Source of the DNA: Lactobacillus sp.
GTDB lineage: Bacteria > Bacillota > Bacilli > Lactobacillales > Lactobacillaceae
Direction: 5' to 3'
Assembly (NCBI GenBank): GCA_022484695.1
Contig: JAKVKU010000002.1
Coordinates: 241,579 to 305,578, forward strand
Length of the DNA stretch: 64,000 bases
The notes beneath the pieces are model-generated. The model searched no databases. It was not told the DNA's origin and saw only the letters and a list, made by a program, of their open reading frames with translations. This document shows, piece by piece, positions 1 through 64,000 of the stretch. The translations under genes were made by a program, and so were the position numbers. Numbering within the stretch: the stretch's first letter is position 1; every line of letters starts with the position of its first letter.

Positions 1-456
1 GGCTATCAGCGCTTTATTTTAATCAGCGACTTAGCTGTCCCAACTTCCGCGCAGATTCCGCGAATCGCCGGATTCTCGGCACTGACCAACAATATAACCA
101 CGCTGAATGTGGCCAATCATCCTGATAGTTGGCTGACCGCCCAGCTTCAGCAGTTGTTGTCGGGCGTGACTGAAAAAACAGTCATCGTGTCTTTGATGGG
201 TCCTTTATTATTCAAAACCTTGGCTAGTTTGCGGCAGCTCAAGCTCACTTTCCCAGATCAAGTTGGCCTAATAAGTTTTGATGACTGGAATTGGGCCCAA
301 TTTGTCAATAATGGTATCGATTTAATTCAACAAGACCCCTTTAAAATGGGGCAAAGTGCCGCAAAAGCTTTATTGGCCACGATGCAAAAGCAGCCATTAG
401 TCAATGCAAATACCATCACTATTCCCGCCCAGCGAATCAAGGGCCATTCCCTGTAA
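1..456 (+). CDS. LacI-family transcriptional regulator, C-terminal part (5' end outside window)
   Basis: Frame 1 is open from the first base to the TAA at 454-456, giving about 151 residues with no start, so the gene begins before the window. The segment GLISFDDWNWAQF near the end is the typical LacI/PurR effector-domain motif (G(I/L)xxFDD), followed by DPFKMGQSAAKALL, the last helix of the sugar-binding fold. The HTH domain is not visible. The regulated sugar cannot be told from this fragment. Family call is firm, function unknown. Confidence 0.85.
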   Translation, partial: GYQRFILISDLAVPTSAQIPRIAGFSALTNNITTLNVANHPDSWLTAQLQQLLSGVTEKTVIVSLMGPLLFKTLASLRQLKLTFPDQVGLISFDDWNWAQFVNNGIDLIQQDPFKMGQSAAKALLATMQKQPLVNANTITIPAQRIKGHSL

Positions 457-546
457 GGATTTATCGAATAACAAACTATATTTATTGATAAACAATAAAT
501 TTCATGCTATGATTGCTTTAAAAATAGGTGGGGGTCTGAGCAAGCC

Positions 547-1026
547 ATGAAAATCCGAACACTATTTTTAAAGGCTGTTTTAATTGGCGTTAGTATTATC
601 GTCCTATTATTCGCAATCTTTATCTTTCCCCATATTCCCCGCGTTGTTCATCAAGCTTATCCCAGTATTACTTGGGAACGGTTTGTCTTTATCAACAGTT
701 TATATAGTTCTGCCCTTTGTTTTTACACCGCAGCCTTTTATGCTTGGCGTATTTTAAATTTAGTTGACCAGCACGCTGTTTTTTCCAATCAAACTCTCAA
801 AGCGCTGACGGCGATCAAATACCTTACCAGCGGCATGGGCTGTTGTTATTTACTGCTGCTGCCAATGGTTTATCACATTGCTCGTATCACCAACGCCCCA
901 AAAATGCCCTTGATGGTTCTAGCAGTAGCGCTGGTGCCTTTTATTTGCGCCGTTGTGGCCGCTATTTTGACAAAGCTCTTCAAACAAGCGATATCCATGA
1001 AGCTGGAAAATCAACGTATTATCTAG
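547..1026 (+). CDS. DUF2975 family membrane protein
   Basis: A 159-residue protein with four predicted membrane segments (about residues 8-30, 48-68, 90-112, 122-145). The pattern of a positively charged start, a short loop after TM1 and a YL/FS..T(L/I)K segment before TM3 is that of DUF2975 (YoaS-like) proteins. It is followed after 40 bases by a paralogue and then by a small Cro/C1 regulator, the usual company of DUF2975 genes. N-terminus is nearly the same as the next gene (MKI-TLFLK), so the pair arose by tandem duplication. Molecular role unknown. Confidence 0.75.
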   Translation: MKIRTLFLKAVLIGVSIIVLLFAIFIFPHIPRVVHQAYPSITWERFVFINSLYSSALCFYTAAFYAWRILNLVDQHAVFSNQTLKALTAIKYLTSGMGCCYLLLLPMVYHIARITNAPKMPLMVLAVALVPFICAVVAAILTKLFKQAISMKLENQRII

Positions 1027-1066
1027 CCGTCAATTAATCGTCAACAAATCAGGAGTTGTTTAGACC

Positions 1067-1546
1067 ATGAAAATTCAGACGTTATTCTTAAAAAGTGCTT
1101 TAATTGGGATTGGCGTGGTTGTTTTATTATTTTGTATCTTTGCTTTCCCCCGAATTCCCGGCGCACTTATCCGGGAATATCCCCACATTGGTTTAGAACG
1201 GCCGCTATTTATGGTGGGGCTGTACGGCTCAGCCCTGTTCTTTTACGTGGCTGAATTTCATGCCTACCATATCCTACAATTGGTGGACCATAATGATGTG
1301 TTCTCCGGCCAAGCCCTCAAATCAATTGCCACGATCAAACATGTCATCTTTGCCATGGGAATTTGCTACTTGGCATTCCTCCCCTTAATTTACCGGGTGG
1401 CTGACTACGAAGATGCCCCAGGTCTGATTTTAATCGGCGGCGCAGTGGTTCTCGTTCCCTTTACTATCTCGGTTTTCGCGGCTATCTTGGAAAAGCTTCT
1501 GAAAAAAGCAACGGCCATCAACCTTGAAAATCAATACACAGTGTGA
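1067..1546 (+). CDS. DUF2975 family membrane protein, tandem paralogue
   Basis: Also 159 residues and collinear with the preceding gene along its whole length, with the same four membrane segments and the same C-terminal KLENQ motif. It has an AGGAG ribosome binding site at 1051-1055, ahead of ATG 1067. Its stop is 8 bases before the start of the XRE gene, so the three genes look like one operon. The pair may form a heteromeric membrane complex, but that is inference. No enzymatic motif is seen. Confidence 0.75.
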   Translation: MKIQTLFLKSALIGIGVVVLLFCIFAFPRIPGALIREYPHIGLERPLFMVGLYGSALFFYVAEFHAYHILQLVDHNDVFSGQALKSIATIKHVIFAMGICYLAFLPLIYRVADYEDAPGLILIGGAVVLVPFTISVFAAILEKLLKKATAINLENQYTV

Positions 1547-1554
1547 GGATTATC

Positions 1555-1764
1555 ATGGCAATTATTGTAAATTTAGATGTGATGCTAGCTAAACGTAAAA
1601 TGTCCGTCACTGAATTATCAACCCAAGTTGGTATTACCATGGCTAATATTTCCATTCTCAAAACCGGCAAGGCCAAAGCTATCCGCTTCTCCACCCTCGA
1701 TAAAATTTGTCGTGTTCTGGAGTGCCAACCTGGTGATATTTTGGAGTTTAAGAACACCGAATAA
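1555..1764 (+). CDS. Small XRE/Cro-type transcriptional regulator (YozG-like)
   Basis: A 69-residue protein that is almost entirely one helix-turn-helix domain: LDVMLAKRKMS, then LSTQVGIT, then LKTGKAKAIRFSTLDKIC, and the closing CQPGDILEF motif typical of this family. ATG 1555 is chosen over an upstream in-frame GTG at 1543 because AGGA at 1546-1549 is correctly spaced. It follows the DUF2975 pair and probably autoregulates that operon, as these small regulators commonly do. A rho-independent terminator follows at once. Confidence 0.8.
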   Translation: MAIIVNLDVMLAKRKMSVTELSTQVGITMANISILKTGKAKAIRFSTLDKICRVLECQPGDILEFKNTE

Positions 1765-1780
1765 TTTAGTCCCTTTAAGT

Positions 1781-1807
1781 ATGGCCGCGAGCGGTCATGC
1801 TTTTTTA
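1781..1807 (+). terminator. Rho-independent terminator of the DUF2975-XRE operon
   Basis: ATGGCCG and CGGTCAT arms around a short loop, followed by TTTTTT. It lies 16 bases after the XRE stop codon. Confidence 0.75.
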
Positions 1808-1827
1808 TTTGATCTGTTTCCAAATAA

Positions 1828-1848
1828 CCCCTTGATAATATCAAGGGG
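1828..1848. repeat. Perfect inverted repeat, possible terminator for mrr
   Basis: CCCCTTGA and TCAAGGGG arms (8 bp) separated by five bases, between two convergent transcription units. Neither side has a clear T-run, so the terminator reading is only moderate. Confidence 0.45.
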
Positions 1849-1917
1849 CCCATGTCTTTCACCAATGATGTTATTGTTATCTTGCAACATAAAAATGAAT
1901 GCTGCCTAAGCTAAAAG

Positions 1918-2826
1918 TTAATGCTTCTGAAAGTAGTAATCATCGAGTGTATACGTTTGTACCGGTGTGATATGCAGCTGATAACGTTCTACCAAATCAG
2001 CAATCTTACGCCCATCAATCAAGGTCACCGGCGTGTTTCGACCTTGCAAAGATTTGTTAATCGCTGATTCGGTGAAATGGGTGGTCGTGATAAAAATGCC
2101 ATATTCCGCATTGAAACTATCCATGGTCCCTTTGAATTTATCAATATCCGGTTCTGAAACCGCACTGTCAGTGTAACGTTTGCACTGGATTGCCACTCGG
2201 GAAGTCCGAAATTCATCCGAAATAAAATAACCAAAGCCATCGATTCCATGATCCCTTGAAACGAGCTTGCCAAGATTGTCATCGATCCTCACACCCATTT
2301 TGGAAACGAGTAGCCGTGAAAAGCTTTCAAATTTTTGAGGTGGGAATTTCTTTAGTTGTTCTATCAGTTGAATTTTCCAATTATCTGTATCTTCGACTGA
2401 TTCAGTTGTTACTTCAGAGACTTCGTCTGGCTCTGTTAACGTTTTGGCATTCTTCTTTTACACATTATCGCGATGTTTTTGTAGCCAATAAGTCTTAATT
2501 CTAGCCTGCTCCCGCTCCGTTGGAAAAGCGTCATGACTTTTCGAACGGCCCTTTTCAGTCAAAGTGATGTCGGCACCGCGCTTAGGTTCTTCAATATAGC
2601 CCAGGACCCACAGGTTACGTAAGCCAAAGTTGAAATCAAAATTAAACGGAATATAATTCTGACCCGATTTTGAAGTGATGGGCTCGAATATATCTTCATA
2701 AGAGAACCCACTATTTTTATCGTCAGCCATAGATTTTTTGATAGCTTCACGGGAAGCGGATCCTCCCAAGGTGCTTAATGCATCCAACATTTGCCGCCCT
2801 GCTTCTCTACGTTGATAGGTGTGCAT
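1918..2826 (-). pseudogene. mrr: Mrr-type (type IV) restriction endonuclease interrupted by an in-frame TAA
   Basis: Two open pieces on the minus strand lie in the same reading frame and are separated only by the TAA at 2460-2458. Piece 1 (start 2826, 122 residues) is the Mrr N-terminal winged-helix domain. After the stop, the frame runs on without interruption through a linker, WKIQLIEQLKKFPPQKFE, and the catalytic domain with the D..QCKRY nuclease motif (GIDGFG then IQCKRY) to 1918. The joined length is about 302 residues, close to Mrr of other bacteria. The gene is therefore a single mrr broken by one nonsense codon, unless the codon is a sequencing error. The C-terminal piece could start at ATG 2298 but would lose part of its domain. 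Confidence 0.8.
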
Positions 2827-2892
2827 TTATATTCCCCCCAAATTAAAGCGCTATTTTTGCCCCCTATTATACATCGTTCACACATTTTTAGA

Positions 2893-2933
2893 ATGAAAAA
2901 ACCGTTGCCCCAGCAATTGCCAAGTCAACGGTT
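2893..2933 (-). terminator. Terminator of the maltose operon
   Basis: AACCGTTG (2900-2907) and CAACGGTT (2926-2933) form the stem. On the minus strand it is followed by a run of T. It lies just beyond the pgmB stop codon. Confidence 0.75.
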
Positions 2934-2940
2934 AATGTAA

Positions 2941-3624
2941 CTAATCTTTTAATTGAGCTTTAAATTTGATATTTTCCAGCGTCAGCCGACTGGTATCTCT
3001 GAATACTACATCGGCAGCACTCAGCAAGTCAGCATCCCCGATACCAATGGAAAACTCTCCGGCACCATTTATCGCTGCAATTCCAGCAACGGCATCTTCG
3101 ACACCAGCTACTTGGGCCACAGGCAACCCTAATAATTCAGCAGATTTCACAAAAATCTCTGGATCAGGTTTGCCATGATGCAATGTATTAGGATCCACCA
3201 CACCTACAAACTTATTAGCTAACCCCAATTTATCTAAAATAAAGGGGGCATTTTTGGAGGCTGAGGCAATCGCCATTTTGTAATGTTCCCGCTGTAATTC
3301 GGCCAAAAAATCCGAAATACCTGGCAAAATATCATCGGGGGTCAAAGTGGCAATCAAAGCTTGATAACGATCGTTTTTTTCTTGGGCGAGTTTTTCTTTT
3401 TCAGCTTGGGAATAATCATTTTCATGACCCCCAGCTTTTAAGATCAACTCCAAAGATGCCATCCGGCTGATACCCCGCAGGCTATCAGCTAGGTCTTGGG
3501 TCCAAGGTGTGCCGACCTTGTCGGCAGTTTGGCGCCAAGCCTGGCCGTGAAAACGGGCGGTATCTGTGATGACCCCATCTAAATCAAAGGCAAAACCTTT
3601 TATATCTGTAAACTTCATGGTCAT
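2941..3624 (-). CDS. pgmB: Beta-phosphoglucomutase
   Basis: A 227-residue HAD-superfamily protein. It converts beta-glucose 1-phosphate, the product of maltose phosphorolysis, to glucose 6-phosphate. FDLDGVITD gives the aspartate nucleophile and acid/base pair; GISRMASLE is the cap region that recognises the sugar; VVDPNTLHHGKPDPEIF and GVEDAVAGI are the late HAD motifs with the Lys and Asp residues. Start codon overlaps the mapA stop (TGATG); a second ATG at 3618 is also possible, since the GGGAGGA site is nearer the ideal distance for it. Last gene of the maltose operon. Confidence 0.93.
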   Translation of the reverse strand: MTMKFTDIKGFAFDLDGVITDTARFHGQAWRQTADKVGTPWTQDLADSLRGISRMASLELILKAGGHENDYSQAEKEKLAQEKNDRYQALIATLTPDDILPGISDFLAELQREHYKMAIASASKNAPFILDKLGLANKFVGVVDPNTLHHGKPDPEIFVKSAELLGLPVAQVAGVEDAVAGIAAINGAGEFSIGIGDADLLSAADVVFRDTSRLTLENIKFKAQLKD

Positions 3625-5885
3625 CAATCCTCCCGGGTTAAATTAAGGGAATCCCCTTCTAAATCAACAGTTAGTGGCTCCCCTTGGCGTAACTTCAACG
3701 TGGTGCCAGTGGCATCAACATTAACTTCGATCAAACGGCCTCTAAATAACACTCTAAATTGATAAGCCGTCCACTGCTTGGGTAAAAACGGTTTGAAATG
3801 CAACTTGCCATCACGGATCCGCATCCCCGCAAAACCTTGGACAATCGCTAACCAAGCCCCGGTCATGCTGGTAATATGCAAGCCATCCTCGGTGTCGTTA
3901 TTATAGTTGTCCAGATCCAAGCGAGCGGTGCGGGCATACATTTCAACTGCTTTGTCATCTTCATTTAAATCCGCCGCTAAAATCGCATGCACAGATGGCG
4001 ACAAACTGGATTCATGAACAGTCAGAGGTTCATAAAAATCAAAATTGCGTTTCTTGGTAGCCATATCAAAATCATCGATAAAGTACCAAATCCCCTGCAG
4101 CACATCAGCCTGCTTGATAAACGGCGAGCGCAACACTTTATCCCAGGACCAGTGCTGGTTGATCGGCCGCTCTTCCGGTTTCAAGCTTGAAGCTGGGCGA
4201 ATATCCTTATCAAAAAAGTCATCATTTTGAATAAACACACCAGTTTCTTCATCCACCCCCAGGTAGATATTAGCAATAATATCCTGCCAATGCTGGGCTT
4301 CTTCTGAGCTCACCTGTAACTGCGCTGCTTTTTCTGAACTGACTTGTGACAAGGTCGCCAACGTATATTTCAAGGTCCATTGGGCCAGTAAATTGGTATA
4401 CCAGTTGTTGTTCACATTGTTCTCGTATTCATTGGGGCCAGTGACGCCATGGATCACATACTTTTGGCGCCGCTTAGAATAATGGACCCGATCAGCCCAA
4501 AATCGAGCAATGCCCACCAAGACATCAATGCCCTGGGTCTTCAAGTAACTATCGTCGCCAGTATAGCGGGTATAGTTATAAATAGCATAGGCAATGGTGC
4601 CATTACGGTGAATCTCTTCAAAGGTGATTTCCCATTCATTATGGTTCTCAATGCCATTAAAGGTCACCATGGGATATAAGGCACCCTTTAAGCCTTGCTG
4701 CTGGGCATTATGCACCGCTCCAGGTAATTGCTGGTGGCGATATTCCAATAAGTGCCGGGCAACTTTAGGCTCACTGGTCCCTAAATAAACGGGCAGCGCA
4801 AAGGCCTCGGTATCCCAATAGGTGGCGCCGCCGTATTTTTCACCGGTAAAGCCTTTCGGCCCAATATTTAAGCGTTTATCTTCTCCGTAATAAGTGGAAA
4901 ATAATTGGAATAAATTAAAACGGATCCCTTGTTGGGCTTCGGCGTCTCCTTGAATTTGAATGTCGGAAATCTGCCACCGCCGGGCCCAAACCCGGGCATG
5001 GGCAGCCAACAATTGCGCAAAACTGGCACCAGAGACTTTGGCCAATAAGGCTTCCGTTTTACTTTGCAATTGATCCGTCTCATAGTCTCTAGAGGTGGTG
5101 ACGATCACTTTCTTATCTAGGACAACTGTGGCGTTGGGTGCCAATTGACCATTGAAGTCATTGGTCACTTCTAGATCCCCAGTCTTGGCTGCTTCGACAT
5201 TTAAGCCTTGGACTTGATTGGTCATCCCCACCCCTAAAGTAAAGCGGGGTGTGCCGAAATTGTTGGGAATTGTTTCGGTAGCCATATAGCCAGTAGTTTC
5301 ATGAGCCTCTTGCTGGGTCACATTCCAAAAATGATCCCCATAGTTAGAATCCTCATTGACCACATCTGCATCTAAACTAGACTGTAATTCTAACACCACA
5401 GACTTGGCGCTTAAGTTAGTCACCGTCACTTGCTGGACAGATAACTCTTTTTGAGCCAAGCTCAAGAAACGTTGGAATTTAAAGCCAAGGCGCAAATCGC
5501 CGCGGACTAATACAAAACTACGGGTCAATAACCCCTGTTTCATATCCAGATCTAATTTGAAATCGGTAATCGTATCCTTGGCTAAATCCAAGTGATGGCC
5601 ATTGATCAGGGTATTAATTTTAATAAAATTAAGGGCATTGATCACTTTGCCGAAGTATTCAGGGTAGCCATTTTTCCACCAGCCAACCCGGGTTTTATCT
5701 GGGAACCACACGCCCCCGATATAAATACCAGGCAAAGAATCGCCGCTGTAGTCTTCTTCAAAGAAGCCCCGCATCCCCATATATTCGTTGCCTAAGCTTG
5801 TCATTGATTCTTGAAGCCGTCGATCTTCAATACTAAATTTGTCGGTTGTAATATGCCACGGATCTATTTCAAAAATACGTTTCAC
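3624..5885 (-). CDS. mapA: Maltose phosphorylase (GH65)
   Basis: Starts with GTG at 5885 behind CAGGAGG; 753 residues, the usual size of lactobacillar maltose phosphorylases. It splits maltose with phosphate to glucose and beta-glucose 1-phosphate in the cytoplasm. FPDKTRVGWWKNGYPEYFGK near residue 65 is characteristic of the family, and the catalytic acid is the Glu of VTGPNEYEN at residue 486. pgmB follows directly and takes the sugar phosphate, while the ABC importer genes precede it. Kojibiose or trehalose phosphorylase activity cannot be excluded by sequence alone, but the setting favours maltose. Confidence 0.92.
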   Translation of the reverse strand: MKRIFEIDPWHITTDKFSIEDRRLQESMTSLGNEYMGMRGFFEEDYSGDSLPGIYIGGVWFPDKTRVGWWKNGYPEYFGKVINALNFIKINTLINGHHLDLAKDTITDFKLDLDMKQGLLTRSFVLVRGDLRLGFKFQRFLSLAQKELSVQQVTVTNLSAKSVVLELQSSLDADVVNEDSNYGDHFWNVTQQEAHETTGYMATETIPNNFGTPRFTLGVGMTNQVQGLNVEAAKTGDLEVTNDFNGQLAPNATVVLDKKVIVTTSRDYETDQLQSKTEALLAKVSGASFAQLLAAHARVWARRWQISDIQIQGDAEAQQGIRFNLFQLFSTYYGEDKRLNIGPKGFTGEKYGGATYWDTEAFALPVYLGTSEPKVARHLLEYRHQQLPGAVHNAQQQGLKGALYPMVTFNGIENHNEWEITFEEIHRNGTIAYAIYNYTRYTGDDSYLKTQGIDVLVGIARFWADRVHYSKRRQKYVIHGVTGPNEYENNVNNNWYTNLLAQWTLKYTLATLSQVSSEKAAQLQVSSEEAQHWQDIIANIYLGVDEETGVFIQNDDFFDKDIRPASSLKPEERPINQHWSWDKVLRSPFIKQADVLQGIWYFIDDFDMATKKRNFDFYEPLTVHESSLSPSVHAILAADLNEDDKAVEMYARTARLDLDNYNNDTEDGLHITSMTGAWLAIVQGFAGMRIRDGKLHFKPFLPKQWTAYQFRVLFRGRLIEVNVDATGTTLKLRQGEPLTVDLEGDSLNLTRED

Positions 5886-5905
5886 AAAACCAGCCTCCTG
5901 ATATT

Positions 5906-7012
5906 TTAGTTGGAAATGACCGCTTCAGAATCCTTATCAAAGAAATGAGCCTTACTCATTTCAAAAGCCATTTCCACATGCTCTCCAGGTTTATGATAGT
6001 CTCTGGCATTGACTTGTGCAACGAATTCCGTTTCACCGGTCTTGGAATAAAGCATTGAATCGGTTCCTAAGAATTCTGAAACCTCTACGTCAGCTTGGAC
6101 CACCGCATCGGCCATGGCTTCTAAAGCAACTTCTTCGGTATGAATATCTTCTGGTCGAATCCCCACGATGAGGTCTTTGTCGTTATAGCCCTTGTCTAGT
6201 AAAGTCTTCAACCGACCTTCTGGCACTTTCACGCTCAGACCTTTACCGTTAGAGACAGTGCCGTCGTGTAAATGGGCATCAAAGAAGTTCATGGCAGGCG
6301 AACCCATGAAGCCGGCCACAAATTTATTGACCGGTTTGTTATACAAATCATCCGGTGTCCCCACTTGTTGAATACTACCCTTGTTCATAATAACGATGCG
6401 ATCAGCCATGGTCATGGCTTCGATTTGGTCATGGGTCACGTAAATCATGTTGGTGGCTAAGCGCTGGTGTAATTGGGCAATTTCCGTCCGCATTTGCACC
6501 CGTAACTTCGCATCCAGGTTTGACAGGGGTTCATCTAAAAGGAATAACTGGGCATCCCGCACAATGGCCCGCCCTAAGGCGACCCGTTGCCGTTGCCCCC
6601 CGGATAGGGCGCCGGGTTTACGTTGTAGGTACTCGGTTAACCCGAGAATTTCCGCCGCATCATTGACCCGCTTTTGAATATCAGCTTTAGGCATTTTCCG
6701 GATTTTTAACCCAAAGGCCATGTTATCAAAAACCGACATCTGGGGATATAAAGCATAGTTTTGGAAAACCATGGCAATATTCCGGTCTTTAGGATGGACT
6801 TTGTTCATGAGCTTGCCGCCCATTTTCAAATCCCCTTTGGTGATATCTTCAAGACCAGCGATCATCCGCAGGGTAGTGGACTTACCACAACCAGAAGGCC
6901 CTACAAAAACCACGAATTCCCCATCTGCAATTTCTAAGTTAAAGTCAATGACAGAATCACTATCATTGCCGGGATATCTTTTATATATATGTTCCAATGA
7001 AATTTCAGTCAT
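5906..7012 (-). CDS. msmK: Sugar ABC transporter ATP-binding protein (MsmK/MalK type)
   Basis: A 368-residue ATPase with Walker A GPSGCGKST, signature LSGGQRQRVALGRA, Walker B LFLLDEPLSNLD, and the C-terminal TOBE regulatory domain (VGIRPEDI) seen in MalK/UgpC-type subunits. ATG 7012 was chosen because AAGGAG is 10 bases upstream; an in-frame start at 7030 would overlap that site. It probably energises the MalF/MalG permease upstream in the operon, and such ATPases can serve several importers. Confidence 0.92.
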   Translation of the reverse strand: MTEISLEHIYKRYPGNDSDSVIDFNLEIADGEFVVFVGPSGCGKSTTLRMIAGLEDITKGDLKMGGKLMNKVHPKDRNIAMVFQNYALYPQMSVFDNMAFGLKIRKMPKADIQKRVNDAAEILGLTEYLQRKPGALSGGQRQRVALGRAIVRDAQLFLLDEPLSNLDAKLRVQMRTEIAQLHQRLATNMIYVTHDQIEAMTMADRIVIMNKGSIQQVGTPDDLYNKPVNKFVAGFMGSPAMNFFDAHLHDGTVSNGKGLSVKVPEGRLKTLLDKGYNDKDLIVGIRPEDIHTEEVALEAMADAVVQADVEVSEFLGTDSMLYSKTGETEFVAQVNARDYHKPGEHVEMAFEMSKAHFFDKDSEAVISN

Positions 7013-7039
7013 CTTAAACCGCTCCTTCAAAAGCTTTTT

Positions 7040-7675
7040 TTAGAGGTGTCTGATCAATTTATTGGCGAACCAGGCACTCAAAGACATACTGCATAATAAA
7101 AATAAGAAGAGTAAGTGGATTTGAATATTCAGACCTAACATCAAAATCACACCTAACGTGGCCCCGATAAAGCGTAGAGGCTGGGCTAACCATAGTTGCA
7201 GTGGCGCCACGGTCAATATTTGCCCGAAGACCACGCTGAGATAAGCCATCAGGGCTAATATCCCCAGGGCCATCAAGGCAGCCCCCAAGAGTGGATTAGC
7301 TTTCACCAGAACAAAAATTTGCAGCCAAGCCACACCCAGTAAAGCGGCCCCTAAATTCAACGGCCATTGTCTTAAAGCGGTCAAATACTGGCGCCAACTG
7401 GTTTTGAAGTAAGTGTTGTTAGCTGTTTGCAGCCAAGTCCGTACACTGGAAAAGACCGCCGTGGTGGCCGGGATAAGAAAACAGGCCCCACTTAACCACA
7501 ACAAGACCAACACCATAGTGGCCACCAATCCCTGGGGCAGGGCCAGCCAAAAGATCAACATGATCCAAAAGGGCAACGTAATGGCAAACCACACCAGGTT
7601 AATGGAAATCAGACTGGTGAGCCAGTTGCCCACAGCCATGAGTTTTTGACCGAATTTTGATTGTAGATTGAGCAT
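7040..7675 (-). CDS. DUF624 (YesL-like) membrane protein
   Basis: About 211 residues with five to six hydrophobic segments. The start, QSKFGQKLMAVGNWL followed by LVWFAITLP, is the DUF624/YesL signature. These proteins are commonly found inside ABC sugar importer operons, as here between malG and msmK, but have no proven biochemical role. Start at ATG 7675 or GTG 7684 is not certain; both lie behind GAGAGGG. Confidence 0.8.
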   Translation of the reverse strand: MLNLQSKFGQKLMAVGNWLTSLISINLVWFAITLPFWIMLIFWLALPQGLVATMVLVLLWLSGACFLIPATTAVFSSVRTWLQTANNTYFKTSWRQYLTALRQWPLNLGAALLGVAWLQIFVLVKANPLLGAALMALGILALMAYLSVVFGQILTVAPLQLWLAQPLRFIGATLGVILMLGLNIQIHLLFLFLLCSMSLSAWFANKLIRHL

Positions 7676-7696
7676 CTCCCTCACCCTCTCTTATAT

Positions 7697-8509
7697 TTAT
7701 TTCACAGCGCCATCGGTGACGCCTTTAATGATGTAACGTTGGGCAAAGGCGTAGAAGATGATGACTGGCAGAATGGATAATGCCAATCCGGCCAGCGCCA
7801 AATGCCACTGTTTGGTATATTGTCCAAAGAAGAAGAACATTTGTAATGGAATCGTATATTGATTTTGCGGTAAGACGAGGGATGGTAAGAGATAATCATT
7901 CCAAAGGGCGATAATATTCAAAATACCCACGGTGGTGGTGATCGGTGTCAGCATGGGGAAGATGATTTTGAAGAATGTCTGTAGGCGATTTGCCCCCTCT
8001 AGCTCCGCTGATTCATCCATGGATACTGGGATCGAGGCAATGGTCCCCTGATATAAGAAGATGGACAAGCTGGACTGGAAGCCGATATACATGAAAATCA
8101 AACCCCACATATTCAGCATGTGGACCCGACCGAAGTTGGCCGTCAAAGGAATCATGACGGTTTGGAAGGGAATCAACATGGCGGAGACAAATAACATTAA
8201 GATCCCGCCGGAAATTTTACTGTGATTCCGTTGTAGGGCATAGGCAGCCATGGCGGAGAACACAATAATCAAGATGACCCCCACCACGGTGATGATCAAG
8301 GAATTGCCCAAAGACCGGAGAAAATCTAAGGCCTTGAAAGAATTCACATAGTTATCGCCAGTGGCTGGGCTGGGCAGGCTCAAAACAGAAGCAAATATGC
8401 CCTTAGGCGTTTTGAATGAGTTAGTTAAAATCAGGTAAAATGGGAAAATCCAAAGCAAGCCTAACAAGAAGCTGACCAGTGCAATGACTAATTTACTTGT
8501 CTTTTTCAT
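7697..8509 (-). CDS. malG: Maltose/maltodextrin ABC permease, MalG-like
   Basis: 270 residues, six membrane segments, with the EAA cytoplasmic loop ESAELEGANRLQTFFKIIFPML that contacts the ATPase. The N-terminal hydrophobic segment and the closing YIIKGVTDGAVKG-type end are typical of the CUT1 family. Start overlaps the malF stop (TAATG), which indicates translational coupling and a 1:1 complex of the two permeases. Confidence 0.9.
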   Translation of the reverse strand: MKKTSKLVIALVSFLLGLLWIFPFYLILTNSFKTPKGIFASVLSLPSPATGDNYVNSFKALDFLRSLGNSLIITVVGVILIIVFSAMAAYALQRNHSKISGGILMLFVSAMLIPFQTVMIPLTANFGRVHMLNMWGLIFMYIGFQSSLSIFLYQGTIASIPVSMDESAELEGANRLQTFFKIIFPMLTPITTTVGILNIIALWNDYLLPSLVLPQNQYTIPLQMFFFFGQYTKQWHLALAGLALSILPVIIFYAFAQRYIIKGVTDGAVK

Positions 8510-9348
8510 TACAAATCAACCTCCCGTTTTCTTGTGTAGTAAACCTGCAATAGGGAAATCGCACCCACGATGACAAAGAATACCAAGGCTTTGGCTTCGG
8601 CTCTGGCAAAATCATTTTCAGAATAGGCCGTGTTAACAATGTTCATGGCCAACATTTCCGTGGACTTGTAAGGTCCCCCATTGGTCAAGGACAAGTTAGG
8701 ATCGTAAAGCTTGAAGCCATTGGACAGGGTCAAGAACATGCTCACGGTAAAGGCTGGGGCAATCATTGGAAACGTGATATTCCAAAAACGCTGCCAAGGA
8801 CTGGCCCCGTCAATTTCCGCGGCCTCAATAACTTCGGTGGGAATATTCTGCAGGTAGGCGATATAGATGATCATGATGTACCCACTCATCTGCCACAAAG
8901 TCACAATGACCAAGCCCCAAAAACCAGTGGTCTGATTGGTCAGCCACCCGGAGAAGCCCAAGGCATCAAAGACTTGTGTAAAAATAAATTGCCAGATAAA
9001 ACCTAGAATTAAACCACCAATTAAGTTGGGCATGAAGAAAACAGTTCTTAATAAATTATTGCCCTTAAATTTACGGGTTACTAATAATGCTAATGACAGG
9101 CCAATCACGTTGAGTAAAATTACAGTCACAACGACAAATTTCACAGTAAACCACAAAGCGGCTAAAAAGCCGCTGTCTTGGAATACTGTAATGTAATTTT
9201 TAAATCCTAACATCGTGGTGTAAGTCAAACCATCCCAGTTGGTGAATGAGTAAAAGATTCCCATTAACGCGGGGATGAAGACCACCAGTGCCAGGGCAAC
9301 GAGGGTCGGCGTGACGAAAAGCCAAAATGATAAACTGCGATTTTTCAT
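8509..9348 (-). CDS. malF: Maltose/maltodextrin ABC permease, MalF-like
   Basis: 279 residues with six membrane segments and the EAA loop EVIEAAEIDGASPWQRFWNI. It lacks the long periplasmic insertion of enterobacterial MalF, as is normal in Gram-positive CUT1 importers. It forms the membrane channel together with MalG. The coding region follows malE by 35 bases with a good ribosome binding site (GAGGGGGAA). Confidence 0.9.
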   Translation of the reverse strand: MKNRSLSFWLFVTPTLVALALVVFIPALMGIFYSFTNWDGLTYTTMLGFKNYITVFQDSGFLAALWFTVKFVVVTVILLNVIGLSLALLVTRKFKGNNLLRTVFFMPNLIGGLILGFIWQFIFTQVFDALGFSGWLTNQTTGFWGLVIVTLWQMSGYIMIIYIAYLQNIPTEVIEAAEIDGASPWQRFWNITFPMIAPAFTVSMFLTLSNGFKLYDPNLSLTNGGPYKSTEMLAMNIVNTAYSENDFARAEAKALVFFVIVGAISLLQVYYTRKREVDL

Positions 9349-9383
9349 CGTAATTCCCCCTCTGAAGGTGCCAAACTAGCTTA

Positions 9384-10685
9384 TTACTTGTTTTGTTGCG
9401 TCTTCCAACCATCAATTGAGTTTTTAACGGTCTTATCCCAACTTTGTTTACCGGCTAAATAACGTTGCAAGTTTGGTTGGAATGTATTTGGATCCCAAGA
9501 AGTGCCGGTATATGCTGGGAAGGCCCAACCAGTTGTGGCTTTTCTTTGAGAATAATCAAAGACAACTTGAGACAATGGATCGGCCATCTTGAAGTTATCA
9601 TAGCCTTTGTAAGCTGGGACAAAGTGTAACTTGTTGACAACATCTTTCTTGCCGGCCTCAGAAGTATAGAGCCAAGCTAAGAAATCAGTGGCAGCTTTTT
9701 GTTCCTTGGTAGATTTCTTTTTATTAACTGCCCAGTATAAGGAAGTGCCTACTGGTAATTTGTCTTCTTGACCTTTAACTGGAATTGGAATCATGCCGAT
9801 TTGGTTCTTGGCAAAGTTTTTATCAATTTGTTCAACCGTTGGGTAAATCCAGTCCCCTTGTTGAATCATAGCGGCTTTACCTTGAGAGAAGTATTGGTTG
9901 ACTTGTTGACTGTAATCCATCTGCATCACTGGTTTGATGGAGAACTTGTTTTGCAAATCGATCATTTGTTTCATTTCTTCATTAGCTGTGAATTTCATCG
10001 ATTTAGAATCATACATCTTTTTAGCATTGCCATTGAATTCTTGGCCAAGATAAAGGTTGGCTAAGTGATCAGACAAGACCCAAGTTTCTTTCCCAGGTAA
10101 GGCAAAGACACCTTTAATGCCTAATTCAGATTTCTTATCATTCAATGTGTTCACAGCATTGACTAAGTCGTCATAGGTCTTGATGCTGGTTGGGTCGATG
10201 CCAGCTTTTTGGAAGACTTCTTTATTGTAAACAAAGCCATAGCCTTCAATGTTAAATGGAATCCCCAGGGTTTTGCTGCCGATTTGAACGGCTGAAGCGG
10301 TCCCTGGCAATGCGGCTTTAGCCACTTTTGTCTTAGATAAATCAGCGGCTTGGGCGGAGAATTGTTTGGCATCTGCCGGACCGGCCAAACTAAAGATAGT
10401 TGGGGCATTCCCAGAAGAGATCCGGGTCTTCAAAACCGGATTGTATTCTGTCCCCCCACCGATAGAAGAAACGGTGATTTTTACATTTGGATGGGTCTTT
10501 TCATATTCAGTGGCAATTTGTTTCAGTTGCTTGTTAACTTCAACTTTCCCCTGCAATATTGAAATTGTCGTCTTACCATTTGATGAACTAGAACTGGAAC
10601 TCCCACTGCTACATGCTGCTAATGCTGTTGTTGTCGCCAAAGCTGCCATAGCCATGACCGCAATTTTCTTCCAACCTATCTTCAT
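9384..10685 (-). CDS. malE: Maltose/maltodextrin-binding lipoprotein
   Basis: 433 residues. The N-terminus has a lipoprotein signal: positive start, hydrophobic core and lipobox LAAC with Cys25, then a Ser-rich spacer, so it is anchored on the outer face of the membrane. The rest is a group 1 solute-binding protein (SBP_bac_1) with Trp/Tyr residues typical of sugar sites. First gene of the transporter part; its own promoter with operator and cre lies directly upstream. Confidence 0.9.
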   Translation of the reverse strand: MKIGWKKIAVMAMAALATTTALAACSSGSSSSSSSNGKTTISILQGKVEVNKQLKQIATEYEKTHPNVKITVSSIGGGTEYNPVLKTRISSGNAPTIFSLAGPADAKQFSAQAADLSKTKVAKAALPGTASAVQIGSKTLGIPFNIEGYGFVYNKEVFQKAGIDPTSIKTYDDLVNAVNTLNDKKSELGIKGVFALPGKETWVLSDHLANLYLGQEFNGNAKKMYDSKSMKFTANEEMKQMIDLQNKFSIKPVMQMDYSQQVNQYFSQGKAAMIQQGDWIYPTVEQIDKNFAKNQIGMIPIPVKGQEDKLPVGTSLYWAVNKKKSTKEQKAATDFLAWLYTSEAGKKDVVNKLHFVPAYKGYDNFKMADPLSQVVFDYSQRKATTGWAFPAYTGTSWDPNTFQPNLQRYLAGKQSWDKTVKNSIDGWKTQQNK

Positions 10686-10730
10686 TTTAGATAGACCTCC
10701 TCAATAAATTCTTTTTGAATTACAATTTTT

Positions 10731-10785
10731 ATTATGGACTGATGAAAGCGATTGCACAATCCAAAAACCTATGTTACCGGTAACA
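10731..10785 (-). promoter_or_regulatory. malE promoter with regulator operator and cre
   Basis: Minus-strand -35 TTGTGC (10759-10754), 17-base spacer, -10 CATAAT (10736-10731). A cre-like site TGAAAGCGATTGCA (10743-10756) overlaps the -35. A perfect palindrome TGTTACCGGTAACA (10772-10785) sits 12 bases upstream of the -35. Confidence 0.75.
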
Positions 10786-10811
10786 GAAATCTTTTTATCA
10801 GTCGTTATAAA

Positions 10812-12113
10812 TTACAACTGGTGTTCTAGAATTAAAGGCTCCCCAGTAAAGGCAATGGTGCCATCCACGACGTTGGCCACCCGGTCGGTGATCAGTTCGG
10901 TGTATTCCCCGGAATCTATTGCCACGATCAAGTCCCCTTTAAAAGGCTGTAGCGCAAAGAGCCCCACCCGCTGTTGGGTGGCCGTTTCATAAGTAACCTG
11001 TAACACACTGCCATTTAAGTCGGTGACCTGATACTTCCCTTCAGCCATGATGGCAGCTTGCTTCAGAGCACTGAGCCGCTGGATGAAGTCCGATAAATCG
11101 GTTTTAGCTGGATCTGGTTGTAAGGCAATAACATCCCGATCAAACAGGGACGGTAAATGGGTAGCTTCAAATTCTTCGCCGGCATACAACAACATGCTGC
11201 CCTTTTCAAAATACTTGAAGGCCAAGGCATTGCGCCGAGTATCGATGTCTTCAATATAGCTGGCGGCCCGTTCATTGTCATGATTTTCCAAAAAACGCAT
11301 TTTCACATAATTCTTCGGATAAGTCACATCCATGCGATTTAATAAGCGGGCATATTCTGCCAAGGTCAGTTCACCCTTTAAGGTCGCTTTAAAGGCCTCG
11401 ATTACATCATACTCATAGGTCATATCAAAGGCTTGGTAGATTTCCGCATCTGAGGACTCCTCATAGCCCATATCCCGGACTATTTTAATAAATTCAGGAT
11501 GATTGGTCTCAGCCAGCCAAATGTAATGCTTGTCTGGGTCAACCGTGGCCACGGCGGCCCGAGCCTTCAGCCAAAAGGCCAGTGGTACCATGGGCGCCAC
11601 GTCACATCTAAAACCATCCACGTATTTAGCCCATAGTTGCAACGTTTCGATTTGATAATCCCAAAGTCCTGGTTGACTATAATCTAAGTCCACCACATCC
11701 GACCAGTCGGCAATGCGATTGCCCATTTGGCCTTGCTCATTTTTATAAAACCATTCTGGATGGGTTTTAGCCAAAACCGAATCTGGTGCCGTATGGTTAT
11801 AGACCACATCTAAAATAACCCGCATCCCCAATTCATGACTTTGGGCCACAAAGGCTTCTAAATCCCCAAAAGTCCCTTGTGTGGGGTCAATTTGCCGGTA
11901 GTCTTGGATGGCGTAAGGGGAGCCCATAGTGCCTTTGCGCTGGACGGTACCAGTTGGTTGAATAGGCATGAGCCAGACAATCGTCGTTCCCAAAGCCCGT
12001 ATCCGCGGTAAATCCGCCATAGCGGCTTTGATCGTGCCTTCCGGGGTATGGTTGCGGACAAAAATCGAATAAACAATATCGTTTCTTAACGTAATCGTGG
12101 TATCAACTGCCAT
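10812..12113 (-). CDS. GH13 alpha-amylase-family glucosidase (maltodextrin-active)
   Basis: 433 residues. The (beta/alpha)8 GH13 motifs are present: DVVYNHTAPDS (region I), GFRCDVAP with the nucleophile Asp (region II), WLAETNH with the acid/base Glu (region III) and FLENHDNER (region IV). It is shorter than most amylases and has no signal peptide, so it acts inside the cell on imported maltodextrins. Start ATG 12113 is preferred over GTG 12122 because AGGTG lies 7 bases before it. Its end is followed by the malE promoter. Confidence 0.85.
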   Translation of the reverse strand: MAVDTTITLRNDIVYSIFVRNHTPEGTIKAAMADLPRIRALGTTIVWLMPIQPTGTVQRKGTMGSPYAIQDYRQIDPTQGTFGDLEAFVAQSHELGMRVILDVVYNHTAPDSVLAKTHPEWFYKNEQGQMGNRIADWSDVVDLDYSQPGLWDYQIETLQLWAKYVDGFRCDVAPMVPLAFWLKARAAVATVDPDKHYIWLAETNHPEFIKIVRDMGYEESSDAEIYQAFDMTYEYDVIEAFKATLKGELTLAEYARLLNRMDVTYPKNYVKMRFLENHDNERAASYIEDIDTRRNALAFKYFEKGSMLLYAGEEFEATHLPSLFDRDVIALQPDPAKTDLSDFIQRLSALKQAAIMAEGKYQVTDLNGSVLQVTYETATQQRVGLFALQPFKGDLIVAIDSGEYTELITDRVANVVDGTIAFTGEPLILEHQL

Positions 12114-12127
12114 TTTATTCACCTATC

Positions 12128-13777
12128 CTATTTAAATTTTAGAACAACGCTGCTGTAAGGCGCCAAGGTCACACCCTGGGGCTGACAATTAGCCGCGCCA
12201 ATTTGATACAAGTTGCCCGCAATTTCTTGGGGGAAATTGACCTGTTGGTCGGTGGCACTGTAATTACAAACCACCGCCACTTGGGTTTGCTTAAACGTTC
12301 GTAAATAACCATAAACGACCGCTGGGGTGATCAAGAAGGCTTGGGCCCCTTGGGCAAAAACGGGTTGTTGCTTGAACTTGATGATTTGGCGATAACAGTC
12401 CAAAATCTGCGTCCGTTGAGCTTTCGTCGTCACTTGCGCCGCATCTTTTTCACCCCACTTCCACGGTCGAACCTCTGAAAATCCCCGGTATTGGTCGTTC
12501 GTCCAGGCCATGGGACCCCGGGCGGTCATCTTGTGGGTTTGATTTAATAAATCTAAAATTTCAGTATCTCGATAACCCAATGCCTTACTCTGGGCTACAA
12601 AGGGCGCCACTTGACCAGCATCTTCAAAGTCGTTCAGGTTTTGGAAGCGTTCGCCTTGTTGGCCTAACTCTTCGCCATAATAAATGATCGGCGTGCCCCG
12701 CTGCAGGTACATCATCAGCGCCAAAGTACAGTAACTGTTGGCAAAGTCAGTTGGATCCACATAACGCTCCGCCAAGCGGGCCATATCGTGATTGCTCCAG
12801 TAAAGGGCCGGTGGTGCGGCGACTTTGGCTTGAATTTCCGCAAATTCCCGCTTCATCCCCGGCAAATCTAGTTTTTTCAGCTGAAAGTTCGGGGGCAGTT
12901 TTACGTCAGTTTGCGTCGGTTGATCCACAATCGTGCGAAAGGTGACGGCACTATCGCATTCCCCGGGACGAGTATAGGCCGCCAGTAAATCGGGATTGGC
13001 CGAGGCGGCTTCCCCAAGGATATATAAGTCTGGATTCAACTGTTTTAACGCCGTAACAAATACCCGTAAATTATCATGAACCCCCGGTAAGTTGGCGTAA
13101 AACTCGGTGGCCAAATGGGGTTTTGGCGTCGTTGCCGGGTAGTTTTGGCGAAAATTGGCTTTGGCCGTATGAATGAAGGCATCCAATCTTAAACCATCAA
13201 TGCCTTTATTGACCCAAAAGGCCGCCACTTGAATCATGGCATGAATAACTTCAGGATTGCGCCAATTTAAATCTGGCATATGTTTGTCAAATAAGTGGAA
13301 ATAATACTGGCCGGTGGGGCTTTCTTGTTGCCACACACTGCCTCCGAAAAAAGAGCCCCAGTTATTGGGTTCGTGCTGTTTAAAACCATCTTGCCAAATA
13401 TAGTAATCCCGGAATAAGCTGTCGGGGTTATTCAAAGCATCTTTGAACCAGGGATGTTGATCGGACGTATGGTTGAGGACAAAATCTAAAATAAGATGCA
13501 TCCCCAATTGATGCACCTGTGCCACCAAAGTTTCAAAATCAGCCATGGTGCCCAGACTAGGCTCAATGGCAAAATAATTTGAAACATCATAGCCGTTATC
13601 CACCTGGGGGGAGCCGAAAATCGGATTCAGCCAAATCGTGGTGACCCCTAAGTCCTTCAAATAAGGTAATTTTTCAATAATACCTGGTAAGTCGCCAATA
13701 CCATCGTGATTGGTATCTTTGAAACTCTTGGGATAAATCTGATAAATCACTTGCTGGTCCTGCCAATCCCTGGCCAT
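12128..13777 (-). CDS. GH13 alpha-glucosidase / oligo-1,6-glucosidase type
   Basis: 549 residues from ATG 13777, which follows GGAGGTGG; a longer frame to 13873 would begin within the promoter. Motifs: DFVLNHTSDQHPWF (I), GLRLDAFIH nucleophile (II), ILGEAAS acid/base (III), WSNHDMAR (IV). The DQHPWF and QVDNGYDV segments are those of oligo-1,6-glucosidase, dextran glucosidase and trehalose-6-P hydrolase relatives. Intracellular. In this operon it most likely trims maltose-type oligosaccharides; the exact linkage is not readable. Confidence 0.85.
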   Translation of the reverse strand: MARDWQDQQVIYQIYPKSFKDTNHDGIGDLPGIIEKLPYLKDLGVTTIWLNPIFGSPQVDNGYDVSNYFAIEPSLGTMADFETLVAQVHQLGMHLILDFVLNHTSDQHPWFKDALNNPDSLFRDYYIWQDGFKQHEPNNWGSFFGGSVWQQESPTGQYYFHLFDKHMPDLNWRNPEVIHAMIQVAAFWVNKGIDGLRLDAFIHTAKANFRQNYPATTPKPHLATEFYANLPGVHDNLRVFVTALKQLNPDLYILGEAASANPDLLAAYTRPGECDSAVTFRTIVDQPTQTDVKLPPNFQLKKLDLPGMKREFAEIQAKVAAPPALYWSNHDMARLAERYVDPTDFANSYCTLALMMYLQRGTPIIYYGEELGQQGERFQNLNDFEDAGQVAPFVAQSKALGYRDTEILDLLNQTHKMTARGPMAWTNDQYRGFSEVRPWKWGEKDAAQVTTKAQRTQILDCYRQIIKFKQQPVFAQGAQAFLITPAVVYGYLRTFKQTQVAVVCNYSATDQQVNFPQEIAGNLYQIGAANCQPQGVTLAPYSSVVLKFK

Positions 13778-13788
13778 GTTACCACCTC

Positions 13789-13872
13789 CGCAAACGCTTT
13801 CAATTGCTGCTGCCTTAACTGTAAAGAAAATAGCGGTCCAGTTCAATCGAAAGATTGCTGTTACCGCTAACA
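13789..13872 (-). promoter_or_regulatory. Promoter, operator and cre of the GH13 genes
   Basis: Minus-strand -35 TTGAAC (13846-13841), 17-base spacer, -10 TACAGT (13823-13818). Near-palindrome TGTTACCGCTAACA (13859-13872) lies 12 bases upstream of the -35, the same spacing as at malE. A cre (TGAAAGCGTTTGCG on the minus strand, 13802-13789) lies downstream of the -10. Confidence 0.75.
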
Positions 13873-13880
13873 AGATTTAC

Positions 13881-14834
13881 CTATTTTTTTCGGGTGGAAC
13901 CGCCAATTTTTAACTTTGGTTGTAACAAACGCTCTTCTAAAGGATAATGGTTATCTTTGATCTTGCGCAATAATAATTCTGCGCAGGCTTCCCCTAATTC
14001 ATACATGGGTTGTTCCACCGTGGTGAGCTGAGGTGTGGCCACTTGATCCAAGAAAACCCCATCAAAGCCAATCACCCCATAATCCGTGGCGATTTCAGGA
14101 CTCATTTGCAAAATACCCTTTTGAATGCCAAAGGCCAGGCGATCGCTGGCGCAGATGAAACAAGTGTTAGGCGTGATCCGGGACCAGGTGGCTTCAATGA
14201 AATCCATGGCCAGGTGACTGTGGTTAGCGAAACGATGAATTTCTGGCATCCGTTGATTTTCCTGCATCACTTGAATGTAGCCATTTTCTCGGGAATATTC
14301 AAAGGGTTCCTTCACATCAATACCGATAAAAACCACCCGATCATAGCCTTGTTCTAGGGCATAACGGGTGGCCAGTTGGGTCCCCATTTCATTATTGGTA
14401 TCCACGAAGTCAAAGTGCCAGCGATTCTCCCCAAATAAAACCACGGGTAACTCCAAACGCTTGATCCAATCGTAGTCTTCATCCCGCATACCGGTGATAA
14501 TATAACCATCACTGACTCCAATATCTAAATGCTCGTCGGTCATCAACTGCAGAGAATATTGATACTTCGCTAAGTATTCCGCAATGCCCACCAATAGCTT
14601 CATATAGTAAGGTTCCGTGATATCAATATCTTCCAGTACAAAAAACTTTATCACTTGCGTTTTATTATTTACCAGAGCTTTGGCTGCCACATTGGGCCGA
14701 TAATTTAATTCATGCATGGCACTAAAAATACTAGTTTTCAGTTCATCGCGAACCAATTCCGGATGATTGATTGCCCGTGATACGGTCATTTTTGACACGT
14801 GGGCAACTTTGGCAATATCTTCTAACGTTGCCAT
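13881..14834 (-). CDS. LacI-family regulator 2 of the maltose locus
   Basis: 317 residues. N-terminal HTH is LEDIAKVAHVSKMTVSRAINHPELV, then the hinge LNYRPNVAAKALVN, then a periplasmic-binding-like effector domain ending GVIGFDGVFLDQVATPQLTTVEQPMYELG. Start overlaps the stop of the upstream LacI gene (TAATG). It is the regulator nearest the downstream promoter and a good candidate for binding the TGTTACCGSTAACA palindromes, but which of the two paralogues binds is not known. Confidence 0.9.
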   Translation of the reverse strand: MATLEDIAKVAHVSKMTVSRAINHPELVRDELKTSIFSAMHELNYRPNVAAKALVNNKTQVIKFFVLEDIDITEPYYMKLLVGIAEYLAKYQYSLQLMTDEHLDIGVSDGYIITGMRDEDYDWIKRLELPVVLFGENRWHFDFVDTNNEMGTQLATRYALEQGYDRVVFIGIDVKEPFEYSRENGYIQVMQENQRMPEIHRFANHSHLAMDFIEATWSRITPNTCFICASDRLAFGIQKGILQMSPEIATDYGVIGFDGVFLDQVATPQLTTVEQPMYELGEACAELLLRKIKDNHYPLEERLLQPKLKIGGSTRKK

Positions 14835-15850
14835 TAATTGGCCTCCCCTATTGTTAAATCAACCACAGAATCCCGCTCAATGATTTGATGCGGTGTAATC
14901 ATATTATTTGGCGCGTTTTGTTGCTGGGATAAATTGACGATCATTTTGGCCACCGCTTCCCCCAAGGCCACGGGGAAGACTTCCACCGAGGTTAATTGGG
15001 GTTGGGCGACTTTGGCAAAAATGGAGTTGTTAAAGCCCACCAAAGACATCGCCTGGGGCAAATGCAGTTGGGCCAATTGTCGTTGGACTTGTAAGGCCAA
15101 TAAGTCGTCAGTGGCGATCATCGCCGTGATTTGGGGATGTTGTTTTAAAAAGGCCCGTAAAGGTGGCCCGATAGCGTCCGCGGGTTCATTGAGACCTAGA
15201 TGATATTCATTGAGGCCCTCTTGAATCACCGCGCGCTGGTAACCTAGATAGCGATCCCCTTGGACCACTTGGGAGAAATCGTCGTATAAAAAGCCGATAT
15301 GGCGATGGCCCTTTTTAACCAAATAACTGGTCACATCACTACCCGCTAAAATATTATCGTTATCAACATAGCAAACATTCCAACTATCCTTGGCAGGCTT
15401 TCCCAAAAGCACATATTTAGCGTTGGATTGGGCCAGAAAATCTAAAATGGGATCATTCTTTTGAGAATATAATAGAATAAATTTTTCAATTTTATTCTGG
15501 GCGGTCATCATGGTGATGGACCGCACCAAATCAGTGACACTTTCCCCGGTGGCCACAGCGGTCAGTAAGTCATTGTCACTGGTGACATGATTAATGCCCC
15601 GGAGTAGCTCCACGAAAAAGGGATTGGAATACACCATTTGTTGGCTGGCGGGGAGGATCACCCCAATGGTCCGGGCATTGCTGGTGGCCAGATTACGGGC
15701 ATTGGTGTTGGGGACATAATTCAACTGTTTCATGGCTTTTTCCACCCGATGCCGGGTCTTAGCCGTAATGACCGAATTTTTATTCAATACCCGCGAAACT
15801 GTTGCTGGGGAAACTTGCGCCAGCTTAGCGACGTCCTTTAAGGTTGCCAT
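14834..15850 (-). CDS. LacI-family regulator 1 of the maltose locus
   Basis: 338 residues with HTH LKDVAKLAQVSPATVSRVLNKNS, hinge NYVPNTNARNLAT and effector domain ending LVGFNNSIFAKVAQPQLTSVEV. It starts the minus-strand operon behind a strong promoter with a cre. Only modestly similar to the second LacI protein, so the two probably answer to different signals or sites. Confidence 0.9.
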   Translation of the reverse strand: MATLKDVAKLAQVSPATVSRVLNKNSVITAKTRHRVEKAMKQLNYVPNTNARNLATSNARTIGVILPASQQMVYSNPFFVELLRGINHVTSDNDLLTAVATGESVTDLVRSITMMTAQNKIEKFILLYSQKNDPILDFLAQSNAKYVLLGKPAKDSWNVCYVDNDNILAGSDVTSYLVKKGHRHIGFLYDDFSQVVQGDRYLGYQRAVIQEGLNEYHLGLNEPADAIGPPLRAFLKQHPQITAMIATDDLLALQVQRQLAQLHLPQAMSLVGFNNSIFAKVAQPQLTSVEVFPVALGEAVAKMIVNLSQQQNAPNNMITPHQIIERDSVVDLTIGEAN

Positions 15851-15882
15851 AAAATCCTCCTCCTTTTTGACTTGTTCAATTA

Positions 15883-15920
15883 ATCATAAGCGAAATTGTA
15901 ATATCGTGCAAGCGGTTTCG
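15883..15920 (-). promoter_or_regulatory. Promoter and cre of the lacI pair
   Basis: Minus-strand -35 TTGCAC (15911-15906), 17-base spacer, -10 TATGAT (15888-15883). TGCAAGCGGTTTCG (15907-15920) matches a cre and overlaps the -35, which suggests CcpA repression. Confidence 0.75.
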
Positions 15921-15988
15921 TAAAAAGGCGATTTTTATACGCCATTTGTAGAGTTGATTTAAATAAGCCTGTATTGCCAAGCATGCAA

Positions 15989-16017
15989 TTGAATTATCTT
16001 TTTGAATTTAGTACAAT
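15989..16017 (+). promoter_or_regulatory. Promoter of a candidate antisense RNA
   Basis: TTGAAT (15989-15994), 17-base spacer, TACAAT (16012-16017) on the plus strand, with no plus-strand protein gene until 16657. Confidence 0.65.
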
Positions 16018-16023
16018 GAAGCC

Positions 16024-16126
16024 GTTGAAAAGAAGCCGTTAGGTCCTGGCAAAAGACCCTAACGACTTCAATCTTGGTTCCGAAATGACTTTTGGGTTAA
16101 GCTAACCTTTGTGGTTAGCTTTTTTT
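16024..16126 (+). ncRNA. Candidate antitoxin antisense RNA (about 100 nt)
   Basis: Bounded by the promoter at 15989-16017 and a rho-independent terminator (AAGCTAACC / GGTTAGCTT, 16099-16120, then a T-run to 16126). The terminator overlaps the 3' end of the oppositely coded peptide gene. The 5' hairpin (16033-16068) exposes CGTTAGGTCCTGG (16037-16049). Its two halves are repeated at 16279-16297 in the DNA giving the toxin mRNA leader, so the RNAs could pair there as well. This layout is that of Fst/RNAII-type type I antitoxins. No homologue is recognised. Confidence 0.5.
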
Positions 16127-16197
16127 ATTGCGTATACCTTAGCAAAACTAACGCAAGCTATGCTAAAGGCATACACCGCCAACGCAAAAAGTAACAT
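16102..16197 (-). CDS. Small hydrophobic peptide, candidate type I toxin (31 aa)
   Basis: ATG 16197 behind GGAGG (16211-16207), stop TAG at 16104-16102. The first 20 or so residues are one membrane segment (LLFALAVYAFSIACVSFA), followed by a basic tail ending KKANHKG. This is the shape of Fst-, Ldr- and Ibs-type toxins, but I do not recognise a specific family. Its leader holds a perfect hairpin (GGTAGTT/AACTACC, 16296-16313) and a GGGGGT/ACCCCC pair. An overlapping short frame (16232-16158) starts just upstream. The mRNA probably ends in the hairpin at 16068-16033. Confidence 0.5.
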   Translation of the reverse strand: MLLFALAVYAFSIACVSFAKVYAIKKANHKG

Positions 16198-16333
16198 CGA
16201 TTTAAACCTCCAAGCCTTCCTGAATTGAGCATAATAACCACCCCCGCTGTTCAAATGTTGAAAGGGGGTACACCATCTCGTTAACCACTAGTCCTGGTAG
16301 TTTAGTAACTACCCGCTTGCCACACATAGCTTT

Positions 16334-16363
16334 AGTATACTAAAATTTTCCGGGGTTCATCAA
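16334..16363 (-). promoter_or_regulatory. Promoter of the candidate toxin mRNA
   Basis: Minus-strand -35 TTGATG (16363-16358), 18-base spacer, -10 TATACT (16339-16334). The -10 lies inside the perfect palindrome TTTAGTATACTAAA (16331-16344). Confidence 0.55.
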
Positions 16364-16656
16364 GATAAAGGGGCTGTTAATTTCCTCGTCAACCAAGATC
16401 GTGATTCAACCCTTTTCGATTTAAGTTAATGCCCTGAATAATATCTATAAAACATACTCTCTGTTTCTAGACCTCCAAAATTCCTCCAGATCACACCTGA
16501 AAAATTTTTGCTTTTCTTTGCTCCTTTACATTATAGAAGTTCAATATGGCATCATGGCATCTCTATATGAAAACGAAATCATGGCACCCATCTAAACTAT
16601 GATATAGTTATTGTTAACTTATTGAAAAGAAAGCGTTTAGAAAGTGAGGCCCCAAT
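16364..16656. other. Non-coding stretch, no gene recognised
   Basis: AT-rich region upstream of the DUF6483 gene. It holds ATGGCATC repeats (around 16547-16593), a possible -10 (TATGAT near 16600) and AAAGCGTTTAG (around 16629), which resembles a partial cre. No open frame with a ribosome binding site longer than a few codons was found. Confidence 0.5.
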
Positions 16657-17022
16657 TTGCAAAACGAAAGTGATTGGATCATGCGCCAAATCCATGCCTT
16701 TGCCGATGGTTTAGGCTATATTCTCGCCAGTGGTAAAGGTGGCGGCACCACCGAAATAGTTTTTCCAGAACACCAAGCTCAAAAACTGCCCCACCAAACT
16801 GAATTGCAACGTTTAATTACTGCAAAAGAATATGGTACTGCTGCCAAACGGCTATGGGCCTTACAATATGCCCTACCTGGCATTGAATTTATGAAACTGG
16901 CCGTTTGGTTGTTTGATACCTTGCGCCAGTATGACGATTCGACCTTGGTTCAAGGGAATTACTCAAGAAAAGCATTGGTGGCTGACTCACAAAAACTAAA
17001 GCGCTATCAAGGACAAGCATAA
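16657..17022 (+). CDS. DUF6483 family protein
   Basis: 121 residues from a TTG start behind AAAGTGAGG. The opening SDWIMRQI...ADGLGYIL and the following TEIVFPEHQAQKLPHQ..L match a small soluble family widespread in Lactobacillales (DUF6483). It is all-helical in appearance, with no membrane segment or catalytic motif. The gene is 13 bases before a deaminase gene and probably co-transcribed with it. Function unknown. Confidence 0.7.
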   Translation: MQNESDWIMRQIHAFADGLGYILASGKGGGTTEIVFPEHQAQKLPHQTELQRLITAKEYGTAAKRLWALQYALPGIEFMKLAVWLFDTLRQYDDSTLVQGNYSRKALVADSQKLKRYQGQA

Positions 17023-17035
17023 AAGGAGTTGCTAA

Positions 17036-17524
17036 ATGATGATCACGCCAGACACAGATTTAAAGTTATTGAAAAAATGTATTGAAATATCAAAAGCCGC
17101 CCGGCAAAACGGCAATACGCCCTTTGGTGCGCTGTTAGCTGATAACCAGGGTAACATTTTAATGACCCAAGAAAATATCGAGCTCACTGAACGCAAGTGC
17201 ACCGGTCATGCGGAATGTATGCTGGCTGAACGCGCTTCTCATGCGTATAGTAAAGCCTTCTTATGGGATTGCAGTTTGTATACCACGGCTGAGCCTTGTG
17301 TCATGTGCTCAGGGGCTATTTACTGGGCCAATATTGGCCGAGTGGTTTATGCCATGGCTGAACGTCGCTTATTGCAATTAACGGGTAGTAGTGAAATCAA
17401 CCCAACTTTTAATCTACCTAGCCGCGAAATTTTTCAACATGGCCAAAAAGATATCATGGTAGTTGGGCCCTTTGAAGAATTGGAAAGAGAAGCCGCTGCA
17501 GTCCATGCGGGTTATTGGAATTAA
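17036..17524 (+). CDS. Cytidine/deoxycytidylate-type zinc deaminase (guanine deaminase-like)
   Basis: 162 residues. Zinc site: GHAECML gives His and the proton-shuttle Glu, and AEPCVMCSGA gives the two Cys ligands. Length and the surrounding NGNTPFGALL and YWANIGRVVYA segments are those of the guanine deaminase / nucleoside deaminase branch rather than tRNA-adenosine TadA, but the substrate cannot be fixed by eye. Start could be ATG 17036 or the next codon; AAGGAG precedes both. Confidence 0.85.
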   Translation: MMITPDTDLKLLKKCIEISKAARQNGNTPFGALLADNQGNILMTQENIELTERKCTGHAECMLAERASHAYSKAFLWDCSLYTTAEPCVMCSGAIYWANIGRVVYAMAERRLLQLTGSSEINPTFNLPSREIFQHGQKDIMVVGPFEELEREAAAVHAGYWN

Positions 17525-17536
17525 TCCCTGGATTCA

Positions 17537-17585
17537 CTAAAAAAGTCTGTCATAGTGCTAATAAGGCACAATCACAGACTTTTCA
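17537..17585. terminator. Bidirectional terminator
   Basis: AAAAAAGTCTGT and ACAGACTTTT arms around a 20-odd base loop, between the convergent deaminase and mannose PTS units. Confidence 0.7.
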
Positions 17586-17662
17586 AATAGAAATTTCCCT
17601 GCTTAAACAGTTGCCACGAGTTTCTATCTTTAATAGAAAATCACAGTACTTTCCTTTCTTAA

Positions 17663-18172
17663 CTACATTCGATAACTATCCAAAATAGCCATTGCAAGTC
17701 CTGTTGCGGTTCGGAAATCTAGTGTCTCATTTACGGCAAAAGCATATTTGTCGGGATCTGCTATGTTTCGTCGTAGTGCAAATACCTTCTTCATAGCTTT
17801 ATCCCGCAATTCGAAGTAAGTATTCCCAGGATGAGGAATCAAACGAAAGGAAGTACCCTTGATAACTATTTTATACGGTTCATGATAGTTACTGGCTTGT
17901 GTCGCCAAGGAACCTACCAACTCATTATCTACAAAAATATCATATTGGCTTCCTAAGAATTGAAATTTTGATTGCACCGTAACATCGCTTGTCCCGATAT
18001 GCATTTTAAAAAAAGTTGGTAACACAACTAACCAACCAAGAAATGGATTCCAAATGCTAGCAAATACCTTTTCTTTAGCGGTAACTTGCAAATTGTTTTC
18101 TGGACAAGCAAGCACGAACCTTTTGCCTTTTTTGGTATTGACATACATATATGCGCTGACAACAGTCATCTT
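17663..18172 (-). CDS. Hypothetical protein, LURP-one/Tubby-like beta-barrel fold suspected
   Basis: About 169 residues from ATG 18172, which follows AAAGGA. It is rich in beta-strand patterns (FVDNELVGSL, KIVIKGTSFRLIP) and has a hydrophobic stretch near residues 40-58, with no known catalytic motif. The strand-turn pattern and a single C-terminal helix recall the LURP-one/scramblase-like fold, a weak resemblance only. It is the last gene of a mannose-family PTS operon, next to DUF956. Function unknown. Confidence 0.6.
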   Translation of the reverse strand, partial: KMTVVSAYMYVNTKKGKRFVLACPENNLQVTAKEKVFASIWNPFLGWLVVLPTFFKMHIGTSDVTVQSKFQFLGSQYDIFVDNELVGSLATQASNYHEPYKIVIKGTSFRLIPHPGNTYFELRDKAMKKVFALRRNIADPDKYAFAVNETLDFRTATGLAMAILDSYRM

Positions 18173-18204
18173 AGGTCGTCCTTTCAAAAATTCCGTAACC
18201 TGCC

Positions 18205-18540
18205 TTATCCTCGCTTTGTGAAGGTGCCACGAAATACACGAATCGTACGTTTATCTATTTTCTGATTTAGAATATGAATTACTTTTTTAGTGTCTCGTGT
18301 CACAAATCGGTACAAGGCATCATCCTGATCAATGACGTAAAAACCTCTAAACCAGTGCTTAAAGATAGTAATTACCCTAATTCCCTTCATATTGTCATAG
18401 GTGAGCTGAATTCTTTTACGTGAAAAATCAGGAATAAACTCTAGGCCAGTGTCTCCAAAAATCAAAGTGCCATGATTAGCTTTAATTTTATTGGGGAAGT
18501 AATTTGCTGTAATCATTAATTCTGTCTTCTCATTTAGCAT
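18205..18540 (-). CDS. manO: DUF956 (ManO-type) protein of mannose PTS operon
   Basis: 111 residues. DUF956 proteins are found almost only at the end of mannose-family PTS operons in Firmicutes and are called ManO; they are thought to modulate the PTS. The pattern ANYFPNKIKANHGTLIFGD near the start and FVTRDTKK in the middle fits. It lies 3 bases after the IID gene. Confidence 0.82.
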   Translation of the reverse strand: MLNEKTELMITANYFPNKIKANHGTLIFGDTGLEFIPDFSRKRIQLTYDNMKGIRVITIFKHWFRGFYVIDQDDALYRFVTRDTKKVIHILNQKIDKRTIRVFRGTFTKRG

Positions 18541-18543
18541 GGC

Positions 18544-19404
18544 TTAACCTAAGAGGCCAATCCAATAGCCAAAGATACCGACACCGAATAAAATAAATAT
18601 TAACCAAATCGCATTAACTTTGCGACGCAACATCCAAATACAAAAGAACGTCAATAGCAATGGTATAATTCCAGGTAATAACTGATTAAAAATTTGTTGT
18701 AGCGTCGTGGTCGTTGTCTTACCATCAACTTTTACTTTTGAAATAACCAATGGGAAATTGATTTTTGTCCAACGTGGGACTAGTGCACCCATAATAAACA
18801 TGCCTAAAATAGAGGCCCCAGTTGTTAATTTTTGAATTAAGCCACCACCAAGATTTTGTACAATATTTGTTCCCTGGTCATAACCTATTTTTTGTAAATA
18901 CCAACGTGTTGCTAAACGAATTGCATTCCAAACTACAAAGAAAATAATGGGTCCCATCACGCCAGAACCAGAAAGTGCTAAGCTTGCAGCAAAAGAAGCA
19001 ATAACCGGCCGAATAGTACCCCAAAATATGGGATCTCCTACACCGGCAAGTGGACCCATGGTACCGACTTTAACACTTGCAATGGTTGCATCATCAATAT
19101 CTGCACCATTGGCTCTTTCCTCTTCCATAGCCATGGTAATACCCCCAATCAATGAGGACATAACCGGTGTCGTTTGCATAAAAGTCAGATGCCGTTTCAA
19201 AGCTTCAGCAGTTTTTTCTTTGTCTGATGGATATAAACGTTTAATAGCCGGAATCATTTGGAAACAAAAACCAACATTTTGAACACGTTCATAATTCCAA
19301 GAACCTTGTAAAAAACCCGAACGCCAAAAGGCAGAAATCATGTCACCATGTGTTAATTTATATTGTTTATCCTTTTGCACGGATTGTGCTTTATTATCAA
19401 CCAT
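18544..19404 (-). CDS. PTS mannose/fructose/sorbose family IID component
   Basis: 286 residues from ATG 19404 (AGGAGG nine bases upstream). GFLQGSWNYERVQNVGFCF and AIKRLYPSDKEKTAEALKRHL...FMQTTPVM are the typical IID N-terminal motifs, followed by MGPLAGVGDPIFWGTIRPV and several membrane segments. With IIC it forms the sugar channel. The sugar is not readable from sequence. Confidence 0.93.
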   Translation of the reverse strand: MVDNKAQSVQKDKQYKLTHGDMISAFWRSGFLQGSWNYERVQNVGFCFQMIPAIKRLYPSDKEKTAEALKRHLTFMQTTPVMSSLIGGITMAMEEERANGADIDDATIASVKVGTMGPLAGVGDPIFWGTIRPVIASFAASLALSGSGVMGPIIFFVVWNAIRLATRWYLQKIGYDQGTNIVQNLGGGLIQKLTTGASILGMFIMGALVPRWTKINFPLVISKVKVDGKTTTTTLQQIFNQLLPGIIPLLLTFFCIWMLRRKVNAIWLIFILFGVGIFGYWIGLLG

Positions 19405-19417
19405 TGTCCTCGGCCTC

Positions 19418-20242
19418 CTATAAATCATCTAGGGCTTTGTCAATATCATCCTCAGCACTACCACTTGCGGCATCATGATCATTTGCATTTTGAACAACGG
19501 TCGTTTGAGCGTTGAAGCGTGGTGATAATCTAATATAAACAAATGCAATGACTAAGCCCAAGATCCCAAAAGCAATCAGATTCAACTGTGTTAAAGCCGC
19601 CAAGACAAAACCAGCAAAGAAAAACGGCCACACTTCGTTATTCGCCATCATATTAATGACCATGGCAAACCCAACGACTACCACGAATCCACCGGCAATC
19701 GACAAGCCTTGTGTAATTACTTTGGGAATCGCATTTAACCCAGCTTGAACCGCTTTTGGACTGATAATTGTTACAATGTACGTTGGAATTGCGATTCGCA
19801 AGCCTTGTAGAAACATATCAAAATAATGGATCCACTGAACCCCCTTGATATCACCATCAGCTGCACGACCATCGGCAACATGAGCCATAATAACTACAAT
19901 CGAACGCACAAAAATATTCAATACTTGTCCTGCAATAGCTAATGGAATCGCAATGGCAATCCCGTTGGCTATGCTCAGATTTGCCGGTCCACAAACTAAT
20001 ACTGCCGAAATAATTGAAGCTAATGCCGCATCTGGCGGAATCGCGGAACCAATATTCATCCAACCAATGGCAATGAGTTGAAGTTGAGCTCCCAATAAAA
20101 CACCACTGGCAACATCCCCTAAAGCCATGCCAACCATTGTACAAGCCACAATTGGTTGAGCAAGCTCCCACTCATCAAGAACGACATCTATACCGGCCAA
20201 AAATGCAACAAGCATTAATACAATTAACGACGCTGTACTCAT
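19418..20242 (-). CDS. PTS mannose/fructose/sorbose family IIC component
   Basis: 274 residues with about eight hydrophobic segments. GAQLQLIAIGWMNIGSAIPPDAALASIISA is the IIC family signature. The C-terminal tail is charged and carries an Asp-rich end (DDIDKALDDL). It lies between IIB and IID as usual. Confidence 0.93.
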   Translation of the reverse strand: MSTASLIVLMLVAFLAGIDVVLDEWELAQPIVACTMVGMALGDVASGVLLGAQLQLIAIGWMNIGSAIPPDAALASIISAVLVCGPANLSIANGIAIAIPLAIAGQVLNIFVRSIVVIMAHVADGRAADGDIKGVQWIHYFDMFLQGLRIAIPTYIVTIISPKAVQAGLNAIPKVITQGLSIAGGFVVVVGFAMVINMMANNEVWPFFFAGFVLAALTQLNLIAFGILGLVIAFVYIRLSPRFNAQTTVVQNANDHDAASGSAEDDIDKALDDL

Positions 20243-20257
20243 AACTTCGCCTTCTTT

Positions 20258-20758
20258 TTAATCGGCCAATTTGGCTTTACGTAATAATCCCATTACATCT
20301 TCAGGTGAATCCCCAGGAACCTGTTGGCGTTGCATCTCTGAACCATGAGCAGCTAGATACTTGAAAGCTTCAATATCATCAGCATTAACTGATAAGTTAG
20401 AAGCTATCACCGTCTCGCCTTCATTAAAGGTCATATTGCCAACGTTAATTTTTGAAAGGGGAATACCCCCTTCTACCAACCGCATCATGTCTTCTGGGCC
20501 TTCAGTTAGCAATAAGACCTGTAAGGAGTCCAGCCGCGAATCACCATAAGCCTTAATCATCTTAGCCACGCTTAGAACGTTAGCCTTAATTCCGGATGGT
20601 GCCGCTTCAACCAACAGCGTTTTACGCAACTGATCTTTATCAACAGTGTCTGAAACAATGAAAATTCGGTTGGGCTTAACTAAATTCACCCAGCCTGTTG
20701 CTACTTGACCATGCAACAAACGATTATCAATCCTTGCAAACTTAATCGTGAAGCTCAT
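20258..20758 (-). CDS. PTS mannose/fructose/sorbose family IIB component
   Basis: 166 residues from ATG 20758 (AGGAGG upstream); the longer frame to 20863 would cover the promoter. The phosphorylated His is in DNRLLHGQVATGW (residue 16). The domain is complete but there is no IIA domain fused or encoded next to it, so phosphate must come from a IIA elsewhere in the genome. Confidence 0.92.
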   Translation of the reverse strand: MSFTIKFARIDNRLLHGQVATGWVNLVKPNRIFIVSDTVDKDQLRKTLLVEAAPSGIKANVLSVAKMIKAYGDSRLDSLQVLLLTEGPEDMMRLVEGGIPLSKINVGNMTFNEGETVIASNLSVNADDIEAFKYLAAHGSEMQRQQVPGDSPEDVMGLLRKAKLAD

Positions 20759-20825
20759 AACAATTACCTCCTGACACCTATTTATTTTTGACAACCACAT
20801 TAAAGAACAATCCATTTTCATTTGC

Positions 20826-20839
20826 AAGTGTTTACACTT
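20826..20839. promoter_or_regulatory. Palindromic operator candidate upstream of the mannose PTS
   Basis: AAGTGTTTACACTT, with perfect six-base arms, lies about 68 bases before the IIB start. No sigma-54 type -24/-12 promoter was found here. Confidence 0.45.
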
Positions 20840-20948
20840 ACAATGGCTATGATCCTTTAGCACAAAGGATTTCCACTGTTTTTTTACTTAGCATCTATAT
20901 TTATTCAGGTAAATACGCATCAAGTTCAGTACATCTCAGTGTATAAAA

Positions 20949-20998
20949 ATAACGTCCTAACAGCTGAATAATAATTTCTGCTGTGAGGACGTTTTGTT
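20949..20998. terminator. Strong bidirectional hairpin terminator without an obvious gene
   Basis: AACGTCCTAACAGC (20951-20964) and GCTGTGAGGACGTT (20980-20993) pair over 14 positions with one mismatch. T-rich tails follow on both strands. The 20864-21230 region has no recognisable gene; it also holds an inverted repeat ATATATGTA/TACATATAT near 21045-21072. Confidence 0.6.
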
Positions 20999-21160
20999 TA
21001 AATGAATAGGCATGCTATTTACTAGGCGTAAAAGTACATGGCTAAAATATATATGTAAATTAAATACATATATCAGTGTTACAGAATCCGAACCATATGA
21101 TTGCAGCATTACTCATACTCATAAACATGTATATATGATACCATCCTAATCAAAAAATGT

Positions 21161-21197
21161 TGTTTCATTAATCATTTTTTCCAATTATAATGAAACA
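21161..21197 (+). promoter_or_regulatory. Promoter and inverted-repeat operator of the MFS gene
   Basis: TGTTTCATTA (21161-21170) and TAATGAAACA (21188-21197) are perfect ten-base arms. A TATAAT -10 (21186-21191) lies within the right arm, so a repressor bound here would block transcription. Confidence 0.55.
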
Positions 21198-21319
21198 GCA
21201 AAGCGAGTTCAGCGCTTAAATTAAGTTAGGATGCGGTCATAATTCAGACAGAAATAACACCTTCCCATAAAAATAGTACGAAACAGGCTTTAGGTATTTT
21301 ATCCCTATCGCTGCTCACC

Positions 21320-22441
21320 ATGACCACGGGCATTGTATCACCGGCACTGCCGGCAATTGCCACAACGTATCAACATGTGGCTTCGTCTTTGATCGATCAA
21401 GTGTCCACCGTTCCCTCATTGACCATGGCTCTTTTTGTGGTACTGAGTACGTGGATTGTTAAATATTTAGGAACTAAAAAGACCGTTGAATTAGGATTGA
21501 CCCTGGTGATTGCCTCAACGCTGTTATCTCTAGTGGCGCCAAATATTTGGCTGCTGATTGGGGCGCGCGCCTTATTAGGAGCTGGCTTGGGTATCTATAA
21601 TTCCCTAGCCGTCAGCTTGATCACCTTCTCTTACCATGGCCAACAGCGGGATAAATTATTAGGTTGGCAAAATGCCTTTCAGGGCATTGGAGCCACGATT
21701 GGTTCCATTTTGGTTGCCGGGTTAATTATCATCAATTGGCGGGCTGCTTTTCTAATTTATGCGGTGGCTATTGTCATTTTGATTTTCTACCATCGTAACG
21801 TGCCTGATATTACACTGACAGTTGCGCCGACCCATTCTACTCCAGCTAAACACCCCATCAATTGGCGCAGCCTGAGTAAATATGGCTTTCTCCTCTTTGG
21901 TCTGATGACTTTTTATATGATTGCCACTGTCAAAATTCCCACTTACCTAATCGATAACGGCATTGGTTCAGCTAACACTGGTAGTTTGTTGGTGGGCTTA
22001 ATGTCCGTGGGAACCATCATGGCTGGTCTACTTTATGGGCAACTATTCACCCACTTGCGTAGCGGCGTTTTGGTTTTGGCGGCGGCTATGATGTTGGGGG
22101 CTTACTGGATGTATGCTTTCACGGCCCAAATCACGCTGGCCACTATGGGTGCCTTTTTGATTGGCGCCAGTTTCGGCATATTCGTCCCGGCCATATTTGG
22201 GGCAGCTAGCCAAGCAGCTGATATTTCCCAATCCAATTTTGTATCCACCTTCTTATTGATTTGTTCAAATCTGGCCAATTTTATTTCCCCATTTATCGCC
22301 GCCTTCTTGTTGATGGGCCATAAACAACTGACCTTGGTATTTATGAACGGTGCTCTAGTTTTAATTGGGCTATTACTGGTGACAATTTGGATCAGTTGGC
22401 GGCAAAGAGCTAATGCACCCGCCCAAAACGAAAATATTTGA
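21320..22441 (+). CDS. MFS transporter (drug/metabolite exporter type)
   Basis: 373 residues from the first ATG, with 11 to 12 membrane segments. WIVKYLGTKKTVELGL and RALLGAGLGIYNSLAVSL resemble the conserved motif A and motif B regions of 12-TM drug:H+ antiporters. The frame stays open upstream to 21230. It encodes a plausible N-terminus (TPSHKNSTKQALGILSLSLL) that would complete the first membrane segment, but no ATG, GTG or TTG occurs there; ATA 21239 or ATT 21242, behind AGGAT, would be the only suitable start. Substrate unknown. Confidence 0.85.
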   Translation: MTTGIVSPALPAIATTYQHVASSLIDQVSTVPSLTMALFVVLSTWIVKYLGTKKTVELGLTLVIASTLLSLVAPNIWLLIGARALLGAGLGIYNSLAVSLITFSYHGQQRDKLLGWQNAFQGIGATIGSILVAGLIIINWRAAFLIYAVAIVILIFYHRNVPDITLTVAPTHSTPAKHPINWRSLSKYGFLLFGLMTFYMIATVKIPTYLIDNGIGSANTGSLLVGLMSVGTIMAGLLYGQLFTHLRSGVLVLAAAMMLGAYWMYAFTAQITLATMGAFLIGASFGIFVPAIFGAASQAADISQSNFVSTFLLICSNLANFISPFIAAFLLMGHKQLTLVFMNGALVLIGLLLVTIWISWRQRANAPAQNENI

Positions 22442-22454
22442 ATAGCTTCACTTT

Positions 22455-22506
22455 ACAAAAAAATACAACCTCAATTGCGCCGGGCGCAACTAGGGTTGTA
22501 TTTCTT
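22455..22506 (+). terminator. Terminator after the MFS gene
   Basis: AAATACAACC (22461-22470) and GGTTGTATTT (22494-22503) arms, with a nested TTGCGCC/GGCGCAA hairpin, then TTTCTTT. Confidence 0.75.
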
Positions 22507-22667
22507 TGATTTCAATATTGATGATTCAAAAATTTAATTTGTAACCGGTTTGGTGTGACTCACCGTTGCCAGAGATCTTTCAGACTTCGCAACCGCCTAA
22601 AAACCTTGCTTTTTCTAATTTTTTGCCTCGCAACTACCTCAATCTTAGCACTTTTTCTAGCGTTTCC

Positions 22668-22696
22668 TTGACCAGTTTTGGGCAGTGCCATATACT
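22668..22696 (+). promoter_or_regulatory. Promoter of the Lac-family PTS / DUF871 operon
   Basis: TTGACC (22668-22673), 17-base spacer, TATACT (22691-22696), 35 bases before the first start codon. Confidence 0.75.
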
Positions 22697-22731
22697 TTTC
22701 CTGTAAGATATTTCTTGGAGGTGTTTAGCTT

Positions 22732-23043
22732 ATGAATATTTTATTATCTTGTAGTGGCGGCATGAGTTCTTCCATTATTGCCCAGGGCTTAGTGGACGCT
22801 GCCAAAAAGCGGGGTCAGACGATTACGGTCGACCCCACCGGCACTGATAGTGTGGCGGATGATTTAGATAACAAAAATTATGATATCGTTTTATTAGCGC
22901 CGCAGTCTGTCTATCGCAAAGCGGCCATTGAAGCTGAAGCCAAGGAACATGATAAACAATTTCTGATGATCCCAAGAACGATGTACAACCCCATTCAAGC
23001 CAGCGCGCTACTGGACTTAATTGAGCAGTCTCTGCACAAATAG
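22732..23043 (+). CDS. PTS lactose/cellobiose family IIB component
   Basis: 103 residues. The phosphorylated Cys7 is in ILLSCSGGMSSS, the hallmark of this IIB family. IIC follows after 43 bases and IIA three genes later, giving a complete separate-subunit permease. The rest of the operon (glycosidase, amino sugar kinase) points to an amino-sugar disaccharide rather than cellobiose. Confidence 0.92.
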   Translation: MNILLSCSGGMSSSIIAQGLVDAAKKRGQTITVDPTGTDSVADDLDNKNYDIVLLAPQSVYRKAAIEAEAKEHDKQFLMIPRTMYNPIQASALLDLIEQSLHK

Positions 23044-23086
23044 GAAATCAAAAAAACACAAATAAATTTTTCTGGGGGAATAGCGT

Positions 23087-24439
23087 ATGGCTTTGAATTC
23101 AGATAAAATTACCGAGAGTATGGCCAAGGTTGCCGGGAATCGCTACCTGACTGCAATTCGTGATGGGATGGCAGTCATTATTCCTGTGGCAATCGTTGGC
23201 TCTTTTTTTACCCTCATTTCACAATTACCCTTTGCCTGGTGGACTAAGCTCATTAAACCCTTGGCCAGTGCGCTAGCCACACCGGTGTCGTTTTCCATTG
23301 GTTTCATGTCCATTTATGCCTGTTTTGCCATTGCCAGTCATTTGGCGGCCACTTATAAAATCGACCGGACTTCCAGTGGTGTCGTGGCGGTGATGGTGTT
23401 TTTGACCCTGGCAATTCAACCGGGGACCCTTATTCCAAAGCTGGCCAAGTTAGCCCACATCACGGCTGGTTCCGTCTTTCCGGCTCAAAACTTTGGCGCC
23501 TATGGTTTATTTACCTGCATGTTGTCGGCCATTGGCACAGTGGAAGTCATTCGCTTCTGTCGAGCCAGAAACTGGGTCATCAAGATGCCCAAAGGGGTCC
23601 CCACGGCGGTCTCTGCTTCTTTCGTGGCCTTGATTCCAGCAGCCATTGTGATCATTTTGGCGTGGGTGATCCGAGAAGCTCTGCATTTTGACGTAAACGA
23701 ATTCTTGCTCACGGTCTTATCCCCATTGGGCCACTTTGGCAAGGACAATTTTCCTTCCGTTATTGCCCCAATCTTGTTGAACTCGGTTTTCTGGTTGTTT
23801 GGGGTTCACGGTTCGGCCATCGCCACCCCCATTTTCTGGCCGTACTGGTATCCCAATCTAAACGCCAACATGGCCGCTGTCGCCCACGGAGCCACCGCCG
23901 CAACAGCACCCCACTATATGACGGAACAATTCTTCCAGTGGTTTGTTTACATTGGCGGTGCCGGGGCCACCTTAGCCCTTTGTATCCTGCTAACCTTTTT
24001 CTCCAAATCTGCCATGGGTAAAATGATGGGTAAAGTTACAATTATCCCGGGGCTCTTTAACATCAACGAACCCATTATCTTTGGGCTGCCTTTGGTCTTG
24101 AATCCGTACTTTGCCATCCCCTTCATCTTGGCGCCGTTGGCCATGGGAGTCATCACTTGGCTGGCCACCATCATGCATTTGGTGAATCGCACCATTGCCC
24201 TGGTGCCCTGGACCTTGCCGGGCCCAATTGGCGCTTTCATGGCCACGGGCTTTGACTGGCGAGCCATTGTGTTAGCCTTATTCAATATTGGTGTGGCTAT
24301 GGTGATTTACTGGCCCTTCTTCAAAGCTTGGGATCGCAACCAATTAAAACAAGAACAACAAGCAGCTGCAACTGACGCAAAAGCAGCCAACAACGGTGCT
24401 GCCAGTGCTGCCAACAATACACCAGCGGCTACAAACTAG
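23087..24439 (+). CDS. PTS lactose/cellobiose family IIC component
   Basis: 450 residues with about ten membrane segments. FGVHGSAIATPIFWPYW and PGLFNINEPIIFGLPLVLNP are the conserved IIC segments that form the sugar site. C-terminal about 35 residues are Ala/Asn-rich and probably disordered. Ribosome binding site CTGGGGGAA. Confidence 0.92.
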   Translation: MALNSDKITESMAKVAGNRYLTAIRDGMAVIIPVAIVGSFFTLISQLPFAWWTKLIKPLASALATPVSFSIGFMSIYACFAIASHLAATYKIDRTSSGVVAVMVFLTLAIQPGTLIPKLAKLAHITAGSVFPAQNFGAYGLFTCMLSAIGTVEVIRFCRARNWVIKMPKGVPTAVSASFVALIPAAIVIILAWVIREALHFDVNEFLLTVLSPLGHFGKDNFPSVIAPILLNSVFWLFGVHGSAIATPIFWPYWYPNLNANMAAVAHGATAATAPHYMTEQFFQWFVYIGGAGATLALCILLTFFSKSAMGKMMGKVTIIPGLFNINEPIIFGLPLVLNPYFAIPFILAPLAMGVITWLATIMHLVNRTIALVPWTLPGPIGAFMATGFDWRAIVLALFNIGVAMVIYWPFFKAWDRNQLKQEQQAAATDAKAANNGAASAANNTPAATN

Positions 24440-24451
24440 GAGGTTTTAATT

Positions 24452-25543
24452 TTGGCATTAGGTTTATCGATTTATCCTGACAAAAGCTCATTTGAAGCCA
24501 ACGCCACCTATCTAAAAAAAGCGGCAAAGCTGGGCTACCACCGCGTATTCACCAGCATGTTAGATGTCACAGCCGACAATAAAACCAGGGTATTGGCTGA
24601 TTTTAAAAAAATCATCACCTATGGCAATTCCCTGGGGCTGAAAACTACCATTGACGTGAATCCCCGTCTTTTTAAAATATTGGGTATGGATTACCATCAT
24701 TTAGATTTGTTGGCCGACCTTGGGGCCAGTGCCCTGCGGCTAGATGCCAACTTTGATGGCTTAACGGAATCCTTGATCAGCTTTGAAGATCCCCAATTAG
24801 ACTTGGAATTAAATATCAGTGCTGATACGGGAAATATCGCCAATATTCTATCCTATCAACCCAACTTACGCCGTATCTCCGGTTGCCATAACTTTTACCC
24901 TCAGCGGTATACGGGCTTGGGCCTAGACTTCTTTACCAAATGTTCGACCATGTACAAGCGCATGGGGCTGAAAACCGCGGCCTTCGTCACATCCCAAGCA
25001 GCTACCTTTGGCCCCCATGTCTTTGCGGACGGCTTACCTACGCTAGAAATGCACCGAGATCTTGATATCGACCTCCAGGCAAAACATCTTTTTGCCACCG
25101 GGTTGATCGATGATGTCCTGATTGCAAATGCCTTTGCCAGTGATGCGGAACTCAAGGCCTTGGCTGGCGTTAATGCCGACCAATTGGCCCTAAAAGTCGA
25201 CCCCAGCCCTACCTTAAGTGACAATGAATACGATATTTTATTCAAGCACCAACACTTTAATCGGGGGGATATCAACGACTATTCGATCCGCTCCACCTTT
25301 GTAAAATTGGCCTACGTTCATCAGTCGATTCCCGTCAACCATGCCGTTCCCCAGTTAAAACGGGGGGACATCACCATCGGCAATGATAATTTTGGTCAAT
25401 ATAAGGGAGAATTAAATATTGTCAAACAAGCCATGCCTAATGATCACCAATTAAAAAATGTGGTGGGTCACGTCACCGCTGCGGAAACATTTTTGATCGA
25501 TTACATCAAACCCTGGTCTAAATTCAAATTTATAAAAAATTAG
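24452..25543 (+). CDS. mupG: DUF871 protein, MupG-like 6-phospho-N-acetylmuramidase
   Basis: 363 residues from TTG 24452 behind AGGAGG. The family (DUF871) has a TIM barrel and a C-terminal cyclophilin-like domain. SIYPDKSSFEAN..YLKKAAKLGYHRVFTSML at the start and CHNFYPQRYTGL in the middle are family signatures. In Staphylococcus, MupG hydrolyses MurNAc-6-phosphate-GlcNAc, the form left by PTS import of the peptidoglycan disaccharide. Here it lies between PTS genes and a sugar kinase, and murQ is in the same window, so the role fits. Substrate still inferred. Confidence 0.82.
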   Translation: MALGLSIYPDKSSFEANATYLKKAAKLGYHRVFTSMLDVTADNKTRVLADFKKIITYGNSLGLKTTIDVNPRLFKILGMDYHHLDLLADLGASALRLDANFDGLTESLISFEDPQLDLELNISADTGNIANILSYQPNLRRISGCHNFYPQRYTGLGLDFFTKCSTMYKRMGLKTAAFVTSQAATFGPHVFADGLPTLEMHRDLDIDLQAKHLFATGLIDDVLIANAFASDAELKALAGVNADQLALKVDPSPTLSDNEYDILFKHQHFNRGDINDYSIRSTFVKLAYVHQSIPVNHAVPQLKRGDITIGNDNFGQYKGELNIVKQAMPNDHQLKNVVGHVTAAETFLIDYIKPWSKFKFIKN

Positions 25544-25555
25544 GAAGTGTATCTG

Positions 25556-25906
25556 TTGGAAAGTGCAGAAATCGAAAGTATCGCCTTTGACGTCATCAGT
25601 AATGCTGGTGCTGCCAAAACAATTTTAATGAAAATTATCAGTGACTCCGAAGCCGGTGACTTTGCGGATATTGATAACCAACTCAAAGAAGCCAACAAGC
25701 TGTTGAAGGAAGCCGCGCAAGCGCATTTTAAAGTAATCACCGCCGAAGCCCAGCAAAAAGGGCCGGGCTTTAGCTTATTGTTGGTCCATGCTGAAGACCA
25801 GCTCATGGCCACGGAATCCATTCGGGATTTGGCGCAAAATTTTATCAAAATCAACCGCCGCTTATATCAGCTGGAGTCTAAACAAAATTCAAAAGGTCGT
25901 GACTAA
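25556..25906 (+). CDS. PTS lactose/cellobiose family IIA component
   Basis: About 116 residues from TTG 25556 (AGGAAG upstream); GTG 25547 is an alternative. The three-helix IIA fold is readable: IAFDVISNAGAAKTILMKII, then a helix ending in AHFKVITAEAQQ, then LLLVHAEDQLMAT with the phosphorylated His. It overlaps no gene and follows the glycosidase by 12 bases. Confidence 0.9.
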   Translation: MESAEIESIAFDVISNAGAAKTILMKIISDSEAGDFADIDNQLKEANKLLKEAAQAHFKVITAEAQQKGPGFSLLLVHAEDQLMATESIRDLAQNFIKINRRLYQLESKQNSKGRD

Positions 25907-25909
25907 ATC

Positions 25910-26824
25910 TTGCAAAATCCATATAATTGCATCTTAGGTCTGGATTGTGGCGCTACCCACACCGATGGTTTTATTTTTAATGATCAAGGTCAAGTCCTTG
26001 GCTCGGTCCGGGGTAAGGGGGCCAACTTGGTGGTCAACCAACGCCAAGCTACCACTAATCTTCGGGAAGTTACCCGTAAATTACTGGCCCGCATTCCAGC
26101 CCAGTTTCATTGTCGTTTGATCGTTTATGGCATCGCTGGCATCAACGTCAACGGGGTTCCTAAGAACTTCGCCGCTGACCTAGGGATCACCAATTATCGC
26201 CATCACTTTATTTCTGATGCCCAACTGGCCTGTCTCAGTGAGCTCCAAGGGGAAAATGGCGTCTTGGCCATTGCTGGTACCGGGTCCGTGGTGATGGCCC
26301 AAAACCATGGTCAGTATTATCGCGTTGGTGGTTGGGGCCATTTGTTGGGGGATGAAGGCAGTGGTTTTCATATTGGCAAATTAGCTATTCTTCGGCTGAC
26401 CTATGAATATGATCATGGGTTAACTTCTGACTTTGCCAAAGCTGTCTACCAGGCCCTGGGCGCCAACACTATCTTTGAAGCCGTCCGCTGTTTTTACAAT
26501 GTTCAAAAGAGCGATGTGGCCAAGTTAAGTCAAGTTGTCTTTGCCTTAGCCCAAAAAAATGATATTGTAGCTTTACAGCTGCTCAAAATGGCGGCCAAGG
26601 ACCTGGCCCAACAAATTAATCTGGCCATTACTAAAGCCAAGTTGCCCGATCCAGTGCCCTTAGTGCTGTCCGGTAGTCCCGTGGAAAAATATCCCCTTTA
26701 TGTGGATATCCTAATGGATTACCTGAAAGCTGACCACCAGATCACCCTACAGTCCAAAGTCAATTTAAATAATGCCAAGGGTGCTTACTATTACGCCCAA
26801 ACCTACGATAAGGATGGTGCTTAA
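25910..26824 (+). CDS. BadF/BadG/BcrA/BcrD ATPase-family sugar kinase (N-acetylglucosamine kinase-like)
   Basis: 304 residues from TTG 25910, just after the IIA gene. ASKHA fold: GLDCGATHTDGFIF (phosphate 1), AIAGTGSVVMA (phosphate 2) and GGWGHLLGDEGSGFHIGK are typical of GlcNAc/MurNAc kinases (NagK/MurK). In a MupG pathway, hydrolysis releases free GlcNAc, which this enzyme would phosphorylate; that agrees with the operon order. Specificity is inferred. Confidence 0.82.
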   Translation: MQNPYNCILGLDCGATHTDGFIFNDQGQVLGSVRGKGANLVVNQRQATTNLREVTRKLLARIPAQFHCRLIVYGIAGINVNGVPKNFAADLGITNYRHHFISDAQLACLSELQGENGVLAIAGTGSVVMAQNHGQYYRVGGWGHLLGDEGSGFHIGKLAILRLTYEYDHGLTSDFAKAVYQALGANTIFEAVRCFYNVQKSDVAKLSQVVFALAQKNDIVALQLLKMAAKDLAQQINLAITKAKLPDPVPLVLSGSPVEKYPLYVDILMDYLKADHQITLQSKVNLNNAKGAYYYAQTYDKDGA

Positions 26825-26828
26825 ACCT

Positions 26829-27575
26829 ATGACCGTATTAACCGCCAACACCTTCTCCCCAACCCTCAACGCCTTTTCCAAAACAAATATTATTATCCCC
26901 AATGACTATGAAGCTAATCCCGCTGCCACTTTATGGTTATTAAATGGCTATGGTGGTGACGAGCAATCCTGGCTGTTGCACACGGCGATTATGGACTTGG
27001 CCGAAACCTATCACTTAGCGGTGATCATGCCCAATGGCCAAAATAGTTTCTATGTGAACGCTGGCGTGTTACCTTATGAGGATTACTTCATCCAAGAATT
27101 TATGCCCCGGATGCAAAAAATGTTTAGTTTGCCCACAGAACAAGCTAAAAACTTTATCATGGGTAACTCCATGGGGGGTTTTGGGGCTTTGCGCTTTGGC
27201 TTAACTTATCCGGATAAATTCCAAAAAATTGCGGCCCTATCTGGGGTAGTCAATCTACCCAATTTCTTCAATAATCCTGACTTTCCCGTGCCCAAATCAG
27301 AAGTCGCCGTATTATTTCCGGATGATACCATGTTTGCGGATCAGAATAACTTGGAATTTTTATTCAATCAGTTAACCGCTGCCCAACAAGCCACGCTGCA
27401 GTTTTATACCAGTTGTGGTACTGGGGATTCCTTATTTAAGGATAATGAATACTTGGCCCACCGCTTTTCTCGGGAGCTGAATTACGTTTGGCGGCCGGTT
27501 GCTGGGGATCATAGCTGGCCAGTATGGGCCGCCCAATTGGACCAGGTCTTAGCTTGGTTGGTGCAAAATGAGTAG
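26829..27575 (+). CDS. Alpha/beta hydrolase esterase (EstA/esterase D family)
   Basis: 248 residues from ATG 26829, 5 bases after the kinase stop; a longer frame from 26772 would overlap the kinase. The nucleophile elbow is GNSMGGFGAL (Ser), and the final HSWPVW provides the His. No signal peptide, so it is cytoplasmic. Lactobacillar tributyrin esterases are relatives. In this operon an O-acetyl sugar esterase role, for example on 6-O-acetyl MurNAc, is possible but unproven. Confidence 0.8.
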   Translation: MTVLTANTFSPTLNAFSKTNIIIPNDYEANPAATLWLLNGYGGDEQSWLLHTAIMDLAETYHLAVIMPNGQNSFYVNAGVLPYEDYFIQEFMPRMQKMFSLPTEQAKNFIMGNSMGGFGALRFGLTYPDKFQKIAALSGVVNLPNFFNNPDFPVPKSEVAVLFPDDTMFADQNNLEFLFNQLTAAQQATLQFYTSCGTGDSLFKDNEYLAHRFSRELNYVWRPVAGDHSWPVWAAQLDQVLAWLVQNE

Positions 27576-27623
27576 AAAAAAACATTGCCGTTAACCTTTA
27601 TAGGTCAGTGGCAATGTTTTTTT
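27576..27623. terminator. Bidirectional terminator
   Basis: AAAAAAACATTGCC (27576-27589) and GGCAATGTTTTTTT (27610-27623), perfect arms with A- and T-runs, between convergent operons. Confidence 0.85.
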
Positions 27624-27625
27624 GA

Positions 27626-29098
27626 CTAATGAATTCGTTTTTCCACATGGCGCAATATCCGAGACAGCGTGAAAATAATGATGAAGTACAATAGGATTGT
27701 CACCGCAATTGGCGCCACACCCCGATAGGTTTCGGCTTGCACGATCCCCATTTGATAAATCAATTCTGTCACCCCAATAATGGACACGATGGAGGTATCT
27801 TTGATCAAAGTGATGAACTGATTACCCAAGGACGGCCAAATGGACTTCAAGGCCTGGGGGAAAATAATGAAGCGGTACATGTCGGTATTTTTAATCCCTA
27901 AACTTTTAGCGGCTTCATATTGGCCATCGGAAACCCCTTGAACCCCACCCCGGACAATTTCGCTGATGTAGGCGGAAGTGTTCACGGAAATGGCGATGAT
28001 CCCGGCTAAAAGCGCGGGGATATTCAACAAGGCCCCTAGGCCAAAATAGATGAATAATACCTGGGCCATCAAAGGCGTGTCCCGGAGAAATTCCGTATAG
28101 ACAATGGCGATCCATTTCAACAGCTTGGTTTTGCTGATGCGCATGGCTGCCACGAGAATCCCTAGAATTGCCCCAAAAATAATCCCCACAATGGACATCC
28201 CCAGGGTATATTCAATCCCTTTGGCAAAGAACTGCCAGTAGCTGACCATCGAGGTACTCTTATCATCACTCTTTAAATACTTACCGGCGGTCTTTAAATA
28301 TTGGCGTTGAATCAAGTGGCGCTTTTGAATTTTGGTAATAGATTGATTTAAGGCAGCTTTTAAAGAATCTGCCCCTTTGGCCACGGCAATGGCATTCCCG
28401 GCCTGGGTTTGATCGGTGGTGAAATCCCCGTTGATCGTGGCTAAACTGGGATCACTGGTGGCATAAGCCGTTGCTGAGGCGGTGCCCTTCACCACCCCAT
28501 CAACTTTATGGGTCTTTAAAGCCATGATCAAATCCGCAGCACTGCCCATCCCCACTAACTTGGCGCCGGGCATCTGTTTTTTGATCAAATCATACTGTAA
28601 AGTCCCCGTTTCAGCCCCAACGGGTTTGCCGGCAAAGGACGCTTTATTCTTCAAGGTGGCGGCGTCATTGCGGTTGATGATGATACTTTGGGATTCCGTG
28701 TAATAAACATTGGTAAAATCTACACTTTTGGCCCGCTCTGGGGTGGGACTGAGGCCAGAGAGGATCATATCGACTTTACCGGTCTCCAAGGATACCAATA
28801 GAGAACTAAAGGACAGGGGTTTGATTTCCAATTTGACCCCTAAATCCTTGGCAATCTGTTTACCAATTTCAATATCCATCCCCACAATGGTCTGTTTGCC
28901 ATTCACGTTGGCCTGGAATTCATAGGGCGGGTAATTGGGGGATGTCCCCATCACCAAAACCCCTTTTTTCTTAATTTGTGCTAAGGTGTCATCTGGTGCA
29001 CTTGCCGCTTGAACTTGGTTAGCGGCTGTTAAATTCAAGCCAATTGTCACAAGCATAACAGTCACAATCAGCATGATAATTTGTTTTATTTTCGACAT
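27626..29098 (-). CDS. Amino acid ABC transporter, fused binding protein and permease
   Basis: 490 residues. A cleavable signal (hydrophobic 8-28, ending NQVQAASA) is followed by a GlnH-type binding domain (about 35-260: VLVMGTSPNYPPYEF, SGLSPTPERAKSVDFTN) and a HisM/GlnP-type permease domain (about 285-490: EFLRDTPLMAQVLFIYFG; EAAKSLGIKNTDMYRFIIFPQ EAA loop). Fusion of both parts is known for GlnP proteins of lactic acid bacteria. No ATPase gene is adjacent. Substrate is a polar amino acid, likely Gln/Glu/Asn or similar. Confidence 0.9.
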   Translation of the reverse strand: MSKIKQIIMLIVTVMLVTIGLNLTAANQVQAASAPDDTLAQIKKKGVLVMGTSPNYPPYEFQANVNGKQTIVGMDIEIGKQIAKDLGVKLEIKPLSFSSLLVSLETGKVDMILSGLSPTPERAKSVDFTNVYYTESQSIIINRNDAATLKNKASFAGKPVGAETGTLQYDLIKKQMPGAKLVGMGSAADLIMALKTHKVDGVVKGTASATAYATSDPSLATINGDFTTDQTQAGNAIAVAKGADSLKAALNQSITKIQKRHLIQRQYLKTAGKYLKSDDKSTSMVSYWQFFAKGIEYTLGMSIVGIIFGAILGILVAAMRISKTKLLKWIAIVYTEFLRDTPLMAQVLFIYFGLGALLNIPALLAGIIAISVNTSAYISEIVRGGVQGVSDGQYEAAKSLGIKNTDMYRFIIFPQALKSIWPSLGNQFITLIKDTSIVSIIGVTELIYQMGIVQAETYRGVAPIAVTILLYFIIIFTLSRILRHVEKRIH

Positions 29099-29191
29099 GA
29101 TTACAAATTTTCTCCCATCTTTTCAAAATTATTGCATCTTTATGTAATTACAACCTGTCAATTATACATTTATATACATATTTATTCAAAA

Positions 29192-29223
29192 CAAAAAAAG
29201 TCATCCGCAATTAGATGACTTTT
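29192..29223 (-). terminator. Terminator of the beta-glucoside operon
   Basis: AAAAGTCATC (29196-29205) and GATGACTTTT (29214-29223) arms, with a T-run on the minus strand. Confidence 0.75.
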
Positions 29224-29249
29224 CAGCTTTAGATTTGGGTGATCATTAT

Positions 29250-32727
<3,478 letters not shown>

Positions 32728-32754
32728 GATTTGTGCCTCCTTATAATGTTTTCA

Positions 32755-32824
32755 GAAATAAAAATAGCCCAACTAACCCGTCAATATGCACACTCCGATT
32801 GCATACTGACGGCTTAGCTGGGCT
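32755..32824 (-). terminator. RAT-controlled terminator before bglP
   Basis: Arms at 32824-32800 and 32789-32765 (AGCCCAGCTAAGCCGTCAGT pairing with the segment that ends AGTTGGGCT), then ATTTTTATTT on the minus strand. The 5' arm overlaps the 3' part of the RAT, so the two structures exclude each other. Confidence 0.85.
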
Positions 32825-32850
32825 GATGCCTGGTCGAACCAGTGACACGC
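32821..32850 (-). ncRNA. Ribonucleic antiterminator (RAT) 2
   Basis: On the minus strand GTGTCACTGG-TTCGA-CCAGGCATCAGCC fits the BglG/LicT target pattern (GTTACTG...CAGGCA). It is positioned to permit read-through into bglP when LicT binds. Confidence 0.82.
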
Positions 32851-32862
32851 CGATGGATAAAA

Positions 32863-33696
32863 TTACTGTTTTTGCATAAAACGCATGAGATGTAACGTTA
32901 AAAAGACTTTTTCCGAATCCCCAATCTGCCAGCCAGTCTCCGCAGTTAAATATTGAACCATACTGCTGGCAACTTGAAAGGCTTGGCTATACTTATCCTG
33001 GGTCAATTTGACAAATGCTGGATCCAATTGGTTAATTTCAGTATCGGTCCCTTTCATATAACGAATCAAAAACAAACGTAAATGCGACACGAAACGATTG
33101 TAACTAAATGAGTCTTGATCCAACACAATGCGATATTGAAACTGCACAATGTTCATTAATTTTTTGATCAATTTAATTAAGTACAGGGTTTCGTCAATGG
33201 TGCTTTGATTCTCGGCATCAATAAAGTGATAGGTCAGAAAAACAGCTTCATTTTCAGGCAATTCAATTTCAAAAGCCTGTTCAATCTTAGGAACAACTTG
33301 CAACGCCAGTTCATATTCCTTAGAAAATAACTTTTGAATCTCCCAGCGCACGGCCTCTGTGGGCATCTGAATCTTTGCCTCGGTCCGCTGGAGCATAAAC
33401 GCTAAGTGATCCGCCAAACTAGCGTAGTCATTGATGGATACTTCTTGGGTTAAATTAGCCGCGATAAATTCTAAAATATCGTTGGTTAAATTTAATACCT
33501 GGGTATCCGTCTGGGTCAAAGTGGCCAGCGCTTCGTCGGCAATGGCTTTATAACGATTTTGGATGGCCGCTTCATCCACCACATCGCCCTTCTTACAACC
33601 AAAGCCAACCCCTTTACCTAATACGACCCATTCCACTTGATGATCATCAAAAACTAAGGCCGCATTATTTCCAAAACTTTGTAACACCTTTAGCAT
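32863..33696 (-). CDS. licT: BglG/LicT-family transcriptional antiterminator
   Basis: 277 residues from ATG 33696 (GGGGAGGG upstream); the longer frame to 33768 runs through the terminator. The CAT RNA-binding domain is 1-56 (VLQSFGNNAALVFD..., VLGKGVGFGCKKGD), followed by PRD1 (His in LADHLAFMLQR) and PRD2 (TYHFIDAEN; LTLHLMRF). When beta-glucosides are present it is dephosphorylated by EII and binds the two RATs. It lies first in its operon and is itself behind a RAT/terminator, giving positive feedback. Confidence 0.93.
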   Translation of the reverse strand: MLKVLQSFGNNAALVFDDHQVEWVVLGKGVGFGCKKGDVVDEAAIQNRYKAIADEALATLTQTDTQVLNLTNDILEFIAANLTQEVSINDYASLADHLAFMLQRTEAKIQMPTEAVRWEIQKLFSKEYELALQVVPKIEQAFEIELPENEAVFLTYHFIDAENQSTIDETLYLIKLIKKLMNIVQFQYRIVLDQDSFSYNRFVSHLRLFLIRYMKGTDTEINQLDPAFVKLTQDKYSQAFQVASSMVQYLTAETGWQIGDSEKVFLTLHLMRFMQKQ

Positions 33697-33713
33697 TAAT
33701 CTTGCCCTCCCCG

Positions 33714-33810
33714 TAACAACAAAAGCCAACTCAAAACATTGATACCCAAGGCCGACAGTCTCGTGCAATAGTTTTGAATTGGCTTATGCCTGGTCGAACC
33801 AGTAACATGC
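33714..33810 (-). ncRNA. RAT 1 and overlapping terminator upstream of licT
   Basis: RAT at 33810-33781 reads GCATGTTACTGGTTCGACCAGGCATAAGCC. The terminator arms are AGCCAATTCAAAAC (33784-33771) and GTTTTGAGTTGGCT (33737-33724), then a T-rich tail. Same core as RAT 2, so one regulator controls both. Confidence 0.85.
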
Positions 33811-33823
33811 TCTTTATAGTCTA

Positions 33824-33853
33824 ATACTACCAAGGAAGTGTAAGCGGTGTCAA
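33824..33853 (-). promoter_or_regulatory. Promoter and cre of the beta-glucoside operon
   Basis: Minus-strand -35 TTGACA (33853-33848), 18-base spacer, -10 TAGTAT (33829-33824). TGTAAGCGGTGTCA (33839-33852) matches a cre and covers the -35, indicating CcpA repression. Confidence 0.75.
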
Positions 33854-33922
33854 CCAAATCACTCACCTATCATGAAATTCTCACTTTAAGAGCCATAAAC
33901 GTCGTAAAAGCAGATAATTTTG

Positions 33923-34680
33923 TTAGATATCCCGATGGCTTTGGCTTAATTTAGCCCATTGGGTATCGGAACCAAGTCTAATGTAGAATTCATCATTGTG
34001 TTTCATGACGCCAAAGGCCCGGTAATAGCCATACCCATTACCGTCTAAGTTAGGTAATGTGCCGGTTTGTTGGCCATTTTCATCATAAAGAGACGTCCCA
34101 GCTTTGTAACATAAACATTATGAATTAAAACCACATCTTTGGCATTAATCCACTGATTATCCCCCAAATCTAATCGTCCTAGACTGCCATCCGGACCAGT
34201 GACCGCATAACCGGTGACGGCCCAATCACTGATAGCTGTATCAAGGTGGCCAGTGACTTTAGATTGCTGAGGATTATTGTAGACAGTGACCTGCTTGCCA
34301 CCGGAATAAGCTTCCAAAATGTCGTAATACCCGGCATAGACGGATATAGGGTTAATACTAAAGAATACTTCCCCATCTTTGACCCATTGATTGTCGCCTA
34401 AGTCAAAGGCCCCAAAAAAGTTATTGCTTGGGTATGCAAAAACTTCCCGATTGACTTTCCAAGTGGTGATAGCCGTATCTAGGGTTTGGCCAGTGGGTTT
34501 GGTGCAGGCTGGATCACTATAGATCACTGCAGGAAAGCCATTGGAAGTCACTGTGGTTGGATTCATAGGTACTTGAATATCCAGCGCCCCCTGTGCAATA
34601 TTGGCTTTGAAACCCAGCAACCCCAAAAACAATGCTCCCAGAACAACACATAATTTAACAAACTGTTTTTCATTTTTCAT
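33923..34680 (-). pseudogene. Secreted repeat protein, disrupted by a frameshift
   Basis: From ATG 34680 (GGAG upstream) there is a signal peptide (hydrophobic 8-24, ending AQG) followed by repeats each containing a DLGDNQWV-type motif (near residues 90 and 170), similar to the SLAP/GW-type surface repeats of lactobacilli. The reading frame ends early at 34045. After 34103-34105 (a TTT run, AAA on the coding strand), another frame continues the third repeat (LYDENGQQTG ... RLGSDTQWAKL) to TAA 33923. One lost A in that short run explains it. Pseudogene, sequencing error or phase variation. Confidence 0.7.
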
Positions 34681-34915
34681 CTTGACACACTCCTTCACGA
34701 CCAATAATAATCCTATCACGGATATTTTAAAATCTCTTTTGAATTAAATAACTATTAAGGCTGATTGCTACCCTATTTTCTGCTGGCATAGACAAGAACC
34801 CAGCCAAAGTTCTATAGTGATAGCAAGGCAATCAAGCAAGATATGGCCTAGCTACGCTTTTAGAAACAACTATTATTAATAACTACCGACTTTTACAATA
34901 AAGGGGAACTTTATC

Positions 34916-35908
34916 ATGCGCTATTTATCCAAAACCAACATTCAAAGTCTATTTACCATGACCCAAGCTATCCAAGCAGATAAGTTAGCTTTAAGTCTGT
35001 CTACGCAGGGGGATACCACCATCCCCTTGCGGACGAATGTAGATATTCCAAAATATAACGGGCAAAGCCTAACCATGCCAGGTTATGTGGGTGGCGCCAG
35101 TCCGGCACTGGGCATTAAAATCATTTCTATTTATCCGGATAACCTGGCCAAGGACCTGCCCAGTTCGCCGGCGACGATGATTGCCCTGGATGCGAAAACC
35201 GGGATAGTCTCAGCTATTTTAGATGGCACTTATTTGACCCAATTGCGAACTGGTGCGGTTCAAGGGGCAGCAACGGACCTGTTAGCCCGCCAAGATGCCC
35301 AGACAGCCCTGCTCATTGGTACCGGTGGGCAAGCCATGACCCAGTTAGAAGCTATGCTGACGGTTAGGTCTCTAAAATTGGTTTATATTTTTGACCGGGA
35401 TCAATCCCGGGCCCAAGCTTTTGTCCAGCGGGCCAAGGTAAATTTTCAGACTAAATTTGCCACGACCTTTGCCACCGTGGCCTCCCCCAATGAGGTGGTG
35501 GCTAAAGTCGACATCATCACCACGGTGACCACTGCTAAGCAGCCTACCTTTGATGGCAGCCTAGTCCAACCGGGTACCCACATTAACGGGGTAGGTGCTT
35601 ATACCCCAGCGATGCAGGAACTTCCTGTAGCCGCTTTGCAAAAAGCTGACCATATCTTCGTCGACACGCTGGCTGGGGCTTTAGCAGAAGCCGGCGATCT
35701 GATGACGCCGTTGGCAACTGGTGAACTGGCCAAGTCTGCCATTGACGGGGAATTGGGGGCCTTGCTCAATCATGACATCCCCGGGCGCCAACAACCGACA
35801 GATATCACGGTCTTCAAGACCGTCGGCACCGCCGCTTTAGATATCGTGGTGGCTGATCAAATTGTCAAAGCCGCCGAAGCCCAACATGTCGGCATTGAAT
35901 TGGACTAA
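34916..35908 (+). CDS. Ornithine cyclodeaminase / mu-crystallin family protein
   Basis: 330 residues. Rossmann dinucleotide motif LLIGTGGQAMTQ near residue 142, N-terminal dimerisation domain with PGYVGG and GIKIISIYPDN, and TQLRTGAVQGAATDLLAR typical of the family. Members act as NAD(P)-dependent ornithine cyclodeaminase, alanine dehydrogenase or imine reductases; which one cannot be decided here. Single gene with ribosome binding site AAGGGGAA. Confidence 0.85.
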   Translation: MRYLSKTNIQSLFTMTQAIQADKLALSLSTQGDTTIPLRTNVDIPKYNGQSLTMPGYVGGASPALGIKIISIYPDNLAKDLPSSPATMIALDAKTGIVSAILDGTYLTQLRTGAVQGAATDLLARQDAQTALLIGTGGQAMTQLEAMLTVRSLKLVYIFDRDQSRAQAFVQRAKVNFQTKFATTFATVASPNEVVAKVDIITTVTTAKQPTFDGSLVQPGTHINGVGAYTPAMQELPVAALQKADHIFVDTLAGALAEAGDLMTPLATGELAKSAIDGELGALLNHDIPGRQQPTDITVFKTVGTAALDIVVADQIVKAAEAQHVGIELD

Positions 35909-35957
35909 AAAATGGTAACCTCTAGGCTAACAAGTCCGGAGATTACCATTTTTTATT
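35907..35957. terminator. Bidirectional terminator between ornithine cyclodeaminase-like gene and larE
   Basis: AAAATGGTAA..CTC and GAGATTACCATTTT arms with flanking A- and T-runs; serves both converging units. Confidence 0.8.
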
Positions 35958-35965
35958 TCAATCTA

Positions 35966-36799
35966 TTAAGCCATCAAGGCAGCTTTTTGGGCGTCAGATA
36001 AACTATCGTTCATCCGACCACTCTTAAAGCCAGCTAAATCAACAGTTACAAATTTAAAGCCTAATGCTTTTAATTGGGCATCGATGGTTGCTTTTTGCGC
36101 CAACAAATCTGCGATTGCTTCTGCAGGCACTTCAATGCGGGCGATGGTTTCGTGGTAGCGCACCCGAACAGTAGGAAAACCGGCATCCCGTAATAGTTTT
36201 TCAGCTGCCATCACTTGTTGAATCTTCGCCACGGTTAAAGTGGTGTTATAAGGGAAGCGGGAAGATACGGAACAGCTGGCGACTTTGTTCCAGTTGTTCA
36301 AGCCTAGCGTTTGGGCCAAGGCTCTCACGTCTGCTTTGGTAAATTCAGCGGTTTGTAAAGGACTCTTGGCACCAGCCTCATTACGGGCCACTAAACCTGG
36401 CCGGAAATCTTTCATATCATCCATGATCATGCCATCTAAAACAGCATCATAGCCTAATTCTGCAGCCAAATCATTTAAGCGGGCATAAAACATTTTTTTA
36501 CTATAATACCAAGTTTCGGGGGTGTTGTTGGCAATGTGTTCATCTGCCAAGTAATCTAAAGCCACAGCTTTGGTCTTAGCACCCAGCTCCTTTGCTAAAA
36601 CCATAGCTTTATCGAATTCTTCATCGGTAAACAATTCAGAGTTGGCCACAACGGCTAACACATGGTCAGCGCCTAAAACATCTAATGCTTCTTTTAAAAC
36701 CAAAGTACTGTCAATACCCCCGGAAAAAGCCACGATAACTTGGTTATATTGTTGTAAGGATTGACGTAATACTTTTTCTTTAAGACTTACTGTTTTCAT
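35966..36799 (-). CDS. larE: LarE, sulfur-transfer enzyme for the nickel-pincer cofactor
   Basis: 277 residues. PP-loop ATPase motif AFSGGIDST at residues 24-32 adenylates the cofactor precursor; Cys176 in NKVASCSVSSRFPY is the sacrificial sulfur donor described for the Lactiplantibacillus plantarum enzyme, and it falls at exactly the same number here. There is only that conserved Cys, so it is the single-cysteine (self-sacrificing) type, not the [4Fe-4S] type. Last gene of the lar operon. Confidence 0.96.
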   Translation of the reverse strand: MKTVSLKEKVLRQSLQQYNQVIVAFSGGIDSTLVLKEALDVLGADHVLAVVANSELFTDEEFDKAMVLAKELGAKTKAVALDYLADEHIANNTPETWYYSKKMFYARLNDLAAELGYDAVLDGMIMDDMKDFRPGLVARNEAGAKSPLQTAEFTKADVRALAQTLGLNNWNKVASCSVSSRFPYNTTLTVAKIQQVMAAEKLLRDAGFPTVRVRYHETIARIEVPAEAIADLLAQKATIDAQLKALGFKFVTVDLAGFKSGRMNDSLSDAQKAALMA

Positions 36800-36822
36800 G
36801 ATAAAAACTTCCTTTTATTTTA

Positions 36823-37116
36823 TTAAATAACCCGTTCCAATTGTTCTATTTGCTTGCGAACTTGATCCACTGGGTATAACGACATGGCATCTAGGCCCTT
36901 GAGCAATTGTAAATTGATGTTAAATGCGTTTTGGATAAACTCCGTTAAGGCATCTACTGAATCAGCTTCAACTTGATGAACCTGTTGTTGCAAGCAGGTC
37001 AATTGTTGGTTCGCTTCTTGTAAGGCATTGCCGATGGTGGCGGCATTGGTGGCGGTATAAGCCAGTTTCAGTAACAGAATGATCCGTTGTTGAATGTCCT
37101 TTGTATCGATTGTCAT
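36823..37116 (-). CDS. Hypothetical helical protein inside the lar operon
   Basis: 97 residues, all predicted helix with a central Gln-rich coiled-coil-like part (NQQLTCLQQQVHQVEAD). One Cys, no His cluster. It lies between larD and larE with spacing of 11 and 23 bases, so it is part of the operon. The classic lar operons (ABCDE) do not include it. Function unknown; a chaperone or stabiliser of a Lar protein is one guess. ATG 37116 has GAGG very close; the start is uncertain. Confidence 0.65.
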   Translation of the reverse strand: MTIDTKDIQQRIILLLKLAYTATNAATIGNALQEANQQLTCLQQQVHQVEADSVDALTEFIQNAFNINLQLLKGLDAMSLYPVDQVRKQIEQLERVI

Positions 37117-37127
37117 CACCTCATTGA

Positions 37128-37844
37128 TTAACTAATGCCAAAGAATCCGTGCATGAATAATGCCGCGCAGAGACCACCCAAAAATGGGGCGATCCCAGGG
37201 ACTAAAATACCATATTGCCAATCAGAATTGGCTTTGTTTTTAATCGGCAAGATAGCGTGGGCAATTCTTGGGCCCATGTCCCGGGCTAGGTTCATGGCAA
37301 ACCCCGTGGTGCCCCCCATGCCCATGCCAATCGCCCAAACTAATAAACCAACGGCAATGGGCACGATACCCGGTGTTTTCACTTCACTGATGGCTAAGAT
37401 AGACGCGATAAACACAAAAGTGGCGAAGAATTCCACAAAGAAGTTGCGGGGTAAATTCCGAATCCCGGGAGCTGTTGAGAAAATATTGCGGATCACCACG
37501 GGATCAATGTCGCCTTCTGAAGCTTTAAAGTGGTCGGCATGCATGATGTAAACGATCACGGCGCCAATGATGCCCCCTAGCACTTCGGCTAAAGACAGTG
37601 GGACAAAATGTGCCCAGGGAATATTGCCTAAGACGCATTGGGCTAGTACCATGGCGGGGTTGATGCAGACATTGCCGAAGATAAATAAGGCGATGGAAAT
37701 CCCAAATCCCCAAGTGGTAATGGCAAAGATATGCCCGGAACCGCGATATTTGGTCTCCTTTAAAACTTCGTCACAATGGACACCCACCCCAAAGACGATC
37801 ATCAAGGCCGTGCCCATAAATTCCGCTAATAATTGATGTATCAC
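37128..37844 (-). CDS. larD: LarD, aquaglyceroporin-type lactic acid channel
   Basis: 238 residues starting with GTG 37844 behind TTTGGAGG. Six membrane segments, with the first NPA box intact (CINPAMVLAQ). The second is an altered NLARDMGPR, typical of GlpF-like proteins with an NLA box. In L. plantarum, LarD allows D- and L-lactic acid to diffuse across the membrane and is co-transcribed with the racemase genes, as here. Confidence 0.92.
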   Translation of the reverse strand: MIHQLLAEFMGTALMIVFGVGVHCDEVLKETKYRGSGHIFAITTWGFGISIALFIFGNVCINPAMVLAQCVLGNIPWAHFVPLSLAEVLGGIIGAVIVYIMHADHFKASEGDIDPVVIRNIFSTAPGIRNLPRNFFVEFFATFVFIASILAISEVKTPGIVPIAVGLLVWAIGMGMGGTTGFAMNLARDMGPRIAHAILPIKNKANSDWQYGILVPGIAPFLGGLCAALFMHGFFGIS

Positions 37845-37862
37845 AATGAAACCTCCAAATAA

Positions 37863-38330
37863 TTATAAATTCTGATAAACAGCTTGATAGACTTGTTGTA
37901 ACGTTAAGTTTTTGGCAACGGCGATTTTTTGACAATCTTCATACTCTGGGGTTTTCTTCGTGATATCCTGATAGGTTGCCACTTTGATACGCACTGGTCC
38001 CAAAGTTGTGGTCAACGTTTCAAAGTGCCGCTGCATGATCCGCCGTTGCCAAGTTTGCAGCCGAACCCCCATGGTACTGGTATGTTTTAAAATGGTATGA
38101 ATCATGGCCTCTTGATCATGAGGATCAACCAGGACGTTTAGTTCAATGCCGGGGCGGTTCTTTTTCATTTGAATACTTGAAAAGAACACGTCATAGGCCC
38201 CTTGTGCCAGTAATAACGGCAGCACCGGTGCCAACATTTCTGGGGTCTGGTCATCAATATTGGCACTGATCAGTAACACATCATCTTGATTGTCAGTGAC
38301 GACTTTTCGAGTTAATGGTTGCTGTTTTTT
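37863..38330 (-). CDS. larC2: LarC2, C-terminal half of the nickel insertase (reached by -1 frameshift)
   Basis: 155 codons translated in the -1 frame from the slippery site at 38324-38330 to TAA 37863. NIDDQTPEMLAPVLPLLLAQGAYDV and MKKNRPGIELNVLVDP are the C-terminal LarC domain that binds Ni and CTP. An ATG at 38414 opens the same frame, but the residues before 38330 are not LarC-like. Together with LarC1 it makes LarC of about 421 residues, the enzyme that installs nickel in the pincer cofactor. Confidence 0.9.
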   Translation of the reverse strand, partial: KKQQPLTRKVVTDNQDDVLLISANIDDQTPEMLAPVLPLLLAQGAYDVFFSSIQMKKNRPGIELNVLVDPHDQEAMIHTILKHTSTMGVRLQTWQRRIMQRHFETLTTTLGPVRIKVATYQDITKKTPEYEDCQKIAVAKNLTLQQVYQAVYQNL

Positions 38331-39127
38331 TTTTCGCAAAGTAGCACCCGCAAAGCATTCAGTTGTTTGGTCTGGCGTTTGCCAAAACCATAGCCGATTT
38401 TTTGAATGGTCCAATCGGTCGGTACCGGGCCAAAATCTTGAACTAAGGCCTTCACCACCCCCATCCCCGTGGGCGTGATCAATTCAGTGGGCACGTCGGT
38501 TAATTGCCGCACTGGGATCGTGGTCCCCACCCGCATTTGCATCACGGCTGGGACCGGCACGGGCATTTTGCCATGGGCCACTTCAATGAAGCCGGTGCCA
38601 TCCACTAATTCTGAAGCCCGTACTTCATCGATACCTAGCATTTCTAAGGCCACAAAAATTCCCACAATATCCACAATGGAATCCAAGGCCCCCACTTCAT
38701 GGAAGTGCACTTCGTCAACTGGCATGGCATGGACCACCGCTTCAGCTTGGGCAATATCTGCAAAGACCTGGCTAGCTTGGGTTTTAACCCTGGTACTGAG
38801 CTCACTGGCGTTAATGATAGTTTCAATATCTTTTAAATGGCGCACTTCACCGTGATGATGGTGGTGATGCTGATCTTCAGGGTGGTCATGGTGATGTTTG
38901 GTTTCGATAAATCCCTGGTCTTTGGTCCCATGGTCTAAAACCACATCAAAATCGGTGCCATAAATGCTGCTATGGGCGACTCGTTTTGCCGTCAATTCAA
39001 AACCCGTGACCTTCAATTTGGCCAGTTGGGCTTTAAAGGCTTCAAAATCCAGGCCTAAATCTAACAATGCTCCTAACAACATATCACCGCTGATGCCGGA
39101 AAATGTATCTAAGTATAAACTTGTCAT
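38312..39127 (-). CDS. larC1: LarC1, N-terminal part of the nickel insertase
   Basis: 271 residues if read to its own stop, 266 up to the slip point. It starts with [13 protein letters not shown], the LarC signature, and has a His-rich segment ([15 protein letters not shown]) near residue 80 for metal storage. The end [20 protein letters not shown] is the point where the family normally continues into the C-terminal domain. Start overlaps larB (ATGA). LarC cycles nickel with CTP hydrolysis. Confidence 0.93.
38324..38330 (-). other. Programmed -1 frameshift site in larC
   Basis: On the coding strand the heptamer A AAA AAC ends a run of ten A (38334-38325). The zero frame reads GAA AAA AAA AAC and stops six codons later. 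A -1 slip moves the ribosome directly into the LarC2 frame. GGGTG lies about 14 bases upstream of the slip, where an internal Shine-Dalgarno would help it. Confidence 0.85.
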
Positions 39128-39885
39128 GCCTTGCCTCCTTGGGACAAATGATTGATCATACTGGCGGAATAAGCAGCGCCAAAACCGTTATCAATATTGA
39201 CCACCGTGATCCCGGAGGCACAACTATTGAGCATGGTCAGCAAAGCCGTCAAGCCCTCAAAATTGGTACCATAGCCGATGCTGGTGGGCACCGCGATTAG
39301 GGGTGTATCAATCAAGCCCCCCACCACGCTGGCCAGCGCCCCTTCCATCCCAGCGATAACAATGACCACTTGGGCTCGGCGGATCTCAGTCAAATGGGCA
39401 AACAGCCGGTGAATCCCCGCAACGCCCACATCGTAGATACGTTGCACCCGATTGCCAAAGGCTTCCGCCGTCACAGCAGCTTCTTCAGCCACAGCAATGT
39501 CCGAAGTCCCCGCGGTCACAATGGCAATGCTGGTGCTGGTAGTCGCCATAGCCTGGACGTTTAAGACCACGCAGCGCGCTTTAGCATAGTAGACAGCTGC
39601 CTTGATAACTTGGTGGATGGCCACGAATTTCTCAGGAGATACCCGGGTACACAGGACATTTTGCTGGTGGGTCTGCAAGGAGCGCATAATGTCGATAATT
39701 TGTTGGGCGGTTTTACCTTCCCCATAAATTACTTCCGGATAGCCGTTGCGCTTAGTCCGAGCCAAATCCACTTTGGCAAATCCTAAATCATCCGTGGTGT
39801 CACCGGCCAATAGGGCCTGGGCAGTGGTGGTATCTATTTTTTGGTGGGCAACCGCTTCGAGGATTGCCTTGGTATCTGTTGCCAT
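39124..39885 (-). CDS. larB: LarB, pyridinium carboxylase/hydrolase of pincer cofactor synthesis
   Basis: 253 residues from ATG 39885 (AAAGGATG upstream at a suitable distance); ATG 39897 is an alternative that lies on top of that site. The C-terminal half is a PurE-like domain; [18 protein letters not shown] carries the conserved Cys that attacks the pyridine ring. LarB carboxylates nicotinic acid adenine dinucleotide and hydrolyses the phosphoanhydride, giving the substrate for LarE. Confidence 0.95.
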
Positions 39886-39900
39886 ATTTAACGTCATCCT

Positions 39901-41175
39901 TTATTTAACAATGACCCCTAAGCCGTCAGGAATAACGGTCACGTGGGCATCTTTACCTTCAAGTTCGTAAGCTTTTTGTAACGCCTCATCAAATGACTTG
40001 GCCAAATCCATGTGCATGCTAGTAACCAGTTCTGGATCCACTAAATCGGATACCAAAATCACATGGTGGTGCACTAAGATCCGGGCTAGAATTTGAGAAG
40101 TCCATTGATCCGGTACTGTTTCTAGGCGCGGTGTATTGATGGCTGCCTGTAAGAATTCGTTAGGGTCCTTTACGTCCGCGATATTATGATAAAAACCAAC
40201 ACCACCGTGGCCGTCACGACAACCAGCTACCATAATGATGACGCCGCCTTCTTTATTGGTAGCTTCGGCAGCGGTCATGCCTTTAACGGCTTGGTAAATA
40301 TTTTGGTCCAAGGGATAGCCGCCATTGGTGGAAATCGCGATATCACAACCAACTTTATCCACGTGGGACAAGGATTCCACAAAATCACAGCCTTTTTTAT
40401 GGGCGTTGACCAAGTCACCGGCAAAAGAGCCGATGATCTTTTTGTCTTCATCCAAGACCACATTGATGATGAACTTTAACCCAGCTGTTCTAGCGGCATA
40501 AACCATGTCTTTATGTACCGGATTGTGCATTAAATTGCCGGTCCGGGAATAATGGGAATCAATAAATTCCCCGGAGTGATTAGCCATGATGGTCTTGTAA
40601 GAGGCCACCCCAGGTAAAACGGCTTTACGGCCCCCAGAAAAACCAGCGAAGAAATGGGACTCAATGAAGCCTTCAGAAATCAATAGGTCCGCATTGACCG
40701 CTACCTTATTGATGATGCAGTCGCCCCCGGAAGGCAATTGGCCAATTTTCACCACGGAACTGTCATCTTGGGAATCGTGCATCACGATTTCTTCGTTGTT
40801 GACAATGTCTTCGCCGTATTTGTTGACTAATTCTTCATGGGTGGAAGCCCGGTGAAACCCAGTAGCCACCAAAATTTGAATGTGGGCATCCGGTTCAACT
40901 GACCGGATCCGGCGTAATAAAATTGGCGTGATGATGTGGGAAGGCACTGGGCGGGTATGGTCAGAACTAATAATGACGATGTTATGTTTACCCTTCACCA
41001 AGGTTTCCAGCGTGGGGCTGTCAATGGGATTATCTAAAGAGTCCTCCACTGTTTGTTGTTCGGTTTTTGGATTTTGATATGTAGCGGCTTTTGAGACAAG
41101 TTGGCCGGCAAAATTTTGATCAGCGATGTCAACCGTTAAGGTTTGCTGATCGTAAGGTAACTTAATCGATACCAA
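39901..41175 (-). CDS. larA: LarA, nickel-pincer lactate racemase
   Basis: 424 residues if started at TTG 41175, which follows AAGGGGAG by seven bases and gives the same length as the L. plantarum enzyme. With that start, the key residues fall on the published numbers: His108 (TGFH), His174 (IESH), Lys184 (GGRK, which holds the cofactor) and His200 (ANH). Asp72 and Arg75 are in SDHTRPVP. It interconverts D- and L-lactate in the cytoplasm. An in-frame ATG at 41193 would add six residues but lies on top of the ribosome binding site. Under LarR control. Confidence 0.97.
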   Translation of the reverse strand: MVSIKLPYDQQTLTVDIADQNFAGQLVSKAATYQNPKTEQQTVEDSLDNPIDSPTLETLVKGKHNIVIISSDHTRPVPSHIITPILLRRIRSVEPDAHIQILVATGFHRASTHEELVNKYGEDIVNNEEIVMHDSQDDSSVVKIGQLPSGGDCIINKVAVNADLLISEGFIESHFFAGFSGGRKAVLPGVASYKTIMANHSGEFIDSHYSRTGNLMHNPVHKDMVYAARTAGLKFIINVVLDEDKKIIGSFAGDLVNAHKKGCDFVESLSHVDKVGCDIAISTNGGYPLDQNIYQAVKGMTAAEATNKEGGVIIMVAGCRDGHGGVGFYHNIADVKDPNEFLQAAINTPRLETVPDQWTSQILARILVHHHVILVSDLVDPELVTSMHMDLAKSFDEALQKAYELEGKDAHVTVIPDGLGVIVK

Positions 41176-41229
41176 GTTAAAACTCCCCTTCATGATTTAA
41201 TGAAAATAGTTGTGGAAAACACTTTTACA

Positions 41230-41311
41230 TTTATACGCTTATTGCTGAAAATGAACTAGCGCATTTTAGGCCCACAAATAGACACCCGAAATGAGGTTAA
41301 CAAATGTTAAC
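41230..41311. promoter_or_regulatory. larA-larR intergenic region with Lar box 1
   Basis: The palindrome GTTAACAAATGTTAAC (41296-41311) matches the LarR binding motif of lactobacilli. A larA -10 candidate TATAAA lies at 41235-41230 on the minus strand. larR has TATAAT at 41332-41337. Confidence 0.7.
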
Positions 41312-41387
41312 AATTTACTGAGATTTCAGGGTATAATAATATCTTGACTTTTTAAGATCCAGAGTGAAGGAAGGAAATCTGAACACC

Positions 41388-42053
41388 ATGGTTCTATCAG
41401 ATATTGAGTTTTTAATTAATTTTCTAGAAGAGCGTCATGTCACCACCATTAAGAAACGCCGGCATACTTATTTGACGTATCACGGGTTGGAGGAGCGCTA
41501 TACCTATGTGTTAAAACACGGTATCATTAAAAACTCCATCATTTTACAAGATGGCCGGGAGTTTAACCTGTCTTATATCACTAAACCCGACGTGATCTCT
41601 TTATTACGGGATGAAATCTCAAAATTCACCGATCAACCTTTCAACGTGCGTATCGAGTCCGAAGAAGCCACGTTTTATCAGATTGATCGGGTTATTTTTT
41701 GGGAATATGTGAACTCCACACCAGAATTACAAAACTATGTGAAAAATTATTATCGCAAGAAATTATCGGAAAATATCTATCGCCTGCAGCGGATGATGAT
41801 GAATGGTAAAAAAGGGGGCTTATCGGCTTTTCTGTACAGTCTCATCGACTTATTTGGCATTCAAAGTAAAAATGGCATTCTTATCGACTTTGTGGTAACC
41901 AATGAAGACATCGCCGGCTTTTGTGGCATCAGTTCCCGCAGCAGTGTGAATCGCATGCTCAGTCAATTGCGCCAGGACCAAGTAATTGATTTTTCCGGGC
42001 ACCATATCGTGATCAAAGACGTGAGTTACCTCCTGGATAACATTGCCAATTAG
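41388..42053 (+). CDS. larR: LarR, Crp/Fnr-family regulator of lactate racemization
   Basis: 221 residues from ATG 41388; an in-frame GTG at 41364 lies within the AAGGAAGG ribosome binding site. Cyclic-nucleotide-binding-like beta-barrel (about 20-115), long dimer helix (NYVKNYYRKKLSENIYRL) and a C-terminal winged helix (TNEDIAGFCGISSRSSVNRMLSQL). In L. plantarum LarR activates larA expression when L-lactate exceeds D-lactate. It is divergent from larA and followed by the nickel transport genes. The ATG spacing is rather long, so the exact start is open. Confidence 0.9.
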   Translation: MVLSDIEFLINFLEERHVTTIKKRRHTYLTYHGLEERYTYVLKHGIIKNSIILQDGREFNLSYITKPDVISLLRDEISKFTDQPFNVRIESEEATFYQIDRVIFWEYVNSTPELQNYVKNYYRKKLSENIYRLQRMMMNGKKGGLSAFLYSLIDLFGIQSKNGILIDFVVTNEDIAGFCGISSRSSVNRMLSQLRQDQVIDFSGHHIVIKDVSYLLDNIAN

Positions 42054-42061
42054 GGTAATTG

Positions 42062-42075
42062 TTAACATTTGTAAA
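42062..42075 (+). promoter_or_regulatory. Lar box 2 upstream of larMN
   Basis: TTAACATTTGTAAA differs by one arm base from the 41297-41310 box (TTAACAAATGTTAA). A -10 TACAAT (42110-42115) follows, with no good -35, as expected for an activated promoter. Confidence 0.6.
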
Positions 42076-42150
42076 CATATTTAGTGACAGTAATTTCGGC
42101 GGCGTCTGTTACAATTTAGCGCTGAAAAGATAAATTTATGGAGGTTTCCC

Positions 42151-43140
42151 ATGCATATTCCTGATAATTATTTAAGCCCACAAACCTGTGGGGTATTACT
42201 GACAGCCATGGCGCCCATCTGGATCGTATCCTTAAAAAAAGTGAAGACGCAAATTGCCGAAAAAAAAGAAACCATCCCCCTGGTTGGTATCTGCGCGGCG
42301 TTGGCCTTTTTAGTCATGATGTTTAATGTCCCCATCCCCGGGGGGACCACCGCCCACGCGGTAGGAGGAACGATTTTAGCAATTCTCATCGGGCCCTGGG
42401 CAGCTTGTTTAGCGTTATCGGTAACGTTATTTATCCAGGCTTTTCTGTTTGGGGATGGGGGAATCTTAGCCTTTGGGGCCAATGCCTTTAATATGGCTTT
42501 TTTAATGCCCTTTATCGGCTATGGCATTTTCAAACTGGGATCCCAATTGAAACATCCTAAAATTGGGGCCTTTGTGGGGTCTTACGTTGGCATCAATGTG
42601 GCTGCCCTCATGGCGGGTATTGAGTTGGGCATTCAACCTTTGATCGCCCATAACAGCGCCGGTCAACCCTTGTATGCCCCCTATGGTTTGGCTATCACAA
42701 TTCCGGCCATGTTATTCGCCCATTTGGTGGTGGCCGGTTGGATCGAAAGTTTATTGACCTTATTTATCTATAACTTCGTGGCCAAAAATGCCCCCCAGGA
42801 ATTATATGATCAGCATCAGCAAGGGAGCTTGTTAAAAAACTTTTGGATCTATTTATTCAGCGGCTTGGCCCTATTGTCCCCACTGGGATTACTGGCTTCC
42901 GGGGATGCCTTTGGAGAATGGGATAATCAAACCCTGTTGCACCAACTACAAGCCAGCCATATCAGTCAACATTTACCCAGCGGCATGGCCAAGGGTTTCC
43001 ATTTTTCAGCGCTGTTTAGCGACTACAGCATCAAGGGCCTACCCCTGCCAGTGGGCTATGTCCTAGCGGCTGTTACGGCCATTATCGTAATCCTTTTACT
43101 CACAAAAGCTTGGAGCGGTGCCCATGAGCGCCTCAGTTGA
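42151..43140 (+). CDS. larMN: LarMN, nickel ECF/CbiMN-type transporter membrane subunit
   Basis: 329 residues. MHIPDNYLSP at the start is the CbiM/NikM metal-binding N-terminus, and the N-terminal 210 residues form the CbiM domain. The part after about 230, with its HIS-rich segment and closing membrane helix, is the CbiN/NikN-like portion fused on. Imports nickel for the racemase. GGAGG ribosome binding site. Confidence 0.9.
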   Translation: MHIPDNYLSPQTCGVLLTAMAPIWIVSLKKVKTQIAEKKETIPLVGICAALAFLVMMFNVPIPGGTTAHAVGGTILAILIGPWAACLALSVTLFIQAFLFGDGGILAFGANAFNMAFLMPFIGYGIFKLGSQLKHPKIGAFVGSYVGINVAALMAGIELGIQPLIAHNSAGQPLYAPYGLAITIPAMLFAHLVVAGWIESLLTLFIYNFVAKNAPQELYDQHQQGSLLKNFWIYLFSGLALLSPLGLLASGDAFGEWDNQTLLHQLQASHISQHLPSGMAKGFHFSALFSDYSIKGLPLPVGYVLAAVTAIIVILLLTKAWSGAHERLS

Positions 43141-43939
43141 ACTGCCCAACTGGCTGCAGCAAAACCAGCCAGTCACAAACCCTAGCGCTAAGAAACACGG
43201 TTATAATCCCCTTAACAAGAACTTAGGCTGGTTGCAACATTTGTTGACCCAGTTGAACGCCCCCCAAAACATTCACCAAACCCAGCAACAACCCTGGTTA
43301 CAAGTGGTCAATTTGGCAATCATGATCCTACTGTTTTCTTTAGCCCAAAAGCCTTTGTTAATTTGGCTCTTGGCCCTGGTGTGGCTAGTCCGACTTTACC
43401 GACTGTCGGCTTTACAGCTTTATCAATTTGCCAAACGTTTAGGCCACATGAGCGTATTTTCGATCCTATTCATTTTACCCAGTTGCTTTTTAAATTCCTG
43501 GAGCCTGGGTCTTTGGCTGTTATTTAAAACAGTGTTGATCTTGGGCCAGGTGGCTTTGTTTTTGCAAGAAATCACTTGGGTAGACTTTATCAAAGCCTTA
43601 CGCCAACTTCACGTACCGCCACTTTTTGTATTAGCCTTAAGTATTACCATCAAATATTGTCATATCCTAGCCACTTATTTAGTCCAAGTCTTATGGGCGA
43701 TTGAATTGCGCCGGGCCACCACCGTACCCACGCCCTTTTACCAAACTGCCAAGATCATGGGGCGGCTATATTTAACCAGCAAACGCTATGTATTAGCCGT
43801 TTATGAAGCCATGACCTTAAGAGGCTATCAGGGCCAAACCACCAAGGTCGAACATTTGGCCCTGTCAAAACACGATTGGCGGATATTAGGATTGGATTTA
43901 AGTCTGATCATGATGTATTGCCTAGTCTGGAGATATTAA
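43124..43939 (+). CDS. larQ: LarQ, nickel transporter transmembrane (T) component
   Basis: 271 residues from ATG 43124 (GGAG eight bases upstream), overlapping larMN by 17 bases. CbiQ-type protein with four to five membrane segments and the A-R-[GRT] type coupling helices (IELRRATTVPT; MTLRGYQG) that contact the ATPase. GTG 43118 is an alternative start. Confidence 0.88.
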   Translation: MSASVELPNWLQQNQPVTNPSAKKHGYNPLNKNLGWLQHLLTQLNAPQNIHQTQQQPWLQVVNLAIMILLFSLAQKPLLIWLLALVWLVRLYRLSALQLYQFAKRLGHMSVFSILFILPSCFLNSWSLGLWLLFKTVLILGQVALFLQEITWVDFIKALRQLHVPPLFVLALSITIKYCHILATYLVQVLWAIELRRATTVPTPFYQTAKIMGRLYLTSKRYVLAVYEAMTLRGYQGQTTKVEHLALSKHDWRILGLDLSLIMMYCLVWRY

Positions 43940-44652
43940 TGTTTAAATTAGAAAATATTTCGTATACTTATGACGCCACCCAAGCCCCTAGTTTAGCGGA
44001 CATCAATTTAACCATCACCCCGGGGGATTTCGTGGCATTGATGGGCCCCAATGGATCTGGCAAATCCACTTTGTTCAAAATCCTAACGGGTCTCTTAAAG
44101 CCCCAAACGGGCACCTATTATTTTGAAGAAAAACTGGTGGATTCAACGGATCGCTGTCAAAATCACTTACATCAACGGATTGGCTTTGTCTTTCAAAATA
44201 GCGACGTCCAACTTTTCAATGATACAGTCTTTGAAGAACTGGCTTTTGGCCCGAAGCAACAAGGCTTGGCCAGTGGCGCAGTTCATCAGCGGGTAACGGA
44301 TGTCTTAACGCTCTTAGGAATCGAAGCATTAGCCCAGCGCGTTCCTTATCAACTTTCTGGTGGGGAACAAAAACTAGTGGCTTTAGGCAGTGTTTTAACC
44401 ATGAATCCCGCGGTTATTATTCTCGACGAGCCTTACAATGGATTATCCATGGCCTATCAAACCAAATTAACGCAACTGCTCCAATCCTTAAACGCCGCCG
44501 GCAAAACGATTTTAGTGGCCAGTCATAATTTCCAGCAAATTGCGGAATTGGCCAATCGGGTGGTGGTTTTTAACGCTCAACACCAATTAGTTTTAGACAC
44601 CCCGCTAAATGCCCTAACAGCCCCACAGGAAGCGGATCTACGCCAGCTTTGA
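43939..44652 (+). CDS. larO: LarO, nickel transporter ATP-binding component
   Basis: 237 residues from ATG 43939, which overlaps the larQ stop (TAATG). Walker A GPNGSGKST, Q-loop VFQNSDVQLF, signature LSGGEQKLVALGSVL, Walker B VIILDEPYNGL, His switch ASHNF. Completes the LarMNQO importer. Confidence 0.92.
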   Translation: MFKLENISYTYDATQAPSLADINLTITPGDFVALMGPNGSGKSTLFKILTGLLKPQTGTYYFEEKLVDSTDRCQNHLHQRIGFVFQNSDVQLFNDTVFEELAFGPKQQGLASGAVHQRVTDVLTLLGIEALAQRVPYQLSGGEQKLVALGSVLTMNPAVIILDEPYNGLSMAYQTKLTQLLQSLNAAGKTILVASHNFQQIAELANRVVVFNAQHQLVLDTPLNALTAPQEADLRQL

Positions 44653-44686
44653 GTCAGTGATTTCAAACTTTCAATCGGATTACCCA

Positions 44687-44715
44687 TTGACAAATCAACC
44701 TAAATAAATTATATT
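44687..44715 (+). promoter_or_regulatory. Promoter of the T-box controlled gene
   Basis: TTGACA (44687-44692), 17-base spacer, TATATT (44710-44715). Confidence 0.8.
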
Positions 44716-44729
44716 TTCATTAGAATAAA

Positions 44730-45012
44730 TTAATGATGTCATGAGAAACACTTTGAAGAGTAGAGTAAGCATCGGCGCCGGCAACAGAGACCCTGGCTAG
44801 TGGAAACAGGGCTGGTTTAAGATGACGAAAATGAGCTCGGAATAGTGCTGTGCCGGTTCACGCTGGTATAGCGGTCGCAACCGTTACCTTGCCGGAGTAT
44901 CAATTGGTACTTTTGAGCTGTCCTGGGTGACCAGTGACACAAACTAAGGGTGGTAACGCGATGTATTCGCCCCTTGATTGCTAAATATTGGCAGTCAAGG
45001 GGTGTTTTTTTT
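44730..45012 (+). ncRNA. T-box leader (methionine type inferred)
   Basis: AAGGGTGGTAACGCG (44946-44960) is the T-box sequence that pairs with the tRNA acceptor end. The terminator is CCCCTTGATTGC (44970-44981) with GCAGTCAAGGGG (44991-45002) and T-run 45005-45012. Stem I begins near 44735 (GAAGAGTAGAGTAAGC has the AGTA bulge pattern), and ATG near 44829 is a possible specifier. The downstream gene makes methionine, which supports tRNA-Met sensing. Confidence 0.88.
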
Positions 45013-45038
45013 GACATTAAAATCTGGAGGTAAATAAT

Positions 45039-46175
45039 ATGACAGCATCAACTTTAACAACAACTAAAGCGCCATTTCGGTATGATTTAGTAGGCAGTTT
45101 GTTACGCCCTGCAGCTTTAAAACAGGCCCATAGTGATTTTGAAGCCGGCAAGATTGATCAAGTTCAATTAGAAACCGTTCAACATCAAGAAATCAAGCGG
45201 GTGGTTGAAAAACAGGCTGCTTTAGGTTTCAAAGACGTGACCGACGGCGAATTTAGCCGGCGCTGGTGGCATTTGGACTTCTTATGGGGCTTAACGGGGG
45301 TCGAAAAAGTCCCCAAGGGCAATCAATATGGTTTTAAGGGAGAGGCTTTGACCTCCGATGATGTCACATTAACTGGCAAAGTTGCCTATAATCCTGAACA
45401 TCCCTTCTTCAAAGCTTTCCAATATCTAAAGAGTGTGACCCCTGCAGGCATTGCCCCAAAGCAAACCATTCCTTCCCCGTCGTTGATCATCCGGGACAAC
45501 TTAGTCCACAATGTGCCGGATTTCTATGACAACCGCCAAGATTATTTAGATGATTTGGCTAAGGCTTATCATGAAACGATTTTACATTTTTATGAATTAG
45601 GCGCCCGCTATGTCCAATTAGACGACACCTCTTGGGCTTACTTGATCGAACAATTAAACGACACCAAAGATAAACCGGCCGAACATGCTAAATATGAAAA
45701 ATGGGGCGAGGAATTCACCACTGTCCTCCAAGCCATCTTAAAGGATCTACCTAAGGACTTAACTGTTACCACCCATATTTGCCGGGGCAATTTCCATTCC
45801 ACCTTCTTATTCACCGGCGGTTATGCCCCAGTCATTAAATATTTGAAGCAATTGCCTTATGCTGGTTTCTTCTTGGAATATGATAATGAACGTTCTGGGG
45901 ATTTCTCCCCATTGGCTGAACTCCATGCCGGCCAGCCTAACAGTCGCCTGGTTTTAGGCCTGGTCACTTCTAAAACCCCTGAACTTGAAACAGAAGCGAC
46001 TTTGAAACAACGCATCCAAGAAGCTACTAAATATGTACCTTTAGAAAACTTAGCCTTATCCACCCAATGTGGCTTTGCGTCCACTGCTGAAGGTAATAAG
46101 CTGACCGAAGCCCAACAATGGGCTAAATTAACGCTGGTTAAAAAAGTGGCCACCGATGTTTGGGGTCAAGCTTAA
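45039..46175 (+). CDS. Cobalamin-independent methionine synthase-like protein (YxjG/YxjH type)
   Basis: 378 residues, corresponding to the C-terminal catalytic half of MetE. Zinc ligands are in TTHICRGN (His, Cys) and in STQCGFAS (Cys). FRYDLVGSLLRP at the start and VTDGEFSRRWWHLDFL are typical of the YxjG/YxjH branch. It transfers a methyl group to homocysteine; the donor is uncertain because the N-terminal folate domain is missing. Controlled by the T-box. Confidence 0.9.
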   Translation: MTASTLTTTKAPFRYDLVGSLLRPAALKQAHSDFEAGKIDQVQLETVQHQEIKRVVEKQAALGFKDVTDGEFSRRWWHLDFLWGLTGVEKVPKGNQYGFKGEALTSDDVTLTGKVAYNPEHPFFKAFQYLKSVTPAGIAPKQTIPSPSLIIRDNLVHNVPDFYDNRQDYLDDLAKAYHETILHFYELGARYVQLDDTSWAYLIEQLNDTKDKPAEHAKYEKWGEEFTTVLQAILKDLPKDLTVTTHICRGNFHSTFLFTGGYAPVIKYLKQLPYAGFFLEYDNERSGDFSPLAELHAGQPNSRLVLGLVTSKTPELETEATLKQRIQEATKYVPLENLALSTQCGFASTAEGNKLTEAQQWAKLTLVKKVATDVWGQA

Positions 46176-46210
46176 CAAAATTTTCCTTAATATTATTAAA
46201 ATAGTCAAAT

Positions 46211-46257
46211 AAACAGGCATCTAATTTCAGTTTTGACCTGAAATTAGATGCCTGTTT
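46211..46257 (+). terminator. Terminator after the methionine synthase gene
   Basis: Perfect 20-base arms (AAACAGGCATCTAATTTCAG, 46211-46230, with its complement at 46238-46257). Only a short T-rich tail. Confidence 0.7.
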
Positions 46258-46371
46258 AAAATTTTCTCACTAGAAAATTGATTTATTAAAAGATATCTGA
46301 AACGCTCTGCAACCAGCCCCAGCAAACAATCAAGGAGAGACTGAACAACTCCGCCAAACGTCCAAGTGTTA

Positions 46372-46752
46372 CTACACTTCTGATTGATTCTTTGGCCAGC
46401 GCGTCTCGGCCTTACTGGGCAGTAAAAGTAAGACTAGATACCAAATAGCACCGATCAAGGGTACTAATTGGATACAAATCCACCAATTACTACGGTTGGT
46501 ATCGTGGAGCCGCCGTGCCGTTAGCGTGAAGTTGGCTAACCAAACGATCAGTAAATAGATACCAAAGGTTATTGAGGGCCCCGTCAGCTGCAAACTGAAC
46601 TTTTCAGTCCGAAGATATTCCGTACTGCCAGTTGCGTATGCCATTATAGTCGTAATGATGATAATGCCAAAATACGGAATCCAAAATTGCTTTCGCGTTG
46701 CACTGGCACTAAATACAAACATTTTTGTAAAAAATTCGCTGATTGACTGCAT
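46372..46752 (-). CDS. DUF805 family membrane protein
   Basis: 126 residues with four membrane segments. TARRLHDTNRSNWW in the third quarter and the SASATRKQFW start are the DUF805 signature (YhaH-like). The biological role of the family is not known. Monocistronic by position. The 288-base stretch from here to 47040 holds no gene I can see. Confidence 0.85.
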   Translation of the reverse strand: MQSISEFFTKMFVFSASATRKQFWIPYFGIIIITTIMAYATGSTEYLRTEKFSLQLTGPSITFGIYLLIVWLANFTLTARRLHDTNRSNWWICIQLVPLIGAIWYLVLLLLPSKAETRWPKNQSEV

Positions 46753-47039
46753 CTATATCATTCCCCCAAATTTTGAATCAGCAGCTGTCAGAAACAGCTA
46801 CTATACTAATCTTAGCACGTTGTCTAAATAGTTGTCGATTTTTAAGGATTTGCTGTTCGCTGAATTCTTGCATAGCCAGAGCATCCCCGTAAATTCACTG
46901 GTTAGCAACCAATCTCATGTTAAGGCGCGTATTGTCTTTAACCACACCCTGACTAGATATCAAGTCCTGTCCGTATCTTTTTTTAAGTGACACTGATAGA
47001 CTTAATTTAGAGAACTAACTAAGGGAGGAATTTGATCAA

Positions 47040-47918
47040 ATGTCATTCATTTTAAGTTGTGAATCTACAGCTGATCTGAGCCAGGCACACTTCGATGCCC
47101 GCCAGATCCATTATGTACCGTTCCACTTTTCTATTGATGGTAAACAATATCTTGACGACTTGGGGCAATCCATCCCCTTTGATGAGTTTTATACCGAAAT
47201 GGCCAACGGCGCCCAGACTGAAACATCCCAAGTCAACGTTGCTGAATTCATTCAATATTTCACCCACTTCCTGGAAGCTGGCCAAGATATTTTACACGTG
47301 TCTTTATCCAGTGGCCTGTCCGGGGTGATGAATGCCGCCATGGTGGCTAAAGAACAATTGGACGCCAAGTATCCCCAGCGAAAAATTGAAATTATCGATT
47401 CCTTGGCAGCCTCTTCAGGTTATGGGCTGCTGATGGATAAATTGGCCGATTTACGGGACGCCGGTGAATCCATTGATGAGGTTAAAAGTTGGGCCGAGGC
47501 TAATAAATTAAGGGCCCATCATTGGTTCATTTCCACCGACCTCAGCTACTATGTTCGCTTAGGCCGCTTGTCCAAAGTATCCGGCTGGTTCGGTACCCAA
47601 TTTCATATCGTACCCTTATTAGATATGGATGCCACCGGTCACTTAACCCCGAGAAAAAAATTACGGGGTAAAAAATTAGCGGAAAAAGCCTTGGTGGATC
47701 AAATGGTGGCCCACGCTGAACAAGGCACTGACTACAGTGGTAAATGCTATATTTCCCAGTCGGCTTTTTACGATGACGCCAAAAATGTGGCAGACATGAT
47801 CGAAGACCGGTTTCCAAAATTAAATGGCCCGGTTGAAATCAATCACATTGGCACAACGATTGGCTCCCATACAGGTCCCGGGACCATTGCCCTTTTCTTC
47901 TGGGGTGACAAGCGCTAG
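47040..47918 (+). CDS. DegV family fatty-acid-binding protein
   Basis: 292 residues. SFILSCESTADLS at the start, TSQVNVAEF..YF, LSSGLSGVMNAAM and the lipid-pocket region match DegV (FakB-like) proteins, which deliver fatty acids to the kinase FakA. Ribosome binding site GGGAGGAA. First gene of a three-gene unit with GNAT and amidohydrolase. Confidence 0.9.
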   Translation: MSFILSCESTADLSQAHFDARQIHYVPFHFSIDGKQYLDDLGQSIPFDEFYTEMANGAQTETSQVNVAEFIQYFTHFLEAGQDILHVSLSSGLSGVMNAAMVAKEQLDAKYPQRKIEIIDSLAASSGYGLLMDKLADLRDAGESIDEVKSWAEANKLRAHHWFISTDLSYYVRLGRLSKVSGWFGTQFHIVPLLDMDATGHLTPRKKLRGKKLAEKALVDQMVAHAEQGTDYSGKCYISQSAFYDDAKNVADMIEDRFPKLNGPVEINHIGTTIGSHTGPGTIALFFWGDKR

Positions 47919-47948
47919 CTTTACATTTAATTGTTAGGAGGGTGTGCC

Positions 47949-48575
47949 ATGGCACTTTCAAATTATCAAATCAAACCCATTCAGCCGGCTGATTATCCGG
48001 CAATTGAGTACTTGACCCGGGAAGCTTTTTGGAATGTTTATCAACCTGGAGCTACCGAGCATTATATTGTCCATCAATTTCAAGGGCGCCCGGCATTAAT
48101 TGCTGAGCTGAATCTGGGGCTGTGGGTCAATGATCAGATCATCGGCCACATTATGTATGTCAAATCCCAAATTAATTTAGATGACGGCCAAGTCTTACCC
48201 ATCGTGACCTTTGGGCCCTTGAGTATTGCGCCTAAGTATCAACACCAAGGTTACGGTGGTATTTTGCTTCTGGATTCCATGAAACGGGCCAGGGAATTAG
48301 GCTTTTCAGTAATTGCTATTACCGGTAATTTGGATTTTTATGGCCGGTTTGGCTTTGTGGTGGGCAGTCAGCTAGGTATTCATTATGCCGCTGAGCCCCG
48401 AGATCAAGTTGTGCCTTATTTTTTGATACATGAACTTATTCCCGGCACCTTGAATGGACGCACTGGGACTTATAAAGATCCTGATGGCTATTCGGTCGAT
48501 CCCAAGGCTGTGGCCGAATTCGACCGACAATTCCCACCTAAGCAACAACTGAAACTACCCGGTCAACTCCAGTAG
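47949..48575 (+). CDS. GNAT family N-acetyltransferase
   Basis: 208 residues from ATG 47949 (GGAGGGTG upstream). Acetyl-CoA loop is GPLSIAPKYQHQGYGGILL, and GNLDFYGRFGFV is typical of the YhbS/RimI-like acetyltransferases. C-terminal extension of about 50 residues, as in YhbS. Acceptor unknown. Confidence 0.85.
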   Translation: MALSNYQIKPIQPADYPAIEYLTREAFWNVYQPGATEHYIVHQFQGRPALIAELNLGLWVNDQIIGHIMYVKSQINLDDGQVLPIVTFGPLSIAPKYQHQGYGGILLLDSMKRARELGFSVIAITGNLDFYGRFGFVVGSQLGIHYAAEPRDQVVPYFLIHELIPGTLNGRTGTYKDPDGYSVDPKAVAEFDRQFPPKQQLKLPGQLQ

Positions 48576-48598
48576 CACTGGCCTGAAAGGATATCGTG

Positions 48599-49366
48599 AT
48601 GCAAAAAATATTTGACAGTCATTTCCATATTATTGACCCCGCCTTTCCTCTAATCGAAAATAAGGGATTTTTACCAGCACCCTATACCACCGAACAATAT
48701 CTGGCACAGCTCCAGGAAATCGGCCTGACTGCCACCGGGGGCGCGGTGGTGTCGGGTTCTTTTCAAGGCTTTGATCAAACCTATTTTGAGCCGGCTCTAA
48801 AGGCACTGGGGAAAAATTTTGTGGGCATCACCCAATTGCCCACTGACACCACTGATCAAGCAATCCGCCGTTTAGATGGGATTGGCATCAAGGGGATTCG
48901 CTTTAACTTTTATCGGGGATTAGGCACACCCTTAGCCGATGTGCAGACATTAGCTCAGCGGGTTTATGATCTATGTGGCTGGCAAACTGAGTTTTATCTG
49001 AATCTGGCTACGGCCGACTCGGCTCTGTTAAAACTAATTTTGGCTTTGCCTAAGGTTTCTATTGATCATTTGGGGATGGCCAAAGTCGCCAACGATGACC
49101 TCAAGCGCCTATTGGCTGCGGGTATCCCGTTACGGCTCACTGGCTTTGGTCGGGTTGCTTATAGCCGGGCTGAATTGACCGCGTTAATTCCGGAATTGTA
49201 TCAGGAAAATCCTGACGGTCTAATTTTTGGCAGTGACTTACCTGGCACCCGAGCTAAATATGGTTTTACCATGGCGGATGTGGATTTGGTCGCTGAAGCT
49301 TTGCACCATGATACGAAAGCGATTGAAAAGGTATTGCGTTCAAATGGGGAGAGCTGGTACTTATGA
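48599..49366 (+). CDS. Amidohydrolase family (metal-dependent, TIM barrel) protein
   Basis: 255 residues from ATG 48599. FDSHFHIIDP carries the HxH metal motif, SIDHLGM the later His, and IFGSDLPGTR the Asp, which together match amidohydrolase_2 (PF04909) proteins. Family members are lactonases and decarboxylases; the substrate is unknown. The gene ends just before an IS110 element. Confidence 0.82.
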   Translation: MQKIFDSHFHIIDPAFPLIENKGFLPAPYTTEQYLAQLQEIGLTATGGAVVSGSFQGFDQTYFEPALKALGKNFVGITQLPTDTTDQAIRRLDGIGIKGIRFNFYRGLGTPLADVQTLAQRVYDLCGWQTEFYLNLATADSALLKLILALPKVSIDHLGMAKVANDDLKRLLAAGIPLRLTGFGRVAYSRAELTALIPELYQENPDGLIFGSDLPGTRAKYGFTMADVDLVAEALHHDTKAIEKVLRSNGESWYL

Positions 49367-49400
49367 TAGAACAATAACCAAATAAACAATCTAACATTAG

Positions 49401-49450
49401 TGATGAACCATGATTCGACGGAATCGAGGTTCACCACTTTTTTCTTTTCT
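49401..49450 (+). terminator. Terminator of the DegV-GNAT-amidohydrolase unit
   Basis: GTGATGAACC (49401-49410) and GGTTCACCAC (49429-49438) with an inner GATTC/GAATC stem, followed by a T-run at 49439-49444. It may alternatively belong to the insertion element's left end. Confidence 0.65.
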
Positions 49451-49454
49451 GGTA

Positions 49455-49625
49455 AAGTGGTATCGAAGTTGACATGTCGCAGGCTTCTTTGGCGCTTTGA
49501 CGTCGTAAAATAAACTGGCAACTTCGTTTGATTCATCAATGAGCTCGTTCGAAGATTGTTGGCACTAGATGTCGTGTATAGAAAATTGAGATGAGTGAAT
49601 TCGATGAAGCAACTTCATTAAGGTG
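49455..49625 (+). ncRNA. Candidate IS110 bridge RNA region
   Basis: In IS110 elements a bridge RNA that picks donor and target sites is encoded in the non-coding end upstream of the transposase. Here CGAAGTTG (49464-49471) and CAACTTCG (49519-49526) enclose a 47-base loop region. Further downstream ATGAAG and CTTCAT form a second small hairpin. Exact RNA ends unknown. Confidence 0.45.
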
Positions 49626-49636
49626 GGTGTTTTATT

Positions 49637-50842
49637 ATGGAATGTATTTTCGGAATCGATGTTAGTTCAAGTACAGCCAACGTAGCTGTCTTGATCGACA
49701 GTCAGGTCATCAAACAGTTTAAAATCACTAGTGATCGACCGGGCTATCAAGTGTTGGAAGATGAGCTGGACAGCTTTAAATCACCACAGATCATCTTTGA
49801 ATCAACGGGTATTTATTCACGCAGTTTACGGGCTTTTCTTCAGAGACAAGGTTGGCAGTACACTGAGATCAACCCCTTGGCAGCTAAAAAGGTGATGGAT
49901 TCTTTTCGGAACCAAAAGACGGATTCTTTAGATGCCATCGGTTTGGCTCAGGCGATGAGTCGAAATCACTTTAAGCCGTCCTACCAAGAAAAACCGGTTT
50001 ACGAAGAACTTCGTGATCTTGAACGCACTTATCAACAGCACAATAACGATATCGTTCAAGCTAAGAACCGCCTGCACAGAGCCTTACAATTGACCTTTCC
50101 AGAAATGGAATCGTTGTTAAGTACAAGGGATGGTATCTTGTATTGGCACTTAATCCAGTATTTTCCACATCCAAACCTGGTACTGGCTTACGATGTGGCC
50201 ACATTAGCCGACTTGATCCGACAGGCAACCCCTAAGAATATGGGGCAGAATCGTTCATTGCATTTAGCCGAGCGCTTGTTAGACCTAGCTGCTAAATCCG
50301 CCCCGGCTAAAACAGAAACTTCTCATGCGGTTAGAGCTACAAAAGCACTAGCCCAAGAAGTAGAGCGTTTGGACACATTAAAAGAAGCAGTTATCGATGA
50401 GATGGCAGAAGTCGCAACTGACTTGCCTGAAATTGAGCTATTGACCACGATCCCTGGTTTAGGGGTCAAGACGGCACTATGTGTCGTAGCGGAGCTTGGT
50501 GATATTCGCCGTTTTCATAGTGCCAATGCGATCAATGCCTATATCGGGATCGATCTGATCCTTTATGAATCTGGGAAGTATAGTGCCGAGCAACATATCC
50601 GCAAGCGGGGCAATGCCTATGCCCGTAAAATCCTCTACAAGGCCATCATGAATATTATCAGCACTGCTCGTTACCATCCATCCGGTGTCAGCCGCTTGTA
50701 CCAAAGAAAAAAGCAATCCTCCCAGTCCAAAAGCACTAAGAAGATTGCCATTGCGGCAATGGGCACACTCATACGTACCATTTACCACCTTGTCATAAAC
50801 AATGAGTCCTACGATACAAGCCTGTTCCTGGACGAACAGTAA
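49637..50842 (+). CDS. IS110-family transposase (DEDD recombinase)
   Basis: 401 residues. N-terminal RuvC-like domain with the DEDD set: Asp8 (FGIDVS), Glu55 (FESTGIY), Asp96 and Asp99 (KTDSLDA). Then a coiled-coil part (about 125-260) and the C-terminal Transposase_20 domain (TIPGLGVKTAL, GKYSAEQHIRKRGNAYARK). Full length and uninterrupted, so potentially active. Ribosome binding site AAGGTGGG. Confidence 0.93.
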   Translation: MECIFGIDVSSSTANVAVLIDSQVIKQFKITSDRPGYQVLEDELDSFKSPQIIFESTGIYSRSLRAFLQRQGWQYTEINPLAAKKVMDSFRNQKTDSLDAIGLAQAMSRNHFKPSYQEKPVYEELRDLERTYQQHNNDIVQAKNRLHRALQLTFPEMESLLSTRDGILYWHLIQYFPHPNLVLAYDVATLADLIRQATPKNMGQNRSLHLAERLLDLAAKSAPAKTETSHAVRATKALAQEVERLDTLKEAVIDEMAEVATDLPEIELLTTIPGLGVKTALCVVAELGDIRRFHSANAINAYIGIDLILYESGKYSAEQHIRKRGNAYARKILYKAIMNIISTARYHPSGVSRLYQRKKQSSQSKSTKKIAIAAMGTLIRTIYHLVINNESYDTSLFLDEQ

Positions 50843-50976
50843 CTCGCAGGTCATCTAAAGCTATTGTATTATTTCCTTGAAAAAATTTCAAAGTTTCAGG
50901 GTGTTATTTGATGTACCCTAAAATGATTCATTTCAGGCAATTGTCTAACGGAGATGCCTCGGCCCAAAGAAGATAA

Positions 50977-51064
50977 AAAAGAAAGTCCTTTATATAGCAA
51001 CTTTCTCTTGACTAATGGTAGAAAAGAAAGCCCTTTAGTAGCAACTTTCTCTTGGCTGATTATA
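50977..51064. repeat. Two tandem 45-base repeats, each a hairpin with minus-strand T-run
   Basis: Copies at 50977-51021 and 51022-51064, each with AGAAAG and CTTTCT arms and a T-run on the minus strand. They may act as back-up terminators for the PTS operon that ends at 51116. Confidence 0.65.
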
Positions 51065-51065
51065 C

Positions 51066-51100
51066 AAAAAACGACGTATCTTCGAATTACGTCGTTTTTT
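51066..51100. terminator. Bidirectional terminator
   Basis: AAAAAACGACGTA (51066-51078) and TACGTCGTTTTTT (51088-51100). Confidence 0.85.
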
Positions 51101-51115
51101 ATTGTCCGGATTATT

Positions 51116-52231
51116 TTATAGTACTTTCAAGTCATCCAATTGAAAATCATCATCGTCGTCGATTTCTGCCTTAGCATCCGTTGCGACAGTACTCACATTT
51201 TTCTTTAAGGCAATGACTATTGTTGCCGTAATTGCCACACCAATTAACGAGGCCAATAGGTAGGCCCATGGTTTTTGTGCCACCAATGCCACGATCCAAC
51301 CACCCCAAGGCGCTGGATTACCAGCGGCTAAACCCATAGCCGTTGCACTGGCTACTGAAGCACCAATGATGTTTGCTGGAATAACCCTTAATGGATCACC
51401 CGCTGCAAATGGGATAGCCCCTTCAGAAATACCAACCAGTCCCATGACAATTGCCGCTTTTCCAGATTCACGTTCTTCAGTCGTAAACTTCTTAGGGGCA
51501 ATAATTGTTGCCACCCCCATGGCCAGTGGTGGTACACAGATTGCGACGCCGATTCCGGCCATAATAACCATGGCCGAATGACTTGGTAACCCAGTTGATG
51601 CATTGATCGTGCCTACCATGGCAACTCCAAAACTGTAGGCAACTTTATTAACTGGACCACCCATATCAAACCCAATCATTGCACCTAAAACTAAGCCCAA
51701 AATAATTGAATTGCCTGTACCTAAGCCGTTCAGCCAGGCTGACAAGGCCTTCATCAAATTAGCAATTGGTAGCCCAATTACCCATTGCATAAAACCACCA
51801 ACAATAATCGTACTAACTAAGGGAATAATAAAAATTGGCATCACTGATTGGAGCGCACTGGGCACTTTAATCCGCCGAATAAAGAACACCGTGATGCCCG
51901 CTAATAGTCCTGAAATAATACCGCCGATAAATCCGGCACCAATTGCATTTGCCAAATAGCCACCAATGATACCCGGTGCTAACCCGGGTCGATCTGCCAT
52001 GGAATAGGCAATATAACCAGATAGAATTGGCACCATCAAACCTAAGCCAGCTGTCCCAATCCCGGCTAATTTAGCCAAAGCCCCACTAGTTGGTACTGCC
52101 GATTTTCCAGAAAATAGCACACTCAATGCTAATAAAACACCACCAGCTACAACAAATGGAATCATATAGGAGACACCTGTCATTAAATGTTTCTTAGTAT
52201 CTTTCATCAGTTGTCCTAATTCATGCCACAT
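51116..52231 (-). CDS. PTS fructose-family IIC component
   Basis: 371 residues from ATG 52231 (GAGG upstream), about nine membrane segments. KKHLMTGVSYMIPFVVAGG, GFIGGIISGLLAG and GLVGISEGAIPFAAGDP are family signatures. The tail is acidic (DDDDFQLDDL). The set of separate IIA, IIB and IIC is like FrwA/B/C and FryA/B/C, often tied to aldolases and glycyl radical enzymes, as here. The sugar is inferred, not read. Confidence 0.92.
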   Translation of the reverse strand: MWHELGQLMKDTKKHLMTGVSYMIPFVVAGGVLLALSVLFSGKSAVPTSGALAKLAGIGTAGLGLMVPILSGYIAYSMADRPGLAPGIIGGYLANAIGAGFIGGIISGLLAGITVFFIRRIKVPSALQSVMPIFIIPLVSTIIVGGFMQWVIGLPIANLMKALSAWLNGLGTGNSIILGLVLGAMIGFDMGGPVNKVAYSFGVAMVGTINASTGLPSHSAMVIMAGIGVAICVPPLAMGVATIIAPKKFTTEERESGKAAIVMGLVGISEGAIPFAAGDPLRVIPANIIGASVASATAMGLAAGNPAPWGGWIVALVAQKPWAYLLASLIGVAITATIVIALKKNVSTVATDAKAEIDDDDDFQLDDLKVL

Positions 52232-52282
52232 TATGTTCACCTCTTCAATAAGACTATGTTATCCGCCCATTTGCGTTAAAAA

Positions 52283-52615
52283 CTATGCTTCAGCTAATTT
52301 AGCCATAAGTTTTTTAACAATAATTGGAGATTTCCCAATCAAATCTCCAGACGATACCCGCAGTACTAATTTGCCTTTGAAACGATCTTCATTTTTAATC
52401 CCAATGTCATTGGTTAAAATAACGACATCTGCGGCCTTAATGGCTTCCGCCGACAATTGATTTTCAATGCCAATTTGCCCCTGTGTTTCAACATGTACAT
52501 CACAGCCCGCAGCTTTAGCAGCAGTTTCTAAACTTTCAGCAGCCATATACGTATGGGCAACGCCAGAAGGACAAGCTGTAACGCCGATAAGATTAATTGG
52601 TTTTACTTCGTTCAT
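52283..52615 (-). CDS. PTS fructose-family IIB component
   Basis: 110 residues. The phosphorylated Cys15 is in VTACPSGVAHTYMAAE, the IIB-Fru signature. Two bases after IIA in the operon. GGAGG ribosome binding site. Confidence 0.93.
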   Translation of the reverse strand: MNEVKPINLIGVTACPSGVAHTYMAAESLETAAKAAGCDVHVETQGQIGIENQLSAEAIKAADVVILTNDIGIKNEDRFKGKLVLRVSSGDLIGKSPIIVKKLMAKLAEA

Positions 52616-52617
52616 GT

Positions 52618-53082
52618 CTATACCTCCAATGCTTTCGTTAAAGATTGACTGATAAGATCGATAACCTCTTGAGCTGTTTGACTAGTTCTGATTGTATTTC
52701 TAAAGTCCTCATGTATTAAATTTCTGGATAACGCTGATAACAACCTGAGATGTTCATCACCTTTGCTGCTTTCAGGAACAGCTAATTGAAATATCAAATC
52801 AACTTTGCCACCATCCAGAGAAGCCCAGTCAATAGGATCATGCAGCCTAGCAACCGCAACTGAAATATCTTTGACAGCATCCGTTTTGCCATGGGGAATT
52901 GCAATACCAAACCCAATGCCAGTTGTTGTCAATGTTTCGCGTTCAATCACATTTTGAACATATCCCTCAAGATCGTTCAGGCGTCCCGCATTATTCAATA
53001 GTTGACCCAATTGTCGAATTGCATCGTTTTTATCTTGTGTCTTTAAATCAAGATTGATGATATCTTTAGTCACTATTTCCAT
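52618..53082 (-). CDS. PTS fructose-family IIA component
   Basis: 154 residues from ATG 53082 (GGAGGG upstream); the longer frame to 53124 overlaps the upstream region. The phosphorylated His is in GIAIPHGKTDAV. Takes phosphate from HPr. First gene of the IIA-IIB-IIC unit. Confidence 0.92.
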   Translation of the reverse strand: MEIVTKDIINLDLKTQDKNDAIRQLGQLLNNAGRLNDLEGYVQNVIERETLTTTGIGFGIAIPHGKTDAVKDISVAVARLHDPIDWASLDGGKVDLIFQLAVPESSKGDEHLRLLSALSRNLIHEDFRNTIRTSQTAQEVIDLISQSLTKALEV

Positions 53083-53240
53083 GTTCGAACCCTCCAGTAC
53101 TTTTGCTTTCCATGACATTAGCATACTTGGTCTGGCAACAAAGTTAAATAATTCCCAGGCCTATAAAGCGCTTACATTTCGTTTAACAGCGGTATCTCAC
53201 GGTTTTACTAACTAATTAGAGTTTAACCTAATTAGTTTTA

Positions 53241-53254
53241 TGCACATATGTGCA
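53241..53254. promoter_or_regulatory. Palindromic operator upstream of the PTS genes
   Basis: TGCACATATGTGCA, perfect, with further TT/AA on one side only. It shares its core with the sites at 54168 and 56896. Confidence 0.7.
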
Positions 53255-53327
53255 ATTCGAACTTAAAATTTAATCCCTCAGAATGTTTGCATCTAGTCTG
53301 AAGGATTTTGAGCGCAATATCGTATTT

Positions 53328-54029
53328 TTAAATTTGTGGCGTTTTGGTTGGTAAACTTGCTACCGTTTGATGAGCTCCAAAATTTGCTTCCCAATCCTGG
53401 GTAAAGTCAGCAACAGCTTGCCCAATAGCTGGCATCCCCAAACCGGATTTCAGAATGTCTACGCCCATGGTTACAGCTTGAGCCCCACAGGCTAACGCGG
53501 TAGTGACCTGGGCAACATTATGAAAACTGGCCGCCAAGATTTTAGTGCTGGCTTGATTAGCCTTGATAGCATTGGCAAATGCCTGCACAACTGCTGCAGC
53601 ATCAATATTCATATTTGCCATCCGATTATAATAAGGCGCAATATAATCAGCGCCAGCTTGAATCGCCAACAGTCCTTGAAATTCTGTATAAATCGCCGTC
53701 GCGGTTATGTGGATACCTTCCTGCTTTAACTGTTTAATTGCAGTTAAACCAGCTTCGTTAGTTGGTACTTTTATGAATACCCGGTCATCGATTTCGTTTA
53801 AAATCATATGGGCATCAGCAATCATTGCTTCGGCAGTTTGTCCAACAACTTGGACGTGTAAAGTTTTATTTGGTCCTAAAATTTTTCGAATTTGGCGCAT
53901 GTGATCAAAGAATTCAAAGTGACCTTCTTTTTTACAAATCGTTGGATTAGATGTCACACCGCTTAAAGGTATAATGGCATTATATTTCTCAATATCTGGT
54001 ATATGCACTGTATCTAGTAAAAATTCCAT
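53328..54029 (-). CDS. fsa: Transaldolase-like fructose-6-phosphate aldolase (FSA/TalC)
   Basis: 233 residues from ATG 54029 (GAGGGAG seven bases upstream; TTG 54035 too close). The Schiff-base Lys is in VFIKVPTNEAGL, and TATAIYTEFQGLLAIQAGADYIAPYYNRM is the FSA-type segment. FSA-type enzymes cleave or form fructose 6-phosphate or 1-deoxyfructose 6-phosphate to glyceraldehyde 3-phosphate and a ketone. Between the PTS genes and regulators; operator palindrome upstream. Confidence 0.9.
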   Translation of the reverse strand: MEFLLDTVHIPDIEKYNAIIPLSGVTSNPTICKKEGHFEFFDHMRQIRKILGPNKTLHVQVVGQTAEAMIADAHMILNEIDDRVFIKVPTNEAGLTAIKQLKQEGIHITATAIYTEFQGLLAIQAGADYIAPYYNRMANMNIDAAAVVQAFANAIKANQASTKILAASFHNVAQVTTALACGAQAVTMGVDILKSGLGMPAIGQAVADFTQDWEANFGAHQTVASLPTKTPQI

Positions 54030-54167
54030 GTCCAAACTCCCTCTCGTCTTGTTGATAGTTACACAATAACAGCGACCAACAAATTTTTATATGTTTTCTG
54101 AGCCATTGTTTTAAAACTAAGGCTTTAACCCAGTGATTCCGCATAGTCCGCTTTTTCAGTGTTACAG

Positions 54168-54189
54168 TATTTGCACATATGTGCAAATA
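54168..54189. promoter_or_regulatory. 22-base perfect palindrome, operator of the aldolase gene
   Basis: TATTTGCACATATGTGCAAATA reads identically on both strands. It lies about 140 bases before the aldolase start codon. Confidence 0.75.
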
Positions 54190-54221
54190 CTAAATCAATG
54201 ATTACCTCGATTTGAAGACAT

Positions 54222-54270
54222 AAAAACCCAAGCTTAATTTTCAAGAAATGAAAAATCAAGCTTGGGTTTT
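54222..54270. terminator. Terminator between aldolase region and AIM24 gene
   Basis: AAAACCCAAGCTTAATTTT and AAAATCAAGCTTGGGTTTT arms; terminates the minus-strand AIM24 unit. Confidence 0.8.
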
Positions 54271-54294
54271 ATCTGGACTTAACTTAATATTTCG

Positions 54295-55005
54295 TTAGTT
54301 GCTACCGCTATTGTCCGGAAAATATGGTTGCAACAAATTAGCTAGGCCTTCAATACTCCGGGTCTGAATCAGAATTGTGCCAGTCCCTTGAAAATGGTTT
54401 ACCAAACCTTCACCAGTCTTAAAGCCAAAGGTCCCACTGGCAACCTCAATATTATAGTTCAAGCTTTGACTCCAAGCCACAACGTTGCTATTGTCCACTA
54501 CATATTCATCATCGCCTTGGAGATCAACCGATATAATATCCGCATAACCTGACACTAAAAAGGTTCCGCTACCTTCTGTCTCCATCACGAAAAGCCCACC
54601 GGTACCGCCAAAAACCGCACCACTCAATTTTTGCCGGACCATTTGATAGCCGGTACCCTCGTCTGACGCTAAATATGCACTGGTATTCAAGCGCCACTGT
54701 TGGTTCCCATCAGTTTTCAATTCCCGAATTGCCCCAGGATTAGCTGGCGCAATCAATAGCTCACCGTTGTCGGAATTACCAATAGCAGTTGTGATAAAGA
54801 AGCTTTCGCCGCTGGTTACTGAGCGCCCCAATGCACTCAACACACCACCAAAGCCCTTTTTACCATTGCTATTCATATGCCCTTCCAACGCAACTTGACC
54901 GTTATGGGCAATCATCGAGCCCCGCTCGATTTGAACTTGTTCACCCTTACGCAGATGTAATGTCACCGTGGGAAAAGCCGTGTCTTTCGAGATAGTATAG
55001 TCCAA
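54295..55005 (-). CDS. AIM24 family (TIGR00266) protein
   Basis: 236 residues from a TTG start behind AAAAGGAG. Beta-helix-like repeats with GSMIAHNG, GFGGVLSALGRSVTSGESFF and GTGGLFVMETEGSGTFLVSGYADI are family signatures. The function of AIM24 proteins in bacteria is unknown. The gene lies between the aldolase and SorC gene, and it could be unrelated to the sugar pathway. Confidence 0.85.
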   Translation of the reverse strand: MDYTISKDTAFPTVTLHLRKGEQVQIERGSMIAHNGQVALEGHMNSNGKKGFGGVLSALGRSVTSGESFFITTAIGNSDNGELLIAPANPGAIRELKTDGNQQWRLNTSAYLASDEGTGYQMVRQKLSGAVFGGTGGLFVMETEGSGTFLVSGYADIISVDLQGDDEYVVDNSNVVAWSQSLNYNIEVASGTFGFKTGEGLVNHFQGTGTILIQTRSIEGLANLLQPYFPDNSGSN

Positions 55006-55097
55006 TATTCCCAGCTCCTTTTAAAATTTATTTTAGCTAAGTATAGCAAATAATTTACTAGCACGCTGGTTATGACCACTTAACAAAACAGCTACTT

Positions 55098-56045
55098 TTA
55101 TGAGATTTCTAATATACGGTTAGCCGTTTCTTCATCAGTGATCAATGTATTTAAAATACCCATGGCTAACAGAGCCTTGATAGATGGTGCTTTAGTCAAA
55201 GACCGCGCCACGCCCACTGTATTGGAAACTTGACGCAGATTATCTAGGGGTACAGCAATAGTCCGATTTAATAAACTACCCGTCAAAATTTTGCCATGGC
55301 GATCAAAGAAAGTACAACAACAATCCCCAATAGCCTGACGCTCCCGCAGCAACTCGCGATCTTCATCAGTTAGTAAATCACGCCAACGACTGGCACTATT
55401 GGTCAACGGTCCCCCTATCCCCACAAAGGCAATATCTAGATGTGCCCATAGCCGCCGGATATCACTGAAATATTGGGAATTGATAATACCATCCCGAATA
55501 TACTTCGATTCTTGAACCGCCGCTGCATCTACAAATAAGCTTTTACCACCAAATTGCCTAGCCGCATCATACACAATGCCATTCACATGATATTGAGAAT
55601 TAGAAGGGCTAGGCCCACCAACTAAGGGCACAAAGGTGGCGTCTGTTTTTACTGGATTTTGTAATTGGCCAATCATCCCCACTAATATAGAACCCCAGGC
55701 AAACCCCACGATATCCTTGGGTTTAATGATTCGTTTCAAATACAAAGCCGCCGCGAGCGACAGGCGTTGATCTTTACTTTTATTGCTTTCTTTTGGATAA
55801 CTGGGAATAATGAGAATATTTTTAAGCTGAAATTTCTCTTTCAAAGTCAATTCAAGGTCAAACAAGTCTGTATCGAAGTCATTGATCTTGATGCTCACAA
55901 TACCTAAATCCTTAGCCTGTTTCAGCATACGACTAATCGTGGTCCGATAAATATTTAGTTCCTTAGAAATTTCGGCTTGGGTGTAGTCTTCTATAAAGTA
56001 CAAGTAAGCAACTTTAGCTAATAGGCGTTTCTTATCATTATTCAT
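55098..56045 (-). CDS. SorC/DeoR sugar-binding transcriptional regulator
   Basis: 315 residues from ATG 56045 (GAGGAG upstream). N-terminal HTH: YTQAEISKELNIYRTTISRMLKQA. The C-terminal SorC-type effector domain (PF04198) shows GFAWGSIL, FVPLVGGPSPSNSQY and IAFVGIGGPL. These regulators sense a sugar phosphate, often a fructose 6-phosphate or its product. It likely binds the TTGCACATATGTGCAA palindromes and so links PTS, aldolase and glycyl radical enzyme. Lies 13 bases after the DeoR gene. Confidence 0.88.
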   Translation of the reverse strand: MNNDKKRLLAKVAYLYFIEDYTQAEISKELNIYRTTISRMLKQAKDLGIVSIKINDFDTDLFDLELTLKEKFQLKNILIIPSYPKESNKSKDQRLSLAAALYLKRIIKPKDIVGFAWGSILVGMIGQLQNPVKTDATFVPLVGGPSPSNSQYHVNGIVYDAARQFGGKSLFVDAAAVQESKYIRDGIINSQYFSDIRRLWAHLDIAFVGIGGPLTNSASRWRDLLTDEDRELLRERQAIGDCCCTFFDRHGKILTGSLLNRTIAVPLDNLRQVSNTVGVARSLTKAPSIKALLAMGILNTLITDEETANRILEIS

Positions 56046-56058
56046 ACCTATTTTCTCC

Positions 56059-56826
56059 TCAATGTACGGCAATCACATGGGTTAGTTGATTGATTTTTTG
56101 ATAATCCTCGGAATCTGGCTCTAAATTTGTAATGACATGGTCCACTTGATCCCAAGTTCCCACCTGAACCAAAGATGAAATCTGAAATTTAGACTTGTCG
56201 ATCAATAAAACTTTATTGGTACTATTTTTCATTAACTGTCGTTTCATTTCCGCATCACCAAAGCTAGAAGAGCAAAAACCAGCGCGGTCGGCGACCCCAC
56301 TTGAGCCTAAAAAACAATAGTCTAGATGTATCTGGCCATAAGTTGCTTGGGGAGAAGCCCCTTGAAAGGACATGTCTGAGACATTGTAACGACCCCCGGT
56401 ACTATAAAGGGTATTGGTTGTGCTTTGCAATGCAATTAAGGACAATAGTGAACTGGTGATAATCGTCAAATCCGGGACAGTGCTTAATAAACGGGCAAAA
56501 GTTGACACCGTACTCCCCTGATCTAAGCCAATGGTTAACGGCCGCTTAGGTAATAAATCAAAAGTAGTTGCGGCAATTTTTTCTTTATCAGCCTGATGAA
56601 TATCGGTTCGTTGTGCCACTGGCGTCAAAGGTATATTTGGCACCAAGACGGCTTTCCCAAATTGTTTGATTACAAGACCCTGCTGACTTAATATCTCAAG
56701 GTCTTTTCGAATCGTTTCGTCAGAAACTTTAAATTGGGTGACGAATTCTCGGATTTTTACACTTTTTTTAGCTCGTAACATGGCTAACATCGCTTCACGG
56801 CGTTGTTGTATCTGATCAGCTTTCAT
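56059..56826 (-). CDS. DeoR-family transcriptional regulator
   Basis: 255 residues. N-terminal HTH domain: RREAMLAMLRAKKSVKIREFVTQFKVSDETIRKDLEILSQQG, then the DeoR C-terminal (DeoRC) sugar-phosphate domain with GLDQGSTVSTFA, YNVSDMSFQG and KSKF. It is divergent from the glycyl radical enzyme gene and probably controls it through the inverted repeats in between. Operon with the SorC regulator. Confidence 0.9.
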   Translation of the reverse strand: MKADQIQQRREAMLAMLRAKKSVKIREFVTQFKVSDETIRKDLEILSQQGLVIKQFGKAVLVPNIPLTPVAQRTDIHQADKEKIAATTFDLLPKRPLTIGLDQGSTVSTFARLLSTVPDLTIITSSLLSLIALQSTTNTLYSTGGRYNVSDMSFQGASPQATYGQIHLDYCFLGSSGVADRAGFCSSSFGDAEMKRQLMKNSTNKVLLIDKSKFQISSLVQVGTWDQVDHVITNLEPDSEDYQKINQLTHVIAVH

Positions 56827-56894
56827 AATGTCTCTCCATTAAATTTATTGATGCTTTTATTATAAAGCAATTCCAATTAATTTCCAAATAAATG

Positions 56895-56975
56895 TTGGCA
56901 CTTTTGTGCAAAATAAGGCTTATTTAGCCTTATTTCCAAGTTTTTCTTGGAACTTTCACAAAAATAAGCTATACT
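56895..56975 (+). promoter_or_regulatory. Glycyl radical enzyme promoter with three nested inverted repeats
   Basis: -35 TTGGAA (56947-56952), 17-base spacer, -10 TATACT (56970-56975). Repeats: TGGCACTTTTGTGCAA (56896-56911), AATAAGGCT/AGCCTTATT (56912-56934) and TTCCAAG/CTTGGAA (56934-56952), the last overlapping the -35. Confidence 0.75.
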
Positions 56976-57011
56976 AATCTTGAAATTAAGTCACTAGGAG
57001 GGCTGATCATT

Positions 57012-59360
57012 ATGGCTTCAACATTATCCAAAACAATTCCCAGTTTCCAAAGTGTGCGACCGCATTCTCGTTTGCAAGAAATGAAACAACATCTATTTGC
57101 CCAAAAACGCCAGATTTCTTTGGAAAGGGCCAAACTTTATACTGAAAGCTATCAACAAACTGTTGGTGAACCTACGATTATGCGCCGGGCCAAAGCCACT
57201 GTGCATATATTAGATAATGTCCAAATTAGCATTCGGCCAGGGGAACTTCTTGTTGGTAACCGAACGATCCGCCCCAGAAGTGGCATTTTATCCCCGGAAA
57301 TGGACCCTTATTGGATCATGAAAGAAATTGACACCATTGCTCAACGGCCTCAGGATGAATTTGAATTTACAGCGGCTGATAAAACCTATTATCGGGAAAA
57401 ACTCCTCCCCTATTGGACGAATCAGTCCATGAAAGACTTTATCAACGCCAAAATCCCCACTGACGTTAAACAGGCTGAAGATGATTTAGTGATTAAATTA
57501 AACCAGACTGATAAGGGCCAAGGCCATATCATCATGGACTTCCCTGTGATTTTAAATCATGGTATTCAATATCTCTTGGATTTAATCCAAGAACATATTA
57601 ACCAACAACCGACCAATGACTTCTATCAAAGTGCCGAATTAATTTTTCAAGGTATGCAGCGCCACTTTGAACGTTATGCTCAGTTAGCCGAAACTATGAT
57701 GCTGGATTCTGCGACCCCCGCTTATCGCCAGATTGAACTACAAGAAATCGCTGCAATGTGTCGCCGCCTAAAAACAAAAGCGCCACAAAGTTTCTATGAG
57801 GCCTTACAACTTCTATGGATGACCAGTATTGTTGGCCAGTATGAATCCAACGCTTCATCGTTGTCCTTAGGCCGGATGGATCAGTACCTGTATCCTTTTT
57901 ACCAAATGTCCCAAAAAGCTCACGTCCCCGAAGCATTTCTGCGGGAAGTTTTAGGTGACTTCTACCTGAAAACGAACGATGTGGTCTTGTTAAGAAGTGC
58001 GGAAAGTGCCAAATGTTTTGCCGGCTTCCCAACTGGATATACCGTGGCTTTAGGGGGCCTAGACAAATATGGGCAATATGCGGTCAATGACTTATCCTAT
58101 AAAATGTTAGATCTCTACCAAGCCATCCAACTCCCCCAGCCAAACCTGTCTGTTCGAATCAACACGCAGATCCCCCAGCGTTTCTTGATGAAAACCTGTG
58201 AAACCATCCGCTACGGCACCGGGATTCCAATGCTGTTTAATGATGAAGTCTGTGTTCCCGGTTTTCTAAGCAAGGGTGTTTCTTTAGACGATGCCAGAGA
58301 TTATGCCGTGGTGGGTTGTGTTGAAACGACCATCCCCGGCAAAACCTACGGCCTCCACGATATCGCCTTATTCAACTTATTGCGCATTATGGAATTAGCC
58401 CTTTATGATTTAGAAAATGACCCCACTGTGACCTACACTAAATTACGGCAACATATTCTGGATAAGATTGATGCTTATGTTAAAATCGTGACCACCGGCT
58501 CTGATGTGGTTGACTTGGGCCATCGTCAATTCGCGCCAACGCCTTTCTTATCCGTATTAATTGAAGACTGTCTGCAAAAGGGCCAAGATGTCACAGCCGG
58601 CGGGGCTCGTTATAACTTCTCTGGGGTCCAAGGTATTGGTGAACCTAATTTAGCAGATGCCTTATATGCCATTAAACAAGTTGTTTTTGAAAATCACGAA
58701 TTAACCTTCAAAGAACTTGTGACCCACTTAGCTGATAATTTTGCCGGGGCAACTGGTGAAGCCCTGCGGCAACACTTGATTCAAGATGTTGACAAATATG
58801 GTAACGACAATCCTGAATTGGATCTGGAATGTGCCAAGTTCTTCCGGCACTATGCCTTAGAATTGGGCAAATATCGTAATATTCGCGGCGGGGAATTCAA
58901 CGCCGGTGCCTATACGGTTTCTGCCCACATTCCTTTAGGTGAGGACGTTGGCGCCACACCAGATGGTCGCAAAGCCCATGAGCAATTAGCCGATGGTGGC
59001 TTATCCCCCATGGTGGGACGCGATAAATTAGGCCCAACTGCGGTCTTAAAATCTGTCAGCAAAATAGATAACACCCTAGCCGTCAATGGCAGTTTATTAA
59101 ACTTAAAATTTTCACCTAATACCCTAAAGGGACCCGCTGGCTTGAGAAAATTTGCTGATTTCTTAATGGCATTTACCCAGTTAAAAATTCGTCATGTGCA
59201 ATTTAATGTTCAATCCAAAGAAACGTTACTTGATGCCCAAAAACATCCTGAGAACTATGCTGGTTTGGTGGTCCGTGTGGCCGGTTACAGTGCCTTCTTT
59301 GTGGATCTCAATAAACGAATTCAAGACGATATCATTCGGCGGGCTGAACACACACTTTAA
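57012..59360 (+). CDS. Glycyl radical enzyme (PflD/YbiW-like dehydratase/lyase subgroup)
   Basis: 782 residues, AGGAGG before ATG 57012. The thiyl Cys is Cys436 in VVGCVE, with Glu438 as in the dehydratase-type glycyl radical enzymes, not the Cys-Cys pair of pyruvate formate-lyase. The glycyl radical is Gly758 in VVRVAGYSAFF. PEMDPYWIMKEID near residue 100 is typical of the PflD/glycerol dehydratase subgroup. Known substrates of the subgroup include 1,5-anhydroglucitol 6-phosphate and glycerol. Context (PTS, FSA) favours an anhydrohexitol phosphate. Requires the activase that follows, and needs anaerobic conditions. Confidence 0.93.
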   Translation: MASTLSKTIPSFQSVRPHSRLQEMKQHLFAQKRQISLERAKLYTESYQQTVGEPTIMRRAKATVHILDNVQISIRPGELLVGNRTIRPRSGILSPEMDPYWIMKEIDTIAQRPQDEFEFTAADKTYYREKLLPYWTNQSMKDFINAKIPTDVKQAEDDLVIKLNQTDKGQGHIIMDFPVILNHGIQYLLDLIQEHINQQPTNDFYQSAELIFQGMQRHFERYAQLAETMMLDSATPAYRQIELQEIAAMCRRLKTKAPQSFYEALQLLWMTSIVGQYESNASSLSLGRMDQYLYPFYQMSQKAHVPEAFLREVLGDFYLKTNDVVLLRSAESAKCFAGFPTGYTVALGGLDKYGQYAVNDLSYKMLDLYQAIQLPQPNLSVRINTQIPQRFLMKTCETIRYGTGIPMLFNDEVCVPGFLSKGVSLDDARDYAVVGCVETTIPGKTYGLHDIALFNLLRIMELALYDLENDPTVTYTKLRQHILDKIDAYVKIVTTGSDVVDLGHRQFAPTPFLSVLIEDCLQKGQDVTAGGARYNFSGVQGIGEPNLADALYAIKQVVFENHELTFKELVTHLADNFAGATGEALRQHLIQDVDKYGNDNPELDLECAKFFRHYALELGKYRNIRGGEFNAGAYTVSAHIPLGEDVGATPDGRKAHEQLADGGLSPMVGRDKLGPTAVLKSVSKIDNTLAVNGSLLNLKFSPNTLKGPAGLRKFADFLMAFTQLKIRHVQFNVQSKETLLDAQKHPENYAGLVVRVAGYSAFFVDLNKRIQDDIIRRAEHTL

Positions 59361-59390
59361 TAGTCATCAATCTTTTGGGAGGTTTTTAAA

Positions 59391-60182
59391 ATGGCGGCAG
59401 GTGACCAAGGTTTAGTATTTAACATTCAACGTTACTCGGTCCACGATGGCCCGGGCATTCGCACGATTATATTTCTCCAGGGCTGCCCTTTGCATTGCCC
59501 TTGGTGCAGTAATCCCGAATCCCAAGGGGCTGTTAAACCTCTGACCTGGGTTAAAAATGGGCAAACAGAGACCATTTCCAAGTGGTGGACGGCGGCTGAA
59601 GTCATGGCAGAAATTGAAAAAGATGAAGTCTTCTACCGTAACTCCGGAGGTGGTGTGACCCTTTCCGGAGGTGAATGCCTCATGCAAGCAGACTTCTCAG
59701 CTAATATTTTAAAGGCTACTCAGGCATTAGGTATTAGCACGGCCATTGAAACCACTGGCGCGCTACCACTAACAGCCATCCAAAAGGTATTGCCTTATAC
59801 TGATTATGTTTTATTCGACTTGAAAATAATGGATTTACAAAGATCCAAACAAATCATTGGCGACAATACCGCTTGGGTTAAAGCCAGTTTTGAAGCCGCT
59901 TTAGCTGCTGATAACACTACGGTTATCCCTAGAATTCCCTTGATTCCAGGGTTTACCACAACCCAGGATAACCTTCAACAAATCGCCGACTATGTGACCA
60001 GCCTAGATATTCAAGAAGTCCATATTCTTCCCTTCCATCAATATGGCAGTCAGAAATACGACTACCTCAAACGGTCCTACACTTTAAAAGACACGCCCCT
60101 ATTAACGGCCGCTGAAGTCAGTCACATCCATGATTTTTTTGAAGCCCGTGAAATCAAGGCAGTAGTCAGTGGTCTGGAATAA
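59391..60182 (+). CDS. Glycyl radical enzyme activase (radical SAM), compact form
   Basis: 263 residues, GGGAGG before ATG. The cluster motif is CPLHCPWC (Cx3Cx2C), preceded by FNIQRYSVHDGPGIRTIIFLQG, the activase signature. The Cys-rich ferredoxin-like insertion that dehydratase-type activases carry after NPES is missing; the protein runs straight into WWTAAEVMAEIEKD. It generates the Gly758 radical of the preceding enzyme with S-adenosylmethionine. Confidence 0.92.
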   Translation: MAAGDQGLVFNIQRYSVHDGPGIRTIIFLQGCPLHCPWCSNPESQGAVKPLTWVKNGQTETISKWWTAAEVMAEIEKDEVFYRNSGGGVTLSGGECLMQADFSANILKATQALGISTAIETTGALPLTAIQKVLPYTDYVLFDLKIMDLQRSKQIIGDNTAWVKASFEAALAADNTTVIPRIPLIPGFTTTQDNLQQIADYVTSLDIQEVHILPFHQYGSQKYDYLKRSYTLKDTPLLTAAEVSHIHDFFEAREIKAVVSGLE

Positions 60183-60210
60183 TCTAAGTTAAATTAATGC
60201 CTGTCTTAAT

Positions 60211-60248
60211 AAATCAACTTAGTTGTCTGAAGTTGATTTATTTTTTTT
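60211..60248 (+). terminator. Terminator of the glycyl radical operon
   Basis: AAATCAACTT (60211-60220) and AAGTTGATTT (60230-60239), then eight T. Confidence 0.85.
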
Positions 60249-60375
60249 GCCATCATTTCCTAAATCCAGCCAGTTGATATGCTAGACTTGAAATATCCCT
60301 AAGATAGCCTAGGCTAACCTTATACCTTACTAACCCAGCATAACGTCTTGTGCAATAAGACACTGGAGGCTTTTT

Positions 60376-61272
60376 ATGTTCGATTTAAATAAATTAATGA
60401 CTGAATCACGTAATGATAAATCCCAGCATTTAGATGACATGTCCATCGCTACTATTTTAAAATTAATGAATACCGAAGATCAGACCGTCCCCCAAAATGT
60501 GGCTAAAGCTTTGCCGCAAATTCAAGCTGCCGTTGAAAAAATCGTACACAGTTTTCAACACCAGGGTCGCTTATTTTATATTGGCGCCGGGACTTCGGGG
60601 CGCTTGGGCGTGTTGGATGCGGCGGAGTGTGTGCCCACCTTTGGCACCGACCCTGAGCTGGTCCAGGGGTTGATTGCTGGGGGGATGCCCGCCATGACCA
60701 CCGCCGTGGAGGGGGCTGAAGACGACCAAAACTTAGCGGCAACTGCCCTAAAGACCCGGCAATTAACCCCCCAAGATACAGTGGTAGGTATCGCTGCCAG
60801 CGGCCGCACCCCTTATGTCCTGGGCGGCCTAGACTATGCCACCCAGATTGGCGCCAGTACCATTAGCCTGGCCTGCAACCAAGGAGCTTGCATCAGCCAA
60901 CACGCCCAAATCGCCATTGAAGTACCAGTGGGGCCAGAAGTGTTGACCGGCTCCACCCGCTTGAAATCCGGGACCGCACAGAAATTAGTTTTAAATATGT
61001 TGTCCACCACCGCCATGATCAAAATTGGTAAAGTTTATCAAAATTTGATGGTGGACGTGCGCCCCACCAATGCTAAATTAATTGAGCGGGCCAAACAGAT
61101 CATCATGGCCGCCACGGACTGTGACTATGCCACCGCTGAACGCTTTTTTAGCGCCAGTGATCAAAACGTTAAACTAGCCATTGTCATGCTGTTAACGGAC
61201 TTAACCAAAACAGAGGCCCAAGCCCGCTTGAACAAAGCCCAAGGATTCGTTGGCAAGTCTTTGGAAAAATAA
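60376..61272 (+). CDS. murQ: N-acetylmuramic acid 6-phosphate etherase
   Basis: 298 residues. SIS domain with [22 protein letters not shown] at residues 70-91, [18 protein letters not shown] near 195, and DVRPTNAKL near 233, all MurQ signatures. It converts MurNAc-6-phosphate to GlcNAc-6-phosphate and D-lactate. It probably completes the MupG/PTS salvage route encoded at 22.7-27.6 kb. Single gene; ribosome binding site CTGGAGG. Confidence 0.95.
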
Positions 61273-61371
61273 CTGTAGTTACCCCCATCTAGCCAGGCTT
61301 CTACCCAGTATTTGCCGGTATACTTGGTGCCTGAACCGCCTAAGTTAATTGTGATTCGTTTAACATTTACC
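61273..61371 (-). pseudogene. Possible remnant of a surface-protein gene
   Basis: An open minus-strand frame without a start reads LGGSGTKYTGKYWVEAWLDG, a composition typical of extracellular repeats. It is bounded by a stop at 61374 and runs into murQ. No start codon or ribosome binding site, so at most a decayed fragment. Confidence 0.3.
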
Positions 61372-61387
61372 TATGCTCAGGTATAAT
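61359..61387 (+). promoter_or_regulatory. Promoter of the old yellow enzyme gene
   Basis: TTTAAC (61359-61364), 17-base spacer, TATAAT (61382-61387). Confidence 0.65.
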
Positions 61388-61412
61388 GAGACGTGAAAGG
61401 GGCGTTTTTATA

Positions 61413-62603
61413 ATGGCAAAATACAAATTTTTAGAACCGTATTCATTTCCAGACAAACCAATCACACTGAAAAATAGAATGGTCATCCCGCCAATGACAG
61501 AATGCATGTCTTTTCATGATGGCACGGTGACCCAAGATGAACTAGACTATTATGCCCAACACACTGGTGGCGTGGGGCTATTTATCACGGCGGTGGCTTA
61601 TGTCAACGAGCTAGGCAAGGGTTTTGAAGGCGAATTGAGCATTGCTGACGACAAATATCTGCCTGGTTTGAAGAAACTGGCTAGTGCCATTCAACAAAAC
61701 GGCACCAAGGCCGTCATTCAAATCTTTTCAGCCGGCCGCATGAGCAGTACTGCTATTTTGCGGGGGCAACAGCCGGTGAGTGCCAGTGCTGTCAAAGCTT
61801 TACGGGCTGGTTCAGAAACACCACGGGCTTTAACCGAACCGGAAATTGAGCAAACCATTGAAGATTTTGGCGCCGCTACAAAAAGAGCCATTGACGCAGG
61901 CTTTGATGGGGTGGAGATCCATGGTGCCAACACTTATTTAATCCAACAATTTTTCTCTCCTAACTCCAACCAACGGACCGACCAATGGGGTGGCAGTTTC
62001 GAAAATCGAACTAAATTCCCATTAGCGATTATCGACAAGGTTCACCAAGTGGTGGCCCAATACGCTAAAAAGCCATTTATCGTTGGTTATCGTATTTCCC
62101 CTGAGGAAATCGAAAAACCTGGCATCACCTTTGAAGATACGCTGAAGTTTGTAGATATTTTAAAGGATCAACCAATTGATTACTTACATGTTTCCATGGG
62201 CGATGTTTGGCGAAAATCCCTGAACGATCCTAAGGTCACAACGCCTTTGAACGAAACCATTCAACAACATCTTCAAGGTAAGATGCCCATGATTGTCGTG
62301 GGGGATGTGCAAACACCGCAGGATGCCGAAAAAGCCGCTGATGCTAATTTTGAGCTCATTGCCTTAGGTCGCCAGATTTTACGGGAACCCCAATGGGTAC
62401 AAAAAGTCGAAGCTGACGATGAAAAATCAATTCGCTACGCCATTTCACCAGCTGACTTAGACGAACTGGGTATCAAACCACCATTCCTAGATATCTTGTT
62501 AGCCCTCACCGGCCCCAATGGCATCCCGTTAACCACCGCGCAACAAGTGGACCGCCAAGATGCCAATGCTGGCTTGGATCACTTCTTAGGTGGCGGGGAA
62601 TAA
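61413..62603 (+). CDS. NADH:flavin oxidoreductase, old yellow enzyme family
   Basis: 396 residues from ATG 61413 (AAAGGGG upstream). FMN-dependent TIM barrel: LKNRMVIPPMTECMS, GVEIHGANTYLIQQFFSPNSNQRTD and ALGRQILREPQWV are family signatures. Members reduce activated C=C bonds. No C-terminal [4Fe-4S]/FAD domain is present, so it is the short form. Natural substrate unknown. Confidence 0.92.
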   Translation: MAKYKFLEPYSFPDKPITLKNRMVIPPMTECMSFHDGTVTQDELDYYAQHTGGVGLFITAVAYVNELGKGFEGELSIADDKYLPGLKKLASAIQQNGTKAVIQIFSAGRMSSTAILRGQQPVSASAVKALRAGSETPRALTEPEIEQTIEDFGAATKRAIDAGFDGVEIHGANTYLIQQFFSPNSNQRTDQWGGSFENRTKFPLAIIDKVHQVVAQYAKKPFIVGYRISPEEIEKPGITFEDTLKFVDILKDQPIDYLHVSMGDVWRKSLNDPKVTTPLNETIQQHLQGKMPMIVVGDVQTPQDAEKAADANFELIALGRQILREPQWVQKVEADDEKSIRYAISPADLDELGIKPPFLDILLALTGPNGIPLTTAQQVDRQDANAGLDHFLGGGE

Positions 62604-62615
62604 CTTAACAATTGC

Positions 62616-62656
62616 ACGGCTAGCTTAGGTTAATAAGACCCAGTTAGCCGTTTTAT
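62616..62656 (+). terminator. Terminator after the old yellow enzyme gene
   Basis: ACGGCTA (62616-62622) and TAGCCGT (62645-62651), then TTTATT. Confidence 0.6.
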
Positions 62657-62712
62657 TATGCCCTGAAAACGGCTATACTTAGATTATCTTTTTTTCGAAA
62701 GGAAGTTCCGCC

Positions 62713-63525
62713 ATGATTAAAGCCATTGCCCTGGATATGGACAACACTTTACTGAATTCTCAAAAACAAATCAGCCCGTTAAATCAACAGGTTTTAAAAA
62801 AATTACATCAGCAAGGTATTCAAATCATCCTCTGCTCGGGACGCGCTTTTGGCGCCCTAAAACCCTATTTGGAAACCCTTGACCTGCTAAGTGCCGAAGA
62901 TGTCTGTGTCTGTTTTAATGGCGGTTTGGTTCGAAAAACTGGCATTCATGAGGTGATTGCCGTTCAAAGCCTGCGTAAAGATGACATTCAGCCCTTGTAC
63001 GACCTGGCCAAAACCCACCATTTTCCCTTGGATATATTGGCAGAAGATTTGGTTTATTCTTTGACCGAACTGGGCAAATCGGACTATCAAAAGTTCTTGG
63101 GCACTTTAATGCCCTTTAAGGATACTAACTTTGCCGCTATTCCGGCAGCTGGTAACTACTTAAAGGTTGTTTCTGAAGCGCCAACTGATACTTTATCCCA
63201 GGCGGCCAAATTAACCGCTGCCTTGCCAGTGACCCAGACCCGCTCCCGGGCTACTTTGCTGGAATTCTTGCCCCAAGGCGTGAATAAACAAGTGGGGTTA
63301 GAGGCGGCTTTAAAGTACTTCAACCTGACCCCCGCGGAATTAATGGCTTTTGGGGATGAGGACAATGATAAGGAAATGCTGACCTATGCCGGTATTGGCG
63401 TGGCTATGGGTAACGCTGTGCCAGCCATTTTAGCATTGGCCAATCAAGTCACCACCACCAACGATCAAGACGGTGTAGCTAAGGCGTTGATGACTGAGTT
63501 TCAATTGACGCCACAAGATCTATAA
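62713..63525 (+). CDS. Cof-type HAD-superfamily phosphatase
   Basis: 270 residues. ALDMDNTLLNS carries the catalytic Asp pair, LCSGR motif II, and FGDEDNDKEMLTYAGIGVAMGNA motif III/IV. The cap domain (about 85-190) is of the C2 type, as in Cof/YidA phosphatases that act on sugar phosphates. The substrate is not predictable. Confidence 0.92.
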   Translation: MIKAIALDMDNTLLNSQKQISPLNQQVLKKLHQQGIQIILCSGRAFGALKPYLETLDLLSAEDVCVCFNGGLVRKTGIHEVIAVQSLRKDDIQPLYDLAKTHHFPLDILAEDLVYSLTELGKSDYQKFLGTLMPFKDTNFAAIPAAGNYLKVVSEAPTDTLSQAAKLTAALPVTQTRSRATLLEFLPQGVNKQVGLEAALKYFNLTPAELMAFGDEDNDKEMLTYAGIGVAMGNAVPAILALANQVTTTNDQDGVAKALMTEFQLTPQDL

Positions 63526-63743
63526 CTGACCACTTTCCAGCAATTACAAACTGTTTTGTAAATTTTATGTATTTTTATACAGTCCGGCGCATACGCGCGG
63601 GGCTATTTTTGATGGCTATCATTACGTCGTCAGCGCTTACAAAGTAGTCTGAAAACTTATACCTGCCTTTTACAGAAAATGCGTTGGTGTTTTACATTGC
63701 CTTGTTATCCTTGTTCTTGTACGAAAAACAAGGAGGAAAAGAA

Positions 63744-64000
63744 ATGAGTCACTCGTCGTCCCACAAATCCAAATTCACCATCTTATTCATGAGTTTTTTG
63801 GTGTTGATAGGAAGTTTTATTGGTTTCATCGCCCCAGCCCACCCCGTTAAGGCCGCTTCAAATACCCTGACGGTGGTGTTCATCCCCAATGATTCCGTGA
63901 AAGAAGTGGAACCTGCCCGAGAAGCTTTGACCAAAGCCATCAGCAAAGCCACCGGGAAAAAAGTTCAGATTCAAACCACAACTGATTACAACATCGCCAT
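63744..64000 (+). CDS. PhnD-like phosphate/phosphonate-family binding protein, N-terminal part (runs off window)
   Basis: ATG 63744 behind AAGGAGG; the frame is open to the end of the window (85 codons). Signal peptide: basic start, hydrophobic 12-35, then APAHPVKAAS as the cleavage region. After it, LTVVFIPNDSVKEVEPAREALTKA is the start of a PhnD/TlpA-type periplasmic binding domain. Probably the binding part of an ABC importer whose other genes follow. The family call rests on 60 residues. Confidence 0.75.
   Translation, partial: MSHSSSHKSKFTILFMSFLVLIGSFIGFIAPAHPVKAASNTLTVVFIPNDSVKEVEPAREALTKAISKATGKKVQIQTTTDYNIA

Follow-up and report, generated by a model that had tools for sequence, protein, structure and literature searches.

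Which sugar is fermented by a gene cluster that joins a glycyl radical enzyme to phosphotransferase transport (PTS) and an aldolase, and which regulator controls it, are the questions raised by positions 51116 to 60182 of the window, which here means the whole stretch of 64,000 nucleotides of Lactobacillus sp. DNA analysed. In the initial annotation, uptake and fermentation of 1,5-anhydroglucitol or 1,5-anhydromannitol was proposed. Profile searches of the window found all the genes that it had named, in the expected families. The separate fructose-type IIA, IIB and IIC, the FSA-type aldolase and the SorC and DeoR regulators are in place by profile match, and so are the divergent glycyl radical enzyme, with Cys436, Glu438 and Gly758 as described, and its activase. 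The genes of the cluster are as follows.

51116..52240, minus strand: PTS IIC, fructose type, FrwC-like (419.9 bits, slightly below the FrwC cut-off of 426; 50% identity to E. coli FrwC)
52283..52615, minus strand: PTS IIB, FrwB-like (147 bits, exceeding the FrwB cut-off of 135; 60% identity to FrwB)
52618..53124, minus strand: PTS IIA, fructose type (family profile match)
53328..54035, minus strand: FSA-type aldolase (PRK12656, 350 against 214 bits; Lys, Tyr and Gln, the active-site residues of FsaA, retained in the alignment)
54295..55005, minus strand: AIM24-family protein, between aldolase and SorC (family profile match)
55098..56072, minus strand: SorC-family regulator with sugar-binding domain (family profile match)
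56059..56826, minus strand: DeoR-family regulator (family profile match)
57012..59360, plus strand: glycyl radical enzyme orthologous to PflD, a predicted ring-opening lyase of 1,5-anhydromannitol-6-phosphate (profile, identity, structure match, tree)
59391..60182, plus strand: radical SAM activase, PflC-like (CPLHCPWC at residue 32)

The names FrwB, FrwC and PflD are those which we take to belong to the model numbers, and identities of 60%, 50% and 59% with their E. coli counterparts are consistent with them. The gene order is conserved in a close relative, G081, with per-gene identities of 95-99% across the cluster, and the grouping is therefore no accident of assembly. The SorC and DeoR genes overlap by 14 bases. 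The AIM24-family gene had been missing from the original gene list; of the PflD loci read, just this one and that of G081 have it within the cluster, and it is for that reason probably a passenger.

The glycyl radical enzyme passes the PRK09983 (PflD) equivalog model with 1176 bits against a cut-off of 1109, and C436, E438 and G758, which are the thiyl cysteine, the glutamate two residues on and the glycyl-radical glycine, are invariant across 51 aligned rows. Its identity is 59-60% to E. coli PflD as opposed to 34-37% to YbiW, and the nearest solved structure, at 71% identity, is 8id0, a streptococcal PflD with 1,5-anhydromannitol-6-phosphate. In sequence scores the PflD structures reached 1229 and 1020 bits compared with 559 and 529 for the glycerol and propanediol dehydratases, and they were also ranked first by Foldseek with the predicted model. 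VIA-align, by contrast, put the dehydratase structures ahead of PflD by Z (47 vs 42), an order that was not followed because sequence scores and Foldseek favour PflD and because residues 647-683 of the model are poorly predicted.

A tree was built from 35 of 80 loci (L016, which is broken, was omitted), the length and motif filter leaving 7 of the 35 without a row; it contained the propanediol-type enzyme, PFL, TdcE and CutC, and no glycerol dehydratase sequence. The enzyme of the window falls with E. coli PflD inside a PflD clade of 13 rows (100/100) and outside the 8 rows of a separate YbiW clade (100/98). Long branches of uncertain placement are formed by CutC, the Enterococcus raffinosus enzyme and four others, and the CutC pair attaches only weakly to the PflD side (86/72). 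The phylogeny that had been suggested as a check thus sets the enzyme apart from the propanediol-type enzyme, with PflD far ahead of both dehydratases in score. That the gene encodes a B12-independent glycerol or 1,2-propanediol dehydratase is very improbable given these scores and the Foldseek ranking; the glycyl radical enzyme of a Pdu microcompartment operon sits in a clade other than that of PflD, and microcompartment genes were absent among the ORFs scanned beside the enzyme. Equally improbable is a pyruvate formate-lyase-like module of mixed-acid fermentation, although database names read 'formate C-acetyltransferase', a similar pneumococcal operon is read in this way in a passage of PMC3302838, and PflR has been labelled formate metabolism. 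A true PFL is encoded elsewhere in the genome (1127 vs 994 bits), whereas the enzyme of the window obtains 120 bits with the PFL model, and in the tree PFL and TdcE are remote from it. Both the dehydratase and the PFL identities were dismissed by the scores and the tree.

Since the enzyme belongs to the PflD clade and is 71% identical to a PflD structure holding 1,5-anhydromannitol-6-phosphate, 1,5-anhydromannitol, a rare sugar alcohol, is the likely substrate of enzyme and cluster. The proposed choice between the two anhydrohexitols is thereby narrowed: the anhydromannitol half is favoured, and the anhydroglucitol arm belongs to another locus, on another contig of the same genome, where a YbiW orthologue is accompanied by its own aldolase. 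An enzyme acting on 1,5-anhydroglucitol-6-phosphate, the YbiW substrate, or on both epimers would fit with one aldolase family serving the PflD and YbiW arms and with the identical product of both epimers, as given in a passage of PMC12441222. The low identity to YbiW (37%, against 59% to E. coli PflD), the separate clades and the YbiW orthologue already present in the genome make this improbable.

The PflD-type enzyme was found in 13 of 397 Lactobacillaceae genomes. Confirmed YbiW orthologues occur in 10 of these 13, which further speaks against a YbiW role for the PflD-type enzyme, and in 18 of the other 384 (Fisher 1e-10, a value which, like the operator p-value below, overstates independence because the species are related and divergent genes share one gap). 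These YbiW counts are lower bounds, at most two candidates having been scored per genome; G204 (36%) was counted as lacking YbiW, and with enzymes of 32-35% identity mixed in the counts become 10/13 and 27/384.

The three functions that had been recognised, PTS, ring-opening glycyl radical enzyme and FSA aldolase, are thus all present and of the right subfamilies. Specificity of the PTS for 1,5-anhydromannitol would follow from its neighbourhood, the one indication for it; a IIC of this type (at least 62% identity) lies close to the PflD-type enzyme in only 7 of the 13 genomes. Somewhat less probable still than the anhydroglucitol reading is a different anhydro- or deoxy-sugar phosphate, brought in by this PTS and opened by the enzyme, with another ketose phosphate as the substrate of the aldolase. 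The aldolase is just 35-37% identical to FsaA and FsaB and with the general FSA model TIGR00875 stays below the cut-off (163.6 vs 245.95), and, according to a passage of PMC3302838, a transporter survey was unable to identify what the PTS of the similar pneumococcal operon carries. Against another sugar stand the 71% identity to the PflD whose crystal structure holds 1,5-anhydromannitol-6-phosphate and the FSA aldolase as a recurrent neighbour, joined in two loci by GldA.

A hydroxyacetone reductase of the GldA type had been described as absent from the window, correctly; outside it, the genome has two GldA-type genes, with PRK09423 scores of 464 and 468 bits against a cut-off of 336. With 360 and 348 bits they fall short of the 700 required by the narrower PrpdilGlycDhGldA model and are putative hydroxyacetone reductases. 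They are the two that passed among four NCBIfam-scanned loci out of seven iron-type dehydrogenase loci, the other three having no BLAST match to GldA. GldA stands directly after the aldolase in L012 (511.6 vs 336 bits) and L014, both outside the Lactobacillaceae, and on these same contigs it is beside the aldolase in 2 of 6 non-family genomes; it is beside the aldolase in none of the Lactobacillaceae stretches read.

The E. coli system frwCB-pflDC with ptsA-fsaB-gldA has an orthologous enzyme (59%), IIC (50%), IIB (60%) and activase (40%), and an FSA aldolase occurs in both. The aldolase of the window is however of a different FSA branch (35% to FsaB), its gldA is unlinked, its IIA is a separate gene where in E. 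coli it is part of PtsA, and it has SorC and DeoR regulators where E. coli has the neighbour YijO. E. coli PflD reportedly opens the ring to 1-deoxyfructose-6-phosphate. The second E. coli arm, YbiW with fsaA for 1,5-anhydroglucitol, shares product and aldolase type with the present cluster, but YbiW is 37% identical to the enzyme of the window and of a separate clade. Within the same order, in another family, the 71% identical PflD of Streptococcus dysgalactiae (PDB 8id0) was, according to the structure title, crystallised with 1,5-anhydromannitol-6-phosphate. Streptococcus pneumoniae SP0245-SP0253, described in 2012, likewise has a DeoR, a regulator with sugar-binding domain, a PTS, a PFL-type enzyme and an aldolase, with a glycerol dehydrogenase also in the region; the passages of PMC3302838 on it give PflR sites, mixed-acid fermentation and an orphan PTS. 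The radical-mediated anhydrohexitol pathway was published in 2024 by Ma et al., as cited in a passage of PMC12441222. The pathway itself is thus already known and is not what is novel in the cluster. New here is a regulatory prediction around the palindrome TTGCACATATGTGCAA, for which the following elements of the window are needed.

53164..53176, minus strand: weak cre-like site ahead of IIA, possibly for CcpA, spotted by eye
53240..53255, no strand: predicted SorC operator before the PTS genes, differing from TTGCACATATGTGCAA at one position
54171..54186, no strand: predicted SorC operator before the aldolase, matching the palindrome TTGCACATATGTGCAA exactly
54223..54270, minus strand: terminator-like hairpin of 20 pairs, between AIM24 and aldolase
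56896..56911, no strand: degenerate operator, three mismatches to the exact form, one of them in the conserved half-sites, in the divergent DeoR-enzyme gap

A scan of the whole genome with at most one mismatch to TTGCACATATGTGCAA returned two sites, both in the cluster, and even with up to three mismatches none lay near the two GldA genes or the ybiW of the same genome. Across 23 loci from PflD-bearing genomes, with G000 and G081 excluded, at most two mismatches were found in 39 of 91 pathway upstream regions compared with 3 of 200 others, one of these three lying ahead of a IIC-like PTS gene in the vicinity of a cluster, and at most one mismatch in 19 of 91 compared with 0 of 200. Inner operon genes almost never have an upstream site (activase 2/19, SorC 2/11, IIC 0/5, IIB 0/4), and the operator precedes the aldolase even where this sits on another contig. 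It is also found before pathway genes of other Lactobacillaceae and of Enterococcaceae; 2 of 6 non-family genomes are without it, including G563, which has a SorC gene. In most species the left half of the site in the DeoR-enzyme gap is degenerate; in the window this site precedes a candidate DeoR promoter by 8 bases and a candidate enzyme promoter by 35. The hairpin between AIM24 and aldolase makes a separate aldolase promoter likely; it has the most pairs of 9 terminator-like sites, where 8.8 were expected from shuffles. Promoter-like sites showed no excess (26 vs 23.7 in shuffles). The cre-like site is two letters away from the cre consensus, and neither it nor any other site was listed by strict and relaxed cre scans of the cluster.

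As for the regulator, genomes with YbiW and no PflD point to SorC as the likely reader of TTGCACATATGTGCAA, the operator standing before ybiW in 7 of 10 with SorC and in 0 of 8 without (p 0.004, which overstates independence as noted). Among the seven is G099, where the site overlaps the first codons of the longest ybiW reading. The three SorC-bearing genomes counted as lacking it have no site before ybiW or aldolase, two of them, G224 and G168, with a one-mismatch site past the SorC gene, at distances of 255 and 291 bases. Two of the eight without SorC offer little upstream DNA (64 and 146 bases); two-mismatch sites occur in G185 after, not before, the aldolase and in G122 inside an unrelated gene. 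Reading of the palindrome by DeoR instead is unlikely, even though the DeoR gene adjoins an operator-bearing gap, a passage of PMC3302838 places PflR sites before the DeoR and enzyme genes of the pneumococcus, and G474 combines an exact site and a DeoR gene with no SorC in the stretch read. A SorC gene is present in all 13 PflD genomes; the YbiW-only genomes G169, G122, G189 and G237 have DeoR, no SorC and no site before a pathway gene, and L194, L195, L230 and L231 have sites with SorC-aldolase pairs and no DeoR in the stretch read. No publication on TTGCACATATGTGCAA was found in the literature searched, outside which lay RegPrecise itself and supplements. The operator may have been predicted earlier under the name PflR, which appears in PMC3616900 (Table 2), PMC3302838 and PMC13055309, with no motif in the passages concerned.

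With SorC as the likely reader, the PflD-type enzyme with its activase, the fructose-type PTS and the FSA-type aldolase quite probably constitute an anaerobic 1,5-anhydromannitol fermentation under a predicted SorC-family switch. Judged by homology, 1,5-anhydromannitol would enter through the PTS and become its 6-phosphate, the activase would place the radical on Gly758, and the resulting Cys436 thiyl radical would open the ring to 1-deoxyfructose-6-phosphate, which the aldolase would cleave to glyceraldehyde-3-phosphate and hydroxyacetone. One of the GldA-type dehydrogenases encoded elsewhere in the genome could then reduce hydroxyacetone to 1,2-propanediol and reoxidise NADH. SorC would bind the sites before the aldolase and the PTS genes and respond to a phosphorylated intermediate, the best guess being 1-deoxyfructose-6-phosphate, the product common to both arms, while DeoR would probably act locally, as a further regulator at the divergent gap. 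More tentatively, and with the balance somewhat against it, a single SorC regulator might, across lactic acid bacteria, sense 1-deoxyfructose-6-phosphate and through TTGCACATATGTGCAA co-ordinate the PflD and YbiW arms with the PTS and the aldolase that they share, even when the genes are scattered.

1,5-anhydroglucitol is clinically relevant, and a probiotic based on the oxygen-sensitive pathway is rated unlikely to succeed in a passage of the review PMC12441222. The compact operator-regulator prediction is testable, and a likely substrate is offered for a PTS type left orphan in the passages of the pneumococcal transporter survey (PMC3302838). In some lactic acid bacteria the recently found radical sugar pathway is encoded with both its arms.

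The cluster at 51116-60182 holds the genes named in the initial annotation. IIC, IIB, IIA, an FSA aldolase and the regulators SorC and DeoR are encoded on the minus strand; across a 185-base gap, the plus strand encodes a glycyl radical enzyme with its activase. The minus strand also carries an AIM24-family gene between the aldolase and SorC in the gene list, absent from that description. A close relative (G081) has the identical gene order with 95-99% identity. An IS110-family transposase gene (219 vs 140 bits) lies within 49387-51021; this 1635-base segment is missing in G081, where its flanks directly adjoin, and is likely a recent insertion just downstream of IIC. Beyond the activase, 60376-63525 encodes a MurNAc-6-phosphate etherase, an old-yellow-enzyme-type oxidoreductase and a Cof-type HAD phosphatase; G081 shares this order, but the remaining PflD loci read do not.

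With 1176 bits the enzyme (57012-59360) clears the PflD equivalog cut-off of 1109; its identity is 59% to E. coli PflD, against 37% to YbiW. A phylogeny of 41 enzymes places it inside the PflD clade (13 rows including Erysipelotrichales and E. coli rows, support 100/100), with YbiW, Pdu-type and CutC rows outside, the placement of some long branches being unsure. Its closest public-collection protein, among the matches listed, is from Agrilactobacillus composti (96%). An AlphaFold model of fair quality (pLDDT 82.7, pTM 0.87), built with an alignment to 50 of the 120 proteins listed, served for structure search alone; the nearest solved structure is 8id0 (71%), Streptococcus dysgalactiae PflD with bound 1,5-anhydromannitol-6-phosphate, the predicted substrate. 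The search was split, as VIA-align Z prefers dehydratase structures whereas Foldseek prefers PflD.

The genome (3.34 Mb, 25 contigs) encodes three enzymes of the glycyl radical superfamily: the window enzyme, a true PFL (1127 vs 994 bits) and a YbiW orthologue, 50% identical to E. coli YbiW. This orthologue comes with a DeoR, an activase and a separate aldolase that is 67% identical to the one in the window. Two of seven iron-type dehydrogenase loci are GldA-type (464 and 468 vs 336 bits). Both pathway arms and a candidate last reductive step are thus encoded, in separate places.

A palindrome, predicted as the SorC operator, occurs in the cluster as follows.

54171-54186, exact palindrome TTGCACATATGTGCAA, upstream of the aldolase
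53240-53255, one-mismatch copy, upstream of the PTS genes
56896-56911, degenerate copy, in the DeoR-enzyme gap

Three matches were observed in the window against 0.49 in shuffles, and 0 of 100 shuffles reached three; with at most two mismatches, a whole-genome scan returned just the two best sites (54171-54186 and 53240-53255). An inverted repeat, AAATAAGGC..GCCTTATTT, also lies in the DeoR-enzyme gap (56827-57011), and in some relatives ATTCAA/TTGAAT words flank the operator of this gap; these are perhaps the DeoR site.

The half-site form was then counted in 23 loci of PflD-bearing genomes, leaving out the window's own genome and G081. At most two mismatches were found in 39 of 91 pathway-gene upstream regions vs 3 of 200 of other genes, and at most one in 19/91 vs 0/200; these counts are not independent because divergent genes have one common gap.

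Predicted operator upstream of pathway genes in relatives (at most two mismatches)
Enzyme, 10/11
Aldolase, 8/10
IIA, 3/4
DeoR, 11/19
ybiW, 3/8
SorC, 2/11
Activase, 2/19
IIC, 0/5
IIB, 0/4

The aldolase still has a site when away from the cluster, on another contig (G079 and G048, which we infer to be Xylocopilactobacillus, and G368) or about 26 kb off (G299, like G368 a Lactiplantibacillus by the same reckoning). A site precedes the aldolase or SorC-aldolase unit in 12/12 PflD genomes, the 13th (G344) being outside the count. Of six genomes outside Lactobacillaceae, four have it upstream of the PTS unit, two of them with an exact half-site match, and it also occurs in an Enterococcus hulanensis locus.

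A SorC orthologue (at least 49%) is present in 13/13 PflD genomes. Among 18 YbiW-only genomes, SorC (at least 52%) is present in 10 and missing in 8, and the site is upstream of ybiW in 7/10 with SorC vs 0/8 without (p 0.004). DeoR is the rival reader; a YbiW-type DeoR occurs in four of the eight SorC-less genomes, yet no site stands before ybiW. There the aldolase directly follows ybiW (8/8), and in several SorC-bearing YbiW-only genomes it is paired with SorC and has a separate site. That the site goes together with SorC among YbiW-only genomes points to SorC as the likely reader. Two genomes outside Lactobacillaceae speak against it: G563 carries SorC but lacks the site, whereas an exact site occurs in G474 with SorC absent from the stretch read. 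Because SorC accompanies the aldolase and both arms, our guess at its effector is their common product, 1-deoxyfructose-6-phosphate.

PflD-type enzymes (at least 76% identity) occur in 13/397 Lactobacillaceae genomes, and a YbiW orthologue in 10 of these 13 vs 18 of 384 others (odds 68, p 1e-10). The two enzymes are less than 20 kb apart in 4/10 two-arm genomes (G010, G310, G299, G106); in L. ultunensis and L. selangorensis both arms share one locus, about 3 kb apart (L010 15285-17741, L008 4525-7071). The Lacticaseibacillus manihotivorans PflD gene (L016 89-2178) is broken across two frames, through either decay or assembly error. In an order-wide sample 7/395 genomes match at 1e-200, the window's own included; GldA directly follows the aldolase in two of the other six, apparently the same loci as L012 and L014, and none adjoins it in the Lactobacillaceae stretches read. 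Enterococcal clusters carry an additional large gene (L012 4648-6768, L011 5107-7053; 648-706 aa) with a weak IIA or PtsA match, possibly a PTS-controlled activator. On a Klebsiella plasmid (L250 13487-14400) a YbiW-type enzyme has a GH31 glycosidase and an MFS transporter in its neighbourhood; the GH31 family includes alpha-glucan lyases, whose product 1,5-anhydrofructose might supply the substrate.

The 1,5-anhydrohexitol radical pathway was published in 2024 (as summarised in PMC12441222, section 5.1), and a 2012 pneumococcal survey describes a similar operon whose PTS substrate was not identified there, with PflR sites reported upstream of SP0245, SP0246 and SP0251 (PMC3302838). PflR is listed in Table 2 of PMC3616900 and, in a passage of PMC13055309, is a regulator of formate metabolism. 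Since pathway and operon were already described, the window cluster is a further, well-supported case of a known pathway, to which this analysis adds a narrower choice of substrate and a prediction of its regulator that can be tested.
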